Below, piece after piece: positions 1-64,000 of a DNA stretch of 64,000 nucleotides. The translations under genes were made by a program, and so were the position numbers. Position 1 is the stretch's first letter. Every line of letters begins with the position of its first letter. The notes beneath the pieces were generated by a model. The model was not told where the DNA came from, searched no databases, and was given only the letters and a program-made list of their open reading frames with translations. Origin of the DNA: Natronomonas gomsonensis (GTDB lineage: Archaea > Halobacteriota > Halobacteria > Halobacteriales > Haloarculaceae); assembly GCF_024300825.1 (NCBI RefSeq), contig NZ_CP101323.1, positions 2,294,001-2,358,000 of the forward strand. The letters run 5' to 3'.

Positions 1-626
1 ACCGTCGAGACGCCCATTATCTGGTCGTAGTTGGGGTTGGCATCGCCCAGCGTGACGAATCCGGCGTGTGGGGCCGGACAGGTCCGGACCTGATTGCAGC
101 TGACGGAGCCGCTGACCTGTGGGTCAGTCCGTTGGACCCAGTTCTCGCCGGCTTCGACCCACAGCATCGACCGGTGTATCACCGGCGTCTCCGTCGGGTC
201 GCCGTTCGGCATGAACACGATTACGTCGCCGTATCCGTTGAACTCGGTGTGTCCCACCTCGCGTGCGGTCTCGGCCGGAATCACCCCCGTCGACTTCCCC
301 TCGTGGACGGGCGCTTCCTCGGGGACGAACCGCTCGTTGTCGACGATGAACACGAGGTCGCCTTTCTCCATGTTGGGAACCATGCTGCCCGATTCGATGG
401 CGACCATCGGTGGCCAGATGCCGCTGATGGCGAAGAGAATCAGGCCGATGGCCAGCACGGCCGCGACGCTCGTCACCACGTCCCGCATGTACAGAACGAC
501 CTCCTTGTCTGTCGTCCAGAACCACTTGAACCAGCCGACCACGCCGGATGGTCGTTCCTCCCTCGGGGCGTCGCCGGCGTCGGACGGTTCGTTCGGCGGA
601 CCGGAACCGTCCTCTCGGTCGGTCAT
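1..626 (-). CDS. Archaeal signal peptidase I (partial, runs off the left edge)
   Basis: Membrane endopeptidase of the S26B (Sec11-like) family that removes Sec signal peptides on the outer face of the cytoplasmic membrane. The ATG is at 626 and the frame is open to the window edge, so the C-terminus is missing. After a polar N-terminus of about 45 residues comes one hydrophobic segment (residues about 48-70). It is followed directly by the serine box ESGSMVPNM, with the nucleophile near residue 78, and by VIHRSM near residue 148, where archaeal and ER enzymes carry His instead of the bacterial Lys. An N-terminal cytoplasmic extension before the membrane anchor is usual in haloarchaea. The gene is divergent from the PolD small-subunit gene, with 78 bp between the two starts. 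Family assignment is firm; a paralogue number cannot be given. Confidence 0.88.
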   Translation of the reverse strand, partial: MTDREDGSGPPNEPSDAGDAPREERPSGVVGWFKWFWTTDKEVVLYMRDVVTSVAAVLAIGLILFAISGIWPPMVAIESGSMVPNMEKGDLVFIVDNERFVPEEAPVHEGKSTGVIPAETAREVGHTEFNGYGDVIVFMPNGDPTETPVIHRSMLWVEAGENWVQRTDPQVSGSVSCNQVRTCPAPHAGFVTLGDANPNYDQIMGVST

Positions 627-675
627 TGCAACCCCGTAGCGGCCCGGTCCGTTTGAACGTTCTGGGTCCGCTACG

Positions 676-684
676 CTTTTGCCC
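676..684 (+). promoter_or_regulatory. Core promoter box of polD1
   Basis: CTTTTGCCC lies 29 nt before the GTG start at 705. The same box and spacing precede many genes in this window, which fits a TATA-like element driving a leaderless or near-leaderless transcript. Confidence 0.5.
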
Positions 685-704
685 GCCGACAGCAACCTCC
701 GTCT

Positions 705-2390
705 GTGCCAAACGAGGAACCGGCGCGTCTCGCCACCGAACTCGCCAGCCACGGCTACACCGCCGACCGCGAGGCGATTACGCTGCTCGCCCGCGCGGAG
801 AACCCCGCGGAGGCGCTGTTGGTGGCTGTCGAGGCTACGCCCGACAACGCGCTGAAACTCTCGGCGGCCGACGTTCGTGACGCCCTCGACGGCACGCCAC
901 GCGCCCGCCGAGACCCGATTTCGGGAAGCGACGGGAACACGGCGGCCGAATCGACGGCGGCCGACGGCGTGACGGACACCACAGCGACCGACCCGGGTGA
1001 AGCGGCCACATCGGGGACCGCAGCGACTTCCGAAGCGTCGCCGACGCCGAAAACGGGAACTGAGCGGTCGGCGGAAGACCCCTCTGTTTCAACTGGAACT
1101 CGCCAGTCCGAATCGAGCGGTTCGGGAGGTGCGTCTCCAGTTGAAACGAAGGGGTCTTCGAGCGGGCGAGACACCGACCCTTCGCTGCGCTCGCTGGAAA
1201 TCGGCAACGACATGACCGGCCACTCGACCGGAACCGGCGAGTACGAGGACTTCGTGGCGACGTTTCGGGACCGCTACGACCGGCTTTCGGGGAAACTGAA
1301 GGGTCGGGTCAACCACCGCAACGCGACGGCGCTGCAGGCAAGCCCCGGCGGTGGCGACGCCGGCATGGTCGGGATGGTCTCGGACGTCCGCTCGACCGCA
1401 AACGGCCACTGGATTATCGAGTTAGAGGACACGACGGGCGTGTTCCCCTGTCTCGTGATGAAGGACAAGGACATCGCCGCCCTCGTCGAGGAGTTGCTGT
1501 TCGACGAGGTCATCGCCGTCGACGGGACGCTCTCTGACGACGGGAGCATCATGTTCGTCGACAGCCTCCACTTCCCGGACGTCCCCCGGACGTACAAGCC
1601 ATCGACGGCGGACCGCCACGTTCAGGCCGCGCTCATCAGCGACGTCCACGTCGGCAGCGAGGAGTTCATGGTCGACGCCTGGCAGCGGTTCACCTCGTGG
1701 CTCCACACCGAGGAGGCAGAGAACATCGAGTATCTGCTGTTGGCCGGTGATATGGTCGAGGGCGTCGGCGTCTACCCCGACCAAGACGACGAACTCGACA
1801 TCGTCGACATCTTCGACCAGTACGAGGCGTTCTCGGAGCACCTCAAGGAAGTTCCCGGCGACATGGAAATCGTCATGATACCCGGCAACCACGACGCGGT
1901 CCGGCTCGCGGAGCCGCAACCCGGCTTCGACGAGGAGTTGCGCGACATCATGACGGCCCACGACGCCCGCATCGTCTCGAACCCGGCGATGGTCTCCGTC
2001 GAGGGTGTCTCGGTGTTGATGTATCACGGCGTCTCCTTAGACGAGGTCATCGCCGAACTCCCCGAGGAGAAGGCCAACTACGACGAACCGCACAAGGCGA
2101 TGTACCAACTGCTGAAGAAACGCCACGTCGCCCCGCAGTTCGGCGGTCACACCCGACTGGCTCCCGAGGAGAAGGACTACCTCGTCATGGACGAGGTGCC
2201 AGACGTGTTCCACACCGGCCACGTCCACAAACTCGGGTGGGGGAAGTACCGGAACGTGCTGGCGGTGAACTCCGGCTGTTGGCAGGCCCAGACCGACTTC
2301 CAGAAGAGCGTCAACATCGACCCCGACGCCGGGTTCGCGCCGATTCTCGACCTCGATACGCTGGATATGACGGTGCGGAAGTTCACCTGA
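705..2390 (+). CDS. polD1: DNA polymerase D small subunit DP1 (3'-5' exonuclease subunit)
   Basis: Proofreading exonuclease subunit of the euryarchaeal replicative polymerase PolD; partner of DP2 encoded at 3280-6879. The start is GTG at 705. Residues 1-60 form a helical N-terminal domain. Residues about 65-185 are a Ser/Thr/Asp/Gly-rich disordered linker. An OB-fold follows (about 215-285), then a calcineurin-like phosphoesterase domain (about 305-560). Metal-binding motifs are visible: DVHVG near residue 313, GDMVEG near 349, GNHD near 394, and GHVH near 503. The 561-residue length is normal for haloarchaea. The linker coding region contains a 24-nt near-perfect inverted repeat that resembles the chromosomal ORBs (separate entry), so this stretch may be under DNA-level as well as protein-level selection. 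DP1 and DP2 are separated only by two small genes. Confidence 0.97.
   Translation: MPNEEPARLATELASHGYTADREAITLLARAENPAEALLVAVEATPDNALKLSAADVRDALDGTPRARRDPISGSDGNTAAESTAADGVTDTTATDPGEAATSGTAATSEASPTPKTGTERSAEDPSVSTGTRQSESSGSGGASPVETKGSSSGRDTDPSLRSLEIGNDMTGHSTGTGEYEDFVATFRDRYDRLSGKLKGRVNHRNATALQASPGGGDAGMVGMVSDVRSTANGHWIIELEDTTGVFPCLVMKDKDIAALVEELLFDEVIAVDGTLSDDGSIMFVDSLHFPDVPRTYKPSTADRHVQAALISDVHVGSEEFMVDAWQRFTSWLHTEEAENIEYLLLAGDMVEGVGVYPDQDDELDIVDIFDQYEAFSEHLKEVPGDMEIVMIPGNHDAVRLAEPQPGFDEELRDIMTAHDARIVSNPAMVSVEGVSVLMYHGVSLDEVIAELPEEKANYDEPHKAMYQLLKKRHVAPQFGGHTRLAPEEKDYLVMDEVPDVFHTGHVHKLGWGKYRNVLAVNSGCWQAQTDFQKSVNIDPDAGFAPILDLDTLDMTVRKFT
1074..1159. repeat. ORB-like inverted repeat inside polD1
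   Basis: Arm A (1074-1097) and the reverse complement of arm B (1136-1159) agree at 22 of 24 positions; the spacer is 38 nt and GC-rich. Arm B reads TCCAGTTGAAACGAAGGGGT, essentially the origin recognition box seen at 12313-12342 (minus) and 12582-12612. The G-runs of the two arms point outwards, as in the oriC pair. It lies in the low-complexity linker of DP1. That it binds Orc1 is inference. Confidence 0.7.
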
Positions 2391-2472
2391 ACCACTGTTG
2401 GGAGCATCCGCTACGTCTCACGACCACCCGATAGAGGGAATCGAGACTATAGTGACAAAAGCTAGCACATCT

Positions 2473-2490
2473 ACAATTTCTATAAATTGT
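2473..2490. promoter_or_regulatory. AT-rich palindrome in the polD1-2572 intergenic region
   Basis: The 181-bp gap 2391-2571 is much more AT-rich than its surroundings. It contains a perfect 7-bp inverted repeat (ACAATTT and AAATTGT with CTAT between), followed by TTAATAAATAT, a plausible TATA element. A second short inverted repeat, GTGAC-GGT-GTCAC, lies at about 2519-2531. This looks like a promoter/operator for the small gene at 2572. The regulator is unknown. Confidence 0.4.
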
Positions 2491-2571
2491 TAATAAATAT
2501 CGCGGCAAACAACGGTGTGTGACGGTGTCACATCGTCACCCTTATGTACTCAGTGTCAGCTATGCACATGC

Positions 2572-2739
2572 ATGGCACAGGACACGGCCACTCCGGAGAC
2601 GGTTTCCGAATGCGAGGTCATGGCGTCCATCGACGGCGATGCGAGCGGCGAGCGGCTCATCATCGCAGAACTCTGCCGAGAGGAGGCGTATCTCGCCATG
2701 TCCACGGAAGCCACCGTCGACGTAGACGACTGGCGGTAA
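2572..2739 (+). CDS. Small conserved haloarchaeal protein, 55 aa
   Basis: Acidic 55-residue protein starting MAQDTATPETVSECEVMASI and ending DVDDWR. I chose the ATG at 2572 because the upstream in-frame codons are Cys-rich and unlike haloarchaeal protein. The pattern MASIDGD, then a hydrophobic IIAELCREEAYLAM stretch, then a C-terminal DDWR, matches a family of tiny haloarchaeal proteins of unknown function that I recall only as a pattern. No metal-binding pair or membrane segment is present. It sits between the two PolD subunit genes behind its own AT-rich promoter region, which makes a stress- or growth-regulated single-gene transcript plausible. Function unknown. Confidence 0.7.
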   Translation: MAQDTATPETVSECEVMASIDGDASGERLIIAELCREEAYLAMSTEATVDVDDWR

Positions 2740-2808
2740 CCGGGTGGTCTGGGGGGTTGGGTGAATCGCGGCCAATTACACAGCGGTCGCTTCGGTAGAT
2801 GACGTGGT

Positions 2809-2845
2809 CGACGGCGGGAGAACAGCTTTTTGCTCCCCGCCGTCG
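2809..2845. promoter_or_regulatory. GC-rich hairpin with T-rich loop upstream of the DUF296 gene
   Basis: The 10-bp perfect stems CGACGGCGGG (2809-2818) and CCCGCCGTCG (2836-2845) enclose AGCTTTTTGCT. The T-run lies 26-31 nt before the ATG at 2857, so the loop may be the core promoter of that gene. Equally the structure could terminate the transcript of the 2572 gene. Confidence 0.4.
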
Positions 2846-2856
2846 TTGCCGTGGAT

Positions 2857-3279
2857 ATGGATTACCAGCGCGTCGAGGGCGACCGCGAGTACGTCGCTCG
2901 ACTGGAACACGGACGGGACTGGCGCGAGCAAATCGAGGCCTTCGCCGACGAGGAGGAAATCGATTCGGCGTTCTTCTTCGGCCTCGGGGCGGTGCAGGAC
3001 GCGACCGTCTACTTCTACGACCAGACCGAACAGGAGTACTATCCCGTCGAGTTCGACGAGCCGTTCGAGGTGACGACGGCGCTCGGAAACGTCTCGCATC
3101 TCGACGGCGAGCGCTTCGCCCACACCCACGTCACCCTCTCGCGGGAGGACGGCTCGATGGTCGGCGGCCACCTCGATTCGGCGACCACTTTCGCCGGCGA
3201 GTTGTACCTCCGGGAGTTCGACGCCCACCTCGAACGCGAACACGACGACGTGACCGACCTCGACCTCTGGCCGCTGTAG
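2857..3279 (+). CDS. PPC/DUF296 domain protein
   Basis: 140-residue single-domain PPC (plant and prokaryote conserved, DUF296) protein. Archaeal and bacterial members form trimers; in some proteins the domain is fused to DNA-binding motifs, but none is fused here. The conserved core is visible: FFFGLGAVQDATVYFYD (about residues 45-61), HLDGERFAHTHVTLS, and MVGGHLDSATTFAGELYL, with the family GGH signature near residue 110. The ATG at 2857 was preferred over an upstream in-frame codon because of homology to the usual start and promoter spacing. Its stop is immediately followed by the ATG of the PolD large subunit, so the two are almost certainly co-transcribed and probably translationally coupled. 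The reason for this conserved-looking linkage with DP2 is not known; a nucleic-acid role is possible but unproven. Confidence 0.88.
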   Translation: MDYQRVEGDREYVARLEHGRDWREQIEAFADEEEIDSAFFFGLGAVQDATVYFYDQTEQEYYPVEFDEPFEVTTALGNVSHLDGERFAHTHVTLSREDGSMVGGHLDSATTFAGELYLREFDAHLEREHDDVTDLDLWPL

Positions 3280-6200
3280 ATGCGAGACGACGACGAAGCG
3301 TACTTCGAGCGGTTGGAGTCCGGCCTCGACGAGGCGATGGCACTCGCCCGGGAGGCCCGACAGCGCGGCGGCGACCCCACCGAGGACGTCGAAATCCCCA
3401 TCGCCAAGGACATGGCCGACCGCGTCGAGAACATCCTCGGCATCGACGGCGTCGCAGAACGCGTCCGAGAGATGGAAGAGGATCCCGACCTCTCCCGGGA
3501 GGAGGCTGCCCTCGAACTCGCCGAGGACTTCGCCGATGGGAAAGTCGGTGACTACGACTCCCGTGCCGGGAAGGTCGAAGGCGCCGTCCGGACCGCGGTG
3601 GCGCTGTTGACCGAGGGCGTCGTCGCCGCACCCATCGAGGGCATCGACCGCGTCGAAATCCTCGACAACGACGACGGCACGGAGTTCATCAACGTCTACT
3701 ACGCCGGACCGATTCGCTCCGCGGGCGGGACCGCACAGGCACTGTCGGTGCTGGTAGCGGACTACACGCGGACGCTCATCGGCATCGAGGAGTTCAAACC
3801 CCGCGACGAGGAGGTCGAACGCTACGCCGAGGAGTTGGCGCTGTACGACAACGAAACCGGCCTGCAGTACAGTCCGAAGGACGCCGAGACGAAGTTCATC
3901 GCCCGGAACATGCCCATCATGCTCGACGGGGAGGCGACGGGCGACGAGGAGGTCTCGGGCTTCCGGGATTTGGAGCGGGTCGACACCAACAACGCCCGCG
4001 GTGGGATGTGTCTCGTCTTGGGGGAGGGTATCGCCCAGAAGGCACCGAAGATTCAGCGATACACCTCCCAACTGGAGGAGGTCGACTGGCCGTGGCTTCA
4101 GGACCTCATCGACGGGACCTACAAGAAAGACAACGGGGAGAGCGGCGACGCCGAGACGGACGACGACAGCGACGAAGGGGCCACAGAGGAGTCCGAGGAC
4201 GCCGAACCCGAGGAAGACGCCGAATCCGAGGGCCACGACGGCCCGCCGCGTCCGGAGCCCTCGACGAAGTTCCTCCGGGACCTCATCGCCGGCCGGCCCG
4301 TCTTCGGCCACCCCTCCGAAGAGGGTGGCTTCCGACTCCGCTACGGTCGCTCGCGGAACCACGGCTTCGCGACCGCAGGCGTCCATCCGGCGACGATGCA
4401 TCTCGTCGACGACTTCCTCGCGACCGGCACCCAAATCAAGACCGAACGCCCGGGGAAAGCCGCCGGCGTCATCCCCGTCGACAGCATCGAGGGGCCGACG
4501 GTCAAACTCGCCAACGGCGACGTTCGCCGCATCGACGACCCAGCAGAGGCCTTGGAGATACGCAACGGCGTCGAGGCCATCCTCGATTTGGGCGAGTACC
4601 TCGTCAACTACGGCGAGTTCGTCGAGAACAACCACCCACTCGCCCCGGCTTCCTACACGCCGGAGTGGTGGAAACACGACCTCGCGGCCGCCGGCGCCGA
4701 CGTACAGGCCCTGGAGGACTCCCCGCGCGTGGACCTCGAACATCCCGAAACCGAACGGGTCCTCGAGTGGGTCGACGAGTACGACGCCCCGCTTCACCCC
4801 GAACACACACCCCTCTGGCACGACCTCGATATCGAGCGGTTCGAGGCGCTGGCCGAGGCGGCCAGCGACGGCCACTGGGCTGAATCCGACGGCGCCGCCG
4901 TCGCACCGAGCGAATCGACCACGGCCGCCAACCGCACGCTCGTCCTCCCGCGAACCGAGCCCGTCCGGGAGGCGCTGGAGGTCCTCATCGTCGAACACAC
5001 CCAAGGCGAGGAGACGCTGACGGTCCCCGACGCCGTGCCGCTGGTGCGTTCGCTCGGCCTCACCGACGACCTCGAACGGACGTGGGAGTCGGGCGAGCTG
5101 TCGTCAGCCGCTCGAAACTACGACGGCGGCGAAAACGCGGTGAAGGCCGTCAACGAGGTCGCACCCTTCGAGATACAGGAGCGAGCGCCGACACGCATCG
5201 GCTGTCGGATGGGTCGCCCCGAGAAATCCGAGAAGCGAGACCTCTCGCCGGCGGTTCACACCCTGTTTCCCATCGGCGAGGCCGGCGGTTCCCAGCGCGA
5301 CATCGCCGCCGCCGGCAAACACGCCGAGACAATGCAGGACACCCCAGGGATGGTCGAGGTGCAGGTCGGACGGCGGAACTGCCCCGATTGTGGCACCGAG
5401 ACTCACCGCGCTCGCTGTCCCGACTGCAACGCCGTCACCGACCCCCACTACGTCTGCTACGACTGCGATATCGACGTCGAACCGGACGAGGCCGGCCGGG
5501 CTATCTGTCCGCGCTGTGAGCGGGAGGCCGACGCCGTCCAGACGAAGACCATCGACGTCAACGACGAGTACCGAACGGCGCTGTCGAACGTCAAAGAACG
5601 GGAAAACGCCTTCGACGTGCTGAAAGGCGTCAAGGGACTCACCTCCAAACACAAGGTCCCCGAACCCATCGAGAAGGGCGTCCTTCGGGCGAAGAACGGC
5701 GTCTCGTCGTTCAAGGACGGCACCGTCCGCTACGACATGACCGACCTCCCCGTCACGTCGGTCCGGGCGTCGGAACTCGACGTGACCGTCGGCCAACTGC
5801 AGGCGCTGGGCTACGAGGAGGACATCCACGGCCAACCGCTGACCCACGAGGACCAACTGGTCGAGTTGCGGGTTCAGGACGTGGTGCTCTCCAATGGCGC
5901 CGCCGAACACATGATTCGGACCGCCGACTTCGTCGACGACCTGCTGGAGCAGTACTACGGCCTCGACCGCTTCTACGAACTCGAGGACCGCGACGACCTC
6001 GTCGGCGAGTTGGTGTTCGGGATGGCACCCCACACCTCAGCCGCAGTTGTCGGAAGAGTGATTGGTTTCACCTCGGCGGCGGTCGGATACGCTCATCCGT
6101 ACTTTCACGCCGCGAAGCGTCGGAACTGTGACGGTGACGAAGACTGCGTCATGCTCCTCATGGACGGACTTCTCAACTTCTCGAAGTCTTTTCTCCCGAA

Positions 6201-6879
6201 CCAGCGCGGAGGGCGGATGGACGCGCCGCTGGTCATGTCCTCGCGCATCGACCCCGCCGAAATCGACGACGAGGCCCACAACATGGACATCGCCTCGTCG
6301 TACCCGCGGGAGTTCTACGAGGCGACGCGTGAGATGGCCGACCCCGGCGAGGTCGAGGACCTCGTCCAAATCGGCGAGGACACGCTCGGAACCGACGACC
6401 AGTACCGCGGGTTCGAACACACCCACGACACGACCGACATCGCGCTCGGGCCGGACCTCTCGGCGTACAAGACGCTGGGCGACATGATGGAGAAGATGAA
6501 CGCCCAACTGGAACTGTCGCGAAAACTCCGGTCGGTCGACGAGACCGACGTGGCCGAGCGGGTCATCGAGTACCACTTCCTTCCGGACATCATCGGCAAT
6601 CTGCGGGCCTTCTCCAGACAGGAGACGCGGTGTCTCGACTGCGGGGAGAAGTTCCGTCGGATGCCGCTGACCGGCGACTGCCGGGAGTGTGGCGGCCGGG
6701 TGAACCTCACCGTCCATCAGGGGTCGGTGAACAAGTACATCGACACCGCGATTCAGGTCGCCGAGGAGTACGGCTGTCGGGAGTACACGAAACAGCGGTT
6801 GCAGATTCTCGACCGCTCGCTGGAGTCCATCTTCGAAGACGACACCAACAAACAGAGCGGGATTGCGGATTTCATGTGA
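3280..6879 (+). CDS. polD2: DNA polymerase D large subunit DP2 (catalytic subunit)
   Basis: Polymerase subunit of euryarchaeal PolD, a double-psi beta-barrel enzyme unrelated to family B polymerases. 1199 residues. An acidic low-complexity insert lies at about residues 285-325. A zinc cluster CPDC/CPDC/CYDC/CPRC lies at about 700-750. The catalytic block HPYFHAAKRR then NCDGDED lies at about 939-955, with the Asp residues that bind metal. A C-terminal zinc finger CLDC/CREC lies at about 1115-1135 before the PCNA-interacting tail (GIADFM). No intein is present at the usual N|C site (between 6126 and 6127), although many halophiles carry one there. Codons from about 6031 to 6215 are noticeably richer in A/T third positions than the rest of the gene (see findings). 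It starts directly after the stop of the DUF296 gene. Confidence 0.98.
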   Translation: MRDDDEAYFERLESGLDEAMALAREARQRGGDPTEDVEIPIAKDMADRVENILGIDGVAERVREMEEDPDLSREEAALELAEDFADGKVGDYDSRAGKVEGAVRTAVALLTEGVVAAPIEGIDRVEILDNDDGTEFINVYYAGPIRSAGGTAQALSVLVADYTRTLIGIEEFKPRDEEVERYAEELALYDNETGLQYSPKDAETKFIARNMPIMLDGEATGDEEVSGFRDLERVDTNNARGGMCLVLGEGIAQKAPKIQRYTSQLEEVDWPWLQDLIDGTYKKDNGESGDAETDDDSDEGATEESEDAEPEEDAESEGHDGPPRPEPSTKFLRDLIAGRPVFGHPSEEGGFRLRYGRSRNHGFATAGVHPATMHLVDDFLATGTQIKTERPGKAAGVIPVDSIEGPTVKLANGDVRRIDDPAEALEIRNGVEAILDLGEYLVNYGEFVENNHPLAPASYTPEWWKHDLAAAGADVQALEDSPRVDLEHPETERVLEWVDEYDAPLHPEHTPLWHDLDIERFEALAEAASDGHWAESDGAAVAPSESTTAANRTLVLPRTEPVREALEVLIVEHTQGEETLTVPDAVPLVRSLGLTDDLERTWESGELSSAARNYDGGENAVKAVNEVAPFEIQERAPTRIGCRMGRPEKSEKRDLSPAVHTLFPIGEAGGSQRDIAAAGKHAETMQDTPGMVEVQVGRRNCPDCGTETHRARCPDCNAVTDPHYVCYDCDIDVEPDEAGRAICPRCEREADAVQTKTIDVNDEYRTALSNVKERENAFDVLKGVKGLTSKHKVPEPIEKGVLRAKNGVSSFKDGTVRYDMTDLPVTSVRASELDVTVGQLQALGYEEDIHGQPLTHEDQLVELRVQDVVLSNGAAEHMIRTADFVDDLLEQYYGLDRFYELEDRDDLVGELVFGMAPHTSAAVVGRVIGFTSAAVGYAHPYFHAAKRRNCDGDEDCVMLLMDGLLNFSKSFLPNQRGGRMDAPLVMSSRIDPAEIDDEAHNMDIASSYPREFYEATREMADPGEVEDLVQIGEDTLGTDDQYRGFEHTHDTTDIALGPDLSAYKTLGDMMEKMNAQLELSRKLRSVDETDVAERVIEYHFLPDIIGNLRAFSRQETRCLDCGEKFRRMPLTGDCRECGGRVNLTVHQGSVNKYIDTAIQVAEEYGCREYTKQRLQILDRSLESIFEDDTNKQSGIADFM

Positions 6880-6885
6880 CGCGAC

Positions 6886-6892
6886 CTTTTTG
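6886..6892 (+). promoter_or_regulatory. Core promoter box of the MutS-like gene
   Basis: CTTTTTG starts 33 nt before the ATG at 6919, just after the polD2 stop codon. Confidence 0.45.
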
Positions 6893-6918
6893 CCCCATGC
6901 CGGCACAGTAGGGGGTAG

Positions 6919-14785: not shown

Positions 14786-14904
14786 CGACCTTTTTCCACG
14801 GCGCGCGGAGCACGCCGGGAAAAACGTCGATGAAAAAGACACTGCGGGCCTCCCTATGGTCGGCCCTTGGTCCCGCGTCTCGCGATGCTCGACGCGGTGT
14901 GGTT

Positions 14905-14960
14905 CGAAAGACGCCGTTGGCGTCTTTCGTCATGCGAAAAGAGCGCTTTGCGCTCTTTTC
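14905..14960. terminator. Tandem perfect hairpins, probable bidirectional terminator or palindromic element
   Basis: Hairpin 1 has arms CGAAAGACGCC (14905-14915) and GGCGTCTTTCG (14919-14929) with loop GTT. Hairpin 2 has arms GAAAAGAGCGC (14936-14946) and GCGCTCTTTTC (14950-14960) with loop TTT. Both stems are 11 bp without mismatch and are separated by 6 nt. They lie between convergent genes, which fits termination in both directions; a dispersed palindromic repeat is the alternative. Confidence 0.6.
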
Positions 14961-15009
14961 AGCAAACCGCTTGCTCACTCCGTTCGCTCGCGGATGCTCG
15001 TCCTCCATT

Positions 15010-15031
15010 GAACCCCTTCGTTTCGTATGGA
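15010..15031 (-). repeat. ORB-like box 6 downstream of orc1
   Basis: On the minus strand it reads TCCATACGAAACGAAGGGGT, differing from ORB 2 (TCCACCCGAAACGAAGGGGT) at two of 20 positions. It is isolated, 225 bp after the orc1 stop. Confidence 0.65.
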
Positions 15032-15042
15032 GAATCGTATCC

Positions 15043-15432
15043 TTACTCCCCGACAACGGCCTCGGCTTCCACCTCGACGACGTACTCGGGACCGATGAGA
15101 CTCGACACCTCGACCATCGTCGAGGCGGGCCGTACGTCCCCGAAGAACTCGCCGTGAACCTCGCCGATGGTCTCCCAGTCGTCGGCGTCGACGACGTACA
15201 TCCGGGTTCGAACCACGTCCTCGCGACGACCGCCGGCGTCCTCGATGGCGTCGACGACGATTTCCAGTGCTCTGCGGGTTTGTCGCTCCGGGTCGCCGGG
15301 TGCGACGGGGTCGCCGTCTTCGTCGGTCGCCGTCGTCCCCGACACGAGGATTCGGTCACCGACGCACATTGCTCGCGAGTAGCCGACCTTCGGTTCCCAC
15401 TCGGTGCCCGTCGAGATGCGGTTGCGTTCCAT
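15043..15432 (-). CDS. RidA family protein (YjgF/YER057c/UK114)
   Basis: 129-residue single-domain RidA-like protein. RidA enzymes hydrolyse reactive enamine/imine intermediates such as 2-aminoacrylate from PLP-dependent dehydratases. The fold is recognised by VGDRILVSGTTATDEDGDPV, QTRRALEIVVDAIEDAGGR, VVRTRMYVVDADDWETIGEVH and the C-terminal PASTMVEVSSLIGPEYVVEVEAEAVV. The canonical substrate-binding Arg corresponds to the ARP(A/C)R segment; here the local sequence is VRPAST with Met-Val after it, so this is the haloarchaeal subgroup in which that Arg is not obvious. Enamine deaminase activity is therefore not assured. It is convergent with orc1. Confidence 0.85.
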   Translation of the reverse strand: MERNRISTGTEWEPKVGYSRAMCVGDRILVSGTTATDEDGDPVAPGDPERQTRRALEIVVDAIEDAGGRREDVVRTRMYVVDADDWETIGEVHGEFFGDVRPASTMVEVSSLIGPEYVVEVEAEAVVGE

Positions 15433-15483
15433 ACGCCTCTCCGTGGCGCCGACCGCATAACTCCGACGCGACGGAACTGAAGG

Positions 15484-15489
15484 CTTTAA
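15484..15489 (+). promoter_or_regulatory. TATA-like box of the 29-aa gene
   Basis: CTTTAAAC lies 31 nt before the ATG at 15515, the standard spacing of this window. Confidence 0.5.
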
Positions 15490-15514
15490 ACGGGTTCCCG
15501 CGGAACGCTCGCAT

Positions 15515-15604
15515 ATGAGTCAGGCCACCAAAGTCGTCCTCGGGACGGTCGGCATCTCGGTCGTCGTCGCCCTCGTGTTGCTCGTCGTCATCTCGATGGC
15601 GTGA
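15515..15604 (+). CDS. 29-aa single-span membrane peptide
   Basis: Encodes 29 residues beginning MSQATKVVLGTVGIS and ending VVISMA. After a short polar N-terminus with one Lys, the remainder is one continuous hydrophobic stretch of about 20 residues, so it should be a bitopic membrane peptide. A promoter box at the standard distance and almost uniformly GC-ending codons support it as a real gene. It is followed 6 nt later by the ATG of the 15611 gene and is probably co-transcribed with it. Function unknown; similar tiny membrane peptides are easily missed by gene callers. Confidence 0.65.
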   Translation: MSQATKVVLGTVGISVVVALVLLVVISMA

Positions 15605-15610
15605 GGCGAG

Positions 15611-16396
15611 ATGTTCGAACCACGTGAACTCGACGGAGAACTCGAAGCGCTCCGGGAAGCAGAGGCTCCCGGAGCAATCGTCCTCGATGTCGAGGGGGAC
15701 TTCGAGACGCTTCCACCCGAAGTCGCGGAGAGCCTTCTCCCGATAGTCGATTCGCTGGACCCGCTTGCCTACCCCGAGGCGTGGGTCCCCGACGACGCAC
15801 CCGAAACGCTGCACCGAATCGCGGGCGGGGAGTTCACCATTGGCGCGCCGGGCGACGGCGGCGTCGCGTGGACGCGACAGACCGACCCGCCGGTCGTCTT
15901 CGTCAAACCGCGACTTGAGGGGTCTCCCCAGGGGTTCATCGATTTCCTCATCGCCAACGCCGTAGTCGAAATCGAAATCGGCCTCCCGGAACAGTTCCTC
16001 GGATTCTTCGAGGACCGATACGTCGCCTTCGACGAGACGGTGCCGCTGTCGTCGGCCGACACCTACCAACTTGCCGCCGCGCTGTTCGACGCCTACGTCG
16101 GCCTACACACCCGCGATGTCTTCGAGACGTGGGACGAGGAGTACCCGGGTCTGTACGAGGAGTGGGTCGACGCCGGGAAGCGCCTCGAACCGCGACTGTC
16201 CGGCCTCTCCGGCGATGTCGCGAATGGACGCACCGACTTCGCCGACGCCGCGGAACTGGCCTGTGCGGCGGTCAAACACGACGTCGAGGTTCCGACGCCG
16301 TTTTCGGCGCTGAACACGAGCGCCTACCGCGACCACGGCGCCGATTTCGCAGTACAGTGGGCCGAAAAGACGTTCGAGGCGTTGGGCGGGGACTGA
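15611..16396 (+). CDS. Conserved haloarchaeal protein of unknown function, 261 aa
   Basis: 261-residue acidic soluble protein beginning MFEPRELDGELEALREAEAP. There is no signal peptide, membrane span or recognisable catalytic motif. The N-terminal half contains a beta-alpha pattern with AWVPDDAPETLHRIAGGEFTIG and a central PPVVFVKPRLEG. The C-terminal half is helical with aromatic residues (DTYQLAAALFDAYVGLHTRDVFETWDEEYPGLYEEW), ending with FAVQWAEKTFEALGGD. I recognise the general pattern as a haloarchaea-restricted family but cannot assign a function. It follows the 29-aa membrane peptide by 6 nt and is convergent with the acyl-CoA dehydrogenase gene (12 bp). Confidence 0.75.
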   Translation: MFEPRELDGELEALREAEAPGAIVLDVEGDFETLPPEVAESLLPIVDSLDPLAYPEAWVPDDAPETLHRIAGGEFTIGAPGDGGVAWTRQTDPPVVFVKPRLEGSPQGFIDFLIANAVVEIEIGLPEQFLGFFEDRYVAFDETVPLSSADTYQLAAALFDAYVGLHTRDVFETWDEEYPGLYEEWVDAGKRLEPRLSGLSGDVANGRTDFADAAELACAAVKHDVEVPTPFSALNTSAYRDHGADFAVQWAEKTFEALGGD

Positions 16397-16408
16397 TTTT
16401 CCTCGGCG

Positions 16409-17572
16409 TTATTGGAACGCCTGGAAGCCGGTGAGGTCCGAGCCGAGAATGAGGGTGTGGATGTCGTGGGTGCCCTCGTAGGTGTAGACGGTTTCGAGGT
16501 TCGTCATGTGCCGCATCGGCGAGTAGTCGGCGGTGATGCCGTTGCCGCCAATCATCTCACGAGCGATGCGTGACTGATTGCGAGCCATGCGGACGTTGTT
16601 GCGTTTGGCCATCGAGACGTGTTCGGGCCGCAACTCGCCGCGCTCCTTGAGGTCGGTCAGCCGGTAGATGAGAAGTTGTGCCAGCGTAATCTGGGTGGCC
16701 ATCTCCGCGAGTTTGTCCTGTTGGAGTTGGAACCGTGCGATGGGACCGCCGAACTGCTCGCGGTCGGTGGCGTACTGCCGTGCCGTCTCGAAGCAGTCCC
16801 GTGCCGCGCCGACGGCGCCCCACGCGATACCGAACCGCGCCTGCGTGAGACACGACAGCGGTCCCTTCATCCCTTCGACGCCCGGGAGCACGTCGCTTTC
16901 CTCGACGCGCACGTCGTCGAGGTGGATTTCTCCCGTAATCGAGGCGCGAAGGGAGAGTTTCTCGTCGATTTTGTTCGTCGTCACGCCGGCTTTGTCGGTG
17001 TCGACGAGGAATCCGCGGACGGTGTCGTCGTCGTCGGAGCGGTCCTTCGCCCAGACGAGAGCCACGTCGGAGATGGGGGAGTTCGTAATCCACGTCTTCG
17101 CGCCGTTGAGGACGTAGCCGTCGCCGTCGGCTTCGGCGTGGGTTTCCATCGCCGAGGGGTTCGAGCCGTGTTCGGGTTCGGTGAGGCCGAAACAGCCCAC
17201 CTTCTCGCCCGACCCGAGGTCCCAGAGGTACTCCTCTTTCTGCTCTTCGCTGCCGAAGGAGTGAATCGGGTACATGACGAGGGCGCCCTGGACGGAGGCC
17301 ATAGAGCGGAGTCCGGAGTCGCCGGCTTCGAGTTCCTGCATCAAGATGCCGTAGGCGCGCTCAGAGAGGTTCGGCAGGCCGTAGCCTTCGAGGTTCGGCG
17401 CGTAAAAGCCCAACTCGCCCATCTCGGTGATGAGTTCCTTCGGGAAGGTGCCCTCAATCCAGTGTTCGCCGACGTCGGGCTTGACGCGGTCCTCGACGAA
17501 GTCACGAGCGGTGTCTCTGACCATCCGCTCTTCTTCGGTGAGGTCCGCCTCGAGGTTCACGTAATCCAGCAT
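16409..17572 (-). CDS. Acyl-CoA dehydrogenase, glutaryl-CoA dehydrogenase type
   Basis: 387-residue FAD-dependent dehydrogenase that forms a 2,3-enoyl-CoA and passes electrons to ETF. The FAD/substrate loop CFGLTEPEHGSNPSAMETHA, TWITNSPISDVALVWAKD, and the helix with SCLTQARFGIAWGAVGAARDC are typical. RSMASVQGALVMYPIHSFG near residue 90 carries the Arg that in glutaryl-CoA dehydrogenase binds the distal carboxylate. The catalytic base is in YEGTHDIHTLILGSDLTG at the C-terminus. These features favour glutaryl-CoA dehydrogenase, which also decarboxylates to crotonyl-CoA, in lysine/tryptophan or glutarate breakdown. The gene stands alone; no ETF or CoA-transferase gene is adjacent, so the physiological substrate remains inferred. 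Confidence 0.88.
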   Translation of the reverse strand: MLDYVNLEADLTEEERMVRDTARDFVEDRVKPDVGEHWIEGTFPKELITEMGELGFYAPNLEGYGLPNLSERAYGILMQELEAGDSGLRSMASVQGALVMYPIHSFGSEEQKEEYLWDLGSGEKVGCFGLTEPEHGSNPSAMETHAEADGDGYVLNGAKTWITNSPISDVALVWAKDRSDDDDTVRGFLVDTDKAGVTTNKIDEKLSLRASITGEIHLDDVRVEESDVLPGVEGMKGPLSCLTQARFGIAWGAVGAARDCFETARQYATDREQFGGPIARFQLQQDKLAEMATQITLAQLLIYRLTDLKERGELRPEHVSMAKRNNVRMARNQSRIAREMIGGNGITADYSPMRHMTNLETVYTYEGTHDIHTLILGSDLTGFQAFQ

Positions 17573-17648
17573 ACCAACCCCTTGGAGTGCACCACCAAAA
17601 ACGCTCGGCCACGCAGTCGGAGTTGTCGACGGCCGCTCACGAAAGAAA

Positions 17649-18341
17649 TCAGTCGTCCGCAGCGGGTTCGGGCCTGTGAGTTACCGCACGTCGGAAGTTT
17701 TCGAAGATATCCTTTGCCGCCAGCGCCTCGGCGTAGCGCTCCTCGGTGATGTCGGTACAGACGGACTCGATTTTCTCTTCCGGAAGGTGGTCTTTTCCGC
17801 GGACGACATCCTCGGCGGTTTCGGGGTCGTACTCGGGGTGGGACTGCAGTCCCCACACGCGGTCGTGACGGAAGCCGTGGATGCCGTAGTCGTTTTCGGC
17901 GATTCGGTCTGCCCCGTCGGGGAGTTCGGTCACCGCATCCGAGTGGGTCGTGAACACGGTAAACGACTCGGGGACACCCTCGAAGATATCGTCGCCGGCG
18001 TGTTCGACGGTCCGGTAGCCAAGTTCGTACTCGCCCATCGGTTCGACGGTGCCGCCGAGGGCGTCGGCGAGCAACTGGTGGCCCCAACAGATGCCGAGCG
18101 CCGGCAGGTCTCGCTCGATTGCGCCGCGAACCCACTCTCTGGTCGCCTCTATCCACGGTTCGTCGTCGTACACCGACGACCGCGACCCGGAGACGACGAT
18201 GCCGTCGAAGCCGTACCCCTCGGGGAACCGTCCCTCTGAAACCCCGAACACCGAGAGGTCGGCGTCGAGTTCCCGTCGGAAGTTCCGTGGGGTGTTGGGG
18301 TCACCGTGGGAGGCGTCCAACAGCGCGATACGTGGTCGCAT
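17649..18341 (-). CDS. Class I glutamine amidotransferase-like protein
   Basis: 230-residue stand-alone GATase1 domain related to the amidotransferase half of GMP synthase. The nucleophile elbow LPALGICWGHQLLADALGG has the catalytic Cys near residue 95. The partner His is in WGLQSHPEYDPETAED near residue 170, with the Glu two residues later. An oxyanion region GIVVSGSRSSVYDDEPWI lies near residue 50. There is no synthetase domain and no neighbouring ATP pyrophosphatase gene, so the nitrogen acceptor is unknown. Related proteins hydrolyse gamma-glutamyl compounds rather than feed a synthetase. The ATG at 18341 is well placed; no operon partners. Confidence 0.85.
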   Translation of the reverse strand: MRPRIALLDASHGDPNTPRNFRRELDADLSVFGVSEGRFPEGYGFDGIVVSGSRSSVYDDEPWIEATREWVRGAIERDLPALGICWGHQLLADALGGTVEPMGEYELGYRTVEHAGDDIFEGVPESFTVFTTHSDAVTELPDGADRIAENDYGIHGFRHDRVWGLQSHPEYDPETAEDVVRGKDHLPEEKIESVCTDITEERYAEALAAKDIFENFRRAVTHRPEPAADD

Positions 18342-18434
18342 TACCAGCCAGTACCGCTCGCACGGACAAAAGGACCCTGCCGTCGGGAAGGTTCGCGCCG
18401 ACCTGTGACGCCGCCCGTTCGCCCGAACCGTCGT

Positions 18435-19220
18435 TCAACCGTCGTCAGCGGCCGTCTCGTCGATAAAGTCGGCTATCGCGTCCGTCACAGCCGTGGCGTG
18501 TTCGACGAAGCAGAACCGCTTCCCCTCGACGGGTTCGAAGCGCCCCCGCGGAAGGTCCTCGGCGAGTTCCTTCCCCGAGTCGAGCGAGACGACGGGGTCG
18601 TCGACGCCGTGGCACACAAGCGTCGGCAGGGTCAGTTCGTACGGGGGACCGGCCTCGAAGGAGCGGACTGCTTCGAGGTGTCCAGTGCGGGCCTCGCCGG
18701 TAGCGTCTTCCTCGCGGCGCCACTCGACGATGCGGTCGATGAGTCCGGTTTCGGCGAAGAACCGGTCGGAAAACGCCAGCGACAGCGACTCCCGAAGCCG
18801 CGTCGGGTCGGCGGGATGCAGCGTCGCCAGTGTCTCGCCGTCGACGCGGTCGCCCGAAGCGGCCGCCCCGAACAGCGCGAGCGAGCGGGCGCGGCCGTAC
18901 TCCCGTGCGTACCGGAGTGCGACCATCGCCCCGAGGCCGGCGCCGACGAGGTGGACGCGCCGAACGTCGGCGGCGGCGAGGACGGCCTCCAAGTCGGCGG
19001 CGAACCGGTCGACGGTGTACGGTGCCGCCGAATCGGAGCCGTCGGTGCCGCGCGGCGCGTAGACGAGCGTCCGATACGGCCCCGTCAGCGATGGCGCCTG
19101 CCATCCCCACAGCCACGGGCCGCTCGCGGCGTCGGGGACGAAAACCACCGTCGGTTGGTCGTCGCCATCGCCGGCGAGTTCGTAGTACAGGGTCGTCCCG
19201 TCGGTCGTAACCGTCGGCAT
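18435..19220 (-). CDS. Alpha/beta hydrolase fold protein lacking the nucleophile serine
   Basis: 261-residue protein starting MPTVTTDGTTLYYELAGDGD (ATG at 19220; upstream in-frame codons lie over the neighbouring promoter region). The fold is clear: PTVVFVPDAASGPWLWGWQ (oxyanion region), RTLVYAPRGTDGSD, then the nucleophile elbow, LTLPTLVCHGVDDPVVSLDSG with the acid Asp, and a C-terminal FVEHATAVTDAIADFI with His. However, the elbow reads HLVGAGLGAMVAL: the GxSxG serine is Gly. It is therefore either non-hydrolytic, or a member of a haloarchaeal subgroup that uses another residue. The gene is divergent from the class V aminotransferase (103 bp between starts). Confidence 0.8.
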   Translation of the reverse strand: MPTVTTDGTTLYYELAGDGDDQPTVVFVPDAASGPWLWGWQAPSLTGPYRTLVYAPRGTDGSDSAAPYTVDRFAADLEAVLAAADVRRVHLVGAGLGAMVALRYAREYGRARSLALFGAAASGDRVDGETLATLHPADPTRLRESLSLAFSDRFFAETGLIDRIVEWRREEDATGEARTGHLEAVRSFEAGPPYELTLPTLVCHGVDDPVVSLDSGKELAEDLPRGRFEPVEGKRFCFVEHATAVTDAIADFIDETAADDG

Positions 19221-19323
19221 ACGCGCTCCGAGGGGCGGTAGCCTCAAGCGCGTTGTGTTCGCCGCCGACCGTCCGAACGCGTCCGTCGGCACACACTTGC
19301 CGCCGGCGGACGAGGTCCGTGAC

Positions 19324-20418
19324 ATGACCCCAGAAGAACTCCGTGCGGACATTCCGGCGTGTGACGACTGCGTGTACCTGAACACCGGCGCGAGCGGGCC
19401 GAGTCCCCGCCACGTCGTTGAGGCGACGGTCGACGCCCAGCGGAGCCACGAGTTCGACGCCTGCCGGAGCGACCACTACGAGGCCGCCGCCGAGACGAAG
19501 GACGCCGCCCGGGAGCACATCGCAGAGTATCTCGGCTGTCGCCCCGCCGACGTGGCGCTGGTCGCCTCGACGGGCGACGGCATCAGTCGAATCGCCAACG
19601 CAATCGAGTGGAGCGCCGGCGACCGGGTGGTCCGGACCGACCTCGAACACCCCTCCGGCGTCCTCCCGTGGCGTCGACTCGAAGAAGAGGGCATCGAGGT
19701 CGTCACCGTCCCCTGCCCCGACGGACGACTCCCGATGGATGCCTACTGCGAGGCCGTCGCCGACGCACGAGTGGTGTGTCTCAGCTCGGAGAGTTGGCTC
19801 CATGGGACGCGACTGAACGTCTCGGAGGCGGTCGACATTGCCCACGACGCGGGGGCGCTCGTCGTCGTTGATGCGGTTCAGACCGTCGGCCAACACCCCA
19901 TCGACGTGGCGGAGTGGGGCGCCGACGCGGTGTGCGCCTCGGGACACAAGTGGCTGCTCGGACCATGGGGTGCGGGCTTTCTGTACGTCGACCCCGACTC
20001 CATCGCGGAGTTCCGGCCGCGCCACATCGGCTACAGCGGGGCGGTCGACCCGACGGGTCCGGACCTCGAGTACAAACCCGAGGCCGCCCGCTTCGAAGTG
20101 TCGACGAGTTCGGTCGCGCCGTACGCCGGCCTCATCGCGGGTCTCGACACGCTGGAAGACATCGGGTTCTCGACCGTCGAGTCGCGCATCGAGCGGCTGA
20201 CCGACCGGCTGAAGGCGGGGCTTGGCGACCGACTCGTGTCGCCGCAGGCCTACGAATCCGGTCTCGTCGCCTTCGAGGTCGACGACGCCGAGGGGTTCGT
20301 CGCCCAAGCCAGCGAGGGGGGCGTCGCGGTCCGCGACGTTCCCTCGGGCGACGTTCGCGCGTCGCTCCACGTCTTCAACACGGCGGCCGACGTCGACGCG
20401 CTGTTGGAGTTGTTGTGA
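19324..20418 (+). CDS. Class V aminotransferase (cysteine desulfurase-like)
   Basis: 364-residue fold-type I PLP enzyme. The start is MTPEELRADIPACDD, with ATG at 19324. Visible elements are the N-terminal YLNTGASGPSP, the cofactor-binding STGDGISRIANAIEWSAGDRVV, the Asp-containing LVVVDAVQTVGQ near residue 180, and the Schiff-base Lys in ASGHKWLLGPWGAGFLYV near residue 215. The cysteine expected in SufS/IscS active loops is not evident, so it is better called a general class V aminotransferase/lyase than a cysteine desulfurase. No SufBCD or IscU partner is nearby. It is followed by a mini zinc-finger gene in the same direction with a 124-bp gap. Confidence 0.85.
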   Translation: MTPEELRADIPACDDCVYLNTGASGPSPRHVVEATVDAQRSHEFDACRSDHYEAAAETKDAAREHIAEYLGCRPADVALVASTGDGISRIANAIEWSAGDRVVRTDLEHPSGVLPWRRLEEEGIEVVTVPCPDGRLPMDAYCEAVADARVVCLSSESWLHGTRLNVSEAVDIAHDAGALVVVDAVQTVGQHPIDVAEWGADAVCASGHKWLLGPWGAGFLYVDPDSIAEFRPRHIGYSGAVDPTGPDLEYKPEAARFEVSTSSVAPYAGLIAGLDTLEDIGFSTVESRIERLTDRLKAGLGDRLVSPQAYESGLVAFEVDDAEGFVAQASEGGVAVRDVPSGDVRASLHVFNTAADVDALLELL

Positions 20419-20542
20419 GACTGTAACGTTCACGGTCCTTCACGGCGAAACCTCGGTTTTCCGGCGTTCGAGCGGTTCTCCCCCGCGGTTCGGCATTGGT
20501 TCACACGCTATTATTATGTGTGTCGGGTCCAACCTACCTGAC

Positions 20543-20701
20543 ATGCCGGAATGCCAGAACTGTGGCGCGTTCGTGACGGCAGCGTACGCACGGGTTTTCA
20601 CGCCGAACGGGGTCGAGAATCCACGCGTCTGCCCCCAGTGCGAAGACAAGATTCGTGACGGCTCGGACGTTCGCGAGGCGCGTTCGACCCGTCGCACGTA
20701 A
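20543..20701 (+). CDS. Mini zinc-finger protein, 52 aa (DUF7563-like)
   Basis: 52-residue protein MPECQNCGAFVTAAYARVF followed by an RVCPQCEDKIRDGSD tail. Two CxxC knuckles (CQNC and CPQC) about 30 residues apart should bind one zinc ion. The ATG at 20543 begins the conserved part. It is clearly paralogous to the 48-residue protein at 24412 (MPRCDHCDAHVSDRFARVF, then ACPNC). A T/A-rich stretch (CGCTATTATTATGTG, about 20508-20522) precedes it as a likely promoter. Such proteins are abundant in haloarchaea, and at least some are suspected regulators; the target is unknown. Confidence 0.8.
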   Translation: MPECQNCGAFVTAAYARVFTPNGVENPRVCPQCEDKIRDGSDVREARSTRRT

Positions 20702-20754
20702 CGACACCGGCTTCTGACCGTTCTCTTCGTCTCTCGAAACGCCCAGCGGCGGCC

Positions 20755-22065
20755 TTATCGACTCGCTTCGAGCAGTTCCAGTGCCCGCTCCAGCAGTTCC
20801 TCGGCGCGGTCGGCGTCGCGGGCCTCGGCGGTCACTCTGACGAGTGGTTCCGTCCCGCTGGCCCGCACGAGGAACCACCCTTCGTCGGTTCCGACACGGA
20901 CGCCGTCCATCGTCTCCACGTCGTCGTAGGTGTCGTGGACGCGCCGTTCGACGCCGTCCATGACGGCGAGTTTGTCCCCGCATTCGACGTTCGCCCGCCG
21001 AATCGGGTACGTCGGGATGTCGTCGATGCGCTCCGAGAGCGGTCGGTCGGCGGCCAGGGCGGCGATTCGTACGGCCGCCAGGGGGCCGTCGGGACACAGC
21101 GTCTCATCGGGCCAAATCCACGCTCCCGAGGGCTCGCCGCCGAAGGCCACGCCCGGTTCGGCCGCGGCCTCCGAGACGAACACGTCGCCGACCGGGGTTC
21201 GGACGACGCCCACGTCGCGCTCGGCGAGGAAGTCCTCGACGGCGAGGCTGGTGTCGACGGGAACGGCGACGGAATCGCCCGCCTCGGCGGCGTCGGCGGC
21301 GAACAGCGCGAGCAAGGTATCCCCCGAGAGGAAGGTTCCGTCGCCGGCGACCGCTCGCATCCGGTCGGCGTCGCCGTCGTGGGCGATTCCGAAGTCGTAA
21401 TCACTCCCGGAGACGAGACCCGAGAGCGCAGTGCAGTTTTCTGGGGTCGGTTCCGAGGGTCGCCCCGGGAACCGACCGTCCGGTTGGGCGTTCAGCGTCT
21501 CCACGTCACAGCCGGCCGCGACGAGGGCGTCGGCACTGACTCCACCGGCGCCGTTGCCGAGATCGACGGCGACCGAGAGGTCGAGTGCATCGGGACCGCC
21601 TGCGGCGTCGACGAGCGCCTCGACGTGTCGCGTTCGCTCCTCGCCGGCGGTCCGGGTTCCCAGTCGGTCCCACGGCTGGAGGTCCGGGTCGTCGGCCTCG
21701 ATTCGCTCGGTGATTCGCTCGCGGTCGGCGCTTCCGTAGGCCTGGCCCGTCGGTTGCCACAGCTTCAGCCCGTTGTCCTCCGGTGGGTTGTGACTCGCGG
21801 TCACGACGATGCCGGCGTCGGCGTCCCGCCACGCGACGGCGCGACCGACCGTCGGCGTCGCCGCCACGCCCAAATCGATGACGTCGGTGCCCGTCTCGCG
21901 GAGGCCGGCGGTCAGCGAATCGACGAGAAGGGCGCCGCTGTCGCGGGCGTCCCGGCCGACGACGACCCGGTCGGTCTCGGCGCCGACCGCTCGGCCCACC
22001 TGCAGCGCCAACTCGGCGGTCACGACCTCCCCTACGGGTCCGCGGATACCGCTCGTTCCGAACAT
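20755..22065 (-). CDS. glmM: Phosphoglucosamine mutase / phosphomannomutase
   Basis: 436-residue alpha-D-phosphohexomutase. The phosphoserine loop GIVVTASHNPPEDNGLKLW is near residue 90. The metal-binding loop IAHDGDADRMRAV is near 225. The sugar-binding loop AFGGEPSGAWIWPDE is near 310. The phosphate-binding loop FLVRASGTEPLVRVT is near 400. The N-terminus MFGTSGIRGPVGE is typical of archaeal GlmM-like proteins, which supply glucosamine-1-phosphate for UDP-GlcNAc. Archaeal members of this clade often act on several hexose phosphates, so mannose or glucose phosphate cannot be excluded. It stands alone in its orientation, before the zinc-finger gene at 22109. Confidence 0.88.
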   Translation of the reverse strand: MFGTSGIRGPVGEVVTAELALQVGRAVGAETDRVVVGRDARDSGALLVDSLTAGLRETGTDVIDLGVAATPTVGRAVAWRDADAGIVVTASHNPPEDNGLKLWQPTGQAYGSADRERITERIEADDPDLQPWDRLGTRTAGEERTRHVEALVDAAGGPDALDLSVAVDLGNGAGGVSADALVAAGCDVETLNAQPDGRFPGRPSEPTPENCTALSGLVSGSDYDFGIAHDGDADRMRAVAGDGTFLSGDTLLALFAADAAEAGDSVAVPVDTSLAVEDFLAERDVGVVRTPVGDVFVSEAAAEPGVAFGGEPSGAWIWPDETLCPDGPLAAVRIAALAADRPLSERIDDIPTYPIRRANVECGDKLAVMDGVERRVHDTYDDVETMDGVRVGTDEGWFLVRASGTEPLVRVTAEARDADRAEELLERALELLEASR

Positions 22066-22108
22066 ACTCCGAACTCGCGGGCCGGCCCCAAAACCCTAGC
22101 CGTCCGGC

Positions 22109-22288
22109 TTACTCCTCGGGGGACCACTCGCAGGCGTCGCCGTCCGTCAACGCCTCCTCGTCGATGTATGCGGAGAGACAGGCGTAGTTGCAGAAACCGC
22201 CGACGGGAACGCGTTCGTCGTCTTCGGTCGCTTCGACGAACACCGGGTCGTAGTTCGCGAGGTCGCTGCCGCAGTAGGTACACTCCAT
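22109..22288 (-). CDS. Small zinc-finger protein, 59 aa (TRASH-like)
   Basis: 59-residue protein beginning MECTYCGSDLANYDPVFVEA, with a second cysteine pair in GGFCNYACLSAYID. The CxxC...CxxxC spacing of about 30 residues resembles a TRASH/MYM metal-binding knuckle. The ATG at 22288 begins the conserved part; upstream in-frame codons overlap the divergent rpiA promoter region. There is no membrane segment, and the C-terminus is acidic. It could bind zinc or copper; function unknown. It is divergent from rpiA with 58 bp between starts. Confidence 0.75.
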   Translation of the reverse strand: MECTYCGSDLANYDPVFVEATEDDERVPVGGFCNYACLSAYIDEEALTDGDACEWSPEE

Positions 22289-22317
22289 ACCCCTATTCGG
22301 GGTCGTCACCGCAAGGG

Positions 22318-22324
22318 CTTTTTC
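22318..22324 (+). promoter_or_regulatory. Core promoter box of rpiA
   Basis: CTTTTTC begins 29 nt before the ATG at 22347. Confidence 0.45.
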
Positions 22325-22346
22325 CGCGTCGGCACGACTCGCGCAC

Positions 22347-23027
22347 ATGAAACAGCAGGGCGGAACCGACGACGCCAAGCGCCGTGCGGGCGAGAGCGCC
22401 GCCGACGCCGTCTCCGACGGCGCTGTCGTCGGCCTCGGGACGGGGTCGACGGCCGCCTACGCCATCCGGGAACTCGGCCGGCGGGTGGATTCGGGCCTCG
22501 ACATCCGCGGTATCCCGACCTCACACGGCGCTCGCCGTCTCGCCCGTGAAGTGGGCATCCCGCTGACGACGCTCGCGGAAGCGACGCCAGACGTGGCCAT
22601 CGACGGCGCCGACCAGGTGGCCGACTTCGAGTTGATAAAGGGGGGCGGTGCGGCCCACGCTCGCGAGAAACTCGTCGACAGCGCCGCCGAGCGGTTCATC
22701 GTCGTCGTCGACGAGACGAAACTGACCGAACCGCTGGACGCGGCCGTTCCGGTCGAGGTACTTCCCGATGCGGTCCCCGTCGTCGAACGGGAACTGGAAG
22801 CCCTCGACGGGACGCCGGAACTACGGGCCGCCGAACGGAAAGACGGCCCCGTCGTCACCGACAACGGCAACCTCGTCGTCGACTGTGCGTTCGGCGCCAT
22901 CGCCGACGCAGAGGCGCTCGCGGCCGACCTCTCGGCGCTGCCGGGCGTCGTCGAACACGGGCTGTTCGTCGGGTTGGCCGACGAGATTCACGTCGGTAGC
23001 GAAGATGCTGTCGACGTTCGTCGGTAG
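22347..23027 (+). CDS. rpiA: Ribose-5-phosphate isomerase A
   Basis: 226-residue enzyme interconverting ribose-5-phosphate and ribulose-5-phosphate, which in archaea supplies ribose for nucleotides and histidine. Signature blocks are VVGLGTGSTAAYAIRELG (phosphate binding, about 28-45), IPTSHGARRLA, DVAIDGADQVADFELIKGGG with the active-site Asp pair and Lys (about 82-103), REKLVDSAAERFIVVVDETK with the catalytic Glu/Lys, and VTDNGNLVVDCAFG. The length is normal. Single gene behind its own promoter box; convergent with the DUF1931 gene, which has a T-tract between. Confidence 0.95.
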   Translation: MKQQGGTDDAKRRAGESAADAVSDGAVVGLGTGSTAAYAIRELGRRVDSGLDIRGIPTSHGARRLAREVGIPLTTLAEATPDVAIDGADQVADFELIKGGGAAHAREKLVDSAAERFIVVVDETKLTEPLDAAVPVEVLPDAVPVVERELEALDGTPELRAAERKDGPVVTDNGNLVVDCAFGAIADAEALAADLSALPGVVEHGLFVGLADEIHVGSEDAVDVRR

Positions 23028-23068
23028 CGATTCCCGTCGACGGCGCTACCGCTTGGGAGGGTTGCGTC

Positions 23069-23075
23069 AAAAAAA
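23069..23075 (-). terminator. T-tract terminator of the DUF1931 gene
   Basis: Seven consecutive A on the plus strand (T7 on the minus strand), 21 nt past the stop of the gene at 23096. Fits archaeal oligo-T termination. Confidence 0.55.
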
Positions 23076-23095
23076 CGGAACGGAGGTTCTCGACC

Positions 23096-23263
23096 TTACA
23101 GGTCGCGCGGCTGGACCGTCTTCCGGTCGTTGGCCTCGGCACGCCGGGCGGCGTCCTCGAGGAGCTCCTCGACTTCCTCGTCGAGGGCGTCGTAGAAGTC
23201 GGAGGCAACGTTCATGTCATCCAGCGCTTCCTTCACAGCGGCTTTGACGATTAGGTCTGCCAT
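23096..23263 (-). CDS. DUF1931 histone-fold protein, 55 aa
   Basis: 55-residue protein MADLIVKAAVKEALDDMNVA followed by a long helix with DALDEEVEELLEDAARRAEAN and the tail DRKTVQPRDL. The helix-strand-helix pattern and the C-terminal NDRKTVQPRDL (compare archaeal histone RKTVKAEDI) identify the histone-fold DUF1931 family. Unlike DNA-packing histones it is strongly acidic with few Arg/Lys, so it may dimerise without wrapping DNA. The ATG at 23263 is set by a strong TATA box 26-33 nt upstream, giving a leaderless message; high expression is likely. The family function is not established. Confidence 0.85.
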   Translation of the reverse strand: MADLIVKAAVKEALDDMNVASDFYDALDEEVEELLEDAARRAEANDRKTVQPRDL

Positions 23264-23288
23264 ACAAGCCGCGGTTTGTCCGGGGTCC

Positions 23289-23296
23289 TTTATATA
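23289..23296 (-). promoter_or_regulatory. TATA box of the DUF1931 gene
   Basis: On the minus strand TTATATAAAGG is centred about 30 nt before the start at 23263. This is the best consensus TATA box in the window and points to a strong promoter. Confidence 0.7.
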
Positions 23297-23523
23297 AGTT
23301 CCCAATCGAGGGAGGTCTCGCCGCTTCTACTGCCGGTTTAGCCGTGAAGAACCGGGATGAACCCGGCGGTAGTTCCTGGGATTAGGTAGCCTTTGTGGCC
23401 GGTCGCCCCCGTCGTGGGTCGTTCGGTCGGTAGGTCCCGTCTCGCGCGCGCTGACGGTGATTCGCGGCTTCGGTCGCGAGCAGAACCGCGAGAGTTTCGT
23501 GTTCGGGACCACGAACGTCTCCC

Positions 23524-24294
23524 ATGCGCGATATACTCGATGCGGTCGCCGACGGCGAACTTTCGCCTGCCGAGGCACAGGCGGAGCTCAGTGGGTACGC
23601 ACGGACGGAGGCGGGGCGGTTCGACGCCGCACGGGAGTCCAGAACCGGAATCCCGGAGGCGATACTCGCGGCGGGCAAGACCGACGACGAGACGGCGTCG
23701 ATGGCGGCTGCGGCCGTCGAGACGACCGGGGCCGCGTTGGTCACGCGTGCCGACGACGACGCGGTCGACGCCTGCAAAACTCGGTTGGCCGAGGCGGTCC
23801 CCGATGCCGACATCGAACGGAATGCTCGCGCTCGGACGCTCGTCGTCCACGCCCCGGAGTACGAGGCGCCGGACCTCGATGCAACCGTCACCGTCGTCAC
23901 GGCGGGGACCTCTGACGCCGCCGCTGCGGGAGAAGCCGCAGTCGTCGCCGAGGAGATGGGCGCGACCGTCGAGTTCATCGACGACGTGGGCGTCGCGGGC
24001 ATCGCCCGGTTGTTCGACCGCCTCGAGGAACTCCGAGCGGCGGACGTGTTGATTGTCGCGGCGGGCCGGGAGGGTGCCCTCCCGACGGTTGCGGCGGGGC
24101 TCGTCGACGTGCCGCTCATCGGGTTGCCGGTCTCGACTGGCTACGGTCACGGCGGACGGGGCGAGGCCGCCCTCGCCGGTATGTTGCAGTCCTGTACGCC
24201 GATTACGGTCGTCAACGTCGATGCCGGCTTCACCGCCGGGTCGCAGGCGGGACTCATCGCACGGACGGTGTCTTCGGCCCGCTCGGAGTCGTGA
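23524..24294 (+). CDS. larB: Nickel-pincer cofactor biosynthesis protein LarB
   Basis: 256-residue LarB, the carboxylase/hydrolase that converts nicotinic acid adenine dinucleotide to pyridinium-3,5-biscarboxylic acid mononucleotide, the first step toward the Ni-pincer cofactor of lactate racemase-type enzymes. The C-terminal two thirds is PurE-like: VTVVTAGTSDAAAAGEAAVVAEEMG (about 122-146), DVGVAGIARLFDRLEEL, VLIVAAGREGALPTVAAGLVDVPLIGLPVSTGYGHGGRGEAAL (about 178-220), and VVNVDAGFTAGSQAG. The N-terminal helical part begins MRDILDAVADGELSPAEAQ. LarC, LarE and LarA are not in the window. The 5' gap 23306-23523 has only a short hairpin (CCGGG-ATGAA-CCCGG near 23352). Confidence 0.93.
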   Translation: MRDILDAVADGELSPAEAQAELSGYARTEAGRFDAARESRTGIPEAILAAGKTDDETASMAAAAVETTGAALVTRADDDAVDACKTRLAEAVPDADIERNARARTLVVHAPEYEAPDLDATVTVVTAGTSDAAAAGEAAVVAEEMGATVEFIDDVGVAGIARLFDRLEELRAADVLIVAAGREGALPTVAAGLVDVPLIGLPVSTGYGHGGRGEAALAGMLQSCTPITVVNVDAGFTAGSQAGLIARTVSSARSES

Positions 24295-24299
24295 CTCGG

Positions 24300-24323
24300 C
24301 CGTGCTAACATGGCCGAAAACCG
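24300..24323 (+). terminator. Hairpin after larB
   Basis: CGGCC (24299-24303) pairs with GGCCG (24313-24317) just after the larB stop at 24294. It is a modest stem with a 9-nt loop, no strong T-tract follows, and it may be a weak terminator. Confidence 0.3.
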
Positions 24324-24411
24324 GCTGTATGGTACGGTTTGGCGAGGGTATTTGTGTCTAGAGGTCCAACTAAAAGGTAGCCGACGAGGGATACCCGCGT
24401 CGGCGGCCAGA

Positions 24412-24558
24412 ATGCCCAGGTGTGACCACTGTGATGCGCACGTCTCCGACCGGTTTGCCCGGGTGTTCGCGGACGAAGGCGGACGGGTACACGCCTGTCC
24501 GAACTGCTCTGCGAACGCCGGCATCGCCGAGGTTTCGCGAGACCGTGCCCACGAGTAA
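24412..24558 (+). CDS. Mini zinc-finger protein, 48 aa (DUF7563-like, paralogue of 20543)
   Basis: 48-residue protein with two CxxC pairs: MPRCDHCDAHVSDRFARVFA, then HACPNCSAN. It aligns over its whole length with the protein at 20543: same start, same (A/S)xxxARVF core, same second knuckle. The ATG at 24412 starts the conserved region. The upstream gap has GGTATTTGTG as a possible promoter, and an inverted repeat CCGACG...CGTCGG at about 24380-24402. Function unknown; a single zinc ribbon suggests protein or nucleic-acid binding. Confidence 0.8.
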   Translation: MPRCDHCDAHVSDRFARVFADEGGRVHACPNCSANAGIAEVSRDRAHE

Positions 24559-24621
24559 CGTTCCTGCGGTCGTAGCACTGTGTTCCAACCACAGGGTGCC
24601 CTCGTTCTACCGACGCCGACT

Positions 24622-24882
24622 GTGAGCAGCGACTCGGCCGACCACCACGTGTACGTCATCGAGTGCGTCGATGGGTCGCTGTACACCGGCTACACGACCG
24701 ACGTACAGCGGCGAGTCGAAGAACACGACGCCGGCGAGGGCGCGAAATACACCCGCGGTCGCACGCCGGTCGCCCTCGTCTACACCGAATCCTTCGACTC
24801 GAAGTCCGAAGCGATGTCCCGGGAGTACGAGATAAAACAACTCTCGCGGGCCGAAAAGGAGCGACTCGTCTTCGGCGAGTAG
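24622..24882 (+). CDS. GIY-YIG nuclease-fold protein (UPF0213-like)
   Basis: 86-residue minimal GIY-YIG domain. [19 protein letters not shown] gives the two signature strands (VYV and YTGYT). [20 protein letters not shown] contains the catalytic Arg and His region, and [18 protein letters not shown] ends with the conserved Glu/Lys helix of the UPF0213/YhbQ group. The start is GTG at 24622 (VSSDSADHH); upstream in-frame residues are not conserved in character. YhbQ-like proteins bind or nick structured DNA, but biological roles are weakly defined. Its stop abuts the stop of the convergent pstA gene with no gap. Confidence 0.88.
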
Positions 24883-26652
24883 CTATCCGTCGCTCCGCTC
24901 GAATCGGTTCCGAATCAGTATCGCCGTCGCGTTCATGCCGATGAGGACGACGAGCAACACGACGACGCCGGCGGCCATCACGCCGTACTGGAACTCGGGT
25001 TTCGCGGAACTGGACCACGCGTAAATTTGCATCGGCATGGCGCTGACGCGGTCGAACAGCGCCGTCGGCGGGCTGAAGTTCGTCGTCGGCGCACCTATCA
25101 TGATGAGCGGCGCCGTCTCACCGATGGCCCGTCCCAACGAGAGGATGGTCCCGGTGAGAATGCCGGGCATCGCCTCCGGGAGGACGACGTTCTTGGTCGT
25201 CTGCCAGCGGGTCGCACCCATCCCATAGGAGGCCTGTCGCATGTCGTCGGGGACCGACCGGATGGCTTCCTGTGCGGAGATGACGACGATGGGGAGGATG
25301 AGAAGCGACAGCGTAATCGAGGCGACGACGACGGTACCGAAGCCGAGTCCCAGCAGGTTGACGAACAGTCCCAATCCGAGCAGGCCGTAGACGACGGAGG
25401 GAACGCCCGCGAGGTTCGAGATGTTAACCTGAATCAGTCGTGTAACCGCGCCGACGGCGCCCGTATCCGAGGTGTAGTCTTCGAGGAATACGGCGGTGCC
25501 GACTCCCAGCGCGAACGACAGCATGGCGACCATCGAGATGACGAATATCGACCCGACGATGGCGGGATAGAGGCCCGCTTCGGTCGCAATCGGCGAGGGG
25601 GCACTCGTCACGAAGGAGGCGTCGAGCCACGGGTCGGGGCCGGCGACGCCCCACGAATCGACGAGGAGCGTTCCCGCAACGATGCCGCCGCCGATGAGCA
25701 CCGGCAACAGGAGTCCACCCCGCCCACGGCGCTGTTGGACGGTGCGGTCGGCGTACAGTCCGGCCGGAACCGCGGCGGTGACGAACAGCAGGACGACTCC
25801 GTTGGGACCGACACCGAGCGTTCCGGCACCGAAGCCGGCCGCGGCGGCCCCCCCGACGGAGAGGACGAAGGCGAGAGCGGCGGCGGTGGTGCTTCGCCGT
25901 CGGGCGACGAGCACTGCGGCGGCGACGCCGACCGGAACGGCCAGCGTCCAGACGTAGATGAGCCACGTACTCGGGAAGACGACCAACACGCCTCGAAGGG
26001 GCCAGGAGGCGAGAATACCGCCGATACCGACGACGGGCGCCAGGTAGACCAGTCGTCCGTACCCCCTGAGTTTGGCCGTGGCGTAGATGCCGACCGCCGG
26101 GAGAACACCGACGGAATACGCGAGGAACCACTGATAGACGTCGACCAGCACGAACAGCGCGGTGATGGCGACGGCGACGCCCATCCCGCCGACGATGCGT
26201 CCGAGCAGGCCTATCCCGACGGCGCCGAGCGGGCGCTGGAGGCCCGCGTAAGCAGTGTAACTCCCTATCGGGACGGCGACGATGAACATGTACGCGAGCG
26301 GCCACGAGAGCCGCGGCACCGACACGCCCACGGCCGAAAGCACTTGGAAGGCCCCGAAGACGGCGACCATGCCGCCGCCCAACCCGGCCAGCGTCAGTTT
26401 CGTCACGCGGCGGTCGTCGGCGCTGTACAGCAGGAAGGCGAAGACGGGAACGACCAACGTGAGGAAATACGAGAGGAACCACCCCTCGCTCGCCGAAGCG
26501 AGGTCGAAGGCGTCGATGGTGACGTAGACGAGCAACACAGCAAGCGCGAGGATGCCGATGACCGACGCGGTCAGCGACAGCGCCTCGAACACCAACCCCT
26601 TGATTTTGCTCACGTCACCGAAGCCCTCGGCGGTTCGGCTTTCGGTCGCCAT
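24883..26652 (-). CDS. pstA: Phosphate ABC transporter permease PstA with long N-terminal membrane extension
   Basis: 589-residue inner-membrane permease. The C-terminal part (about 365-585) is the usual PstA: VGSIFVISMVAMLSFALGVG, the EAA-type loop IRSVPDDMRQASYGMGATRWQTTKNVVLPEAMPG (contact to the ATPase), and GRAIGETAPLIMIGAP. The first about 340 residues add roughly eight further hydrophobic spans with no ABC motif, about twice the length of bacterial PstA. Similar long versions occur in haloarchaea. The start ATG lies 1 nt after the pstC stop. Notably, no pstB or phoU follows: the next gene is convergent GIY-YIG, so the ATPase must come from elsewhere. Confidence 0.93.
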   Translation of the reverse strand: MATESRTAEGFGDVSKIKGLVFEALSLTASVIGILALAVLLVYVTIDAFDLASASEGWFLSYFLTLVVPVFAFLLYSADDRRVTKLTLAGLGGGMVAVFGAFQVLSAVGVSVPRLSWPLAYMFIVAVPIGSYTAYAGLQRPLGAVGIGLLGRIVGGMGVAVAITALFVLVDVYQWFLAYSVGVLPAVGIYATAKLRGYGRLVYLAPVVGIGGILASWPLRGVLVVFPSTWLIYVWTLAVPVGVAAAVLVARRRSTTAAALAFVLSVGGAAAAGFGAGTLGVGPNGVVLLFVTAAVPAGLYADRTVQQRRGRGGLLLPVLIGGGIVAGTLLVDSWGVAGPDPWLDASFVTSAPSPIATEAGLYPAIVGSIFVISMVAMLSFALGVGTAVFLEDYTSDTGAVGAVTRLIQVNISNLAGVPSVVYGLLGLGLFVNLLGLGFGTVVVASITLSLLILPIVVISAQEAIRSVPDDMRQASYGMGATRWQTTKNVVLPEAMPGILTGTILSLGRAIGETAPLIMIGAPTTNFSPPTALFDRVSAMPMQIYAWSSSAKPEFQYGVMAAGVVVLLVVLIGMNATAILIRNRFERSDG

Positions 26653-26653
26653 C

Positions 26654-27616
26654 TCAGTACTCCTCCCGATAGCGTGCCGCGATGCGGTCGCTTACGATGT
26701 TCATGAGTAGCGTAATCGCGAACAGCGTCAGTCCGATAGCGAAGAGGCTGTCGAAGGCGATGGTGCCGCCGGTGAAGTCGCTGCCGGCGATTTGGACCAT
26801 CGCGACGGTCATGGTCTGTCCCGGCTCGAGCAACACGTCCGCGGGGTGGATGAACGGAATCCCGAACAGTCCCGACTTGACGGGCGGCAGTCGTGCCTGT
26901 GCGCCCATGGCGACGACGACAATCATCGTCTCGCCGATGGCTCGCGACACCGCCAGAATGTACGAGGAGGCGATGCCGGAGACGGCCGCCGGGACGACGA
27001 CGCCGGTCGAGACTTCGAACTTCGTCGCGCCGAGGCCGTAGCCGGCCTGTCGGAGTTCGTCGGGAACGGCGTTCATCGCGTCCTCGCTAATCGAGGAGAC
27101 CATCGGAATCGTCATGATGCCGACCATCAGCGACGCCGACAAGGCGTTGAACGTGCTGATTTCGGGGAACAGCGTCGCCCGGAGCGCGGGCGTGACGTAG
27201 ACGAGCGCGAAGTAGCCGTAGACGACCGTCGGCACGCCGGCCAGTATCTCCAACAGCGGCTTCAGTATCGACCGCGTGCGTGCGTCGGCATACTCGGAGA
27301 GGTAAATCGCGGTGAGCGTCCCGATTGGGAGTGCGATGAGCGCCGCCGTAATCGTGACGACGATGGTGCCGAACACCAACGGGACGATGCCGAACACCTC
27401 GTTGCTCGGGCTCCACTCGAAGCCGGCCAGGAAATCGAGGGCCGAGTAGTTGGCGAAGAACGCGGAGGCGTCGACGAACAGCGTGACGACGATGCCGACG
27501 GTGGTGAGCACCGACAGCAGCGCACAGACGGCGAACAACCCGCCGTAGGTTCCCTCGCGGAGTCGTTGCCAGCCGTTGGACCGCGTCAACTCCGGTCCAT
27601 CGGGGGCGTCGCTCAC
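26654..27616 (-). CDS. pstC: Phosphate ABC transporter permease PstC
   Basis: 320-residue permease partner of PstA for high-affinity phosphate uptake. About six membrane spans; the ABC permease loop AVPDELRQAGYGLGATKFEVSTGVVVPAAVSGI and the conserved SRAIGETMIVVVAMG identify PstC. The start is GTG at 27616. It lies 59 nt after the pstS stop and 1 nt before pstA, so pstS-pstC-pstA form one leftward operon. The N-terminal cytoplasmic tail is short. Phosphate-starvation control is expected from the family, but no PhoR/PhoB-type box can be identified with certainty. Confidence 0.94.
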   Translation of the reverse strand: MSDAPDGPELTRSNGWQRLREGTYGGLFAVCALLSVLTTVGIVVTLFVDASAFFANYSALDFLAGFEWSPSNEVFGIVPLVFGTIVVTITAALIALPIGTLTAIYLSEYADARTRSILKPLLEILAGVPTVVYGYFALVYVTPALRATLFPEISTFNALSASLMVGIMTIPMVSSISEDAMNAVPDELRQAGYGLGATKFEVSTGVVVPAAVSGIASSYILAVSRAIGETMIVVVAMGAQARLPPVKSGLFGIPFIHPADVLLEPGQTMTVAMVQIAGSDFTGGTIAFDSLFAIGLTLFAITLLMNIVSDRIAARYREEY

Positions 27617-27675
27617 GGTTCGTCCCTCCGGAATCGGCCACTCCCGTCAGCGGTCCGGTCCATCGTATCTATCGA

Positions 27676-28710
27676 CTAGTTCTGCGCTTCCTGTATAGCC
27701 GTTTCGAGACGGTCCATGACCTCGCTCTGCTGTTCGTCGGTCAGGGGAACGTAGCCGACCTGCTGGGCGACGAGTTCCTCGTTGCCGGCCTGCTCGACGA
27801 AGAAGCGGGCGAACTCCGCGACGTGTTCTTCGGCCAGCGAACTCTTCGAGGCGTAGGTGAAAAGCGGCCGCGACAGCGGCGTATACTCGCCGTTGGAGGC
27901 CGTATCCAGCGACGGAAGTACACAGCCGTCACCGTTGTCGACCTTCAGTGCCGTCACCTGGTCGGGGTTGTTGTAGTAATACGAGAAGCCGAAGTAACCG
28001 ATGGCGTACTGGCTACCCTTCACCCCTTGGACGATGGTGTTGTCGCGTTCGGTTGCTTGGTAGTCGTCGGTGTGGGCACCGCTTTCGCCGTTGACCGTCT
28101 CGGTGAAGTAATCGAAGGTGCCGGAGGTTTCGGCGGCGCCGTAGCGTTCGATTTCCTCGTCGGGCCAGTCGTCGCGGACCTCACTCCACGTCTCGGCGGC
28201 GTCCTCGCCCCAAATCTGGTTCAGTTCGTCGATGGTGATACAGTCGTCCTCGATGAACTCGTTGTCGTTGTTGACGACGACGGTGAGGGCGTCGGTCGCA
28301 GCCTGCAGTTCGACGGGTTCGACGCCGTTGTCGGAACAGAGCTGCTGTTCTTCCTCCTTGATGGGTCGACTCGCGTTGTTGAAGTCGGTCTGTCCCGGAC
28401 AGAAGAAGTTCGAGAAGCCGCCGCCGGAACCGGTTGAACTGATGTCCATGCTGACCTCGGGGTGTTCGGCCTCGAAGGCCGCAGCGATGGCCTCCATCAG
28501 CGGGAAGACGGTACTGGAGCCGGCGATGGCGATGTCGCCCGAGATCGAATCACCGCCACCGTTGCCGTTTCCGTTGCCGTTCCCGCCGCTGCCGGGCGTT
28601 TCGGTACACCCCGCGAGTCCCCCGGCGGCCAGCGCTGCTCCGGAGAGCAGGAATCGTCGTCGGCTACTCGATTCGAACCCACTGCGACCGCCGTTCGGGT
28701 CGTCTGTCAT
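27676..28710 (-). CDS. pstS: Phosphate-binding lipoprotein PstS (Tat-exported)
   Basis: 344-residue periplasmic-type phosphate receptor. The N-terminus has a twin-arginine motif (SSRRRFLLSGAALAAGG) and a lipobox (GLAGC, Cys near residue 35), followed by a Gly/Asn linker, so it is folded in the cytoplasm, exported by Tat and lipid-anchored. Phosphate-binding loops are visible: IAGSSTVFPLMEAIAAAF, SSTGSGGGFSNF, ADTALTVVVN-like ATDALTVVVNNDNEF, and YGAAETSGTFDYFTE. The ATG at 28710 is preferred to a GTG one codon upstream. First gene of pstSCA; the promoter is in the AT-rich stretch around 28752-28770. Confidence 0.95.
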   Translation of the reverse strand: MTDDPNGGRSGFESSSRRRFLLSGAALAAGGLAGCTETPGSGGNGNGNGNGGGDSISGDIAIAGSSTVFPLMEAIAAAFEAEHPEVSMDISSTGSGGGFSNFFCPGQTDFNNASRPIKEEEQQLCSDNGVEPVELQAATDALTVVVNNDNEFIEDDCITIDELNQIWGEDAAETWSEVRDDWPDEEIERYGAAETSGTFDYFTETVNGESGAHTDDYQATERDNTIVQGVKGSQYAIGYFGFSYYYNNPDQVTALKVDNGDGCVLPSLDTASNGEYTPLSRPLFTYASKSSLAEEHVAEFARFFVEQAGNEELVAQQVGYVPLTDEQQSEVMDRLETAIQEAQN

Positions 28711-28751
28711 CACTCGAACCCAATGGACAATCGAATAAGAAGGGTGCTATG

Positions 28752-28770
28752 TGTTCTATATAGATTTATA
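28752..28770 (-). promoter_or_regulatory. Probable pstS promoter
   Basis: AT-rich stretch containing TATATAG and ATTTATAC, 42-60 nt upstream of the pstS ATG at 28710, in otherwise GC-rich DNA. A phosphate-responsive operator may overlap it but cannot be recognised. Confidence 0.45.
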
Positions 28771-28993
28771 CAGTGCTCTATTGAAACCCGTTTTCCCCGC
28801 GTTCGGGAGTCGACTCCCACGGCCGAACCGGCTCATCCGGCAGCAGTCCTTCGATTACTCACCAACGAACGAATCTGAGTGGTGTGTTACCGTCTATCGA
28901 GAAACGACTCTTTGGTGACTGTTCGTTCCGAATCAGTGCTGTCACTCGGAGCCCTCCCGGGTTCGTACACTAGCTATATATCAACGACTGTTG

Positions 28994-29059
28994 CTACAGG
29001 CTCTCGGCCAACGCCGCAGTCACGCGTTCGGCGTCGCTGCCCACGAGCTGGACCCCCAC
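28994..29059 (-). pseudogene. Possible gene remnant or 21-aa peptide downstream of leuS
   Basis: Reading frame GTG GGG GTC ... CTG TAG encodes VGVQLVGSDAERVTAALAES followed by Leu. Nearly every codon ends in G or C, and the sequence looks like a normal haloarchaeal C-terminal helix (SDAERVTAALAE). Nothing comparable precedes it: upstream lie only 23 nt to the leuS stop. It could be the tail of a deleted gene or a genuine micro-ORF. Confidence 0.3.
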
Positions 29060-29067
29060 AGCCCGGC

Positions 29068-29074
29068 AAAAAAA
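29068..29074 (-). terminator. T7 terminator of leuS
   Basis: Seven A on the plus strand (T7 in the leuS transcript) begin 8 nt after the leuS stop codon, typical of archaeal oligo-T termination. Confidence 0.6.
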
Positions 29075-29082
29075 CCCTCGTG

Positions 29083-31722
29083 CTACTCGACGATGTCGAT
29101 TGCGGGTCGGCCGGGTTCGGCTCTGTTCGCGACCTCGTCGTCAGCGTCCTCGACGGTCAACACCCGCACGTCAGCGTCGAACTCCCGTTCGACGAGCCAC
29201 GCAGCGGCCTCCAGCGCCTCGAACTCGGTGTCGGGGGCGAGCGTCCGCTGGAGTGCCTCGCGGTTCTCCTGGAGGTCCTGTCCGTAGGAGGCGGCGTCGT
29301 CGCCGTGGCGCTTGATGTCGTCGTGTTGCATCAACTCGCCGATGACGTTCGGCGCGTCGCTGTCGATGGCGACGTTCAGCGCCTCGTACTTCCAGTCGGG
29401 CGTGACGACGATGTCGATGCGCTCGGGGTCGTCGATGCCGGCCACGTCGCTGATTTCGCGAACGTCCTCGCGGGTGTTCTCGACCAGTCGGCGGCGCTTC
29501 TCGACGGTTTCGCGGTCGCCCTCGGCGTCGGGCCAGTCGGCGTCGACGGCGAAGCCGTCGTAGCCCAACTCCTCCCACAACTCCTCGGCGATGTGTGGCG
29601 TGACGGGCGCCAGCAGTTTCACGGCGGTCTCCAGTCCGCGCTCGAAGACCGTGGGGTCGACGGCCGTGTAGTCGCGGTACTGCCGGAGGGTGCCGACCAG
29701 CGACTGGGCTTCCCGCAGGGCGGTGTTGAACGTCAACTCGTCGTACTCCTCGCCGGCAATCGTGACGGCGGCCTCGATTTCGCTTTCGACGTAGCTGGTG
29801 ACCGAACCAGGGTCGTCGGTGGTGTCGATTTCGCCAGCGGCGAACGCCTCGGTCACGTTCTTCAGTCGAGTCAGGAAGGCGTACGCCGACTGGACGCCCT
29901 CCTCGGTCCAGTCGAAGTCCCGCTCGGGTTGGGCGGCCTGCATCATGAACAGGCGGGCGGTGTCGGCGCCGTACTCTTCGACGATGCGCTGGGGGGAGAC
30001 GACGTTGCCGACGGATTTCGACATCTTCTCGCCTTCCAATTGGACCATCCCCTGTGCCAAGAGGTTCTCGAACGGTTCGCGGTGGTCGAGTCCCTCGTGG
30101 TCGGCCAGCATCTTCGTGACGAACCGACTGTACAGCAGGTGCATCACGGCGTGTTCGATGCCGCCGACGTACTGGTCGACGGGCATCCAGTCGTTGGCCC
30201 GCTCTACGTCGAAGGGCGCCTCGGCGAGTTCGGGTGAGACGTACCGCAGGAAGTACCACGAGGAGTCGACGAAGGTGTCCATCGTGTCCGTTTCGCGGGT
30301 CGCCGCGCCGCCACAGTCCGGACAACTCGTCTGCTTCCACTCGTCTGCTTCGTCGAGCGGATTCCCGGTCGTGTTGACGAACTCGGGCAACTCGACGGGC
30401 AGGTCCTCCTCGGGGACGAGCACGGGGCCACAGTCCTCACAGTGGACGACCGGAATCGGTGTCCCCCAGTAGCGCTGCCGGGAGATACCCCAGTCGCGCA
30501 GGCGGTACTGGGTGTCGGTTTCGGCGCTTTCGATGTCCTCGGTCAACCGCTCGCGTGCCATCTCGCTGTCTAATCCGGAGTACTCCCCGGAGTTGACCAA
30601 CACGCCGTCGTCGGTGAAGGCCTCCTCGCTGATGTCGGGTACCTCGTCCTCGCTGGGTGCGATGACCGGTTCGATGTCGACGCCCATCTTCTCGGCGAAG
30701 TCGTGGTCGCGGTGGTCGTGGCCGGGAACGCCCATCAGCGCACCCGTCCCCACGTCCGACAACACGAAGTCGGCGACGAAGACCGGAATTTCCTCGCCGG
30801 TAATCGGGTTCGTCGCCGTCAGGTCCGTCTCGACGCCGTTCGGTTCGTCGCCGTCGGGGTCGGCCTCGTGGTGGACGAACTCGTGGACGGCGTCGTCTTC
30901 CTCGACCAACTGCTCGCTGATGGGGTGGTCCGGCGCCAGCGCGAAGAACGTCGCGCCGAAGATGGTGTCGACCCGCGTCGTGAACGCCTCGACGGGGCCG
31001 TGACCCTCCACATCGAATTCCAGCCGCGTTCCGTACTGCCGGCCAATCCAGTTGCGCTGCATCTGCCGGACGGAGTCGGGCCACCCCTCCAGTTCGTCGA
31101 TGTAGTCGACCAGTTCGTCGGCGTATTCGGTGATTTTCAGGAACCACTGGTCGAGTTCGCGGGACTCGACGGGTGTGTCACAGCGCCAGCAGAGTTCGTC
31201 GTCGCCTTCGACCTGTTCGTCAGCCAGCACTGTCTCACAGGAGGGACACCAGTTCACTTCGGCGTCGCGTCGCTCGGCCAACCCTTCCTCGTGGAACCGC
31301 CGGAACAGCCACTGATTCCACTTGTAGTACTCGGGAACGCACGTCGTCACTTCCCGCTCCCAGTCGTAGCCGAAGCCCATCGACTCCATCTGACCCTTCA
31401 TCGTCTCGATGCAGTCGAAGGTCCAATCGCGGGGGTTCGTGTCGCGTTCCTTGGCGGCGTTCTCTGCGGGGAGGCCGAAGGCGTCCCATCCCATCGGGTG
31501 GAGCACGTCGTCGTCCTGCATCCGTCGGAATCGGGCGTAGGCGTCCGTGATGGTGTAGTTGCGGACGTGACCCATGTGCAACTGTCCGGAGGGGTAGGGG
31601 TACATCCCGAGGACGTACGTCGGGTCCGAAACGTCGTCGGGGGTCCGATACACGGAGGCGTCGTCCCACGCCTCCTGCCAGCGTCGTTCGACCTCGGTGT
31701 GGTCGTAGCCGTCGTCGTGCAT
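29083..31722 (-). CDS. leuS: Leucyl-tRNA synthetase (bacterial-type)
   Basis: 879-residue class I synthetase charging tRNA-Leu. The start is MHDDGYDHTEVERRWQEAW (ATG at 31722). The HIGH motif is YPYPSGQLHMGHVRNYTITD near residue 45. A zinc-like segment CPSCETVL/CWRCDTP follows near 160-185. The CP1 editing domain contains FTTRVDTIFGATFFALAPDHP and the TDLTATNPITGEEIPV/GTGALMGVPGHDHRD elements (about 230-340). A second cysteine knuckle CEDCGPV/CPDCGG lies near 430-480. KMSKSVGN is near 570. The LHMGHVRNYTI block and domain order are those of bacterial LeuRS, not of the archaeal/eukaryotic form; this is known for haloarchaea and implies ancient transfer. It ends with a T7 terminator. Confidence 0.96.
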   Translation of the reverse strand: MHDDGYDHTEVERRWQEAWDDASVYRTPDDVSDPTYVLGMYPYPSGQLHMGHVRNYTITDAYARFRRMQDDDVLHPMGWDAFGLPAENAAKERDTNPRDWTFDCIETMKGQMESMGFGYDWEREVTTCVPEYYKWNQWLFRRFHEEGLAERRDAEVNWCPSCETVLADEQVEGDDELCWRCDTPVESRELDQWFLKITEYADELVDYIDELEGWPDSVRQMQRNWIGRQYGTRLEFDVEGHGPVEAFTTRVDTIFGATFFALAPDHPISEQLVEEDDAVHEFVHHEADPDGDEPNGVETDLTATNPITGEEIPVFVADFVLSDVGTGALMGVPGHDHRDHDFAEKMGVDIEPVIAPSEDEVPDISEEAFTDDGVLVNSGEYSGLDSEMARERLTEDIESAETDTQYRLRDWGISRQRYWGTPIPVVHCEDCGPVLVPEEDLPVELPEFVNTTGNPLDEADEWKQTSCPDCGGAATRETDTMDTFVDSSWYFLRYVSPELAEAPFDVERANDWMPVDQYVGGIEHAVMHLLYSRFVTKMLADHEGLDHREPFENLLAQGMVQLEGEKMSKSVGNVVSPQRIVEEYGADTARLFMMQAAQPERDFDWTEEGVQSAYAFLTRLKNVTEAFAAGEIDTTDDPGSVTSYVESEIEAAVTIAGEEYDELTFNTALREAQSLVGTLRQYRDYTAVDPTVFERGLETAVKLLAPVTPHIAEELWEELGYDGFAVDADWPDAEGDRETVEKRRRLVENTREDVREISDVAGIDDPERIDIVVTPDWKYEALNVAIDSDAPNVIGELMQHDDIKRHGDDAASYGQDLQENREALQRTLAPDTEFEALEAAAWLVEREFDADVRVLTVEDADDEVANRAEPGRPAIDIVE

Positions 31723-31834
31723 GGAGAGAGTAGTTGTGGAATCTTCCGTCGGTCCGGCCCTTAACCTTTCCATCCCAAGAACGTCACGGCGGTGTGGGGA
31801 CAACACTCATACCGCTCGAAACCGACTGAACCGT

Positions 31835-32041
31835 ATGTTCAAGACGGCCACAGCGAGCGGGGTGACACGGTTCTTCTCCGGTGAAAAACGCGAGACGAAC
31901 AGCGATGATGGCCGGTCACGTTGGCTCGCCGTCGGGGCGACGTTGCTCCTTATTTTGGTTCCCCTGTTGCCATTCCTGGCCGTCGCGTGGGTGCTGTCGC
32001 GAACCCTCCGCGGCGTCAGGGAACGGGTCTCCTGGGATTAA
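31835..32041 (+). CDS. Small single-span membrane protein, 68 aa
   Basis: 68-residue protein: a polar, basic N-terminus of about 29 residues, one hydrophobic segment WLAVGATLLLILVPLLPFLAV (two turns broken by Pro-Leu-Leu-Pro), and a basic tail RTLRGVRERVSWD. The ATG at 31835 gives the conserved-looking start MFKTATASG. It is divergent from leuS with 112 bp between starts. Its TAA stop interlocks with the stop of the convergent dehydrogenase gene (TTAA shared). Function unknown; a haloarchaeal membrane family is plausible. Confidence 0.7.
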   Translation: MFKTATASGVTRFFSGEKRETNSDDGRSRWLAVGATLLLILVPLLPFLAVAWVLSRTLRGVRERVSWD

Positions 32042-33033
32042 CGCAGTCGGGTGTCGACCAACTCGAAGGGCGTGCCGTTGTTCCGTTCGTTTGCGTGTTC
32101 GTAGACGACGTGGGCGGCCGCGACGTCCTGAATCGCCAGTCCGGTCGAATCGAAGACGCTCACGCCGTCCTCGGGGGTCCGTCCGGGTTTCTCGCCGGTG
32201 ACGATTTCGCCCAACTCGCCGTAGAGGTCTTCGTCGGAGAGCAGTCCCCGACTCCACGGGACGTTGATTTCCCCGGAGTGGGTACACTGCTCGTAGTCGT
32301 CGATGACGAGTGTCGCGTTGGCGACGATTTCCTCGCCGAGTTCGTTCTTTCCGGGGGCGTCGGCGCCCATCGCGTTGATGTGGGTGTGGTCGCCAACGTC
32401 GCTGGCGGAGACGATGGGTGACTCGACGGGCGTTACCGTCGAGAGCACGTCGCACTGTGCGGCCTCGGCGATAGAGCCGCCGCGAACGTCGAACTCGTCG
32501 CCGAAGCGCTCGACGAACGCCTCGACGGCGTCGTCGCGCTTGTCGGCGACGACGACTGTGTCGATGTCCCGGACGACGCTGATGGCCTCCAGTTGGGTGT
32601 ACGACTGGACGCCAGCCCCGACGATGCCCAGCGATGTCGCGTCGGCGACCGCGAGGTGGTCGGTGGCGACGGCCGCCGCCGCGCCGGTCCGCTTCCTGGT
32701 GAGCGTCGTCCCGTCCATGAGCGCGAGCGGGAAGGCGTTCCGCGGGTCGGAGTAAATCATCGTCCCCAACACGGTGGGGAGGTCGTACTTCTTGGGGTTG
32801 TCCGTGTGGACGTTCACCCACTTGATGCCCGCAGCGTCCCAGTCGTCGGCGGCCATGTACGCCGGCATCGACCGGAAGTCGCCGTTGTACTCCGGCAGGT
32901 CGATGTAGGACTTCGCCGGCATCTGTACGTTCCCGTGCTGGTAGGCGGCGAAGGCCTCCTCGACGGCGACGATGACCTCCTCCATGCGGGCGTTTTCGCC
33001 CACGTCGTCTCGGTTCAACAGCAGCGTCTCCAT
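32038..33033 (-). CDS. Alanine dehydrogenase / ornithine cyclodeaminase family protein
   Basis: 331-residue member of the OCD/mu-crystallin superfamily. Family marks: QMPAKSYIDLPEYNGDFRSMPAYMA (substrate-binding Lys/Arg region), VLGTMIYSDPRNAFPLALMDGTTLTRKRTGAAAAVATDHLA, the Rossmann loop LGIVGAGVQSYTQLEAIS near residue 140, INAMGADAPGKNELGEEI, and DSTGLAIQDVAAAH near 300. It resembles the archaeal alanine dehydrogenase branch (Archaeoglobus type, NAD-dependent pyruvate amination) at least as well as ornithine cyclodeaminase. No arginine or proline pathway gene is adjacent to decide. Single gene, convergent with the small membrane protein. Confidence 0.85.
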   Translation of the reverse strand: METLLLNRDDVGENARMEEVIVAVEEAFAAYQHGNVQMPAKSYIDLPEYNGDFRSMPAYMAADDWDAAGIKWVNVHTDNPKKYDLPTVLGTMIYSDPRNAFPLALMDGTTLTRKRTGAAAAVATDHLAVADATSLGIVGAGVQSYTQLEAISVVRDIDTVVVADKRDDAVEAFVERFGDEFDVRGGSIAEAAQCDVLSTVTPVESPIVSASDVGDHTHINAMGADAPGKNELGEEIVANATLVIDDYEQCTHSGEINVPWSRGLLSDEDLYGELGEIVTGEKPGRTPEDGVSVFDSTGLAIQDVAAAHVVYEHANERNNGTPFELVDTRLR

Positions 33034-33087
33034 GTGGCAAAATTTGCTATGGCGGTACTTAGATACCCACCCTTTCGCCGGATGCGG

Positions 33088-34083
33088 CTACACCCACTCG
33101 ACGCTGCCGTCGAGATCGAACGGGAGTTTCCCGTACCGGTAGCCTTCGATTCGGCCGGTCGGGCGGGCGCGGAAGACGACGGTGGGTTCGTGGCCGACAC
33201 CGGGTTGCTCGCCGGCGACGGCGTTCCACTCCGTCTCGGTGAAGGAAGTACAGTCGATTAACAGCGCCGAATCGGGGTGTTTCGCCAACTGGTCGCTCCG
33301 CTTTGCGCCGCCGGTCTCCTTGACGGCGGCGACGGGGTGGTCCGCATGGGACCGACGCGCCGGCGGTTCGGGACGGGTCACCTCGATGAGGTCGTCGTCG
33401 ACCGCGAAATCCAGCGCGTGGCCGCTGTCCTGTTCGACCTCGGGTTCGAAGTCGAGGCCGGCGTCGGTCAGCAGTTTGGCGACGTTGAACTCCGCCATCG
33501 TCGCCCGCATCCGCGTGAGGTCGTATCCCGGGGAGGTGCCGAGTTTCGAGGCCATCGTGTACCGGTGGGCGTCGAGACTCCCGGTTCGGAGCAGCGACTC
33601 GTAGAAGGCCAGCCCCTCTTCGGAACTGGCGTCGGGGAAGCCGGCAGCGTCTTCGGCAAAGAACCGTCGAGTGCTGTCCCGGCCGTCCTTCGAGCCGAAG
33701 ACCGGGAGGAAGAACCACGTCACGTACTCGTAGTCGGCGAGCCACGGGTCGGTCACCTCGATGCGGGCGGTGAGTTCCCGTTGTGCCCACCGAGAGACGG
33801 CATAGGGCGCCTCGGTGAACGTCTCCTTGTCGGTCCGCCACAGCGCCTCGGGCGTCTCGGTGTTGCCGAGCCAGTAGGCCCGACCGGGTCGGAAACAGAA
33901 CAGCGCGAAGTCGCCGTTGTCCATCTCCAGCCGGAGGGCGTCGTAGCGATCGTCGCCGATGGTGAACCACGGCTCTTCGATGCGTGCGCCGAATGACTGA
34001 TTCAGGGGCTGTAGTAACTGTTCGCGGACGCGCTGTCGCGTCCACGTCTTCTCGGACCGACGGAAACGGAGGGGACCTGCCAC
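33088..34083 (-). CDS. Haloarchaeal conserved protein DUF5784
   Basis: 331-residue soluble protein starting (GTG at 34083) MAGPLRFRRSEKTWTRQRVR. There are aromatic-rich segments FALFCFRPGRAYWLGNTETPEALWRT and DYEYVTWFFLPVFGSKDGRDSTRRFF. A C-terminal region DDLIEVTRPEPPARRSHADHPVAAVKETGGAKRSDQLAKHPD followed by ALLIDCTSFTETEW looks like a nuclease-fold edge (compare restriction-endonuclease-like E-V-T and Lys patterns), but this is only suggestive. I recall it as the DUF5784 family, restricted to haloarchaea. No operon partner; divergent from the DUF5786 gene. Confidence 0.8.
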   Translation of the reverse strand: MAGPLRFRRSEKTWTRQRVREQLLQPLNQSFGARIEEPWFTIGDDRYDALRLEMDNGDFALFCFRPGRAYWLGNTETPEALWRTDKETFTEAPYAVSRWAQRELTARIEVTDPWLADYEYVTWFFLPVFGSKDGRDSTRRFFAEDAAGFPDASSEEGLAFYESLLRTGSLDAHRYTMASKLGTSPGYDLTRMRATMAEFNVAKLLTDAGLDFEPEVEQDSGHALDFAVDDDLIEVTRPEPPARRSHADHPVAAVKETGGAKRSDQLAKHPDSALLIDCTSFTETEWNAVAGEQPGVGHEPTVVFRARPTGRIEGYRYGKLPFDLDGSVEWV

Positions 34084-34167
34084 ACTCGTCGTAGCACGTC
34101 AGCGGGTTTACCGATTACGCATATCCGACCGGATGGCGACGGAACCCCGGAGCCGTCCCGGAGCGAA

Positions 34168-34192
34168 TACATAAATAACCCTTCATATTATC
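34168..34192 (+). promoter_or_regulatory. AT-rich promoter region of the DUF5786 gene
   Basis: ACATAAATAACC (34170-34180) and TTCATATTATCC (34182-34193) lie 45-67 nt before the ATG at 34237, so this message should have a short leader, unlike most genes here. Confidence 0.5.
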
Positions 34193-34236
34193 CGTTACAT
34201 TGATTACCAAGAACTCGTTAGGTGCGTACAGTTACC

Positions 34237-34410
34237 ATGTCAATGGGTGCCTATGACGAGGACGAACACGAGCGACGTGAGCAGAAGGCCTCGACCGTCG
34301 ATGCCGCCTTCGATGACGAGCGGACGAACTACGAAGGCTCCATAGAGTACGACTCCGGCGACTCGGCGGAAGCACTCCTCGACCAGTTCAAGCAGATGCA
34401 GTCCCAGTAA
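34237..34410 (+). CDS. Conserved haloarchaeal protein DUF5786, 57 aa
   Basis: 57-residue highly acidic protein, MSMGAYDEDEHERREQKAST..., ending EYDSGDSAEALLDQFKQMQS plus Gln. The EYDSGDSAEALLDQF block is the family hallmark (DUF5786). No cysteine, membrane span or catalytic motif is present; mostly helical and probably partly disordered. Start at the second Met cluster (34237); a GTG five codons upstream is possible. The stop lies 4 nt from the stop of the convergent membrane-protein gene. Near-universal conservation in haloarchaea suggests a housekeeping role that is unknown. Confidence 0.85.
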   Translation: MSMGAYDEDEHERREQKASTVDAAFDDERTNYEGSIEYDSGDSAEALLDQFKQMQSQ

Positions 34411-34414
34411 CGGC

Positions 34415-35110
34415 TCACTGTTCTCGGAGCGTCAGTAAAGCGACCGACAGCGCGATGACCACCGCCACGGCCAGCACGTGGCCGACGAGCGCAGCGAGCA
34501 ACACGGGGTAGTCGACGACGAACGGGACCAACAGCAACTGGACGACGGCAAAGCCGAGGGTTTCGGCGTCGCTCCGGCGGAGCGTGGCGGCGTCGTCGGA
34601 ATCGAACCGATAGCGGCCCGACCGCCACAGCGCGACGACGGCGGTCCACCAGCCGGTGCCGATGCGATAACAGAGGTCCCACAGAACCAACAGCGTCAGG
34701 TAGACGACCAGTATCGGCGGCTCGGGGCCGAACAGCGTTCCGACGAGCGAGCCGCCGCTCGCGGGGTCGAAGACGAACAGGTGCGTGACGAGTGCGACGA
34801 ACGCCAACACGGCGAGGACGACCTCGACGCTGGAGCCGAACAGCAGCCGTCGATACGGCTCCGGGCTGGGTGGCGTTCGTGCCGAACGGCTGATGCGAAG
34901 CATCTCGACGCTCCCGACGGCGGCGACGACGACGGCGGCGGTCCCCGCCACCGCTGCGTTCCAGAGGTCGTAGTACCACGCCAGCGCGAGGACGGCGGCT
35001 TCGAAGACGGCCAACTGGATAGCGATGGCCGTTCCGCGTGAGATGTCGACCCCCGGAAGCGCGCCGATGATGCTCTCGTAGACCCACGCCTCCCCGTACT
35101 CCGGCCGCAT
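34415..35110 (-). CDS. Conserved haloarchaeal membrane protein, 231 aa
   Basis: Six or so hydrophobic segments: AIAIQLAVFEAAVLALAWYY, WNAAVAGTAAVVVAAVGS, VEVVLAVLAFVALVTHLFVF, PILVVYLTLLVLWDLCY, ETLGFAVVQLLLVPFVV, and LLAALVGHVLAVAVVIALS. The N-terminus MRPEYGEAWVYESIIGALPG is cytoplasmic-looking. No transporter or enzyme signature. The ATG at 35110 directly abuts the stop of the upstream NAD(P)-binding protein gene, and the two share an operon with the YkgJ-type gene. Function unknown. Confidence 0.78.
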   Translation of the reverse strand: MRPEYGEAWVYESIIGALPGVDISRGTAIAIQLAVFEAAVLALAWYYDLWNAAVAGTAAVVVAAVGSVEMLRISRSARTPPSPEPYRRLLFGSSVEVVLAVLAFVALVTHLFVFDPASGGSLVGTLFGPEPPILVVYLTLLVLWDLCYRIGTGWWTAVVALWRSGRYRFDSDDAATLRRSDAETLGFAVVQLLLVPFVVDYPVLLAALVGHVLAVAVVIALSVALLTLREQ

Positions 35111-36028
35111 TCAGGCCTCCGGCTCCGTGGCCGGCGTTTCGCTCACGATGGCCCGGTCGCCGAGCGCCTGCCGGACGGCCTCGTCGAACGGCGTCGGTTC
35201 GACCTCGACGAACTCGTCGATGCGGCGGTCGGTGACGACGACGGTGTTGCGCAGGCCGGCGACGAGCGGCTTCGCCACCGACAACGGCACGTCCGTCAGC
35301 AGCCACAGCCACCCCGCAGACAGTCCCGGCGAGAGGATGGGAACCGGGAGAACGACCGGCGCCCGGCCGGACAGCAACCGGGCGGTGTGTTCGAGTATCT
35401 CCTGATACGTCAGCACGTCCGGGCCGCCGATTTCGAACGTCTCGCCGGCGGTTTCGGGAGAATCGAGGACGCCGACCAGATAGCCGATGACGTCGTCGAC
35501 GAAGATGGGTTGGCACTCGGTGCGGACCCACCGGGGCGTCACCATCACCGGCAGGCGGTCGGCCAGTTGGGTGATGAGTTCGAAACTCGCCGACCCTTCG
35601 CCGACGATGATGGCGGCCCGCAGCGTCGTCAGTTCGAACTCGCCCGACGCGAGGATGTGTTCGACCTCGCGTCGCGACCGGAGGTGTTCGGACAGTTCGT
35701 CCCGGTCGTCGCCCAACCCCCCGAGGTAGACGACGTGCTCGACGTCTGCGGCCTCGACTGCATCGACGAAGGTGCGGGCGGCCAGTCGGTCCCGCGACTG
35801 GAAGTCGCCGCCGGTCCCCATCGAGTGGACCAGATAGTAGGCGGCCTCGACCGGCGGCAACTCGAGTGGTGGGTTCAGGAGGTCGCCCTCGACCACCTCG
35901 ACACCGTCGGGGGCGTCGTATCGCTCGATGTCTCTGACCAGAGCGACCACGTCGTGGCCCCGTCGTTGGAGGGCTGGAACGAGGCGACTTCCCACGAACC
36001 CACTCGCCCCGGTTACGAGTACGCGCAT
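35111..36028 (-). CDS. NAD(P)-binding atypical SDR / NmrA-like protein
   Basis: 305-residue Rossmann protein. MRVLVTGASGFVGSRLVPAL is the N-terminal dinucleotide loop TGxxGFxG. It continues with VVALVRDIERYDAPDGVEVVEGDL and AAYYLVHSMGTGGDFQSRDRLAARTFVDAVEAA, typical of the complex-I-assembly-like/YwnB-type atypical SDRs in which the catalytic YxxxK is replaced (here Ser/Arg around SRDRLAA). Then come VYLGGLGDDRDELSEHLRSRREVE and the C-terminal QPIFVDDVIGYLVG and GETFEIGGPDVLTYQEIL. An in-frame ATG two codons upstream (36034) is equally possible. Likely a sugar- or quinone-related oxidoreductase or a regulator; substrate unknown. Confidence 0.82.
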   Translation of the reverse strand: MRVLVTGASGFVGSRLVPALQRRGHDVVALVRDIERYDAPDGVEVVEGDLLNPPLELPPVEAAYYLVHSMGTGGDFQSRDRLAARTFVDAVEAADVEHVVYLGGLGDDRDELSEHLRSRREVEHILASGEFELTTLRAAIIVGEGSASFELITQLADRLPVMVTPRWVRTECQPIFVDDVIGYLVGVLDSPETAGETFEIGGPDVLTYQEILEHTARLLSGRAPVVLPVPILSPGLSAGWLWLLTDVPLSVAKPLVAGLRNTVVVTDRRIDEFVEVEPTPFDEAVRQALGDRAIVSETPATEPEA

Positions 36029-36052
36029 ACCCATAGAACGGGCGCCGACCTC

Positions 36053-36910
36053 TTAATCCCAACCGGGCGTTTCGGGGGCGCCGAGACGTTCCTCGACGCC
36101 CCGACCGAGTTCGGGGTCGGGGTCGTCGGTTTCGGCCTGCCGGTTCCACTCGGCGATGGCCCGCCCGACCCACGAATCGGCATCGAGAACCGCTTCGCGG
36201 GCCGTCTCGTAGCGGTCAGTGTCGATATCGAGGCTGCCGGGTCGGGAGGCGGCGGCGACGGCGAGGAACTCCGCGCGGTCTTCGGCGGTCGGGTTCCCGG
36301 CGGCGATGCGGTCGACCCGGCCCGACAGTCGGTCGGCGTCGGGGTGGGCGAACACCGTCGCGCCGAGGGCGCCGGTCCCGAGGAGTGGCGTCGCGTCGCC
36401 GGGGTCGGCGTCGAGAAGTCGGTCCCCGCCGAAGGCCGTTTCGACGCGCTCGCATTCGGTTTCGGCGTCCAACGCGAGGTTATCCGCCGGATACGTCCCG
36501 CAGGCGTCGGGATAGCGGTCCTCGCCGTGGATGCGACACTGCAGCGTCTCGGGGTCCAGAAAGACGCAACTCGGGAGCCACGCGGGGTCCTGACCGAAGG
36601 GGCCGACCGGTTTCGGCGACTTCCGCAATCCGACGAAGAAGGCGGGACGCTCCCCGACGGCGGCGATGTCGTGGCCGTCGACGGAGACGGACGGTCCCTC
36701 CGGGGCGTCGAACAGTCGCGGGGTCATCGCGTCGCCGAGCCCCGCTCGGACGAACGCCCGCACCTCGTCGCTGGACAGCGGTACGAGGTTGTACGTGTCG
36801 TCCAGCGGGGCCAACCCACCACGGCGCTCGTGGTCGAGGTCGACGGTGTCGGGGGCGGCCGCGCGCCAGTCGATACAGCAACCGGCGCAGCCCTCACAGT
36901 CGACGCGCAT
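36053..36910 (-). CDS. YkgJ-type cysteine cluster protein
   Basis: 285-residue protein of the UPF0153/YkgJ family. The N-terminus MRVDCEGCAGCCIDWRAAAP holds CxxCxxCC. A second group (SCVFLDPETLQCRIHGEDRYPDACGTYP) supplies C-x8-C and a C-x3-P motif, together able to bind a metal ion or Fe-S cluster. The C-terminal 130 residues are less conserved in character. It is the first gene of a three-gene leftward run (YkgJ-like, NAD(P)-binding protein, membrane protein). The promoter would lie in the AT-rich gap 36911-37085. Function of the family is unproven. Confidence 0.85.
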   Translation of the reverse strand: MRVDCEGCAGCCIDWRAAAPDTVDLDHERRGGLAPLDDTYNLVPLSSDEVRAFVRAGLGDAMTPRLFDAPEGPSVSVDGHDIAAVGERPAFFVGLRKSPKPVGPFGQDPAWLPSCVFLDPETLQCRIHGEDRYPDACGTYPADNLALDAETECERVETAFGGDRLLDADPGDATPLLGTGALGATVFAHPDADRLSGRVDRIAAGNPTAEDRAEFLAVAAASRPGSLDIDTDRYETAREAVLDADSWVGRAIAEWNRQAETDDPDPELGRGVEERLGAPETPGWD

Positions 36911-37085
36911 ACGTGCGGTTAGTTATCGTGCAACAAAACGGTTTTCACGCCACAAAACCGCGACCGACATCACGGAGAACGCGGGGAAATAATCGACTTA
37001 TAATTCGAGAATATAACCATACGGAAATCCGTCGTTTTCGAAGTAAAATTTTAGTGAAACACGGTTGTCAGTATGGGGTGAGGTG
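36911..37085. promoter_or_regulatory. AT-rich divergent promoter region with palindromes
   Basis: This 175-bp gap is much less GC-rich than the rest. It holds the perfect palindrome TAAAATTTTA (37044-37053), 33-42 nt before the start at 37086, and the inverted repeat ACGGA-AA-TCCGT (37021-37032). ACTTATAATTCGAGAATATAAC lies around 36997-37018. These probably serve the 37086 gene and, leftward, the YkgJ-type gene. Confidence 0.5.
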
Positions 37086-37343
37086 ATGTCCATGTCGGAG
37101 CAATCACCCCGTAGCGACAGGTTCGGTCTCACCGGTCCGGGGCGACGGACGGGAGCGAACACGCTCGTGCCGTCCGGACTCTCCAGATACGACTTCCTGC
37201 TCGCGTTCATCCCGCTCGTTTTGCTGTTCGCGTGGCTGTTCGGTCGGATTGTGGGTGTGCCGCTGTGGACCGCGATGGCGGCGGGTGGGTTGCTCTCGGT
37301 CCCCCTCGTCGTCGACGGCCTCGCGGTCAACCCCCCGTCGTAG
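37086..37343 (+). CDS. Small membrane protein, 85 aa
   Basis: 85 residues from ATG 37086 (MSMSEQSPRSDRFGLTGPGR). A basic, Gly/Arg-rich cytoplasmic tail of about 35 residues is followed by two hydrophobic segments, FLLAFIPLVLLFAWLFGRIV and LWTAMAAGGLLSVPLVVDGLA. A GTG/ATG seven codons upstream is possible but lies over the promoter palindrome. Followed by a small zinc-finger gene in the same direction, 38 nt away. Function unknown; the Pro/Gly pattern suggests a haloarchaeal two-span family. Confidence 0.7.
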   Translation: MSMSEQSPRSDRFGLTGPGRRTGANTLVPSGLSRYDFLLAFIPLVLLFAWLFGRIVGVPLWTAMAAGGLLSVPLVVDGLAVNPPS

Positions 37344-37352
37344 GCCGGACGT

Positions 37353-37359
37353 CTTTTGC
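37353..37359 (+). promoter_or_regulatory. Core promoter box of the 37382 gene
   Basis: CTTTTGC begins 29 nt before the ATG at 37382. Confidence 0.4.
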
Positions 37360-37381
37360 TGGCGGATTGCCTACCCCACCT

Positions 37382-37582
37382 ATGGCCAAGGAGTCCTGCG
37401 ACGCCTGCGGCGACGCCGTACCTATCGGTGGCGGTATCTCGGGGCTGTGGTCGTCGGACCCCCAAGGAACGGGTGGGATGACGCTCGAACTCCGCGACGG
37501 CACCGAACATTTCCTCTGTTTCGACTGTATCGAACGGCTGCCCGACGACCCCACCGGGGCGGACGTGGCGGCCATCGAGTAG
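37382..37582 (+). CDS. Small zinc-finger protein, 66 aa
   Basis: 66 residues beginning MAKESCDACGDAVPIGGGIS, with a second pair in HFLCFDCIERLPDDP. The two CxxC pairs are about 40 residues apart and separated by GLWSSDPQGTGGMTLELRDGTE, matching a haloarchaeal zinc-binding family whose middle reads GGMTLE-DGTE-FLCF-C. The start is supported by the promoter box at standard spacing. It precedes the XPD-like helicase gene by 45 nt on the same strand; co-transcription is possible. Function unknown. Confidence 0.78.
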   Translation: MAKESCDACGDAVPIGGGISGLWSSDPQGTGGMTLELRDGTEHFLCFDCIERLPDDPTGADVAAIE

Positions 37583-37627
37583 CTGCCGGAACGATGACTT
37601 TAGGGCGGTGCCACCGCTCGGTTCGGT

Positions 37628-39385
37628 GTGGACCCGTCGCGAATCGTCGAGGAGTTCCCCGCGCCGTCGTTCCGCGGGGCTCAAGAGCAAGCCCTCAGTG
37701 ACATCCGCGACGCCTTCGCCGCCGGCAACGACGTCGTCCTCGTACGTGCGCCGACCGGCAGCGGCAAGTCGCTCCTCGCCCGTGCCATCGCCGGCTGTGC
37801 CCGCCGCCCCGGCGAGGCCGAACACGTCCAAGCTACTGGCGCCTACTACACCACGCCGCAGGTGTCCCAACTGGACGACGTGGCCGGCGACGAACTGCTC
37901 GAAGATTTGAGCGTTATCCGCGGAAAGTCAAACTACGACTGCATCCTCCCCGGCGAGACTTCGACACCCGTCAATCAGGCACCCTGCGCCCGCGAGCGGG
38001 GGTTCGACTGCCCCGTCAAACACCGGTGTCCGTACTTTTCGGACCGCTCCATCGCCTCGAACCGCAATATCGCGGCGATGACGCTGGCGTATTTCATGCA
38101 AACCGCCGGTAGCGACGTCTTCGGCAAGCGCGACGTGGTCGTCGTCGACGAAGCCCACGGTCTCGCCGAGTGGGCCGAGATGTACGCCACTATCGAACTC
38201 TCGCCCGCCGAGGTTCCCGTCTGGGACGCCTGTGAACCGCCGGAAATCGACGGTCTCTCCGACGTGGAGGACTACGTCGAGCGACTGACGAGCGTCTGCT
38301 CGCGCCGACAGGAGGAACTCCGGGGGAAACTCGAACTCTCGCCGGCGGAGGCCGAGGAACGGGACCAACTCGCGGAACTCGTCCGCGATTTGGGGTGGTT
38401 CCTTGAGGACTTGCGTGACCCCGAGAGCCCGACGACGTGGGTGGCAGACCAAAGCGAGAACCGCGCGATCACCGTCAAGCCGCTGGACCCCGCACGGTAT
38501 CTCCATCACACCGTCTGGGACCGGGGCAACCGGTTCGCCCTGCTGTCGGCGACCATCCTCAACAAGGACGCCTTCTGCCGAAGTGCCGGTCTGAACCCCG
38601 ACAACGTCGCGCTGGTCGACGTGCCCCACACCTTCCCCGTCCAGAACCGCCCGCTGTACGACGTGACACAGGGGAAGATGACCTACGAACACCGAGACGA
38701 GACCCTCCCGAAGGTCGCCCGCAGTATCGTCCAAGTCATGGCGAAACACGACGACGAGAAGGGGTTGATACACGCCCACTCGTATGCCATCGCCGACCGC
38801 CTCCACGAGTTACTCGACGACTTCGGCGTCGCAGACCGGGTTCGCGGCCACGACAGCGAGAACCGAGACGCGGCGCTGTCGGGGTGGAAACGAAGCACCG
38901 GCGCCGACGTGTTCGTCTCCGTGAAGATGGAGGAGGCGCTGGATTTGAACGGCGACCTCTGTCGGTGGCAGGTGCTGTGTAAGGCGCCGTATCCGAACAC
39001 CAACGACTCCCGGGTCGCCCAGCGGCTCGAAGACGGCCAGTGGGGATGGTACTACCGGACGGCGCTCCGGACGGTGATTCAGGCCTGCGGTCGGGTGGTT
39101 CGAGCGCCCGACGACCACGGCGCGACGTACCTCGCCGATTCCTCGCTCGTCGACCTCTTCGAGCGTGCCCGCCACGACATGCCCGAGTGGTTCGAAGCAC
39201 AGGTCGACCGGATGACCCGTCCGGAACTCCCGGCGTTCGACCCGACATCGGCCGTCGGCGACGCCTCGGAAGCGGATTCCTCGCCGTCCCGACAGCGCTC
39301 GAAATCGACGTCACAGACCTCGAACGCCCGTCGCTCGGGGTCCATCGACGACCACCCGCTGTCGGACGTGTGGGGCGACGGTTAG
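37628..39385 (+). CDS. XPD/DinG-like Fe-S superfamily 2 DNA helicase
   Basis: 585 residues, GTG start at 37628. Motif I VRAPTGSGKSLLARAI is near residue 40. The four-cysteine Fe-S domain YDCILPGETSTPVNQAPCAR to DCPVKHRCPYFSD lies at about 98-140. Motif II VVVVDEAHGLAEW is near 175. Motif III is FALLSATILNK near 305. Motifs V/VI, with ALDLNGDLCRWQVLCKAPYPN and QACGRVVRAPDDHGATYLAD, are near 440-500, then a disordered Ser/Arg-rich tail. It translocates 5'-3' and opens damaged or structured DNA (Rad3/XPD, DinG group). A second, longer relative is at 53389. The stop interlocks with that of a convergent tiny membrane peptide (TTAG shared). Confidence 0.92.
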   Translation: MDPSRIVEEFPAPSFRGAQEQALSDIRDAFAAGNDVVLVRAPTGSGKSLLARAIAGCARRPGEAEHVQATGAYYTTPQVSQLDDVAGDELLEDLSVIRGKSNYDCILPGETSTPVNQAPCARERGFDCPVKHRCPYFSDRSIASNRNIAAMTLAYFMQTAGSDVFGKRDVVVVDEAHGLAEWAEMYATIELSPAEVPVWDACEPPEIDGLSDVEDYVERLTSVCSRRQEELRGKLELSPAEAEERDQLAELVRDLGWFLEDLRDPESPTTWVADQSENRAITVKPLDPARYLHHTVWDRGNRFALLSATILNKDAFCRSAGLNPDNVALVDVPHTFPVQNRPLYDVTQGKMTYEHRDETLPKVARSIVQVMAKHDDEKGLIHAHSYAIADRLHELLDDFGVADRVRGHDSENRDAALSGWKRSTGADVFVSVKMEEALDLNGDLCRWQVLCKAPYPNTNDSRVAQRLEDGQWGWYYRTALRTVIQACGRVVRAPDDHGATYLADSSLVDLFERARHDMPEWFEAQVDRMTRPELPAFDPTSAVGDASEADSSPSRQRSKSTSQTSNARRSGSIDDHPLSDVWGDG

Positions 39386-39465
39386 AAGAGACTCGCCGCG
39401 TAGGCGACCATCGATGTCACCATCAGCAGCGCGAAGAACAGCGCGAAGACTTTCTGTCGGTCCAT
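39382..39465 (-). CDS. 27-aa membrane peptide
   Basis: Encodes MDRQKVFALFFALLMVTSMV followed by AYAASLF: three charged residues and then one continuous hydrophobic span. The ATG at 39465 is supported by the sharp change from out-of-register Arg/Thr-rich upstream codons and by a T/A-rich TTATAAG about 25 nt upstream (39488-39494), a good TATA box for a leaderless gene. It could also be read as a short signal-like peptide. Probably a real microprotein; function unknown. Confidence 0.6.
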   Translation of the reverse strand: MDRQKVFALFFALLMVTSMVAYAASLF

Positions 39466-39493
39466 ACGCGGAGTTGCTCCCGCCGTCTTATAA

Positions 39494-40708
39494 GTCCCTC
39501 GCCGTCGCGTCGACCCGTCTCCCGTCCCGGTACGTCGCATCCACGTCCCGAACCGCCTCGATGCCGTCGCGGGGGTCACTCCCCAACGCGAGGAAGTCCG
39601 CGCGTGCCCCCGGCGTCAGCGTTCCGACATCGTCGGGAACCGTCCGTCCGGCGACGCGCGTCGCCGCCTCGATGGCCGCTACCGGCGAGAGGCCGACCTC
39701 CTCGACGAGGAGTTCGAGTTCGAGGGCGTTCTCGCCGTGGGGGACGAGGTCGGGGCCCATGAAGTCCGTCCCGGTGGCGATGGGGACGCCAGCCTCGTGG
39801 GCACGGCGGACCGACTCGACGTGGGCGTCGAAGGCCTCTCGGGCCTTCCGGAGGCCGTACTCGGGGACGCCGTGGTCGGCGCCCGATTCGACGATTCGGA
39901 ACATGATGGAGAGCGTCGGGACGAACGTCGCGTCGGTGTCCAGCATGAGGTCGATGGCTTCCTCGTCGAGGTAGAAGCCGTGTTCGATGGTGTCGACGCC
40001 GTTTTCCAGCGCCGCGATGACGCCCGCCGTCCCCTGTGCGTGGCTGGCGACCTGCAGGCCCGCCCGTTCGGCCTCCTCGGTGAACGCTCGGATTTCCGCG
40101 TCGGTGAACTGCCGCTCGTCGGGAGCGTCTTTCTCGGAGAGGACACCGCCGGTCGTCATGATTTTCAGACAGTCGACGCCCTCGCGAATCCGCTGTCGGG
40201 CGGTCTTGCGACACTCGTCTTCGCCGTCGGCCAGCGTCGCGATTCCGAGACCGTCCTCGCTGGCCCACTCGTACGGGAGGAAGTGGGCGTCGCCGTGGCC
40301 GCCGGTTTGAGAAATCGAGCGCCCGCTGGTGTAGACGCGCGGTCCCGCCACGTCGCCCGATTCGATGGCCTCCCGGAGGCCGAGAGCCACCGTACTGCCG
40401 AGGTCCCGGACCGAGGTGAAGCCGGCGTCGAGCAATCGTCGACAATCCGCACTCGCCCGCGCCGCACAGACGGCGTCGCTCGCCAGCACCCAGTCGGTCG
40501 GGTCCATCGTCCGCAATCCCTGCATGTGGACGTGGGCGTCGATGAATCCCGGGACGACGATGTTGTCGGTCAAATCGAGCCGTTCGCCCACCGGGTCGAC
40601 GTCCTCCAGTGGACCGGCCTCGGTTACGGTTCCTTCCTCGACGGTGAACCGTCCGTCCTCCAACACCCGGCCGTCACCGCCGAGAAGCGTGCCACAATCG
40701 ACGTACAT
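39494..40708 (-). CDS. Metal-dependent amidohydrolase (Xaa-Pro dipeptidase/imidazolonepropionase-like)
   Basis: About 404-residue amidohydrolase-superfamily protein (ATG 40708). HVH is in GFIDAHVHMQGLRTMDP near residue 55. A carboxylated-Lys candidate is in CLKIMTTGGVLSEKDAP near 180. His ligands are in QVASHAQGTAG near 218 and DTIEHGFYL near 238. The metal Asp is in IATGTDFMGPDLV near 310. The TTGG(V/G) and SHAQG sequences are typical of the binuclear prolidase-like group acting on N-acyl or dipeptide substrates. Substrate is not predictable, and no transporter or peptide gene is adjacent. The protein end is at 39488-39494; upstream ATG variants are unlikely. Confidence 0.85.
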
Positions 40709-40761
40709 GTCGCGGCGTGTGGGTCCAAACCACATAGCACCCCCGGTCGCCCTACGGTCGG

Positions 40762-41793
40762 TCAGTCCACGCGGGCGTCGACGACGCCGTGGACGACGCC
40801 GGCGCTGTGGCTCTTCACAACGCGTGTGTCGAGCACGTCGACCGCCTGGCCGTCCGCCGCGGCCTCCAATCGCTCGATCGGCCGCTCCGGAAACCGCTTT
40901 TCGGGCGTCGCTTCGTGGAGATGGAGCGTTCCACCCGAAACGAGGGCATCGAGCGCCGAATCGAGGTACTCAGCGGTCTCGTAGTAGCCCATCACGACCC
41001 TGTCGGCGGTCGTCTCCACGTCACGGCAGTCGCCCAAGACGGCCCGAAACCGCTCGGAGACGCCGTTCAACATCACGTTCTCGACGAGCAGGCGGTAGGA
41101 CTCCGGGTCGATTTCGGCGGCGGTCACCTCGGCGCCACTGCGGGCCATCGGCAACGCGAAGTAGCCGATACCGGCGAACATGTCGAAGACCCGTTCGCCC
41201 GAATCAACGACCTCGCCCATCCGGGCGCGTTCGGCCTTGTTCCCCGGCGAGAACATGACGCGCGAGAGGTCCACGGCGTACTTCGTGCCGTGTTCGACGT
41301 GGACGGTTTCGGTGTCGCCGGTCCCTGCGACGACCTCGGCGGTGGGGTCCCGGCGCGTCCCGTCGATGCCGCCGCGGGCGAGCACCGTGTCGGCCTCGCC
41401 GTGGAGGTCGAGTAGTGCCTTGCCGACGGCCTCGCGTCGGTCCGTCGACAGCGACCCCTCGGCGGATACGTCGCCGAAATCGGCGAGGACGACGCTACCG
41501 ATGACGGCCCACGAACCGGGTGCGGCGTCGATTTCGGCCGCCGAGAAGCCGCGGTCGGCCAGCAAATCGTCGAGGCCGCGCTCCCGACGCGGTAGCTCGA
41601 CGGAGCGAACGTCGGTGACAGCCGTCGACTGAGGCGGTTTGATGACGGGAACGGCGATGTGGCTCTCGCCATAGGGTTCGACGCTCCGACCGGAGTCGTA
41701 AACGCCCTCCTCGCGGAGCGCGTCGATGGCCGTCTGCGTTCGCGACTTCTCGACGACTGCGGCGAGGTCGCTGTCGTCGCCGCCACCGGTCAT
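40762..41793 (-). CDS. taw2: Trm5/Tyw2-family tRNA wyosine enzyme (Taw2)
   Basis: 343-residue SAM-binding protein. A Trm5-type N-terminal domain (SVVLADFGDVSAEGSLSTDRREAVGKALLDLHG) leads to VEHGTKYAVDLSRVMFSPGNKAERARMGEVV, then the class I SAM fold: VFDMFAGIGYFALPMARSG near residue 200, VTAAEIDPESYRLLVENV, ADRVVMGYYETAEYLDSALD near 280, and TLHLHEATPEKRF. The MGYYET plus HLHEATPEK pattern, instead of the Asn-Pro-Pro loop of m1G methyltransferase Trm5, points to Taw2, the aminocarboxypropyl transferase of wyosine synthesis on tRNA-Phe G37. Its start overlaps the nmd3 stop by 4 nt, so the two are translationally coupled. Confidence 0.8.
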   Translation of the reverse strand: MTGGGDDSDLAAVVEKSRTQTAIDALREEGVYDSGRSVEPYGESHIAVPVIKPPQSTAVTDVRSVELPRRERGLDDLLADRGFSAAEIDAAPGSWAVIGSVVLADFGDVSAEGSLSTDRREAVGKALLDLHGEADTVLARGGIDGTRRDPTAEVVAGTGDTETVHVEHGTKYAVDLSRVMFSPGNKAERARMGEVVDSGERVFDMFAGIGYFALPMARSGAEVTAAEIDPESYRLLVENVMLNGVSERFRAVLGDCRDVETTADRVVMGYYETAEYLDSALDALVSGGTLHLHEATPEKRFPERPIERLEAAADGQAVDVLDTRVVKSHSAGVVHGVVDARVD

Positions 41794-42926
41794 TCCTCGT
41801 CGCCGTCGGGCAGGACATGCAGTCCCTCACGGTGTTTCAACACCGGCACCTCGTCGGCGTCGGCGTTCATGTAGTCGGGCCGTGGGACGGTCTTCGATTC
41901 GAAGGTTTCGGGGTCCAGCACTTGCACCGCACGCTCGTCTTCGATTGCGACGACGGTCGTCCGTTCGGCGTCCGCTCGGGTCCCGAGTTTCCGGGCGTCG
42001 GGGGCGATGCCCTCCTTGAAGTCGGCCTCGTAGCGCTCGCCGGTCTCCACCCGCTTGCCCTTGAGGTTCCCGTGGGCGCTGGTGACGACGACGGGGCCAT
42101 CGCCGTCGTCGAGGTCGATGACGTCGCCTGGCGTGTACGGCGGCAGGCGCGCGACGAAGGTGACGCGGTACACCTCGTTGCCGTCGCCGTCCTCGGTGAC
42201 GAGCGTCGGCGCATCCGAGACCGACCCGCCCAACTCCCGGACGATGCGGTGGGCGATACCCTGGCCCATCTGGTTGGTGGAGATTTTCATATTCAGGCCG
42301 TCTTTCGTCTCCTTGGTCTCGGTGATGAACGCGTTGCGGTCGCCCGTCGCCTCCCGTTCGGCGATGTACTCCTCGGCGATTTCCTTCGCACGGTCGTTCT
42401 CCTCTGGTGTCGGGTTGCGGTCGGTACCCCGAACCTGGACGATGGCGGCGTAGTAGTCGCCGGCGATGCGACCACAGCGGTCGCAGGTCTCCCGGGAGAT
42501 GTAGACCGGGACGGTCACTTCCTCCGAGAGCGGCGTCTCGCGGATACGGCCGGTGAACAGACAGTGCATCCGGATGGTGTTCTGGTCGACCTGTTCGGGT
42601 TCGACTCCCCAGTCGACCTCCTCGGCGTCGACGTGGACCGACAGCCGTTCGGCCGTCTCCTCGACGGCGATGTCGGTGTAGTCGCGGGCGCCCACGTCGA
42701 CCCAGCGCTTCCCGCGGTGGAGGGCACCACACTGGCTACATACCCGAACCTCGATGCGGTCGGGGGCATCGACCAACTCGAAATCTTCGAAGTAGCAGTC
42801 GTCACACAGCACCGCATCGGGGTCGGCGTGGCCGCCGTGTGGCCCGGGGAGGTCCGCTTCCGGCGGACGCTCGACGGCGTCGCCACAGCGCGGGCAGAAC
42901 TCACCGGAGCGGGGACCGGAACTCAT
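41790..42926 (-). CDS. Nmd3 homologue (60S export factor family)
   Basis: 378-residue archaeal relative of eukaryotic Nmd3, which binds the nascent large ribosomal subunit. The N-terminal zinc region has four CxxC knuckles: GEFCPRCGD, AVLCDDCYFE, VRVCSQCGAL and later RETCDRCGRI near residue 148. The middle NMD3 domain includes WGVEPEQVDQNTIRMHC and NMKISTNQMGQGIAHRIVREL. The C-terminus has an OB-like PPYTPGDVIDLDDGDGPVVVTSAHGNLKGKRV. Archaea have no nucleus, so the function is presumably subunit maturation or eIF5A/eIF6-related quality control. Coupled with taw2 through a 4-nt overlap: two translation-related genes in one operon. Confidence 0.9.
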   Translation of the reverse strand: MSSGPRSGEFCPRCGDAVERPPEADLPGPHGGHADPDAVLCDDCYFEDFELVDAPDRIEVRVCSQCGALHRGKRWVDVGARDYTDIAVEETAERLSVHVDAEEVDWGVEPEQVDQNTIRMHCLFTGRIRETPLSEEVTVPVYISRETCDRCGRIAGDYYAAIVQVRGTDRNPTPEENDRAKEIAEEYIAEREATGDRNAFITETKETKDGLNMKISTNQMGQGIAHRIVRELGGSVSDAPTLVTEDGDGNEVYRVTFVARLPPYTPGDVIDLDDGDGPVVVTSAHGNLKGKRVETGERYEADFKEGIAPDARKLGTRADAERTTVVAIEDERAVQVLDPETFESKTVPRPDYMNADADEVPVLKHREGLHVLPDGDEE

Positions 42927-42980
42927 TGGCGGTCGTAATCGGCGGAGGCGTTTAAGCGGCGCGGCACGCGGACGTCCCGT

Positions 42981-43751
42981 TTAGGCGTCTCCCCGACACT
43001 CAAGCAGTTTCCCCTCTGCTCTCGGGTCGGGGGATTCCTCGCCCGACATTTCGACGCGCCAGACGACGTTCTCGTCGACGTAGTATCGGGCCGTCCACCA
43101 GTAGTCGCCGTGGAACTGATTCGCTTGGAGAGTGAGTTCGACCGTCGTGCCGTCCACGTCGAAGTACGCCGTCCCCGACTCTCCGGGTGCGGATGGCGGC
43201 TCGAAATCCGAAGACAGCGACGCAACCAACTCGATGTGGCGGTCGACCTTCTCACCCGGGGGTTCGATGTGGTCTTCGGCCTCGCCCGACTCGGCGGCCG
43301 TCTGAAGCACCTCGCGGAGTGTCTCGTCGTCGACTTCGTCGATGGGGACGATGTCGGCACCTTCGGGCGCGTCGGCCGTCCTCGCGCCCACGTTGAGCGT
43401 CGGCCGGTAGACCCCGCCACTCCCGGAGAGCGTGGCCTCGTAGCCGCCGTCGACGGAGGTGGGGGTCTCCGAAACGGCGACGGACAACCCGTAGGAGTCG
43501 ACCCGGGATTCGGGTTCGTACTCGACGACTTCGTCGCGATAGTAGACGCCTTCGTACGCTTCGAGGAACGATGTCACCGTCTCGCTGTCGAGTTCACGTG
43601 GCCACTCCACGTCGAGGTCCTGACTCGTCGGACAACTCTCCGGCAGTTCGCGGGTGTCACCCCCGGGAAGGGCGTCGGTACAGCCGGCGAGCGTCGCCGC
43701 GGTCGCACCAGCGGCGACGAGCAGGGCGCGTCGATTCGGTGTGGGGTCCAT
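42981..43751 (-). CDS. Tat-exported lipoprotein of unknown function
   Basis: 256-residue secreted protein. Twin Arg in NRRALLVAAGATAATLAGC, with the lipobox Cys near residue 24, gives Tat export and lipid anchoring. The mature part starts TDALPGGDTRELPESCPTSQ with a second Cys, and continues through an acidic beta-rich domain with YRDEVVEYEPESRVDSYGLSV, an internal GGYEATLSGSGGVYRP, and ends YWWTARYYVDENVVWRVEMS...LLECRGDA, whose Cys could pair with the earlier one. I do not recognise the domain; it has the look of haloarchaeal cell-surface proteins. Single gene upstream of nmd3, 54 nt apart. Confidence 0.75.
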   Translation of the reverse strand: MDPTPNRRALLVAAGATAATLAGCTDALPGGDTRELPESCPTSQDLDVEWPRELDSETVTSFLEAYEGVYYRDEVVEYEPESRVDSYGLSVAVSETPTSVDGGYEATLSGSGGVYRPTLNVGARTADAPEGADIVPIDEVDDETLREVLQTAAESGEAEDHIEPPGEKVDRHIELVASLSSDFEPPSAPGESGTAYFDVDGTTVELTLQANQFHGDYWWTARYYVDENVVWRVEMSGEESPDPRAEGKLLECRGDA

Positions 43752-43841
43752 ACACGACTGTCCGGTAGAGCACAGGGTGGGTTTTGTGATGACTCAAACG
43801 TCGGCTTGAGTTATCGAACCGTCTCGGGGATTCTGTGCCCT

Positions 43842-44276
43842 TTAGAGCACGTCGCCGCCCCACGTCCACTTCGTGTCGAGGACGTAGCGGTAGATGCCGC
43901 TGATGCCGATGGCGACGGCGTTCGCGAGCAGGTACTGCACCGACACCCACTCGACCAGCGCGAACAGCACGCCGAGTTGGATGGGTATCGCCGACCCGCG
44001 GACGAGGTTCGTCTTCAGCAGGCCGTATAGGTATCCCGAGAGACCGGTATTCCGGTTCGCCTGGAACGTCCAGGCGTTGTTCAGGATATACTGGAAGATG
44101 ATGGTGGTCTCGATGGCGACCGTCGCGCCCACCAGATAGTTCCACCCGACGTAGTCGACGAACAGCCACAACAACACCATCTGGAGGCCGGCCGCGGTCG
44201 CCCCGACGGCGACGAACCGCTGGAGTTGTGCCGCCGCCGGCCCGCCGACGAGGTTTCGGAGGAACTCCCGAACCAT
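43842..44276 (-). CDS. GtrA family membrane protein
   Basis: 144-residue four-span GtrA-like protein: LQRFVAVGATAAGLQMVLLWLF, YLVGATVAIETTIIFQYILNNAWTF (the family hallmark FxxNNxWTF), SAIPIQLGVLFALVEWVSV, and ANAVAIGISGIYRYVLDTKWTWGG. GtrA proteins are thought to flip polyprenyl-linked sugars or otherwise assist surface polysaccharide assembly. Its ATG abuts the TAG stop of the sulfatase-fold gene, so they form an operon, consistent with a shared envelope role. Confidence 0.88.
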   Translation of the reverse strand: MVREFLRNLVGGPAAAQLQRFVAVGATAAGLQMVLLWLFVDYVGWNYLVGATVAIETTIIFQYILNNAWTFQANRNTGLSGYLYGLLKTNLVRGSAIPIQLGVLFALVEWVSVQYLLANAVAIGISGIYRYVLDTKWTWGGDVL

Positions 44277-45704
44277 CTAGCGGTAACCGAGCGCCTCCAA
44301 CCGTGTCTGGAGGTCCTCGTCGACCTCTTCCGGCCGTTCGGCCTCTGTGCCTCGAAGCGTCGCGGCGTGGGCCGACGCAATCGGCTCGAACCGCTCGATG
44401 ACGGATTGCTGTTCCTCGGTCGGTTCAGCCGAGAGGTCCTCCTGTTGTGTCGGGTCCGATGGCCTGTGATACAGTTCGGTCCCGCCGGCATCGACGTTCT
44501 CGATGTAGGTCCACTCCTCGTCGCGGACGCTCACCAGGAGGTCGCCGTCGTCGAGTCCACGAGGAATCGGCTGGTCGGTCACCTCCTCACCGCGGACGGT
44601 CACGGAGACGACCGGCTCGTCGGCGGGGTCGACGCCCGAGGCGATGGTCGGAACGAGCGTCTCGCCGGTCCACGCCGAGGGCGCCTCGGCGCCGAGGAGG
44701 TCCGCAATCGTCGGCGGAATCGCATCGAGGGCGACCTGCCGTTCGACGCGGCGGGGTTCCGCCCCCGGAACGTCGACGAGCAGCGGGACCCGAATCAACT
44801 CGTCGTACAGTTTCGGGTAGTGCGCAAGGTGGCCGTGTTCTTGGAACTCCTCGCCGTGGTCGCCGGCGACGACGAACGCCGTCTCGTCGGCGACGCCGGC
44901 GGTGTCGAGTGCCTCCAGCAGTCGGCCGATGCTGGCGTCGACTTGCCGGGTCGCGCCCTGATACAGCATGCGAAGGCTCTCGAGGGTTCGGTCGCTGACC
45001 TCGCGTCCGAGCCCGGTCTGTGCGTGGGCGAGCAGCATCCGGTGGGTGCCGACGGTGTCGCCGGAGACTTCCCGGATGTACCGCGGTGCGGGCACGTAGG
45101 GCGTGTGGGTGTCCATGTAGTGCACCCACAGGAAGAACGGCGACTCCGTCCGCTCGATGAACGACTCGGCGCCGCCCTCGACGTCGGCCATCCGGGAGGT
45201 GTTGAGGAAGGGCTTGTCGTCGCTGCCGCCGCGGAGCCAGGAGGCGGCCCGGCGGAATGGCGAACTCGCCAGTTGGAGCCACGCTTCCACCGTCGGATGA
45301 CTCGCCAGATACTGGCTGTAGATGCTGCTACCGATGTCGGCGACGAAGGCATCGAACTCGTCGAACCCGGAATCGTAGTTCCAGTGGGCGGTGAGAAAGC
45401 CGTTGGCGGCGTTGAAGCCGGCGGTGGAGACGCCGGCTTCCGAGAGCACGGCCGAAAGCGAGCTCGCCGGCTCGACGCCGATGTCGCCCGTATCCGCGAA
45501 GACGGGTCTGGACGACAGTATCGACGGGAACGAAAACGGCGTCCAGTTGCCGGTCGCGAAGGCGTTTTCGAACACCGTTCCGCGGTCGGCCATCGAGTCC
45601 AAAACCGGCGTGTGTCGTTCGTCGTCGTACGGGCCAATGGCGTCGGCTCGCAGCGAATCCACCGTCACGAGAACGACGTTCGAAACCGGGGTATCTGACT
45701 CCAT
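44277..45704 (-). CDS. Sulfatase-fold (alkaline phosphatase superfamily) protein
   Basis: 475-residue protein, ATG at 45704. The N-terminal VVLVTVDSLRADAIG carries the first metal Asp. GNWTPFSFPSILSSRP near residue 55 has the position where sulfatases have C/S-x-P-x-R, but no formylglycine motif is present; the Thr or Ser here may be the nucleophile as in phosphoglycerol transferases. FLWVHYMDTHTPYVPAPRY and FVVAGDHGEEFQEHGHLAHYPKLYDELIRVPLLV supply the remaining metal ligands (DH-GE and H). The Trp/Pro-rich motif is typical of haloarchaeal sulfatases of unknown substrate. No signal peptide or membrane anchor is evident. Directly coupled with gtrA, which suggests surface glycan or glycolipid modification. 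Confidence 0.85.
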   Translation of the reverse strand: MESDTPVSNVVLVTVDSLRADAIGPYDDERHTPVLDSMADRGTVFENAFATGNWTPFSFPSILSSRPVFADTGDIGVEPASSLSAVLSEAGVSTAGFNAANGFLTAHWNYDSGFDEFDAFVADIGSSIYSQYLASHPTVEAWLQLASSPFRRAASWLRGGSDDKPFLNTSRMADVEGGAESFIERTESPFFLWVHYMDTHTPYVPAPRYIREVSGDTVGTHRMLLAHAQTGLGREVSDRTLESLRMLYQGATRQVDASIGRLLEALDTAGVADETAFVVAGDHGEEFQEHGHLAHYPKLYDELIRVPLLVDVPGAEPRRVERQVALDAIPPTIADLLGAEAPSAWTGETLVPTIASGVDPADEPVVSVTVRGEEVTDQPIPRGLDDGDLLVSVRDEEWTYIENVDAGGTELYHRPSDPTQQEDLSAEPTEEQQSVIERFEPIASAHAATLRGTEAERPEEVDEDLQTRLEALGYR

Positions 45705-45852
45705 TTTGGTGGTTCCTCGGTAGCCCGCGAAAGCGTCCGGACTCCTTGTGGGTGTCTCTGGAGCCTCACCGCCTAAATACCGTGGGTTTCGGCGTGTTTG
45801 GTCGGCAACGGGGAGACATCGCATCTATATTCTCGCCGCCCACACCCCCGAT

Positions 45853-47475
45853 ATGGACAATCCAACAGTCGACGGGTTCGGCTCCCGTCGCTCGACGATG
45901 TACGGGCCGAACGGCGCCGTCGCGACGAGCCAACCGCTGGCAGCGGAAGCCGGCCTCCGGACGCTACAGGTGGGGGGCAACGCCTTCGACGCCGCCGTCG
46001 CCACGGCCGCGGCGCTGAACGTCACCGAACCCACCTCGACGGGGTTGGGCGGCGACGTGTTCATGCTGTACCGAAGTGCCGACGGCGAGGTCGGCGCGAT
46101 GCGCGCCTGCGGCGGCGCCCCCGCGGGTGCGACCCGCGAGAAGGTCCGGGAAGCCGTCGCCGACGAAGAGGGAGTCGCTCTCGAGAACGCGACGATGCCC
46201 GAAACCGGCGCGCACGCCGTGACGGTCCCCGGTACCGCCCGCGGCTGGGAGGCCACCGTCGAGGAGTTCGGCCGCCTCACGCTCGCCGATGCGCTGGAAC
46301 CGGCCATCGAGTACGCCACCGAGGGGTACCCCGTCACCGAGGTCATCGCCAGCGCGTGGGAACACGGGGAGGAACTGTTCGAGTCCGACCACGCACGGGA
46401 GGCATTCCTCGTCGACGGTGAGCGCGCGCCGAATCCGGGCGAGACGGTCCGGCTCGAAAACCTCGGCGAGTCGATGCGGGCCATCGCCGAAGCGGGCGCC
46501 GACGTGGTGTACGAGGGGTACATCGCCGAGGCCATCGCCGAGGAAGTCCAACGCGAGGGCGGCTTCATGACCGTCGAGGACCTCGCCGACTTCGAGGTCG
46601 AGTACCCCGACCCAGTCTCGACCACCTACGGCGACGCGGAAGTGTACGAACTGCCGCCGAACAATCAGGGCCTCATCGCCTTGGAGGCGCTCAACATCGC
46701 CGAGGAACTGGGCGCTCGGGAGCATCCGGCGGACTCGGCCGCCCGAATTCACTACCTCGCCGAAGCGATGAAGTTGGCCTTCCACGACGGCCACCGCTAC
46801 ATCACCGACCCCGACTTCGAGGAGATTCCGCCGCTGGAATCGAAATCGTGGGCGGAGAAACGCGCCGCGAACGTCGGCGCGGAAGCCTCCGATGTCTCCT
46901 TCGGCATCCCCGATTCCAACGCCGAGGACGCCGACACCGTGCTGCTGTGTGTCGGCGACAGCGAGGGCAACGTCGTCTCCTACATCAACTCCCGCTTCGC
47001 CGGGTTCGGGAGCGGTCTCGTCGCCGGCGACACCGGTATCGCCCTCCAGAACCGCGGGGCCTCCTTTTCGCTTTCCGACGACCATCCGAATCGGCTGGAA
47101 CCGAACAAGAAGCCGTTCCACACGCTCATTCCGGGGTTGCTGAAGCGCGGCGACAACGACTGGTCGGCCTTCGGCGTCATGGGCGGGTTCATGCAACCGC
47201 AGGGGCACCTCCAGACGCTCGTCGGCATGCTTGACGACGGCAAGACGCTACAGGGGGCACTCGACACCCCGAGATGGCGCTACCGAGAGGACGGCCGTCT
47301 GGCCGTCGAGGCGCGAATGCCGACTGCGGTCCAGAACGGTCTGCTCCGCCGCGGCCACGACCTCGAAGTGCTCCCGCCAACCATGTTCGGCGGCGCACAG
47401 GTCGTCCGCAACGAGGACGGAACGCTGTCGGCGGCGACCGAACCGCGGAAGGACGGCAACGCCTCCGTGTACTGA
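45853..47475 (+). CDS. ggt: Gamma-glutamyltransferase-like N-terminal nucleophile hydrolase
   Basis: 540-residue Ntn hydrolase precursor; ATG at 45853 (MDNPTVDGFGSRRSTMYGP). The large-subunit landmarks are NAFDAAVATAAALNVTEPTSTGLGGDVFML and DFEVEYPDPVSTTYGDAEVYELPPNNQGLIALEALNI. The processing point is AEDADTVLLCVGDSEGNVVSYIN near residue 365, where Thr becomes the nucleophile, followed by FAGFGSGLV, PNRLEPNKKPFHTLIPGL and GVMGGFMQPQGHLQTLVGMLDDG. The TTH triplet of enterobacterial enzymes is TVL here, so the true substrate may be another gamma-glutamyl or acyl amide (acylase) rather than glutathione, which haloarchaea lack (they use gamma-glutamylcysteine). No signal peptide: cytoplasmic. 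Confidence 0.88.
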   Translation: MDNPTVDGFGSRRSTMYGPNGAVATSQPLAAEAGLRTLQVGGNAFDAAVATAAALNVTEPTSTGLGGDVFMLYRSADGEVGAMRACGGAPAGATREKVREAVADEEGVALENATMPETGAHAVTVPGTARGWEATVEEFGRLTLADALEPAIEYATEGYPVTEVIASAWEHGEELFESDHAREAFLVDGERAPNPGETVRLENLGESMRAIAEAGADVVYEGYIAEAIAEEVQREGGFMTVEDLADFEVEYPDPVSTTYGDAEVYELPPNNQGLIALEALNIAEELGAREHPADSAARIHYLAEAMKLAFHDGHRYITDPDFEEIPPLESKSWAEKRAANVGAEASDVSFGIPDSNAEDADTVLLCVGDSEGNVVSYINSRFAGFGSGLVAGDTGIALQNRGASFSLSDDHPNRLEPNKKPFHTLIPGLLKRGDNDWSAFGVMGGFMQPQGHLQTLVGMLDDGKTLQGALDTPRWRYREDGRLAVEARMPTAVQNGLLRRGHDLEVLPPTMFGGAQVVRNEDGTLSAATEPRKDGNASVY

Positions 47476-47518
47476 GCCTAAGTGACACTGCGGCCCGACG
47501 GCGTCGCCGACGCGCGGA

Positions 47519-47526
47519 CTTTTAGC
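47519..47526 (+). promoter_or_regulatory. Core promoter box of htpX
   Basis: CTTTTAGC begins 30 nt before the ATG at 47549. Confidence 0.45.
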
Positions 47527-47548
47527 CCTCCGGGACCAACGTGGGCGT

Positions 47549-48415
47549 ATGCAGTGGCAAACCGACTGGGGGCTCCGCGTTCGGATGGGGTTCACCATGT
47601 TCCTGCTCTTCGCCCTCTATCTCGTCTTCGTCGGCGTGTTGACGCTGTACTTCGGGAATCTGCTGATTCCAGCGATTCTGCTCGGGGCGTTCTCGCTGGC
47701 GCAGTACTTCTTCAGCGACAAACTCGCGCTCCGCTCGATGGGGGCCCGAACGGTCAGCGAAGAGGAGTATCCGCAATTACACGCACAGGTCGGCCGCCTC
47801 TCCCAGCAGGCCGACCTCCCGAAACCCGACGTAGCGGTCGCCGACAACCGAACGCCGAACGCCTTCGCGACCGGCCGCTCGCCCTCCCACGGCGTCGTCT
47901 GCGTGACGACCGGGCTACTGGAGGCGCTCGACGACGACGAACTCGAGGGCGTCATCGCCCACGAACTCGCCCACATCAAGAACCGCGACGTGGCGGTGAT
48001 GACCATCGCGTCGTTCCTCTCGACTATCGCCTTCCTCATCGTCCGGTGGGGGTGGCTGTTCGGCGGGCGGAACCGAAACGGGGCGCCCGTTATCGTCGCC
48101 ATCCTCGTCTCGCTCGTCGTCTGGGTGATTTCGTTCCTGCTCATCCGTGCACTCAGCCGCTATCGTGAGTACTCCGCCGACCGTGGCGCGGTCGCCATCA
48201 CGGGCAATCCCTCGGCGATGGCCTCGGCGTTGATGACGATTTCCGGCCGGATGGACCGCGTGCCCGAGGAGGACCTCCGCGAACAGGCCGAAATGAACGC
48301 GTTCTTCATCATTCCCATCAGCAAGGGGTTCATCGGGAAAATCGCCCGGACGCACCCGCCAACCGAAAAGCGCATCGAGGCGCTTCGGGAGATGGAACGG
48401 GAGATGGAGAGTTAG
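47549..48415 (+). CDS. htpX: Membrane metalloprotease HtpX (M48 family)
   Basis: 288-residue zinc endopeptidase of membrane protein quality control. Two N-terminal spans (MGFTMFLLFALYLVFVGVLTLYF, IPAILLGAFSLAQYFF), the zinc motif GVIAHELAHIKNRDVAV (HEXXH) near residue 138, two further hydrophobic segments, and the third ligand region ALSRYREYSADRGAVAITG near 205. C-terminal THPPTEKRIEALREM is the family tail. Stop interlocked with that of the convergent permease gene (TTAG shared). Single gene with its own promoter box. Confidence 0.93.
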   Translation: MQWQTDWGLRVRMGFTMFLLFALYLVFVGVLTLYFGNLLIPAILLGAFSLAQYFFSDKLALRSMGARTVSEEEYPQLHAQVGRLSQQADLPKPDVAVADNRTPNAFATGRSPSHGVVCVTTGLLEALDDDELEGVIAHELAHIKNRDVAVMTIASFLSTIAFLIVRWGWLFGGRNRNGAPVIVAILVSLVVWVISFLLIRALSRYREYSADRGAVAITGNPSAMASALMTISGRMDRVPEEDLREQAEMNAFFIIPISKGFIGKIARTHPPTEKRIEALREMEREMES

Positions 48416-49440
48416 TCGGTCTCCGCGGGCGCCCCACCATCGCTCAGGAGGTCGACCACTTCGACGAGAACGGCGACGGCCAGTGGGCCGGCGATGACGC
48501 CGATGACGCCGACGGTGAGGACGCCACCGGTGAAGCCGACGAAGTAGAGACTCGCGGGGAGATGTGCGTGACTCGAGGCTAACCGCGGGCGGACGAGCAG
48601 GTCGGGAACGAGGCCGATGAGCAAGGGACCGAGGATGATGATTCCGACAGCGCGGTCGGGCATTCCGATAACGAAGTCGTAGCCGGCGAGCCCGACCGCT
48701 AACATTCCGGGGCCGGCGATGGGGACGAACTGGAGGATAGCCGAGAGCACCGAGAGGAGGAGAACGTCGCTGTAGCCGAGGAGGTAGAAGACGACGAGGG
48801 CGATGGGGAACGTAACAACGGCAGTCGCTGCCTGAATGACGTACAGCGCATACAGCGTCCCGGAGACCCGGTCGTTGAGTGCCCGGAGAACGTCGTGGTA
48901 CTGCGGTGGCGTAATCTCGAAGGCCGCCCGCCCGACGGCGTTCGGCCGCAAAAGAAGCCCGTACAGCAGGATGGTGAACATCCCGAGTTCGAGCAGGAGG
49001 AACACCGATGAAAAGGCGAGTGAACTGGCAATACCTCGAATAATCGTGGTCGCAGTACTGACCAACTCGGCGGTATCGAGCGTCGTCATGAAACCGAAGG
49101 CCTTTATCGGAATCTCCGGCGGGAGGTCCCGGAGCACCTCGAATATCGTGTTGCGCCGGCGAAACAGCGTCCACGCGATTGGTGATAGAAGCACGACCAC
49201 GACGACGAACGCGAAGGTGGTCACGAGGCCGCTGGCGATTCGTCGAGAGATGCCACGATTGACGAGTCGCTGCCGGAGTGGATGGAGGACGTAGGCGACG
49301 GTGATGGCGAAGAAGACGACCTCGACGACCTCCCAGAGTATCGCCGCCGCTAGCAGTCCGACCGCGACGAGCAACCCAGCGAGAACGTATCGGCGGCGAC
49401 GGAGAGACGACACGACCTTCGATTGCGCGCCGGTTGGCAA
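48412..49440 (-). CDS. AI-2E family transporter (PerM-like)
   Basis: 342-residue membrane protein with about eight spans. It opens with RRRRYVLAGLLVAVGLLAAAILWEVVEVVFFAITVAYVLHPL, the family entry helix pair, then RGISRRIASGLVTTFAFVVVVVLLSPIAW. Its central helical hairpin contains PPQYHDVLRALNDRVSGTLYALYVIQAATAV. The conserved C-terminal core is LQFVPIAGPGMLAVGLAGYDF, LVRPRLASSHAHLPASLYFVGFTGGVLTVGVIGVIAGPLAVAVLVEVV. Members include the putative AI-2 exporter TqsA and Na+/H+ antiporters, so the cargo is open; halophiles are not known to make AI-2. Divergent from thiB. Confidence 0.88.
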   Translation of the reverse strand: MPTGAQSKVVSSLRRRRYVLAGLLVAVGLLAAAILWEVVEVVFFAITVAYVLHPLRQRLVNRGISRRIASGLVTTFAFVVVVVLLSPIAWTLFRRRNTIFEVLRDLPPEIPIKAFGFMTTLDTAELVSTATTIIRGIASSLAFSSVFLLLELGMFTILLYGLLLRPNAVGRAAFEITPPQYHDVLRALNDRVSGTLYALYVIQAATAVVTFPIALVVFYLLGYSDVLLLSVLSAILQFVPIAGPGMLAVGLAGYDFVIGMPDRAVGIIILGPLLIGLVPDLLVRPRLASSHAHLPASLYFVGFTGGVLTVGVIGVIAGPLAVAVLVEVVDLLSDGGAPAETD

Positions 49441-49478
49441 AACCGTTTCCCGACCCCCCTCGCCGTCCGTCGAACGCG

Positions 49479-49487
49479 CTTTTTAAG
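49479..49487 (+). promoter_or_regulatory. Core promoter box of the thiB operon
   Basis: CTTTTTAAG begins 33 nt before the ATG at 49512. The leader is thus too short to hold a TPP riboswitch. Confidence 0.5.
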
Positions 49488-49511
49488 TACACGGAGGGGT
49501 ACCACTCGGTA

Positions 49512-50546
49512 ATGAGACGACGCACGTTCATCGCGGGTGCGGGAACCGCCGTCGCGGCGACGGCCGGCTGTGTCGGCTACACCGGCGGAAACGAGGGCGA
49601 CGGCGTCGTCACCGTCGCTACCTACGAGTCATTCGTCGACAGCGAGGACTCCATCGGCCCGTGGTTGAAGGAGAACTTCGAGGCCGACCATGACGCCGAA
49701 ATCGAGTTCACCGTCCCGAGTTCCGGCATCAACCAGTACATCCGCCGGGCACAGGAGGGCGCCGACATCGACGCTGACCTCTTCGTCGGTCTCAACGTCG
49801 ACGAACTCATCCGTATCGACGAGGAACTCGACGAACCGCTGTTCGACTCCCTCGCCGGCGACCTCGAACGCTCCGACCGCGTCATCGATGACCTCCGGTT
49901 CGACCCCGACGGCCGTACGATTCCCTACGACACGGGCTACATCAGCCTCGTCTACGACGAACGCGAGGTCGAACCGACGACCTTCGAGGACCTCACCGAC
50001 GAGGCCAACCGCGGGGAACTCATCACACAGAACGCCCAAGAGTCCGACCCCGGTCTCGCCTTCCTCCTGTGGACCATCCACGAGTTCGGCGCTGACGGTT
50101 ATCTCGATTACTGGCAGCAACTGGAGGACAACGAGGTTCGGATTCTCGGGTCCTGGAGCGACGCCTACAACGCCTACACGAACGAGGCCGCCGACATGGT
50201 CGTCTCCTACTCGACCGACCAGGTGTACAACGGCGACACGCCGAGACACCAGGTCGGCTTCCTCAACGACCAGGGGTACGCCCAACCCGAGGGGATGGCC
50301 CGGTTCGCCGACGCGCCGGACGCCGACGCCGCGACCGACTTCATGGAGTTCATGCTCCAACCGGAGGTACAGGGCGTCATCGCCGAGCGGAACGTCCAGT
50401 TCCCGGCCGTCGACGACGCCGAACTCGACGAGGAGTTCGCCAGTCTCGCCCACGTCCCCCCGGAACCGGTCACGTTCGGCTACGACGAACTCGCCGGCAA
50501 CCTCGACGGCTGGGTCGACGAGTGGGCCCGCCAAATCGTCGAGTAG
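49512..50546 (+). CDS. thiB: Thiamine-type ABC transporter substrate-binding lipoprotein
   Basis: 344-residue extracellular receptor. Tat signal MRRRTFIAGAGTAVAATAGC with the lipobox Cys at residue 20, then a Gly/Asp linker. The mature domain follows the ThiB/iron-binding class: VTVATYESFVDSEDSIGPWLKENFE, ADLFVGLNVDELIRIDEEL, YDTGYISLVYDEREVEPTTFEDLTD, ESDPGLAFLLWTIHEFG, SDAYNAYTNEAADMVVSYSTDQVY, and a C-terminal PAVDDAELDEEFASLAHVP. YDTGYISLVYD and the SWSDAYNAYTNEAADMVVSYST block are strong marks of the thiamine subgroup. The stop abuts the ATG of thiP. Confidence 0.88.
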   Translation: MRRRTFIAGAGTAVAATAGCVGYTGGNEGDGVVTVATYESFVDSEDSIGPWLKENFEADHDAEIEFTVPSSGINQYIRRAQEGADIDADLFVGLNVDELIRIDEELDEPLFDSLAGDLERSDRVIDDLRFDPDGRTIPYDTGYISLVYDEREVEPTTFEDLTDEANRGELITQNAQESDPGLAFLLWTIHEFGADGYLDYWQQLEDNEVRILGSWSDAYNAYTNEAADMVVSYSTDQVYNGDTPRHQVGFLNDQGYAQPEGMARFADAPDADAATDFMEFMLQPEVQGVIAERNVQFPAVDDAELDEEFASLAHVPPEPVTFGYDELAGNLDGWVDEWARQIVE

Positions 50547-52298
50547 ATGGCTCGCTCCCGCCGGCGCGTCGACACCCCGTTTCTCGTCGCCGGTCTCGCG
50601 ACGGCCGCGCTGTTGGTCGTCATGCTGTACTACCCGGTGGGGAGCGTCCTCGTGGAGGCGGTGTTCGCCGATGGTCGCCTCACGCTCGCACCGATTCGTG
50701 ACGTTCTCACCGACTCGCTGTACTTCGGGGACCTCGCCGGCGTGTTCGCTGGCGAGTCGCCAGCCGACCTTCTCCGTGTGGTGCTCGCCGGCGAGGCGAG
50801 TTTCGGTCGGTTCGGATTCACGGCGTATCAGGCCGTCCTCTCGACGCTCTTGAGTCTCGCAATCGGCCTGCCGGGGGCGTACGTACTCGCGAACTACGAC
50901 TTCCTCGGCCGCCGGACGGTCCGGTCGTTGACGCTCGTTCCGTTCGTCCTGCCCTCCATCATGGTCGCCGCTGGGTTCGCGGCGATGTTCGGCAGCAACG
51001 GTCCGCTCAACCGCGCGCTCGCCGCGGTCGGCCTCCCGACGGTCGAACTCATGTTCACGCTGGAAATCATCCTGCTGGCTCACGCCTTCTACAACGCGCC
51101 GCTCGTGGTCCGGGTCGTCGCGGCGGCCTGGGAGGGCGTCGACACCCGGATGGTCGAGACGGCCCGAAGCCTCGGTGCCTCCCCACGGCGGGCGTTCCTC
51201 GACGTCGTCGTCCCGCAACTCGCCCCCGCCGTCCTCACGAGCACGCTGCTCGTGTTCATCTTCACGTTCATGTCGTTTCCCATCGTGCTGGCGTTGGGCG
51301 GGTTCCAGTTGGCGACCGTCGAGGTGTTCCTCTACGACCGCATCTCCCGGCTTCAACTGGAGGAGGCCGCGGCGTTGGCCGTCCTCGAAGCCGCCATTAC
51401 GCTCGGATTGACGTACGCGTATCTCCACTACGAGCGCGCCCAAGCGGCTACTCGCGGGGTCACTGCCCGGTCCCGCCAGCGACTGTTCGCACGCCTCGAC
51501 CTCGCACGCCTCGCCATCGCCGGCTACGGGGTCGTGATTGCCATCGTCTTCGTCGGTCCCATCGTCTCGATGCTGCTGGCGAGCGTCCTCGACGCAAGCG
51601 GGGGGTTCACCCTGCAGTACTACGAGTTCCTGCTCGACCGTCGGGACGCCGTCGTCGGCACCCAACCGGACGTGGCCATCCGCAACTCGCTGGCCTTCGC
51701 CGTCGGGACGCTCGTCCTCGCAGTGCCGATGGGCGTCGTCGTTGCGCTGGCGACCGCCCGTGACACGCTCACCGCCCGCGTCGTCGGGACGTTCGCGATG
51801 CTGCCGTTCGCCGTCTCGGGGGTCGTCGTCGGACTCGGATTGCTCCAGACGGTCGTCTTCGGCGTCGAGGTGTTCGGCCTCCAACTGCAGGTGACCGGCG
51901 CCGTCGCCATCGTCGCCGCCCACGCCGTCGGTGCCTACCCCTTCGTCGTTCGGACGGTCACGCCCGCGCTGTCGTCGATGGACGACAGACTGGTCGAATC
52001 GGCTCGCGCGCTCGGTGCCTCCCGGACCCGGGCGCTCCTCGACATCGAACTTCCGCTCGTCACGCCGGCCGTCGCCGCCGGCGCCGCCTTCGCCTTCGCC
52101 ATCTCCATCGGCGAGTTCAACTCCACGGTCGTCCTCGTCGAGGGCGGCGACGCCTACACGATGCCCGTCGCCGTCCAGCGGTATCTCTCCGACAGGACGC
52201 TCGGCCCCGCCACCGCGATGGGATCGGTACTCTTGGTCGTCACGAGCGTCAGTTTCGTGGTCATCGAGCGTCTCGGGGCGTACGGAGGAATCGAGTGA
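50547..52298 (+). CDS. thiP: ABC transporter permease, two-domain ThiP/FbpB type
   Basis: 583-residue permease in which two homologous six-span halves are fused. Each half carries an EAA loop: TRMVETARSLGASPRRAFLDVVVPQLAPAVLTS near residue 200, and DRLVESARALGASRTRALLDIELPLVTPAVAAG near 485. The duplication (both read ARxLGAS-R-AxLD) is characteristic of ThiP and Fe(III) permeases. With ThiB and the ATPase it forms a thiamine (or thiamine-like) importer. Start MARSRRRVDTPFLVAGL directly after the thiB stop; the stop overlaps the start region of the ATPase gene within about 35 nt. Confidence 0.9.
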   Translation: MARSRRRVDTPFLVAGLATAALLVVMLYYPVGSVLVEAVFADGRLTLAPIRDVLTDSLYFGDLAGVFAGESPADLLRVVLAGEASFGRFGFTAYQAVLSTLLSLAIGLPGAYVLANYDFLGRRTVRSLTLVPFVLPSIMVAAGFAAMFGSNGPLNRALAAVGLPTVELMFTLEIILLAHAFYNAPLVVRVVAAAWEGVDTRMVETARSLGASPRRAFLDVVVPQLAPAVLTSTLLVFIFTFMSFPIVLALGGFQLATVEVFLYDRISRLQLEEAAALAVLEAAITLGLTYAYLHYERAQAATRGVTARSRQRLFARLDLARLAIAGYGVVIAIVFVGPIVSMLLASVLDASGGFTLQYYEFLLDRRDAVVGTQPDVAIRNSLAFAVGTLVLAVPMGVVVALATARDTLTARVVGTFAMLPFAVSGVVVGLGLLQTVVFGVEVFGLQLQVTGAVAIVAAHAVGAYPFVVRTVTPALSSMDDRLVESARALGASRTRALLDIELPLVTPAVAAGAAFAFAISIGEFNSTVVLVEGGDAYTMPVAVQRYLSDRTLGPATAMGSVLLVVTSVSFVVIERLGAYGGIE

Positions 52299-52332
52299 TG
52301 GCACGGGATGGCGGCGCGACGAGGTGGTGGCC

Positions 52333-53388
52333 GTGAGGGTCGACCTCGACGGTGTGAGTAAGCGCTACGGCCCGACGACGGCACTGGCGGACGTGTCGCT
52401 GTCGGTCGCCGACGGCGAGTTCTTCACGCTGGTCGGCCCCTCCGGGTGTGGGAAGACGACGACCCTGCGACTGCTTGGGGGCTTCGAGGAACCGACCGGA
52501 GGTTCGGTTCGCTTCGACGGCGAGTCGATGGCTGGCGTGCCGCCGGAGGCCCGCGGCGTCGGCCTCGTCTTCCAGAGTTACGCGCTGTTTCCACACATGA
52601 CCGTCGCCGAGAACGTCGGCTACGGACTCCGATTCGCCGAGCCGCCGGGCGGCGTCACGACCGAGCAGCGAATCGCCGACCTGCTGGAGTTGGTCGGACT
52701 CGAGGGATTCGGGGACCGCGACCCGACTGAACTCTCCGGCGGCCAACAGCAGCGCGTCGCCCTTGCCCGGGCACTCGCGCCCGGCCCGGAACTCCTGTTG
52801 CTCGACGAGCCGATGAGCGCACTCGACGCCCGCCTCCGGGAGCGGCTCCGCCGTGACGTTCGCGAGATTCAACAGGAACTCGGGGTCACGACCGTCTACG
52901 TCACCCACGACCAAGCCGAGGCGCTCGCCGTCTCCGACCGCGTGGCGGTGCTCTCGGATGGCCGGGTCGAACAGGTCGGCCGGCCACAGGAACTGTACCG
53001 CCGGCCGGCCTCGCGGTTCGTCGCGGAGTTCCTCGGCGAGAACAACGTCTTCGACGCGCGGGTGGTTGACACGACCCGTGGTAACTCGACAACTGCAGGT
53101 GAAACGGAGGGGTTGACCGTTCGGGTGCAGGGGTGCGATTTCGTCCTCTCTCGGGTGGAAAACGCGTCCGACGAACGTCTGACGTTCTGTGTCCGACCCG
53201 CTGCCTTCGAGGTCGACGCCGGACGGAACCGCCTCACCGGCACCGTCGTCGACAGTGAGTTCCTTGGGGAGACGACGCGGGTCCACCTCGACTGGGAGGG
53301 GACGCGAGTCGTCGTCGCACTCGATGTCCCGCCCGAGGCCGACGAACTGACCGTCGGGTTCGACCCCGAGGACGCGTGGATACTGTAA
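52333..53388 (+). CDS. thiQ: ABC transporter ATP-binding protein of the thiBP system (PotA/FbpC-like)
   Basis: About 351 residues. Walker A LVGPSGCGKTTTLRLLGG near residue 36, Q-loop VFQSYALFPHMT, signature ELSGGQQQRVALARAL near 136, Walker B LLLLDEPMSALDARL, H-loop YVTHDQAEALAVSDR, D-loop present. A C-terminal TOBE-like domain from about residue 235 (GENNVFDARVV to PEDAWIL) makes it longer than bacterial ThiQ, closer to FbpC/PotA. The start is uncertain: GTG at 52324, 52327 or 52333 are all in frame; the last gives MRVDLDGVSKRYG. An ORB-like sequence lies in the linker at 53094-53113. The stop abuts the stop of a convergent helicase gene. Confidence 0.88.
   Translation: MRVDLDGVSKRYGPTTALADVSLSVADGEFFTLVGPSGCGKTTTLRLLGGFEEPTGGSVRFDGESMAGVPPEARGVGLVFQSYALFPHMTVAENVGYGLRFAEPPGGVTTEQRIADLLELVGLEGFGDRDPTELSGGQQQRVALARALAPGPELLLLDEPMSALDARLRERLRRDVREIQQELGVTTVYVTHDQAEALAVSDRVAVLSDGRVEQVGRPQELYRRPASRFVAEFLGENNVFDARVVDTTRGNSTTAGETEGLTVRVQGCDFVLSRVENASDERLTFCVRPAAFEVDAGRNRLTGTVVDSEFLGETTRVHLDWEGTRVVVALDVPPEADELTVGFDPEDAWIL
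53094..53113 (+). repeat. Weak ORB-like sequence in the thiQ linker
   Basis: TGCAGGTGAAACGGAGGGGT matches TCCAGTTGAAACGAAGGGGT at 17 of 20 positions. Single copy, coding for TAGETEGL in the variable linker between ATPase and TOBE domain. Could be chance. Confidence 0.25.
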
Positions 53389-55869
53389 TCAGGCCGACCA
53401 GAACCGCTCTAATGCGAAGTCGAACATGTCGGTGCTGACGGCGCCGAACTCCTCGCGGTCGGCCTCGCCGAGCAACCCGCGGACGCTGTCCCAGGAATCG
53501 CGAGCGTAGCGTTCGTCACAGAACACCCGAACGCCGCGTTCCTCGGGGCCGCGAATGACGCGGCCGACGGCCTGTCTGGCCTTTCGGACCGCGGGCACCG
53601 CCAGGGCGTATTTGAAGCCGTCGCCGAAGGCGCGGTCGTAGGCGGTCCGGACCGCCCGCGTTCGCGGACTTGCGGTGTTGATGATGGGGACGCCACAGAC
53701 GATGGCTGCCGACAGGCGGTCGCCGCGGTAGTCGACGCCTTCGGTGAGCGTTCCGCGCAGACTCGTTACGAGTACCTTCGGGTCGCCCTCGAAGAACTCG
53801 CGTTTCAGTTGCTCGGTCGCCACGTCGTCGGTCGCCTCGTCGACGAGCACCTCCTTGTCGTGGTCCGAGAGGACGGAGGCGGCCCACTCGGCCTCACGGT
53901 AGGAGGGCATCCCGACGAGGACGTTCCCCGGCGAGTCGGCGACCTGCCGAATCGCCCGTGCGTGGGCGCGCCGGGTGTCGGTCTCTTCGTCGGGGTCGCC
54001 GCGGTTCGAGTAGGTGAATTTCGGCGCGGCGACGGCGTAGGACCCCCGGTTCTCCTCGGGGAACTCCAGTCCGTACGTTCGCTCGACGACGGGTCGGTCC
54101 TCCTCCTCTTCAAGATGTCGGAGGCCGGTCACCTCGGCGAAGGCCTCCAGTGGCTCCAGCGTCGCGCTCATCAGGATGCCGCCGCCGAACTCGCCGAGTT
54201 GTTCGCCGATGGCACCCGAGGGGAGACAGTTGTGTAGCGAAAAGCGGGCGGTGTAGGCCCGCCGCCACGACTCGGCGGGGTGGGTGTCATCCCACGTCCG
54301 TTCGAGTTCGATTTCCCGGAAGAAGTCGGTGTGGTCGGCCCGATACCACGTTCCGAGCGTCCGTCCGACCGGGGGTGCGGCGCGGCGTTTGTCCTCCTCT
54401 TCGACCGTATCGAGAATGTGGCCGGCGACGGCACACACCGACTCGGCGCGGGTCCATACCTTCGCGTCGAAGCCGTTGCGTTCGGCCCATCGCGTCAGTT
54501 CGTCCGTGCCGGGCTGTTCGGGGTCCCTGAGCGGTATTTCGTCGTCGCGCAATTCGGGGAGGTTCCGCCGCCAGTCCGGCCGTTCGGCGTCGAGGTGCTC
54601 GGTGACCCGTTGGTCGAGTTCCTCCTGAAGCGCGACGAGAAACCGCTTGGTGTCGCGTAACTCCCCCAGCGTCACGTCGGTCTCGTTCAGTTCGTCCCGG
54701 ACCGTGGCGGCTTGCTGTTTGGCGTCGCCGCCGTAGCGCGTTTCCGTGCCGCCACCGGCCTCCTCCATCGCCGCCAGTGGTTCGATGACGCGAGACAGTT
54801 CGCTCTCGGCGCTCCGGAGCGACCGCCCGGAGACGCCGTCGCCGACCAAATCCCGGACTCGCGGTTCGAGCATGTGGGCCTCGTCGCAGACGACGAACGT
54901 CTCGTCGTCTATCAACGTGCCGGTGAACGACTCGACGGTCGTCGGGTCGAAGGCGTGGTAGTAGTTGCCGACCAGCACCTCGACGTGGGGCAACAGCGCG
55001 CCCATCACCGAATGCGGGCAGGCTCCGTGGCCGGCCGACAACTCCACGAGGTCCTCGCTCTCGATGAGGCCCAACCCCGTGGGGTCGAAGGGGACGGCCT
55101 CGACGGGGTCGCCGTCCTCCGGGAGGTCTGCCAAATACTGTGCGTAGAAGGGACAGTACTCGACGCCGCTGTCGCCGGCCTCGGGCATCTCTTGGGGGTA
55201 GGGCGTCGGTTCGCCGGCCGCCTCCAGATACGAGGCGCCGTTTCCGGAGTCGCCCAGCCCGACCTGTTGACTCCGTGCCTGTGCGGCCAGCGAGTCGGCG
55301 GTCGTCTCGTCGGTCAGTCCACGAGTGCGCTCCCGGAGGCCCTCACACCGTTCGTAGACGTTCGTCTCGTCGATGCCGCCGGCGCCCGCGAGGTTGTACG
55401 GACACACGTCCGCTTTCCCGACGAGCGTCATGGCCGAAATCGGGTGCCAGTCGTCCGGCAGGTTTCCGTTGATGGTTCGGAGGTCCTCCTCGAACTGCCG
55501 GAGTTGCTGTTTGACGCTCGTGAGGACGAAGACGCGTTCGTACGTCGAGTCGGGATCGCGGACGAGGTGGATGCCGGCGGTCAACGCCAGCATCGTCTTG
55601 CCGGTGCCGCAGGCGCCCTCCAAAGCGAGAAACCCGCCCTCGCGGGCCGTCTCGACGGCCGTCTCGATGCCGTCGACTTGGTCGTCGTAGGGCTCGTCGT
55701 GGCCGAAGATGGGCCGCCAATCGGGGCCGTCGGCGCCTCCCGCGGCGGCGCTCGCCCCGTTTCCGTCGTCGCTCCCGCTCGACTCCTCGGCGTCGTGGGA
55801 CACACCGAGGAGTGACGCGTCTTCGCCTAAAGACGTGTCGAACGGGGCGGCCGTGGGTTTATCTCCCAT
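53389..55869 (-). CDS. XPD/Rad3-like Fe-S DNA helicase, 826 aa
   Basis: Second XPD-family helicase of the window. An acidic low-complexity N-terminus (about 1-50) precedes the Q-like PIFGHDEPYDDQVDGIE, motif I LEGACGTGKTMLALTAG near residue 85, KADVCPYN as the first Fe-S cysteine, then ERCEGL, YCPFYAQY and GACPHSVM as further cysteines (about 155-290), motif II FVVCDEAHMLEP near 317, motif III GGGILMSATLEPL near 570, motif V VTSLRGTLTEGVDYRGDRL, and motif VI KARQAVGRVIRGPEERG near 770. XPD unwinds 5'-3' at damage; with UvrB nearby both archaeal/eukaryotic and bacterial repair styles coexist. Domain content differs from the 585-residue paralogue at 37628 (larger Arch region). Confidence 0.92.
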   Translation of the reverse strand: MGDKPTAAPFDTSLGEDASLLGVSHDAEESSGSDDGNGASAAAGGADGPDWRPIFGHDEPYDDQVDGIETAVETAREGGFLALEGACGTGKTMLALTAGIHLVRDPDSTYERVFVLTSVKQQLRQFEEDLRTINGNLPDDWHPISAMTLVGKADVCPYNLAGAGGIDETNVYERCEGLRERTRGLTDETTADSLAAQARSQQVGLGDSGNGASYLEAAGEPTPYPQEMPEAGDSGVEYCPFYAQYLADLPEDGDPVEAVPFDPTGLGLIESEDLVELSAGHGACPHSVMGALLPHVEVLVGNYYHAFDPTTVESFTGTLIDDETFVVCDEAHMLEPRVRDLVGDGVSGRSLRSAESELSRVIEPLAAMEEAGGGTETRYGGDAKQQAATVRDELNETDVTLGELRDTKRFLVALQEELDQRVTEHLDAERPDWRRNLPELRDDEIPLRDPEQPGTDELTRWAERNGFDAKVWTRAESVCAVAGHILDTVEEEDKRRAAPPVGRTLGTWYRADHTDFFREIELERTWDDTHPAESWRRAYTARFSLHNCLPSGAIGEQLGEFGGGILMSATLEPLEAFAEVTGLRHLEEEEDRPVVERTYGLEFPEENRGSYAVAAPKFTYSNRGDPDEETDTRRAHARAIRQVADSPGNVLVGMPSYREAEWAASVLSDHDKEVLVDEATDDVATEQLKREFFEGDPKVLVTSLRGTLTEGVDYRGDRLSAAIVCGVPIINTASPRTRAVRTAYDRAFGDGFKYALAVPAVRKARQAVGRVIRGPEERGVRVFCDERYARDSWDSVRGLLGEADREEFGAVSTDMFDFALERFWSA

Positions 55870-55889
55870 CGGGAACCAACCTCGGACCG

Positions 55890-56330
55890 ATGGCCCGCGA
55901 ACGCTCGCTTCGACCCGCCTTCGACGTGAACTGGCGGCCGACGCTGCTCGGAGCCGCCACGCTGTTGGCCGTCCTCCTGCCGGGGTTGCTTCGGCTGGAA
56001 ATCGGTCGGGAGGTGTATCTCGGCGGCCTGCTGGCGGGTCTCGTCGCCGGCGGGCTGACCGACCGCTACGGCAACGCGATGTCGAACGGGCTGTTGGCGG
56101 GCGCCCTCGGCGGCGCGGCGGCCTGTGTCGTGCTGTTCGCCTACGGGTCGTACGCCTCGTGGCGGCTCGGCTTCGGCTTCGATTCGGTGTTCGCCGCCCA
56201 GTACGGCTTCCGCGCGATTGCGCTGTTCGTCCTCGCGGTGCCGATTCACGCCGTCGAGGGGGCGCTTGCGGCGCTTCTCGCCAACGGCCTCCGGGTCCGA
56301 CTGCTGGACCGCTTCGCCAGCGGCGGGTAG
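55890..56330 (+). CDS. DUF5518 family membrane protein
   Basis: 146 residues with three to four spans: WRPTLLGAATLLAVLLPGLLRL, YLGGLLAGLVAGGLTDRYGNAMSNGLLAGALGGAAACVVLF, and AIALFVLAVPIHAVEGALAALLANGL. The Gly/Ala-rich GGLLAGLVAGGL-TDRYGNAMSNGLLAGALGG block, with its internal similarity, is the DUF5518 hallmark in haloarchaea. The ATG at 55890 gives a basic N-terminus MARERSLRPAFD. Divergent from the helicase (20 bp between starts, so their promoters overlap the opposite genes). Function unknown. Confidence 0.78.
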   Translation: MARERSLRPAFDVNWRPTLLGAATLLAVLLPGLLRLEIGREVYLGGLLAGLVAGGLTDRYGNAMSNGLLAGALGGAAACVVLFAYGSYASWRLGFGFDSVFAAQYGFRAIALFVLAVPIHAVEGALAALLANGLRVRLLDRFASGG

Positions 56331-56386
56331 CGACGGTAGCGTCTCGGTGCCGGGCGGCTTATCCGTCCGACTCCCGAGATTCGGGT

Positions 56387-56953
56387 ATGGAGTTCGACAC
56401 CGAGGCGTGGCGCGAGGAGTTACAGTCCTACCGCGCCGAAAAGGACGAGCAGTTCGCCACTTCGCGGCAGTCGCCGCTCCCGCCCGAGGAGCGCGAGAAC
56501 TTCGACGGCCTCGCGTACTTCGACCCCGACCCCGCCTACCGCGTCGAGGCGACCGTCGAGTTGGTCGACAGCGACGAGACGGTGGCGATGGAGACGACCG
56601 CCGAGGGCGAGCAACTGTACGAACGGGCCGCTCGCCTCCACTTCGAGGTGCCAGACGCCAGCGGCGATGTCGACGAACACACCCTCGTCGCCTACCAGCG
56701 CGTCGACCACGAGGGCAACTCGCTTTTCGTTCCGTTCCGCGACAAGACGACCGGTCAGCAGACCTACCCGGCCGGGCGGTACATGGAACTGCACGCGGAG
56801 GGCGAACTCGAAGACGGTGATACGGTTCCGCTGGATTTCAACCTCGCGTACAGCCCCTTCTGTGCCTACAGCGAGGCCTACGAGTGCCCGTTGCCGCCCG
56901 AGGAGAACTGGCTGGAAATCGCCATCGCCGCCGGCGAACGCTACGGGGGCTGA
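56387..56953 (+). CDS. DUF1684 family protein
   Basis: 188-residue soluble protein of the DUF1684 family. Hallmarks: WREELQSYRAEKDEQFATSRQSPLPPEER at the N-terminus, FVPFRDKTTGQQTYPAGRYMEL in the middle, and the C-terminal LDFNLAYSPFCAYSEAYECPLPPEENWLEIAIAAGER, where N-PYC-Y/CP-PP-N is almost invariant. The conserved aromatic/Cys/Pro-Pro-Glu-Asn patch suggests a ligand pocket but no activity is established. It is followed 49 nt later by an acyl-CoA dehydrogenase gene with its own promoter box. Confidence 0.92.
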   Translation: MEFDTEAWREELQSYRAEKDEQFATSRQSPLPPEERENFDGLAYFDPDPAYRVEATVELVDSDETVAMETTAEGEQLYERAARLHFEVPDASGDVDEHTLVAYQRVDHEGNSLFVPFRDKTTGQQTYPAGRYMELHAEGELEDGDTVPLDFNLAYSPFCAYSEAYECPLPPEENWLEIAIAAGERYGG

Positions 56954-56972
56954 GAGGTTCCCCGAGCCGCGT

Positions 56973-56980
56973 CTTTTTGC
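56973..56980 (+). promoter_or_regulatory. Core promoter box of the 57003 gene
   Basis: CTTTTTGC begins 30 nt before the ATG at 57003. Confidence 0.45.
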
Positions 56981-57002
56981 CCGTCGCCTACCACGTCATT
57001 CT

Positions 57003-58205
57003 ATGCCACACGACTGGCGGGATTCCGTCGACCTCACCGAGACACAGCGGCTGGTTCGGCGGAACATCCGGGAGATATGCGAGGACTTCGACGACGCCTA
57101 CTGGCGCGAGAAGGACCGGACGGGCGAGTACCCCCACGAGTTCGTCGACACGCTGGCCGAGGAGGGCTGGCTCGGAATCCTGATTCCCGAAGCCGACGGC
57201 GGCGCGGGAATGTCGACGGCCGAGGCGGTCGTCATGATGGAGGAAATCGCGGCCAGCGGCGGCGGGTTCGCCGCCGCTCAGTCGATTCACGGCGGCGTGT
57301 ACAACTCGGTGCCGCTTGTGAAATACGCCGACGAGTCGCTGAAAGCCGACCTGCTGCCGAAGGTCGCTTCGGGAGACGTTCGGATTCAGGCGTTTGGCCT
57401 GACGGAACCCAACGCCGGGTCGGACTCGACGGCGATGGAGACCCGGGCGCGGAAGGAGGGTGAGGCGTACGTCGTCGACGGGGCGAAAATCTGGATTTCC
57501 CGCGTGGCGGCCAGCGATTACCTCCTCCTGATGGCGCGGACGACGCCCCGAGAGGCGGTCGACAAACGAACCGAGGGCATCTCGATGTTCCTACTCGACC
57601 TCGAAGACGCCTACGGCGACGGCCTCGAAATCGAGTCGATTCCCAAGACCGCGAGTCGGGCGGTCGGCTCCTACCAGCTGTGGTTCGACGGGGTCCGAGT
57701 ACCCGCAGAGAACCTCGTCGGCGAGGAAGGCGAGGGGTTCTACCAGATGCTCGACGGCCTCAACGAGGAGCGCCTCGTCATCGCCGCGGAGTGTCTCGGA
57801 TTGGGCGAGGTCGCACTCGAACGAGGTATCGAGTACGCCGGCGAGCGGGAGGTGTTCGGCGGGCCAATCGGCGCCAATCAGGCTATCCAGCATCCGCTTG
57901 CGGCCGCCTACGCAGACCTGTTGGCGGCGAAGAAGGTCATCTACGACGCCGCCGACCGCCTCGACGGCCTCCCACGGAAGGCCGCCGGCGCCGAGGCCAA
58001 CGTCGCGAAGTACCTCGCCGCCGAGGCGGCCTTCGACGCCGCCGACGCCGCGGTCCAGACCCACGGTGGCTTCGGCGTCGCCTGCGAGTACGATGTCGAG
58101 CGGTACTTCCGGGAGGCACGGCTGACGCGGCTCGTTCCCATCACCCAGCAACTCGCGTTGAACTACCTCGGCGAGCACGTGCTGGGACTGCCCCGGAGTT
58201 ACTGA
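57003..58205 (+). CDS. Acyl-CoA dehydrogenase
   Basis: 400-residue FAD enzyme. AFGLTEPNAGSDSTAMETRA is the FAD/substrate loop near residue 125. IWISRVAASDYLLLMART follows. The catalytic base is probably the Glu in GLNEERLVIAAECLGLGEVALE near residue 260, the isovaleryl/long-chain position, because the C-terminal YEGT glutamate of medium-chain enzymes is absent (C-terminus RLVPITQQLALNYLGEHVLGL). The C-terminal half also has VQTHGGFGVACEYDVERYFREARL. Substrate is likely a branched or longer acyl-CoA. Unlike the glutaryl-CoA-type gene at 16409, so the two enzymes should not be redundant. Confidence 0.9.
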   Translation: MPHDWRDSVDLTETQRLVRRNIREICEDFDDAYWREKDRTGEYPHEFVDTLAEEGWLGILIPEADGGAGMSTAEAVVMMEEIAASGGGFAAAQSIHGGVYNSVPLVKYADESLKADLLPKVASGDVRIQAFGLTEPNAGSDSTAMETRARKEGEAYVVDGAKIWISRVAASDYLLLMARTTPREAVDKRTEGISMFLLDLEDAYGDGLEIESIPKTASRAVGSYQLWFDGVRVPAENLVGEEGEGFYQMLDGLNEERLVIAAECLGLGEVALERGIEYAGEREVFGGPIGANQAIQHPLAAAYADLLAAKKVIYDAADRLDGLPRKAAGAEANVAKYLAAEAAFDAADAAVQTHGGFGVACEYDVERYFREARLTRLVPITQQLALNYLGEHVLGLPRSY

Positions 58206-58209
58206 CCCG

Positions 58210-58890
58210 TCACGGAGCGACGCCGACGGTCAGCAGCGTCCCGTATTCGCGGTAGCGTTCGACCATCGCCTCCCGAGTTTCCCAGTCGTCGGTCGGGAAC
58301 TCGCTTGCGGGCGGAATCTCGGTTTCTCTGTCGGGGATGGTGTCCTGTTCGGCGACGTGGAAGCCGGCTTCCCGGAACGCCTCCCGGTACTGGTCGTAGT
58401 CCCACAGCGTCATCTCGATGGCGATATTGTCCTGCCAGGCGTGGGTGTGTTCGCTCTCCTCGAAGTAGTTCACCGCACAGTAGAACGTCCCGCCGGGCCG
58501 GAGAACGCGGCGCAGTTCTTCGAGTGCGCCGACGGGGTCAGGTGCGTAGTAGAACGCCTCCATCGAGAAGGCGTGGTCGATACTCTCGTCGGCGAAGGGC
58601 AGCGACTGGAAGTCCCCGACGACGTAGCCGACGTTGTCGTCGTCGGTGTAACTGCGCGCGTTTCGGACCATCTCGGGGGCGCCGTCGAGTCCGTAGGCCC
58701 GGCCGGCGTCTTTGGCCTCACACATTGCGCGGGCGGCGTAGCCGCTGCCACACCCCAAATCGAGGACGGTGTCGCCCGTCTCGATTGGCATCCGTCCGAG
58801 TACGTGCTTGGCGGTGTGCCAGTGGCGTTTCTCCATCCCCTTGTCGCGGCCGTCGGCGGCCCAGTCGTCGAACTCCGCGCGAACGCTCAT
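58210..58890 (-). CDS. Class I SAM-dependent methyltransferase
   Basis: 226-residue methyltransferase: motif [19 protein letters not shown] near residue 42, acidic loop [44 protein letters not shown] (Asp and the SMEAFYY post-motif), and [20 protein letters not shown]. The C-terminal part [19 protein letters not shown] and [16 protein letters not shown] may bind substrate. It resembles ubiquinone/menaquinone-type UbiE or sarcosine/glycine methyltransferases; substrate unknown. Convergent with the acyl-CoA dehydrogenase (4-nt gap) and divergent from uvrB. Confidence 0.85.
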
Positions 58891-58988
58891 GGGCGGCGTT
58901 GGTCGTCGGAGGGGTTAACGCCCACGAAGCGACTCGGCCCGTCGCCGCGAGCGTTCGTCTCAAGTGTCCCGACGCCCACCACTCGGTA

Positions 58989-61040
<2,052 letters not shown>

Positions 61041-61052
61041 ACACGACGCCGT

Positions 61053-61060
61053 CTTTTTCC
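61053..61060 (+). promoter_or_regulatory. Core promoter box of the 61084 gene
   Basis: CTTTTTCC begins 31 nt before the ATG at 61084. Confidence 0.4.
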
Positions 61061-61083
61061 CCTCGCCGCCCGACGGAACCGGT

Positions 61084-61806
61084 ATGGCCGTCCGTGCGCT
61101 GCTCCGTTCGCCCGCCGCCGTCGTCTGGACGCTGCTCGGTGCACTCGCCGTCGGTGTCGGCTTCGCTGCGGGCTGGCAGGTCCTCGCGGCCGTCCGTCGG
61201 ACGGTCACCGAGGCGGGTCCGGGCTTTCTCGTCGGCTTCGGCGAACTGTTGACCGTCGCCGTCGCCGTCGTCGTCGTCGCGGTCCTCGGCCTCGTCTGGT
61301 ACCCCTTCGGCGCCGCCGTCGCCTACGCGGTCGGCCGGACGGAGTACGGCGGCGGTACGTCGGCTTCGGCGGCCGGTGCTGCCGTCTACGACCGCCGGTG
61401 GTCGCTGTACCGGTGGCTGAAGACCCGGCTTGCGGTCGGCGACCTCGCGGACCGACTGCTCGACGAGGACGACGTGGCGCAAAACGAGGTGGGGTTGGGG
61501 TGTGCGCCGTTCGTCGTTCCGGCGTTGGTCCTCGATTCGGCGACGCTGCCCGAGGCCGTCGGCCGGGCCAACCGGGTGACGCCCACGGGCGGCCGCGAGC
61601 GCGTTGCCGTTGCATCGCTCGGTCTCACGGCGGTTCTCGCCGTCGGGACCTTCGGCGGCGGAGCTGCCATCGACGGGACCACGTGGCCGCTCGTCGCGGC
61701 CCTCGCCGTCGGGGTTTTCGGCTGTGTCGTCACCGCCGCAATCGATTCGGCGTGGCGGGCGGCGACGTACGTCGACGACGACGGCGACCGGGAGTTCTAC
61801 CGCTAG
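61084..61806 (+). CDS. Haloarchaeal membrane protein, 240 aa
   Basis: 240 residues with about five hydrophobic segments: AVVWTLLGALAVGVGFAAGWQVLAAV, GELLTVAVAVVVVAVLGLVWYPFGAAVAYAVG, NEVGLGCAPFVVPALVLD, VASLGLTAVLAVGTFGGGAAI, and WPLVAALAVGVFGCVVTAAI. Between spans 2 and 3 lies a polar loop YDRRWSLYRWLKTRLAVGDLADRLLDEDD. No known transporter signature. The stop TAG interlocks with the stop of the convergent cbiA gene in a shared CTAG. No operon partner. Function unknown. Confidence 0.75.
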   Translation: MAVRALLRSPAAVVWTLLGALAVGVGFAAGWQVLAAVRRTVTEAGPGFLVGFGELLTVAVAVVVVAVLGLVWYPFGAAVAYAVGRTEYGGGTSASAAGAAVYDRRWSLYRWLKTRLAVGDLADRLLDEDDVAQNEVGLGCAPFVVPALVLDSATLPEAVGRANRVTPTGGRERVAVASLGLTAVLAVGTFGGGAAIDGTTWPLVAALAVGVFGCVVTAAIDSAWRAATYVDDDGDREFYR

Positions 61807-63098
61807 AGGGAGTCGACGAAGGCGTCGAAGGCACCCGAATCGGCGTGGACGTGGGCGTAGGTACCGAGCGCCCGATACTCGGTGAGGCCGTCCTTGGCGC
61901 CGGCGATGCCGTCCCCCCGTTTCACCTCGAAGGCGAAGTCGGCGTCGTCGGCCACCTCGGCCGTCGAGTAGTGGAATTCGTGGCCGCGCAACTGCTCGCC
62001 GCCGCTGGCGGTGAGGGTGTCCCCGCGAGCGACCAACTCGACGTGGTCCAGTGCCTGATACCGCTCGCACATCGTCACGTCGGCGGGGAGGACGCCGGCC
62101 ATCGCGTGGGTGTCGCCGTCGGTGTCGGTCAGCGTCTCCGAAAGCGCCATCAGGCCGCCGCATTCGCCGAGGACGGGCAGCCCCTCGGCGGCCCGCGCTC
62201 CGAGTTCAGCCAGCGTCCCGCCTGCGGCCAGTTCCGCGCCGTGGAGTTCGGGGTAGCCGCCGGGGAGATAGACCCCGTCGCAGTCGGGCAGCGAGTCGCC
62301 GGCGACCGGCGAGAAGGTGACCACCTCGGCGCGTTCCCGGAGCCGTTCGAGACTCGCCGGATAGCGAAAGCAGAACGCGGCGTCGTCGGCGACTGCGACC
62401 GTCTTTCCGGTGTCGGTTCCGTGTGGTCGGGGCTCCGGCCGTGGTGGTTCCGTCGCCACCTCCAGCAGTTCCTCGACAGCGATTTCCTCGCTGGCCGCAT
62501 CGAGCGTCTCCGCGTCGATGGGCGCCTCCCGACCCATGTGGAGGCCGAGGTGGCGGTCGGGAATCTCCAACCCACCGAGTGGCGGCACCCGGCCGAAGTA
62601 CGATAACGAATCGGGGAGCGCATCCCGGATGCCGGCCTCGTGGCGGCCGCCGTGGGCGCGGTTGGCGAGGACGCCGACCACGTCGATGTCGCGGTCGGCT
62701 TCGGCGGCGTACTCGCGAAAGCCGAGCCCCTGGGCGGCGACGCTCTCCATGCCGGCCTTCGCGTCGACGACGAGCACCACTGGAAGTTCGAGTGTCTCCG
62801 CGACAGCGGCCGTCGAGTTCGTCCCGTCGTACAGTCCCATCATCCCCTCGACGACACAGATGTCGCCCGAACCGCGGTGGTAGTTGCGCCGACAGCCCTC
62901 CTCGCCGGCCAGCCACGGGTCCAGCGTCCGGGACGGTTTCTCGCAGACGGCGGCGTGGTGGCTTGGGTCGATGAAGTCCGGCCCCGCCTTCGCCGGTTGG
63001 GGGTCTCGCACCGTCCGCTGGAGTGCCCGCAGGACGGCGAGCGTGGCGACGGTCTTGCCGACGCCCGAGGAGGTGCCCGCGAGGACGATGCCGTTCAC
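61803..63098 (-). CDS. cbiA: Cobyrinate a,c-diamide synthase CbiA
   Basis: 431-residue two-domain enzyme of the cobalamin pathway that amidates the a and c carboxylates using glutamine and ATP. The N-terminal dethiobiotin-synthetase-like ATPase starts [20 protein letters not shown] (P-loop) and has [23 protein letters not shown] and [20 protein letters not shown]. The C-terminal GATase1-like domain has [31 protein letters not shown] with the nucleophile Cys near residue 325, and [12 protein letters not shown] with the catalytic His. GTG/ATG start at 63098 overlaps the cobT stop by 4 nt: an operon cobT-cbiA. Confidence 0.94.
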
Positions 63099-64000
63099 GC
63101 CTTGGGCACCTCTCGGTCGGTATCGGCCAGGAGGCGGTCGTACACCTCGCGGACCCCATCGCGTACGTCGGCCATCGGTAGGCCGGCGCGGTCGGCCAGC
63201 GCGAGGGCGCCGCCCATCCCGACGCCCTCCTTGGCTTCGCCGCGGTTGTAGGCGGCCATCGCGGGGTGGTCGTCGGTGAATCCAGGGTCGGTCGTCGTCA
63301 CCGCGAGGTCGAGTTCGCGGCCGGCACGGCCGAGGTCGACAGCGGGGTCGTCGTCGACGAAGGAGGTGGTCGCGAGCGTCAGGGGTCCGTCGTAGCCGTC
63401 GTGTCGAAGACAGGCCGCAGCGGCGACCAGTTGGGTGCCGCCCGCCAGCGTGACGGCGGTGTCGGTCTCCAAAGCGCCGGCGGCGATGCCACAGAGGACG
63501 GCGAGGGCGGGGTCGCCCGCCCGGCGGAGTGCGACCGTCGGTTCGTCGGCGGCGTCGCCGGCCGCCAGCGACGAGGCCGAGAGCGCTTCGTCGACCACGC
63601 GCCGTTTCAACTCCAGTGGGTTCTCCGACAGCGACGAGGAGACCGTGCGGTCGCCCAGCACGTCGGCCTCGCCGAGTGCGGTGAGGACGCCGAGTGCGGT
63701 CGTCGTGCCGCCGGGGACGGTTTCGGCGAGGAACAGTTCGTCATCGGGCAACGCCCGGCCGAACTGTCTGGCGGCGGCGAAGGCGCCGGGCGCGGAGGGG
63801 ACGGGGTCGCGCTCGCGGATGTCCTCTCCCGTGCGGGCGCCGACGGTGACGGTCGGCGCGCCGGTCGGTTCGGCGAGGCCCGAATCGACGACGGTAAAAT
63901 CGACCCCGAGCCGTTCGAGAACGGCTCGGGTCACGACGGCGGGGGTCGGACAGCCGCTCGGGGAGACCGGAACGACGGGCGAACGGACGGGGCGGCCGTA
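63095..64000 (-). CDS. cobT: Nicotinate-nucleotide-dependent phosphoribosyltransferase CobT-like (partial)
   Basis: At least 301 residues of a CobT-family protein of the archaeal TIGR00303 type, which activates the lower ligand base for cobamide assembly. The frame is open to the right edge, so the N-terminus lies outside. The visible upstream residues [20 protein letters not shown] match the family. Later blocks: [24 protein letters not shown] (nucleotide loop), [69 protein letters not shown] and the C-terminal [16 protein letters not shown]. An internal GTG at 63934 could be mistaken for the start. Overlap with cbiA by 4 nt shows translational coupling. Confidence 0.9.

Follow-up and report, generated by a model that had tools for sequence, protein, structure and literature searches.

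The window analysed here (the whole stretch of 64 kb) raises the question of why a pair of boxes of the kind found at the replication origin oriC1 should be written into the codons of polD1, which encodes the small subunit of polymerase D. Little is settled about how archaea coordinate the supply of initiator and polymerase with the firing of origins. The genes of the window run in the order polD1 (705-2390), polD2 (3280-6879), a MutS-like gene, an Orc-like gene, oapC/B/A, oriC1 and orc1 (13028-14785), and the pair-bearing polD1 lies 11 kb from the oriC1 boxes.

The original prediction described two 24-nt arms (1074-1097 and 1136-1159) as inverse complements at 22 of 24 positions. This is correct, and the arms, which stand 38 nt apart, form the sole inverted repeat of at least 22/24 with a spacer of 20-60 in the 64 kb window. 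The host gene is also what it was said to be, since its product carries the DNA_pol_E_B and calcineurin-like phosphoesterase domains of DP1. The best segment of this protein is 92% identical to that of locus L046 (Natronomonas gomsonensis), its nearest row in the tree, and the boxes are located in a low-complexity linker preceding the OB fold. The features of the pair are as follows:

705..2390, plus strand: polD1, DP1 small subunit of DNA polymerase D (open reading frame, Pfam DNA_pol_E_B and Metallophos, alignment).
1079..1097, minus strand: R arm, ORB core TCCAGTTGAAACAGAGGGG, then TC, with no second G-run (exact match, codon bias).
1098..1135, no strand: spacer of 38 nt, free in sequence and fixed in length (alignment of loci).
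1136..1154, plus strand: F arm, ORB core TCCAGTTGAAACGAAGGGG, then TC (exact match, codon bias).

On the plus strand the R arm provides the codons for DPSVSTG, and the F arm those for (S)PVETKG(S). The pattern TCCANTKGAAACNNNGGGG matches both arms exactly (1079-1097 minus, 1136-1154 plus). At three or fewer mismatches it has 13 matches in the window against 2.34 expected in shuffles, and the only exact ones among these are the two polD1 arms and the oriC box at 12322. The pair is inverted in the same orientation as the ORBs at oriC, and both arms hold the mini-ORB core and the GGGG string of oriC1-type ORBs. The claim that the arms are oriC boxes held as far as GGGGT but not after it, where the second G-run usual in origin boxes is absent. 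At the DNA level, we consider it practically certain that the arms constitute an oriC1-type ORB pair.

A genome-wide pattern scan had been named as a means of refuting the boxes, and its outcome did not do so. The pattern TCCANYNGAAACNNNGGGG has five exact matches in the 3.65 Mb genome (the polD1 pair, two flanking oriC, and one before orc1), and at one mismatch or fewer it has 15 matches compared with 1 for a backward control. Inspection by eye of nine one-mismatch loci (L006-L011, L013-L015) found no recognised replication gene except orc1 beside L013. The boxes and the gene at the origin end of the scan are the following:

12322..12340, minus strand: left oriC1 ORB, second G-run present.
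12584..12602, plus strand: right oriC1 ORB, second G-run present.
13000..13018, plus strand: ORB upstream of orc1, its end 9 nt short of the ATG; second G-run absent.
13028..14785, plus strand: orc1/cdc6, the oriC1 initiator gene, with Cdc6 lid and winged helix domains.
13249..13267, plus strand: one-mismatch ORB within orc1, read as SPPEAEGSS in the codon phase of the polD1 F arm.

The two oriC1 ORBs enclose an AT-rich stretch that is seen directly in the sequence, and the best match of the orc1 product among solved chains is 2qby_A (E 1e-106). The ORB at 13000..13018 is probably an autoregulatory box of orc1. The ORB at 13249..13267 is the counterpart of a codon-embedded ORB in the orc1 of Natrialbaceae, and a search for an R partner to it in the orc1 of the window found none. 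A further one-mismatch ORB is present in the gap downstream of orc1 (window 15013-15031).

Conservation was traced in 81 polD1 genes, the window gene and the best 80 of 162 relatives, a set that favours close kin. The F arm is exact in 56 of the 81 genes and is found at three or fewer mismatches in all 81, with the proviso that the F arms with 2-3 mismatches (11/81) may include chance matches. The R arm is exact in 41/81 and within three mismatches in 70/81; both arms are exact in 31/81 and both within three mismatches in 70/81. These 70 two-arm genes have arm offsets of 57 bp (62 genes), 54 (four), 69 (three) and 72 (one), all multiples of three. Since the linker flanking the arms varies widely in length (18-116 and 22-101 residues), the spacing of 19 codons in 62/70 genes stands out. 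The 57-bp offset amounts to about 5.4 helical turns and gives no clear geometry, and in the 70 two-arm genes the distance from the polD1 start codon down to the pair is 203-497 nt. The expectation that the boxes would persist in relatives while the protein of the linker drifts is thus borne out.

An exact inverted core pair occurs in 169 of the 391 genomes of the class, representing 50 of 86 genera, with 0 for the backward control; 222 of the 391 are without it. In all of the 30 loci fetched from the 169 pair-bearing genomes to check location, the exact pair falls within the polD1 reading frame, while second matches in two genomes (G109 and G389) fall in neither polD1 nor orc1. A further 22 in-class polD1 loci, picked to reach other families and scored at three or fewer mismatches, include 13 with two arms at 57 bp (among them f2, f6, f7, f8 and f9) and two with pairs at 54 or 69 bp. 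The pair is absent in the other seven, including both loci of f11, a family whose genomes have ORBs though these two polD1 loci lack the pair. Outside the class, no pair was found in 241 sampled genomes of the same phylum, and eight outgroup polD1 loci, in which the linker is short or missing, yielded six without a match and two with a single 3-mismatch match. Within it, the R arm was lost in 11 of the 81 genes, all from Halorubrum (11 of its 12 loci), and the arms of Haloferax polD1 are degenerate, which indicates that the pair is not essential everywhere. Overall, the pair is widespread in polD1 of the class Halobacteria.

Conserved DNA within a gene could be a by-product of conserved peptide. 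The motifs DPSVSTG and SPVETEGS are both kept in the drifting DP1 linker, and SPVETxGS is read in the same phase from orc1 of Natrialbaceae, observations that lend this explanation some support. However, the codons at the fixed arm residues are extreme and opposite to polD1's own usage: valine is GTT in 57/58 cases (background 0.06) and proline CCA in 71/73 (0.07), and the same holds for ACT (53/58; 0.04), GGA (57/64; 0.08), TCT (32/35; 0.03), GAA (77/77; 0.26) and GGG (67/73; 0.23). When 454 columns of polD1 are ranked by codon bias, the top five are arm codons and 11 arm codons stand in the top 22. Peptide-preserving recoding of the linker (400 synonymous versions per gene, drawn by its own codon use) gave both boxes in 0 of 32,400 cases, the R arm in 0 and the F arm in 8; these counts, like those of the codons, are not independent, the sequences being related, and the contrast is nevertheless extreme.

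Furthermore, DPSVSTG and SPVETEGS are different peptides, yet they equal the two strands of one DNA motif, and a Hef-like gene of Haloferax reads the same box in another phase, as SSTGNEGV. The phase used in polD1 and orc1 would also avoid the basic residues that one of the other phases gives (e.g., LQSKRRG), which would be unfavourable in acidic haloarchaeal proteins. The objection that the boxes are a coding by-product consequently failed, rare codons being fixed and the pair never regenerated by recoding. Codon choice, recoding and the second phase in Haloferax refute the peptide motif as sole explanation, and we give a mere by-product almost no credence. Selection fixes the boxes as DNA, against normal codon use, and a dual constraint of peptide and DNA in the polD1 linker is possible. 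A chance repeat is ruled out by rarity in the genome, wide conservation and the codon tests.

A pair inverted in the manner of oriC might be a cryptic or auxiliary origin, or a site of helicase loading. The observation that no AT-rich element lies between the arms, made originally in the window, is upheld across relatives: mean GC of 70 spacers is 0.65, against 0.66 for polD1 genes, and an AT-rich unwinding element is absent. The pair is also situated within an open reading frame.

The extended, halophile-specific G-string of oriC1-type ORBs is a further point of difference, and it divides the boxes into two classes. We sorted ORB sites by place in 60 named loci with orc1 and in the window, and scored a second G-run as at least five G in the seven bases at positions 21-27 (from, or after, the T of GGGGT). 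Of the 134 sites assigned by rule to the origin class, which may include some promoter boxes, 117 have it, compared with 0/52 orc1-promoter boxes, 0/13 sites sorted as inside orc1 (one of which, L090, looks promoter-like) and 4/130 polD1 arms with one mismatch or fewer. Position 21 is C in 60/70 F arms and 45/60 R arms compared with 5/134 origin boxes, and core positions 5-6 are GT in 56/70 F and 47/60 R arms of polD1. In 52 of 61 loci an ORB stops 5-20 nt short of the start codon of orc1, in no case with a second G-run, and is a probable autoregulatory box.

In Haloarcula hispanica, mutating either extended G-string is reported to have abolished oriC1 function (PMC3936714). The polD1 boxes therefore keep the core without the part needed for firing, and we take them as regulatory, like the box before orc1. 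With a spacer GC of 0.65 and the G-string absent in most polD1 arms, the origin reading is not supported; a cryptic origin or loading site is very improbable, and it is highly likely that the pair is no origin of any kind.

Which protein would bind the pair? The Orc1 of oriC1 is the expected ligand because the arms have the ORB core and because a linkage between the type of ORB and the type of Orc is reported (PMC3528665), and we regard binding by this Orc1 as likely on these grounds. Alternatively, the variant TCCAGTYGAAACGRAGGGGTC might be recognised by another protein, for instance a nucleoid protein or some other Orc/Cdc6 paralogue. The arms do part from origin boxes beyond GGGGT, where they mostly have C at position 21, and the genome has at least seven Orc1/Cdc6-like loci besides orc1, so that another member of the family could be the ligand. 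The core in polD1 is nevertheless that of oriC1-type boxes, which by the reported linkage points to the cognate Orc. The short form of the box also stands before orc1, and all exact matches to the strict pattern in the genome are at polD1 or at oriC/orc1. Recognition by some other protein is accordingly improbable in our judgement.

The position of polD1 relative to the origin bears on what the bound initiator might do. In 60 of 80 named loci no more than 10 kb separates orc1 from polD1; loci that show all of these elements have the order oapCBA, oriC, orc1, polD1, and the pair follows the oriC boxes at about 3-6.5 kb. This arrangement would suit a reservoir that titrates the initiator. Such a sink for Orc1 would be replicated shortly after firing of oriC1 and would damp re-initiation, like datA of Escherichia coli or oriC2D of Haloarcula hispanica, and its placement in polD1 would be historical. 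Exact boxes are few, and the two in polD1 are thus a sizeable share of the five; an ORB-rich region downstream of cdc6E is moreover reported to control oriC2 negatively (PMC3936714). Against such a sink, there are two sites only, compared with 11 in oriC2D, and no dense cluster, and a plain sink needs neither the 57-bp offset nor the inverted order.

The boxes also remain in polD1 genes far from the origin. By subtraction of positions, the distances between exact polD1 pairs and the oriC1 boxes come to 130, 85, 80, 37, 13 and 11 kb. The distance from polD1 to these boxes is 130 kb in Halorarius litoreus, 85 in H. halobius, 80 in Halosegnis rubeus and 37 in one Natrarchaeobius (in another the two are adjacent), 12 kb in one Haladaptatus and 11-17 kb in Natronomonas; in three Halobellus it is 32-37 kb, with arms at 0-3 mismatches and an offset of 69. 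Mean mismatches are 0.13 (R) and 0.47 (F) in 15 relocated genes, against 1.45 and 0.45 in 60 adjacent ones, the latter set including the R-arm losses of Halorubrum; the R arm is thus better preserved after relocation and the F arm equally well. Of the relocated loci 13 of 15 are secure, since L062 and L066 are near contig ends that could hide an adjacent oriC. A tree count of eight relocation changes has five unplaced loci (L047, L048, L052, L058 and L061) set as not relocated, and therefore does not give the number of independent moves.

A function requiring closeness to oriC would be expected to decay on relocation, and no decay is seen in relocated polD1. The stress that the original prediction laid on closeness to the origin is therefore weakened by pairs that persist 32-130 kb from oriC1, and so is its plain datA-like sink, for which two sites are few; a role bound up with polD1 itself is the better fit. 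Note that a sink for the initiator that works at any position would likewise account for boxes kept in relocated genes. As the chief alternative to an operator, titration has in our estimate perhaps one chance in four, and it may act together with an operator.

The codon test and the relocations establish that the boxes are selected within the gene and move with it, and a precisely spaced pair kept in polD1 far from the origin suggests that the initiator controls polD1. The most economical reading, which parallels the box before orc1, is an intragenic operator: on comparative sequence evidence, we propose with a probability of roughly 0.55 that the pair is a non-origin, codon-embedded Orc1/Cdc6 operator. 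That it acts on the expression of polD1 has about even odds. Two Orc1 monomers would bind the pair via its core, where they could not license an origin because the extended G-string and the unwinding element are missing; once bound, they might restrain or gate polD1 transcription, a roadblock some 200-500 nt inside the gene being one way to do so, and the supply of polymerase D would be kept in step with the level of initiator. The box upstream of orc1 would likewise let Orc1 control its own gene. It speaks against the operator that the pair is within a gene and not at a promoter, which is unusual.

Codon-embedded ORBs are not confined to polD1. The orc1 of Natrialbaceae has one in its N-terminal extension (L064, L085, L097, L098, L100, L103, L108, L111, L115, L116, L122, L232). 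Among 20 such sites, all from loci selected because they carry such a box, 19 share the codon phase of the polD1 F arm. For 10 of the 19 the best upstream partner core (four or fewer mismatches) stands at 48 bp (8) or 57 bp (2); partners at three or fewer mismatches occur in 7/19 compared with 13 in 950 random stretches. One genome has both an orc1 pair and a polD1 pair as exact inverted cores in frame. The Haloferax ORB read as SSTGNEGV lies in another codon phase in the Hef-like (ERCC4 helicase-nuclease) gene in 10 of 10 loci (L070 1834, with matching sites in L069, L073, L075, L076, L083, L084, L086, L087 and L102), the ERCC4 assignment coming from a family search on L070. An exact ORB in polD2 of Halapricum (L112 2066) is read DPSVS like the polD1 R arm. 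The same box DNA thus occurs in several genes, and different peptides are read from it.

Some single boxes lie beside or within other genes. In Haloferacaceae, a single exact ORB stands beside a CGI-121-like gene adjoining a Hel308-like helicase gene (L070 18888, L102 16729, L065 20395, L212 and L214), identities confirmed for L070 (CGI-121) and L102 (helicase) only. Genus g6 (L205-L207) has a single exact ORB 51-68 kb from oriC1, which in L207 is beside an RNase_H_2 gene, and oapC-like frames in two genera contain exact ORBs (L112 4656 and 4719; L080 2838).

We tentatively suggest, at somewhat less than even odds, that the second class of ORB (core and GGGGT, no extended G-string) represents an ancestral Orc1 regulatory circuit separate from licensing. 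If so, the initiator would set the supply of itself and of fork enzymes through boxes before orc1, inside orc1 and polD1 and, in some genera, in the Hef-like gene and polD2, and whether a box carries the extended G-string would be the code that marks it as an origin or a regulatory box. A conserved stretch of atypical codons in the gene of a replicative polymerase is significant in this respect, as it suggests a sequence rule that distinguishes licensing boxes from regulatory ones.

To our knowledge, a pair of boxes embedded throughout a class in the coding sequence of a replicative polymerase subunit has no known precedent. Among open-access papers searched by title and abstract we met neither an account of ORBs in polD1 or any other coding region nor a genome-wide study of Orc1 binding in haloarchaea. 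As described in their reports, two surveys of haloarchaeal ORBs looked at intergenic regions beside orc/cdc6 genes (PMC3528665, PMC4595724), and boxes in coding sequence would be missed by surveys of this scope.

Comparison with known systems places the polD1 pair close to several of them. It shares with haloarchaeal oriC1-type ORBs the core TCCANYNGAAAC, GGGGT, the inverted order and the outward G-runs, and differs from them in its location in coding sequence, in lacking an unwinding element and an extended G-string, and in its offset of mostly 57 bp. The oriC2D of Haloarcula hispanica similarly consists of non-origin initiator boxes near an origin, but is described as a titrating, ORB-rich intergenic cluster of 11 boxes downstream of cdc6E, compared with two codon-embedded boxes in polD1; in that account it works with oriC2 and Cdc6E, not oriC1, and involves no polymerase gene (PMC3936714). 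The datA locus and the DnaA boxes of the dnaA promoter in E. coli, as outlined in the same report (PMC3936714), are off-origin initiator boxes that feed back on initiation or expression, although they belong to the bacterial DnaA system. In Vibrio cholerae, crtS and RctB are reported to provide a distant initiator site and classes of site that differ in effect; crtS, however, is on Chr1 and controls the firing of Chr2, with an initiator different from that of the polD1 case. Finally, Orc1-2 of Saccharolobus islandicus, reported as a non-initiator paralogue of the DNA damage response unlike the Orc1 of oriC1, illustrates that an archaeal protein of the Orc1 family can regulate gene expression (PMC9738581).
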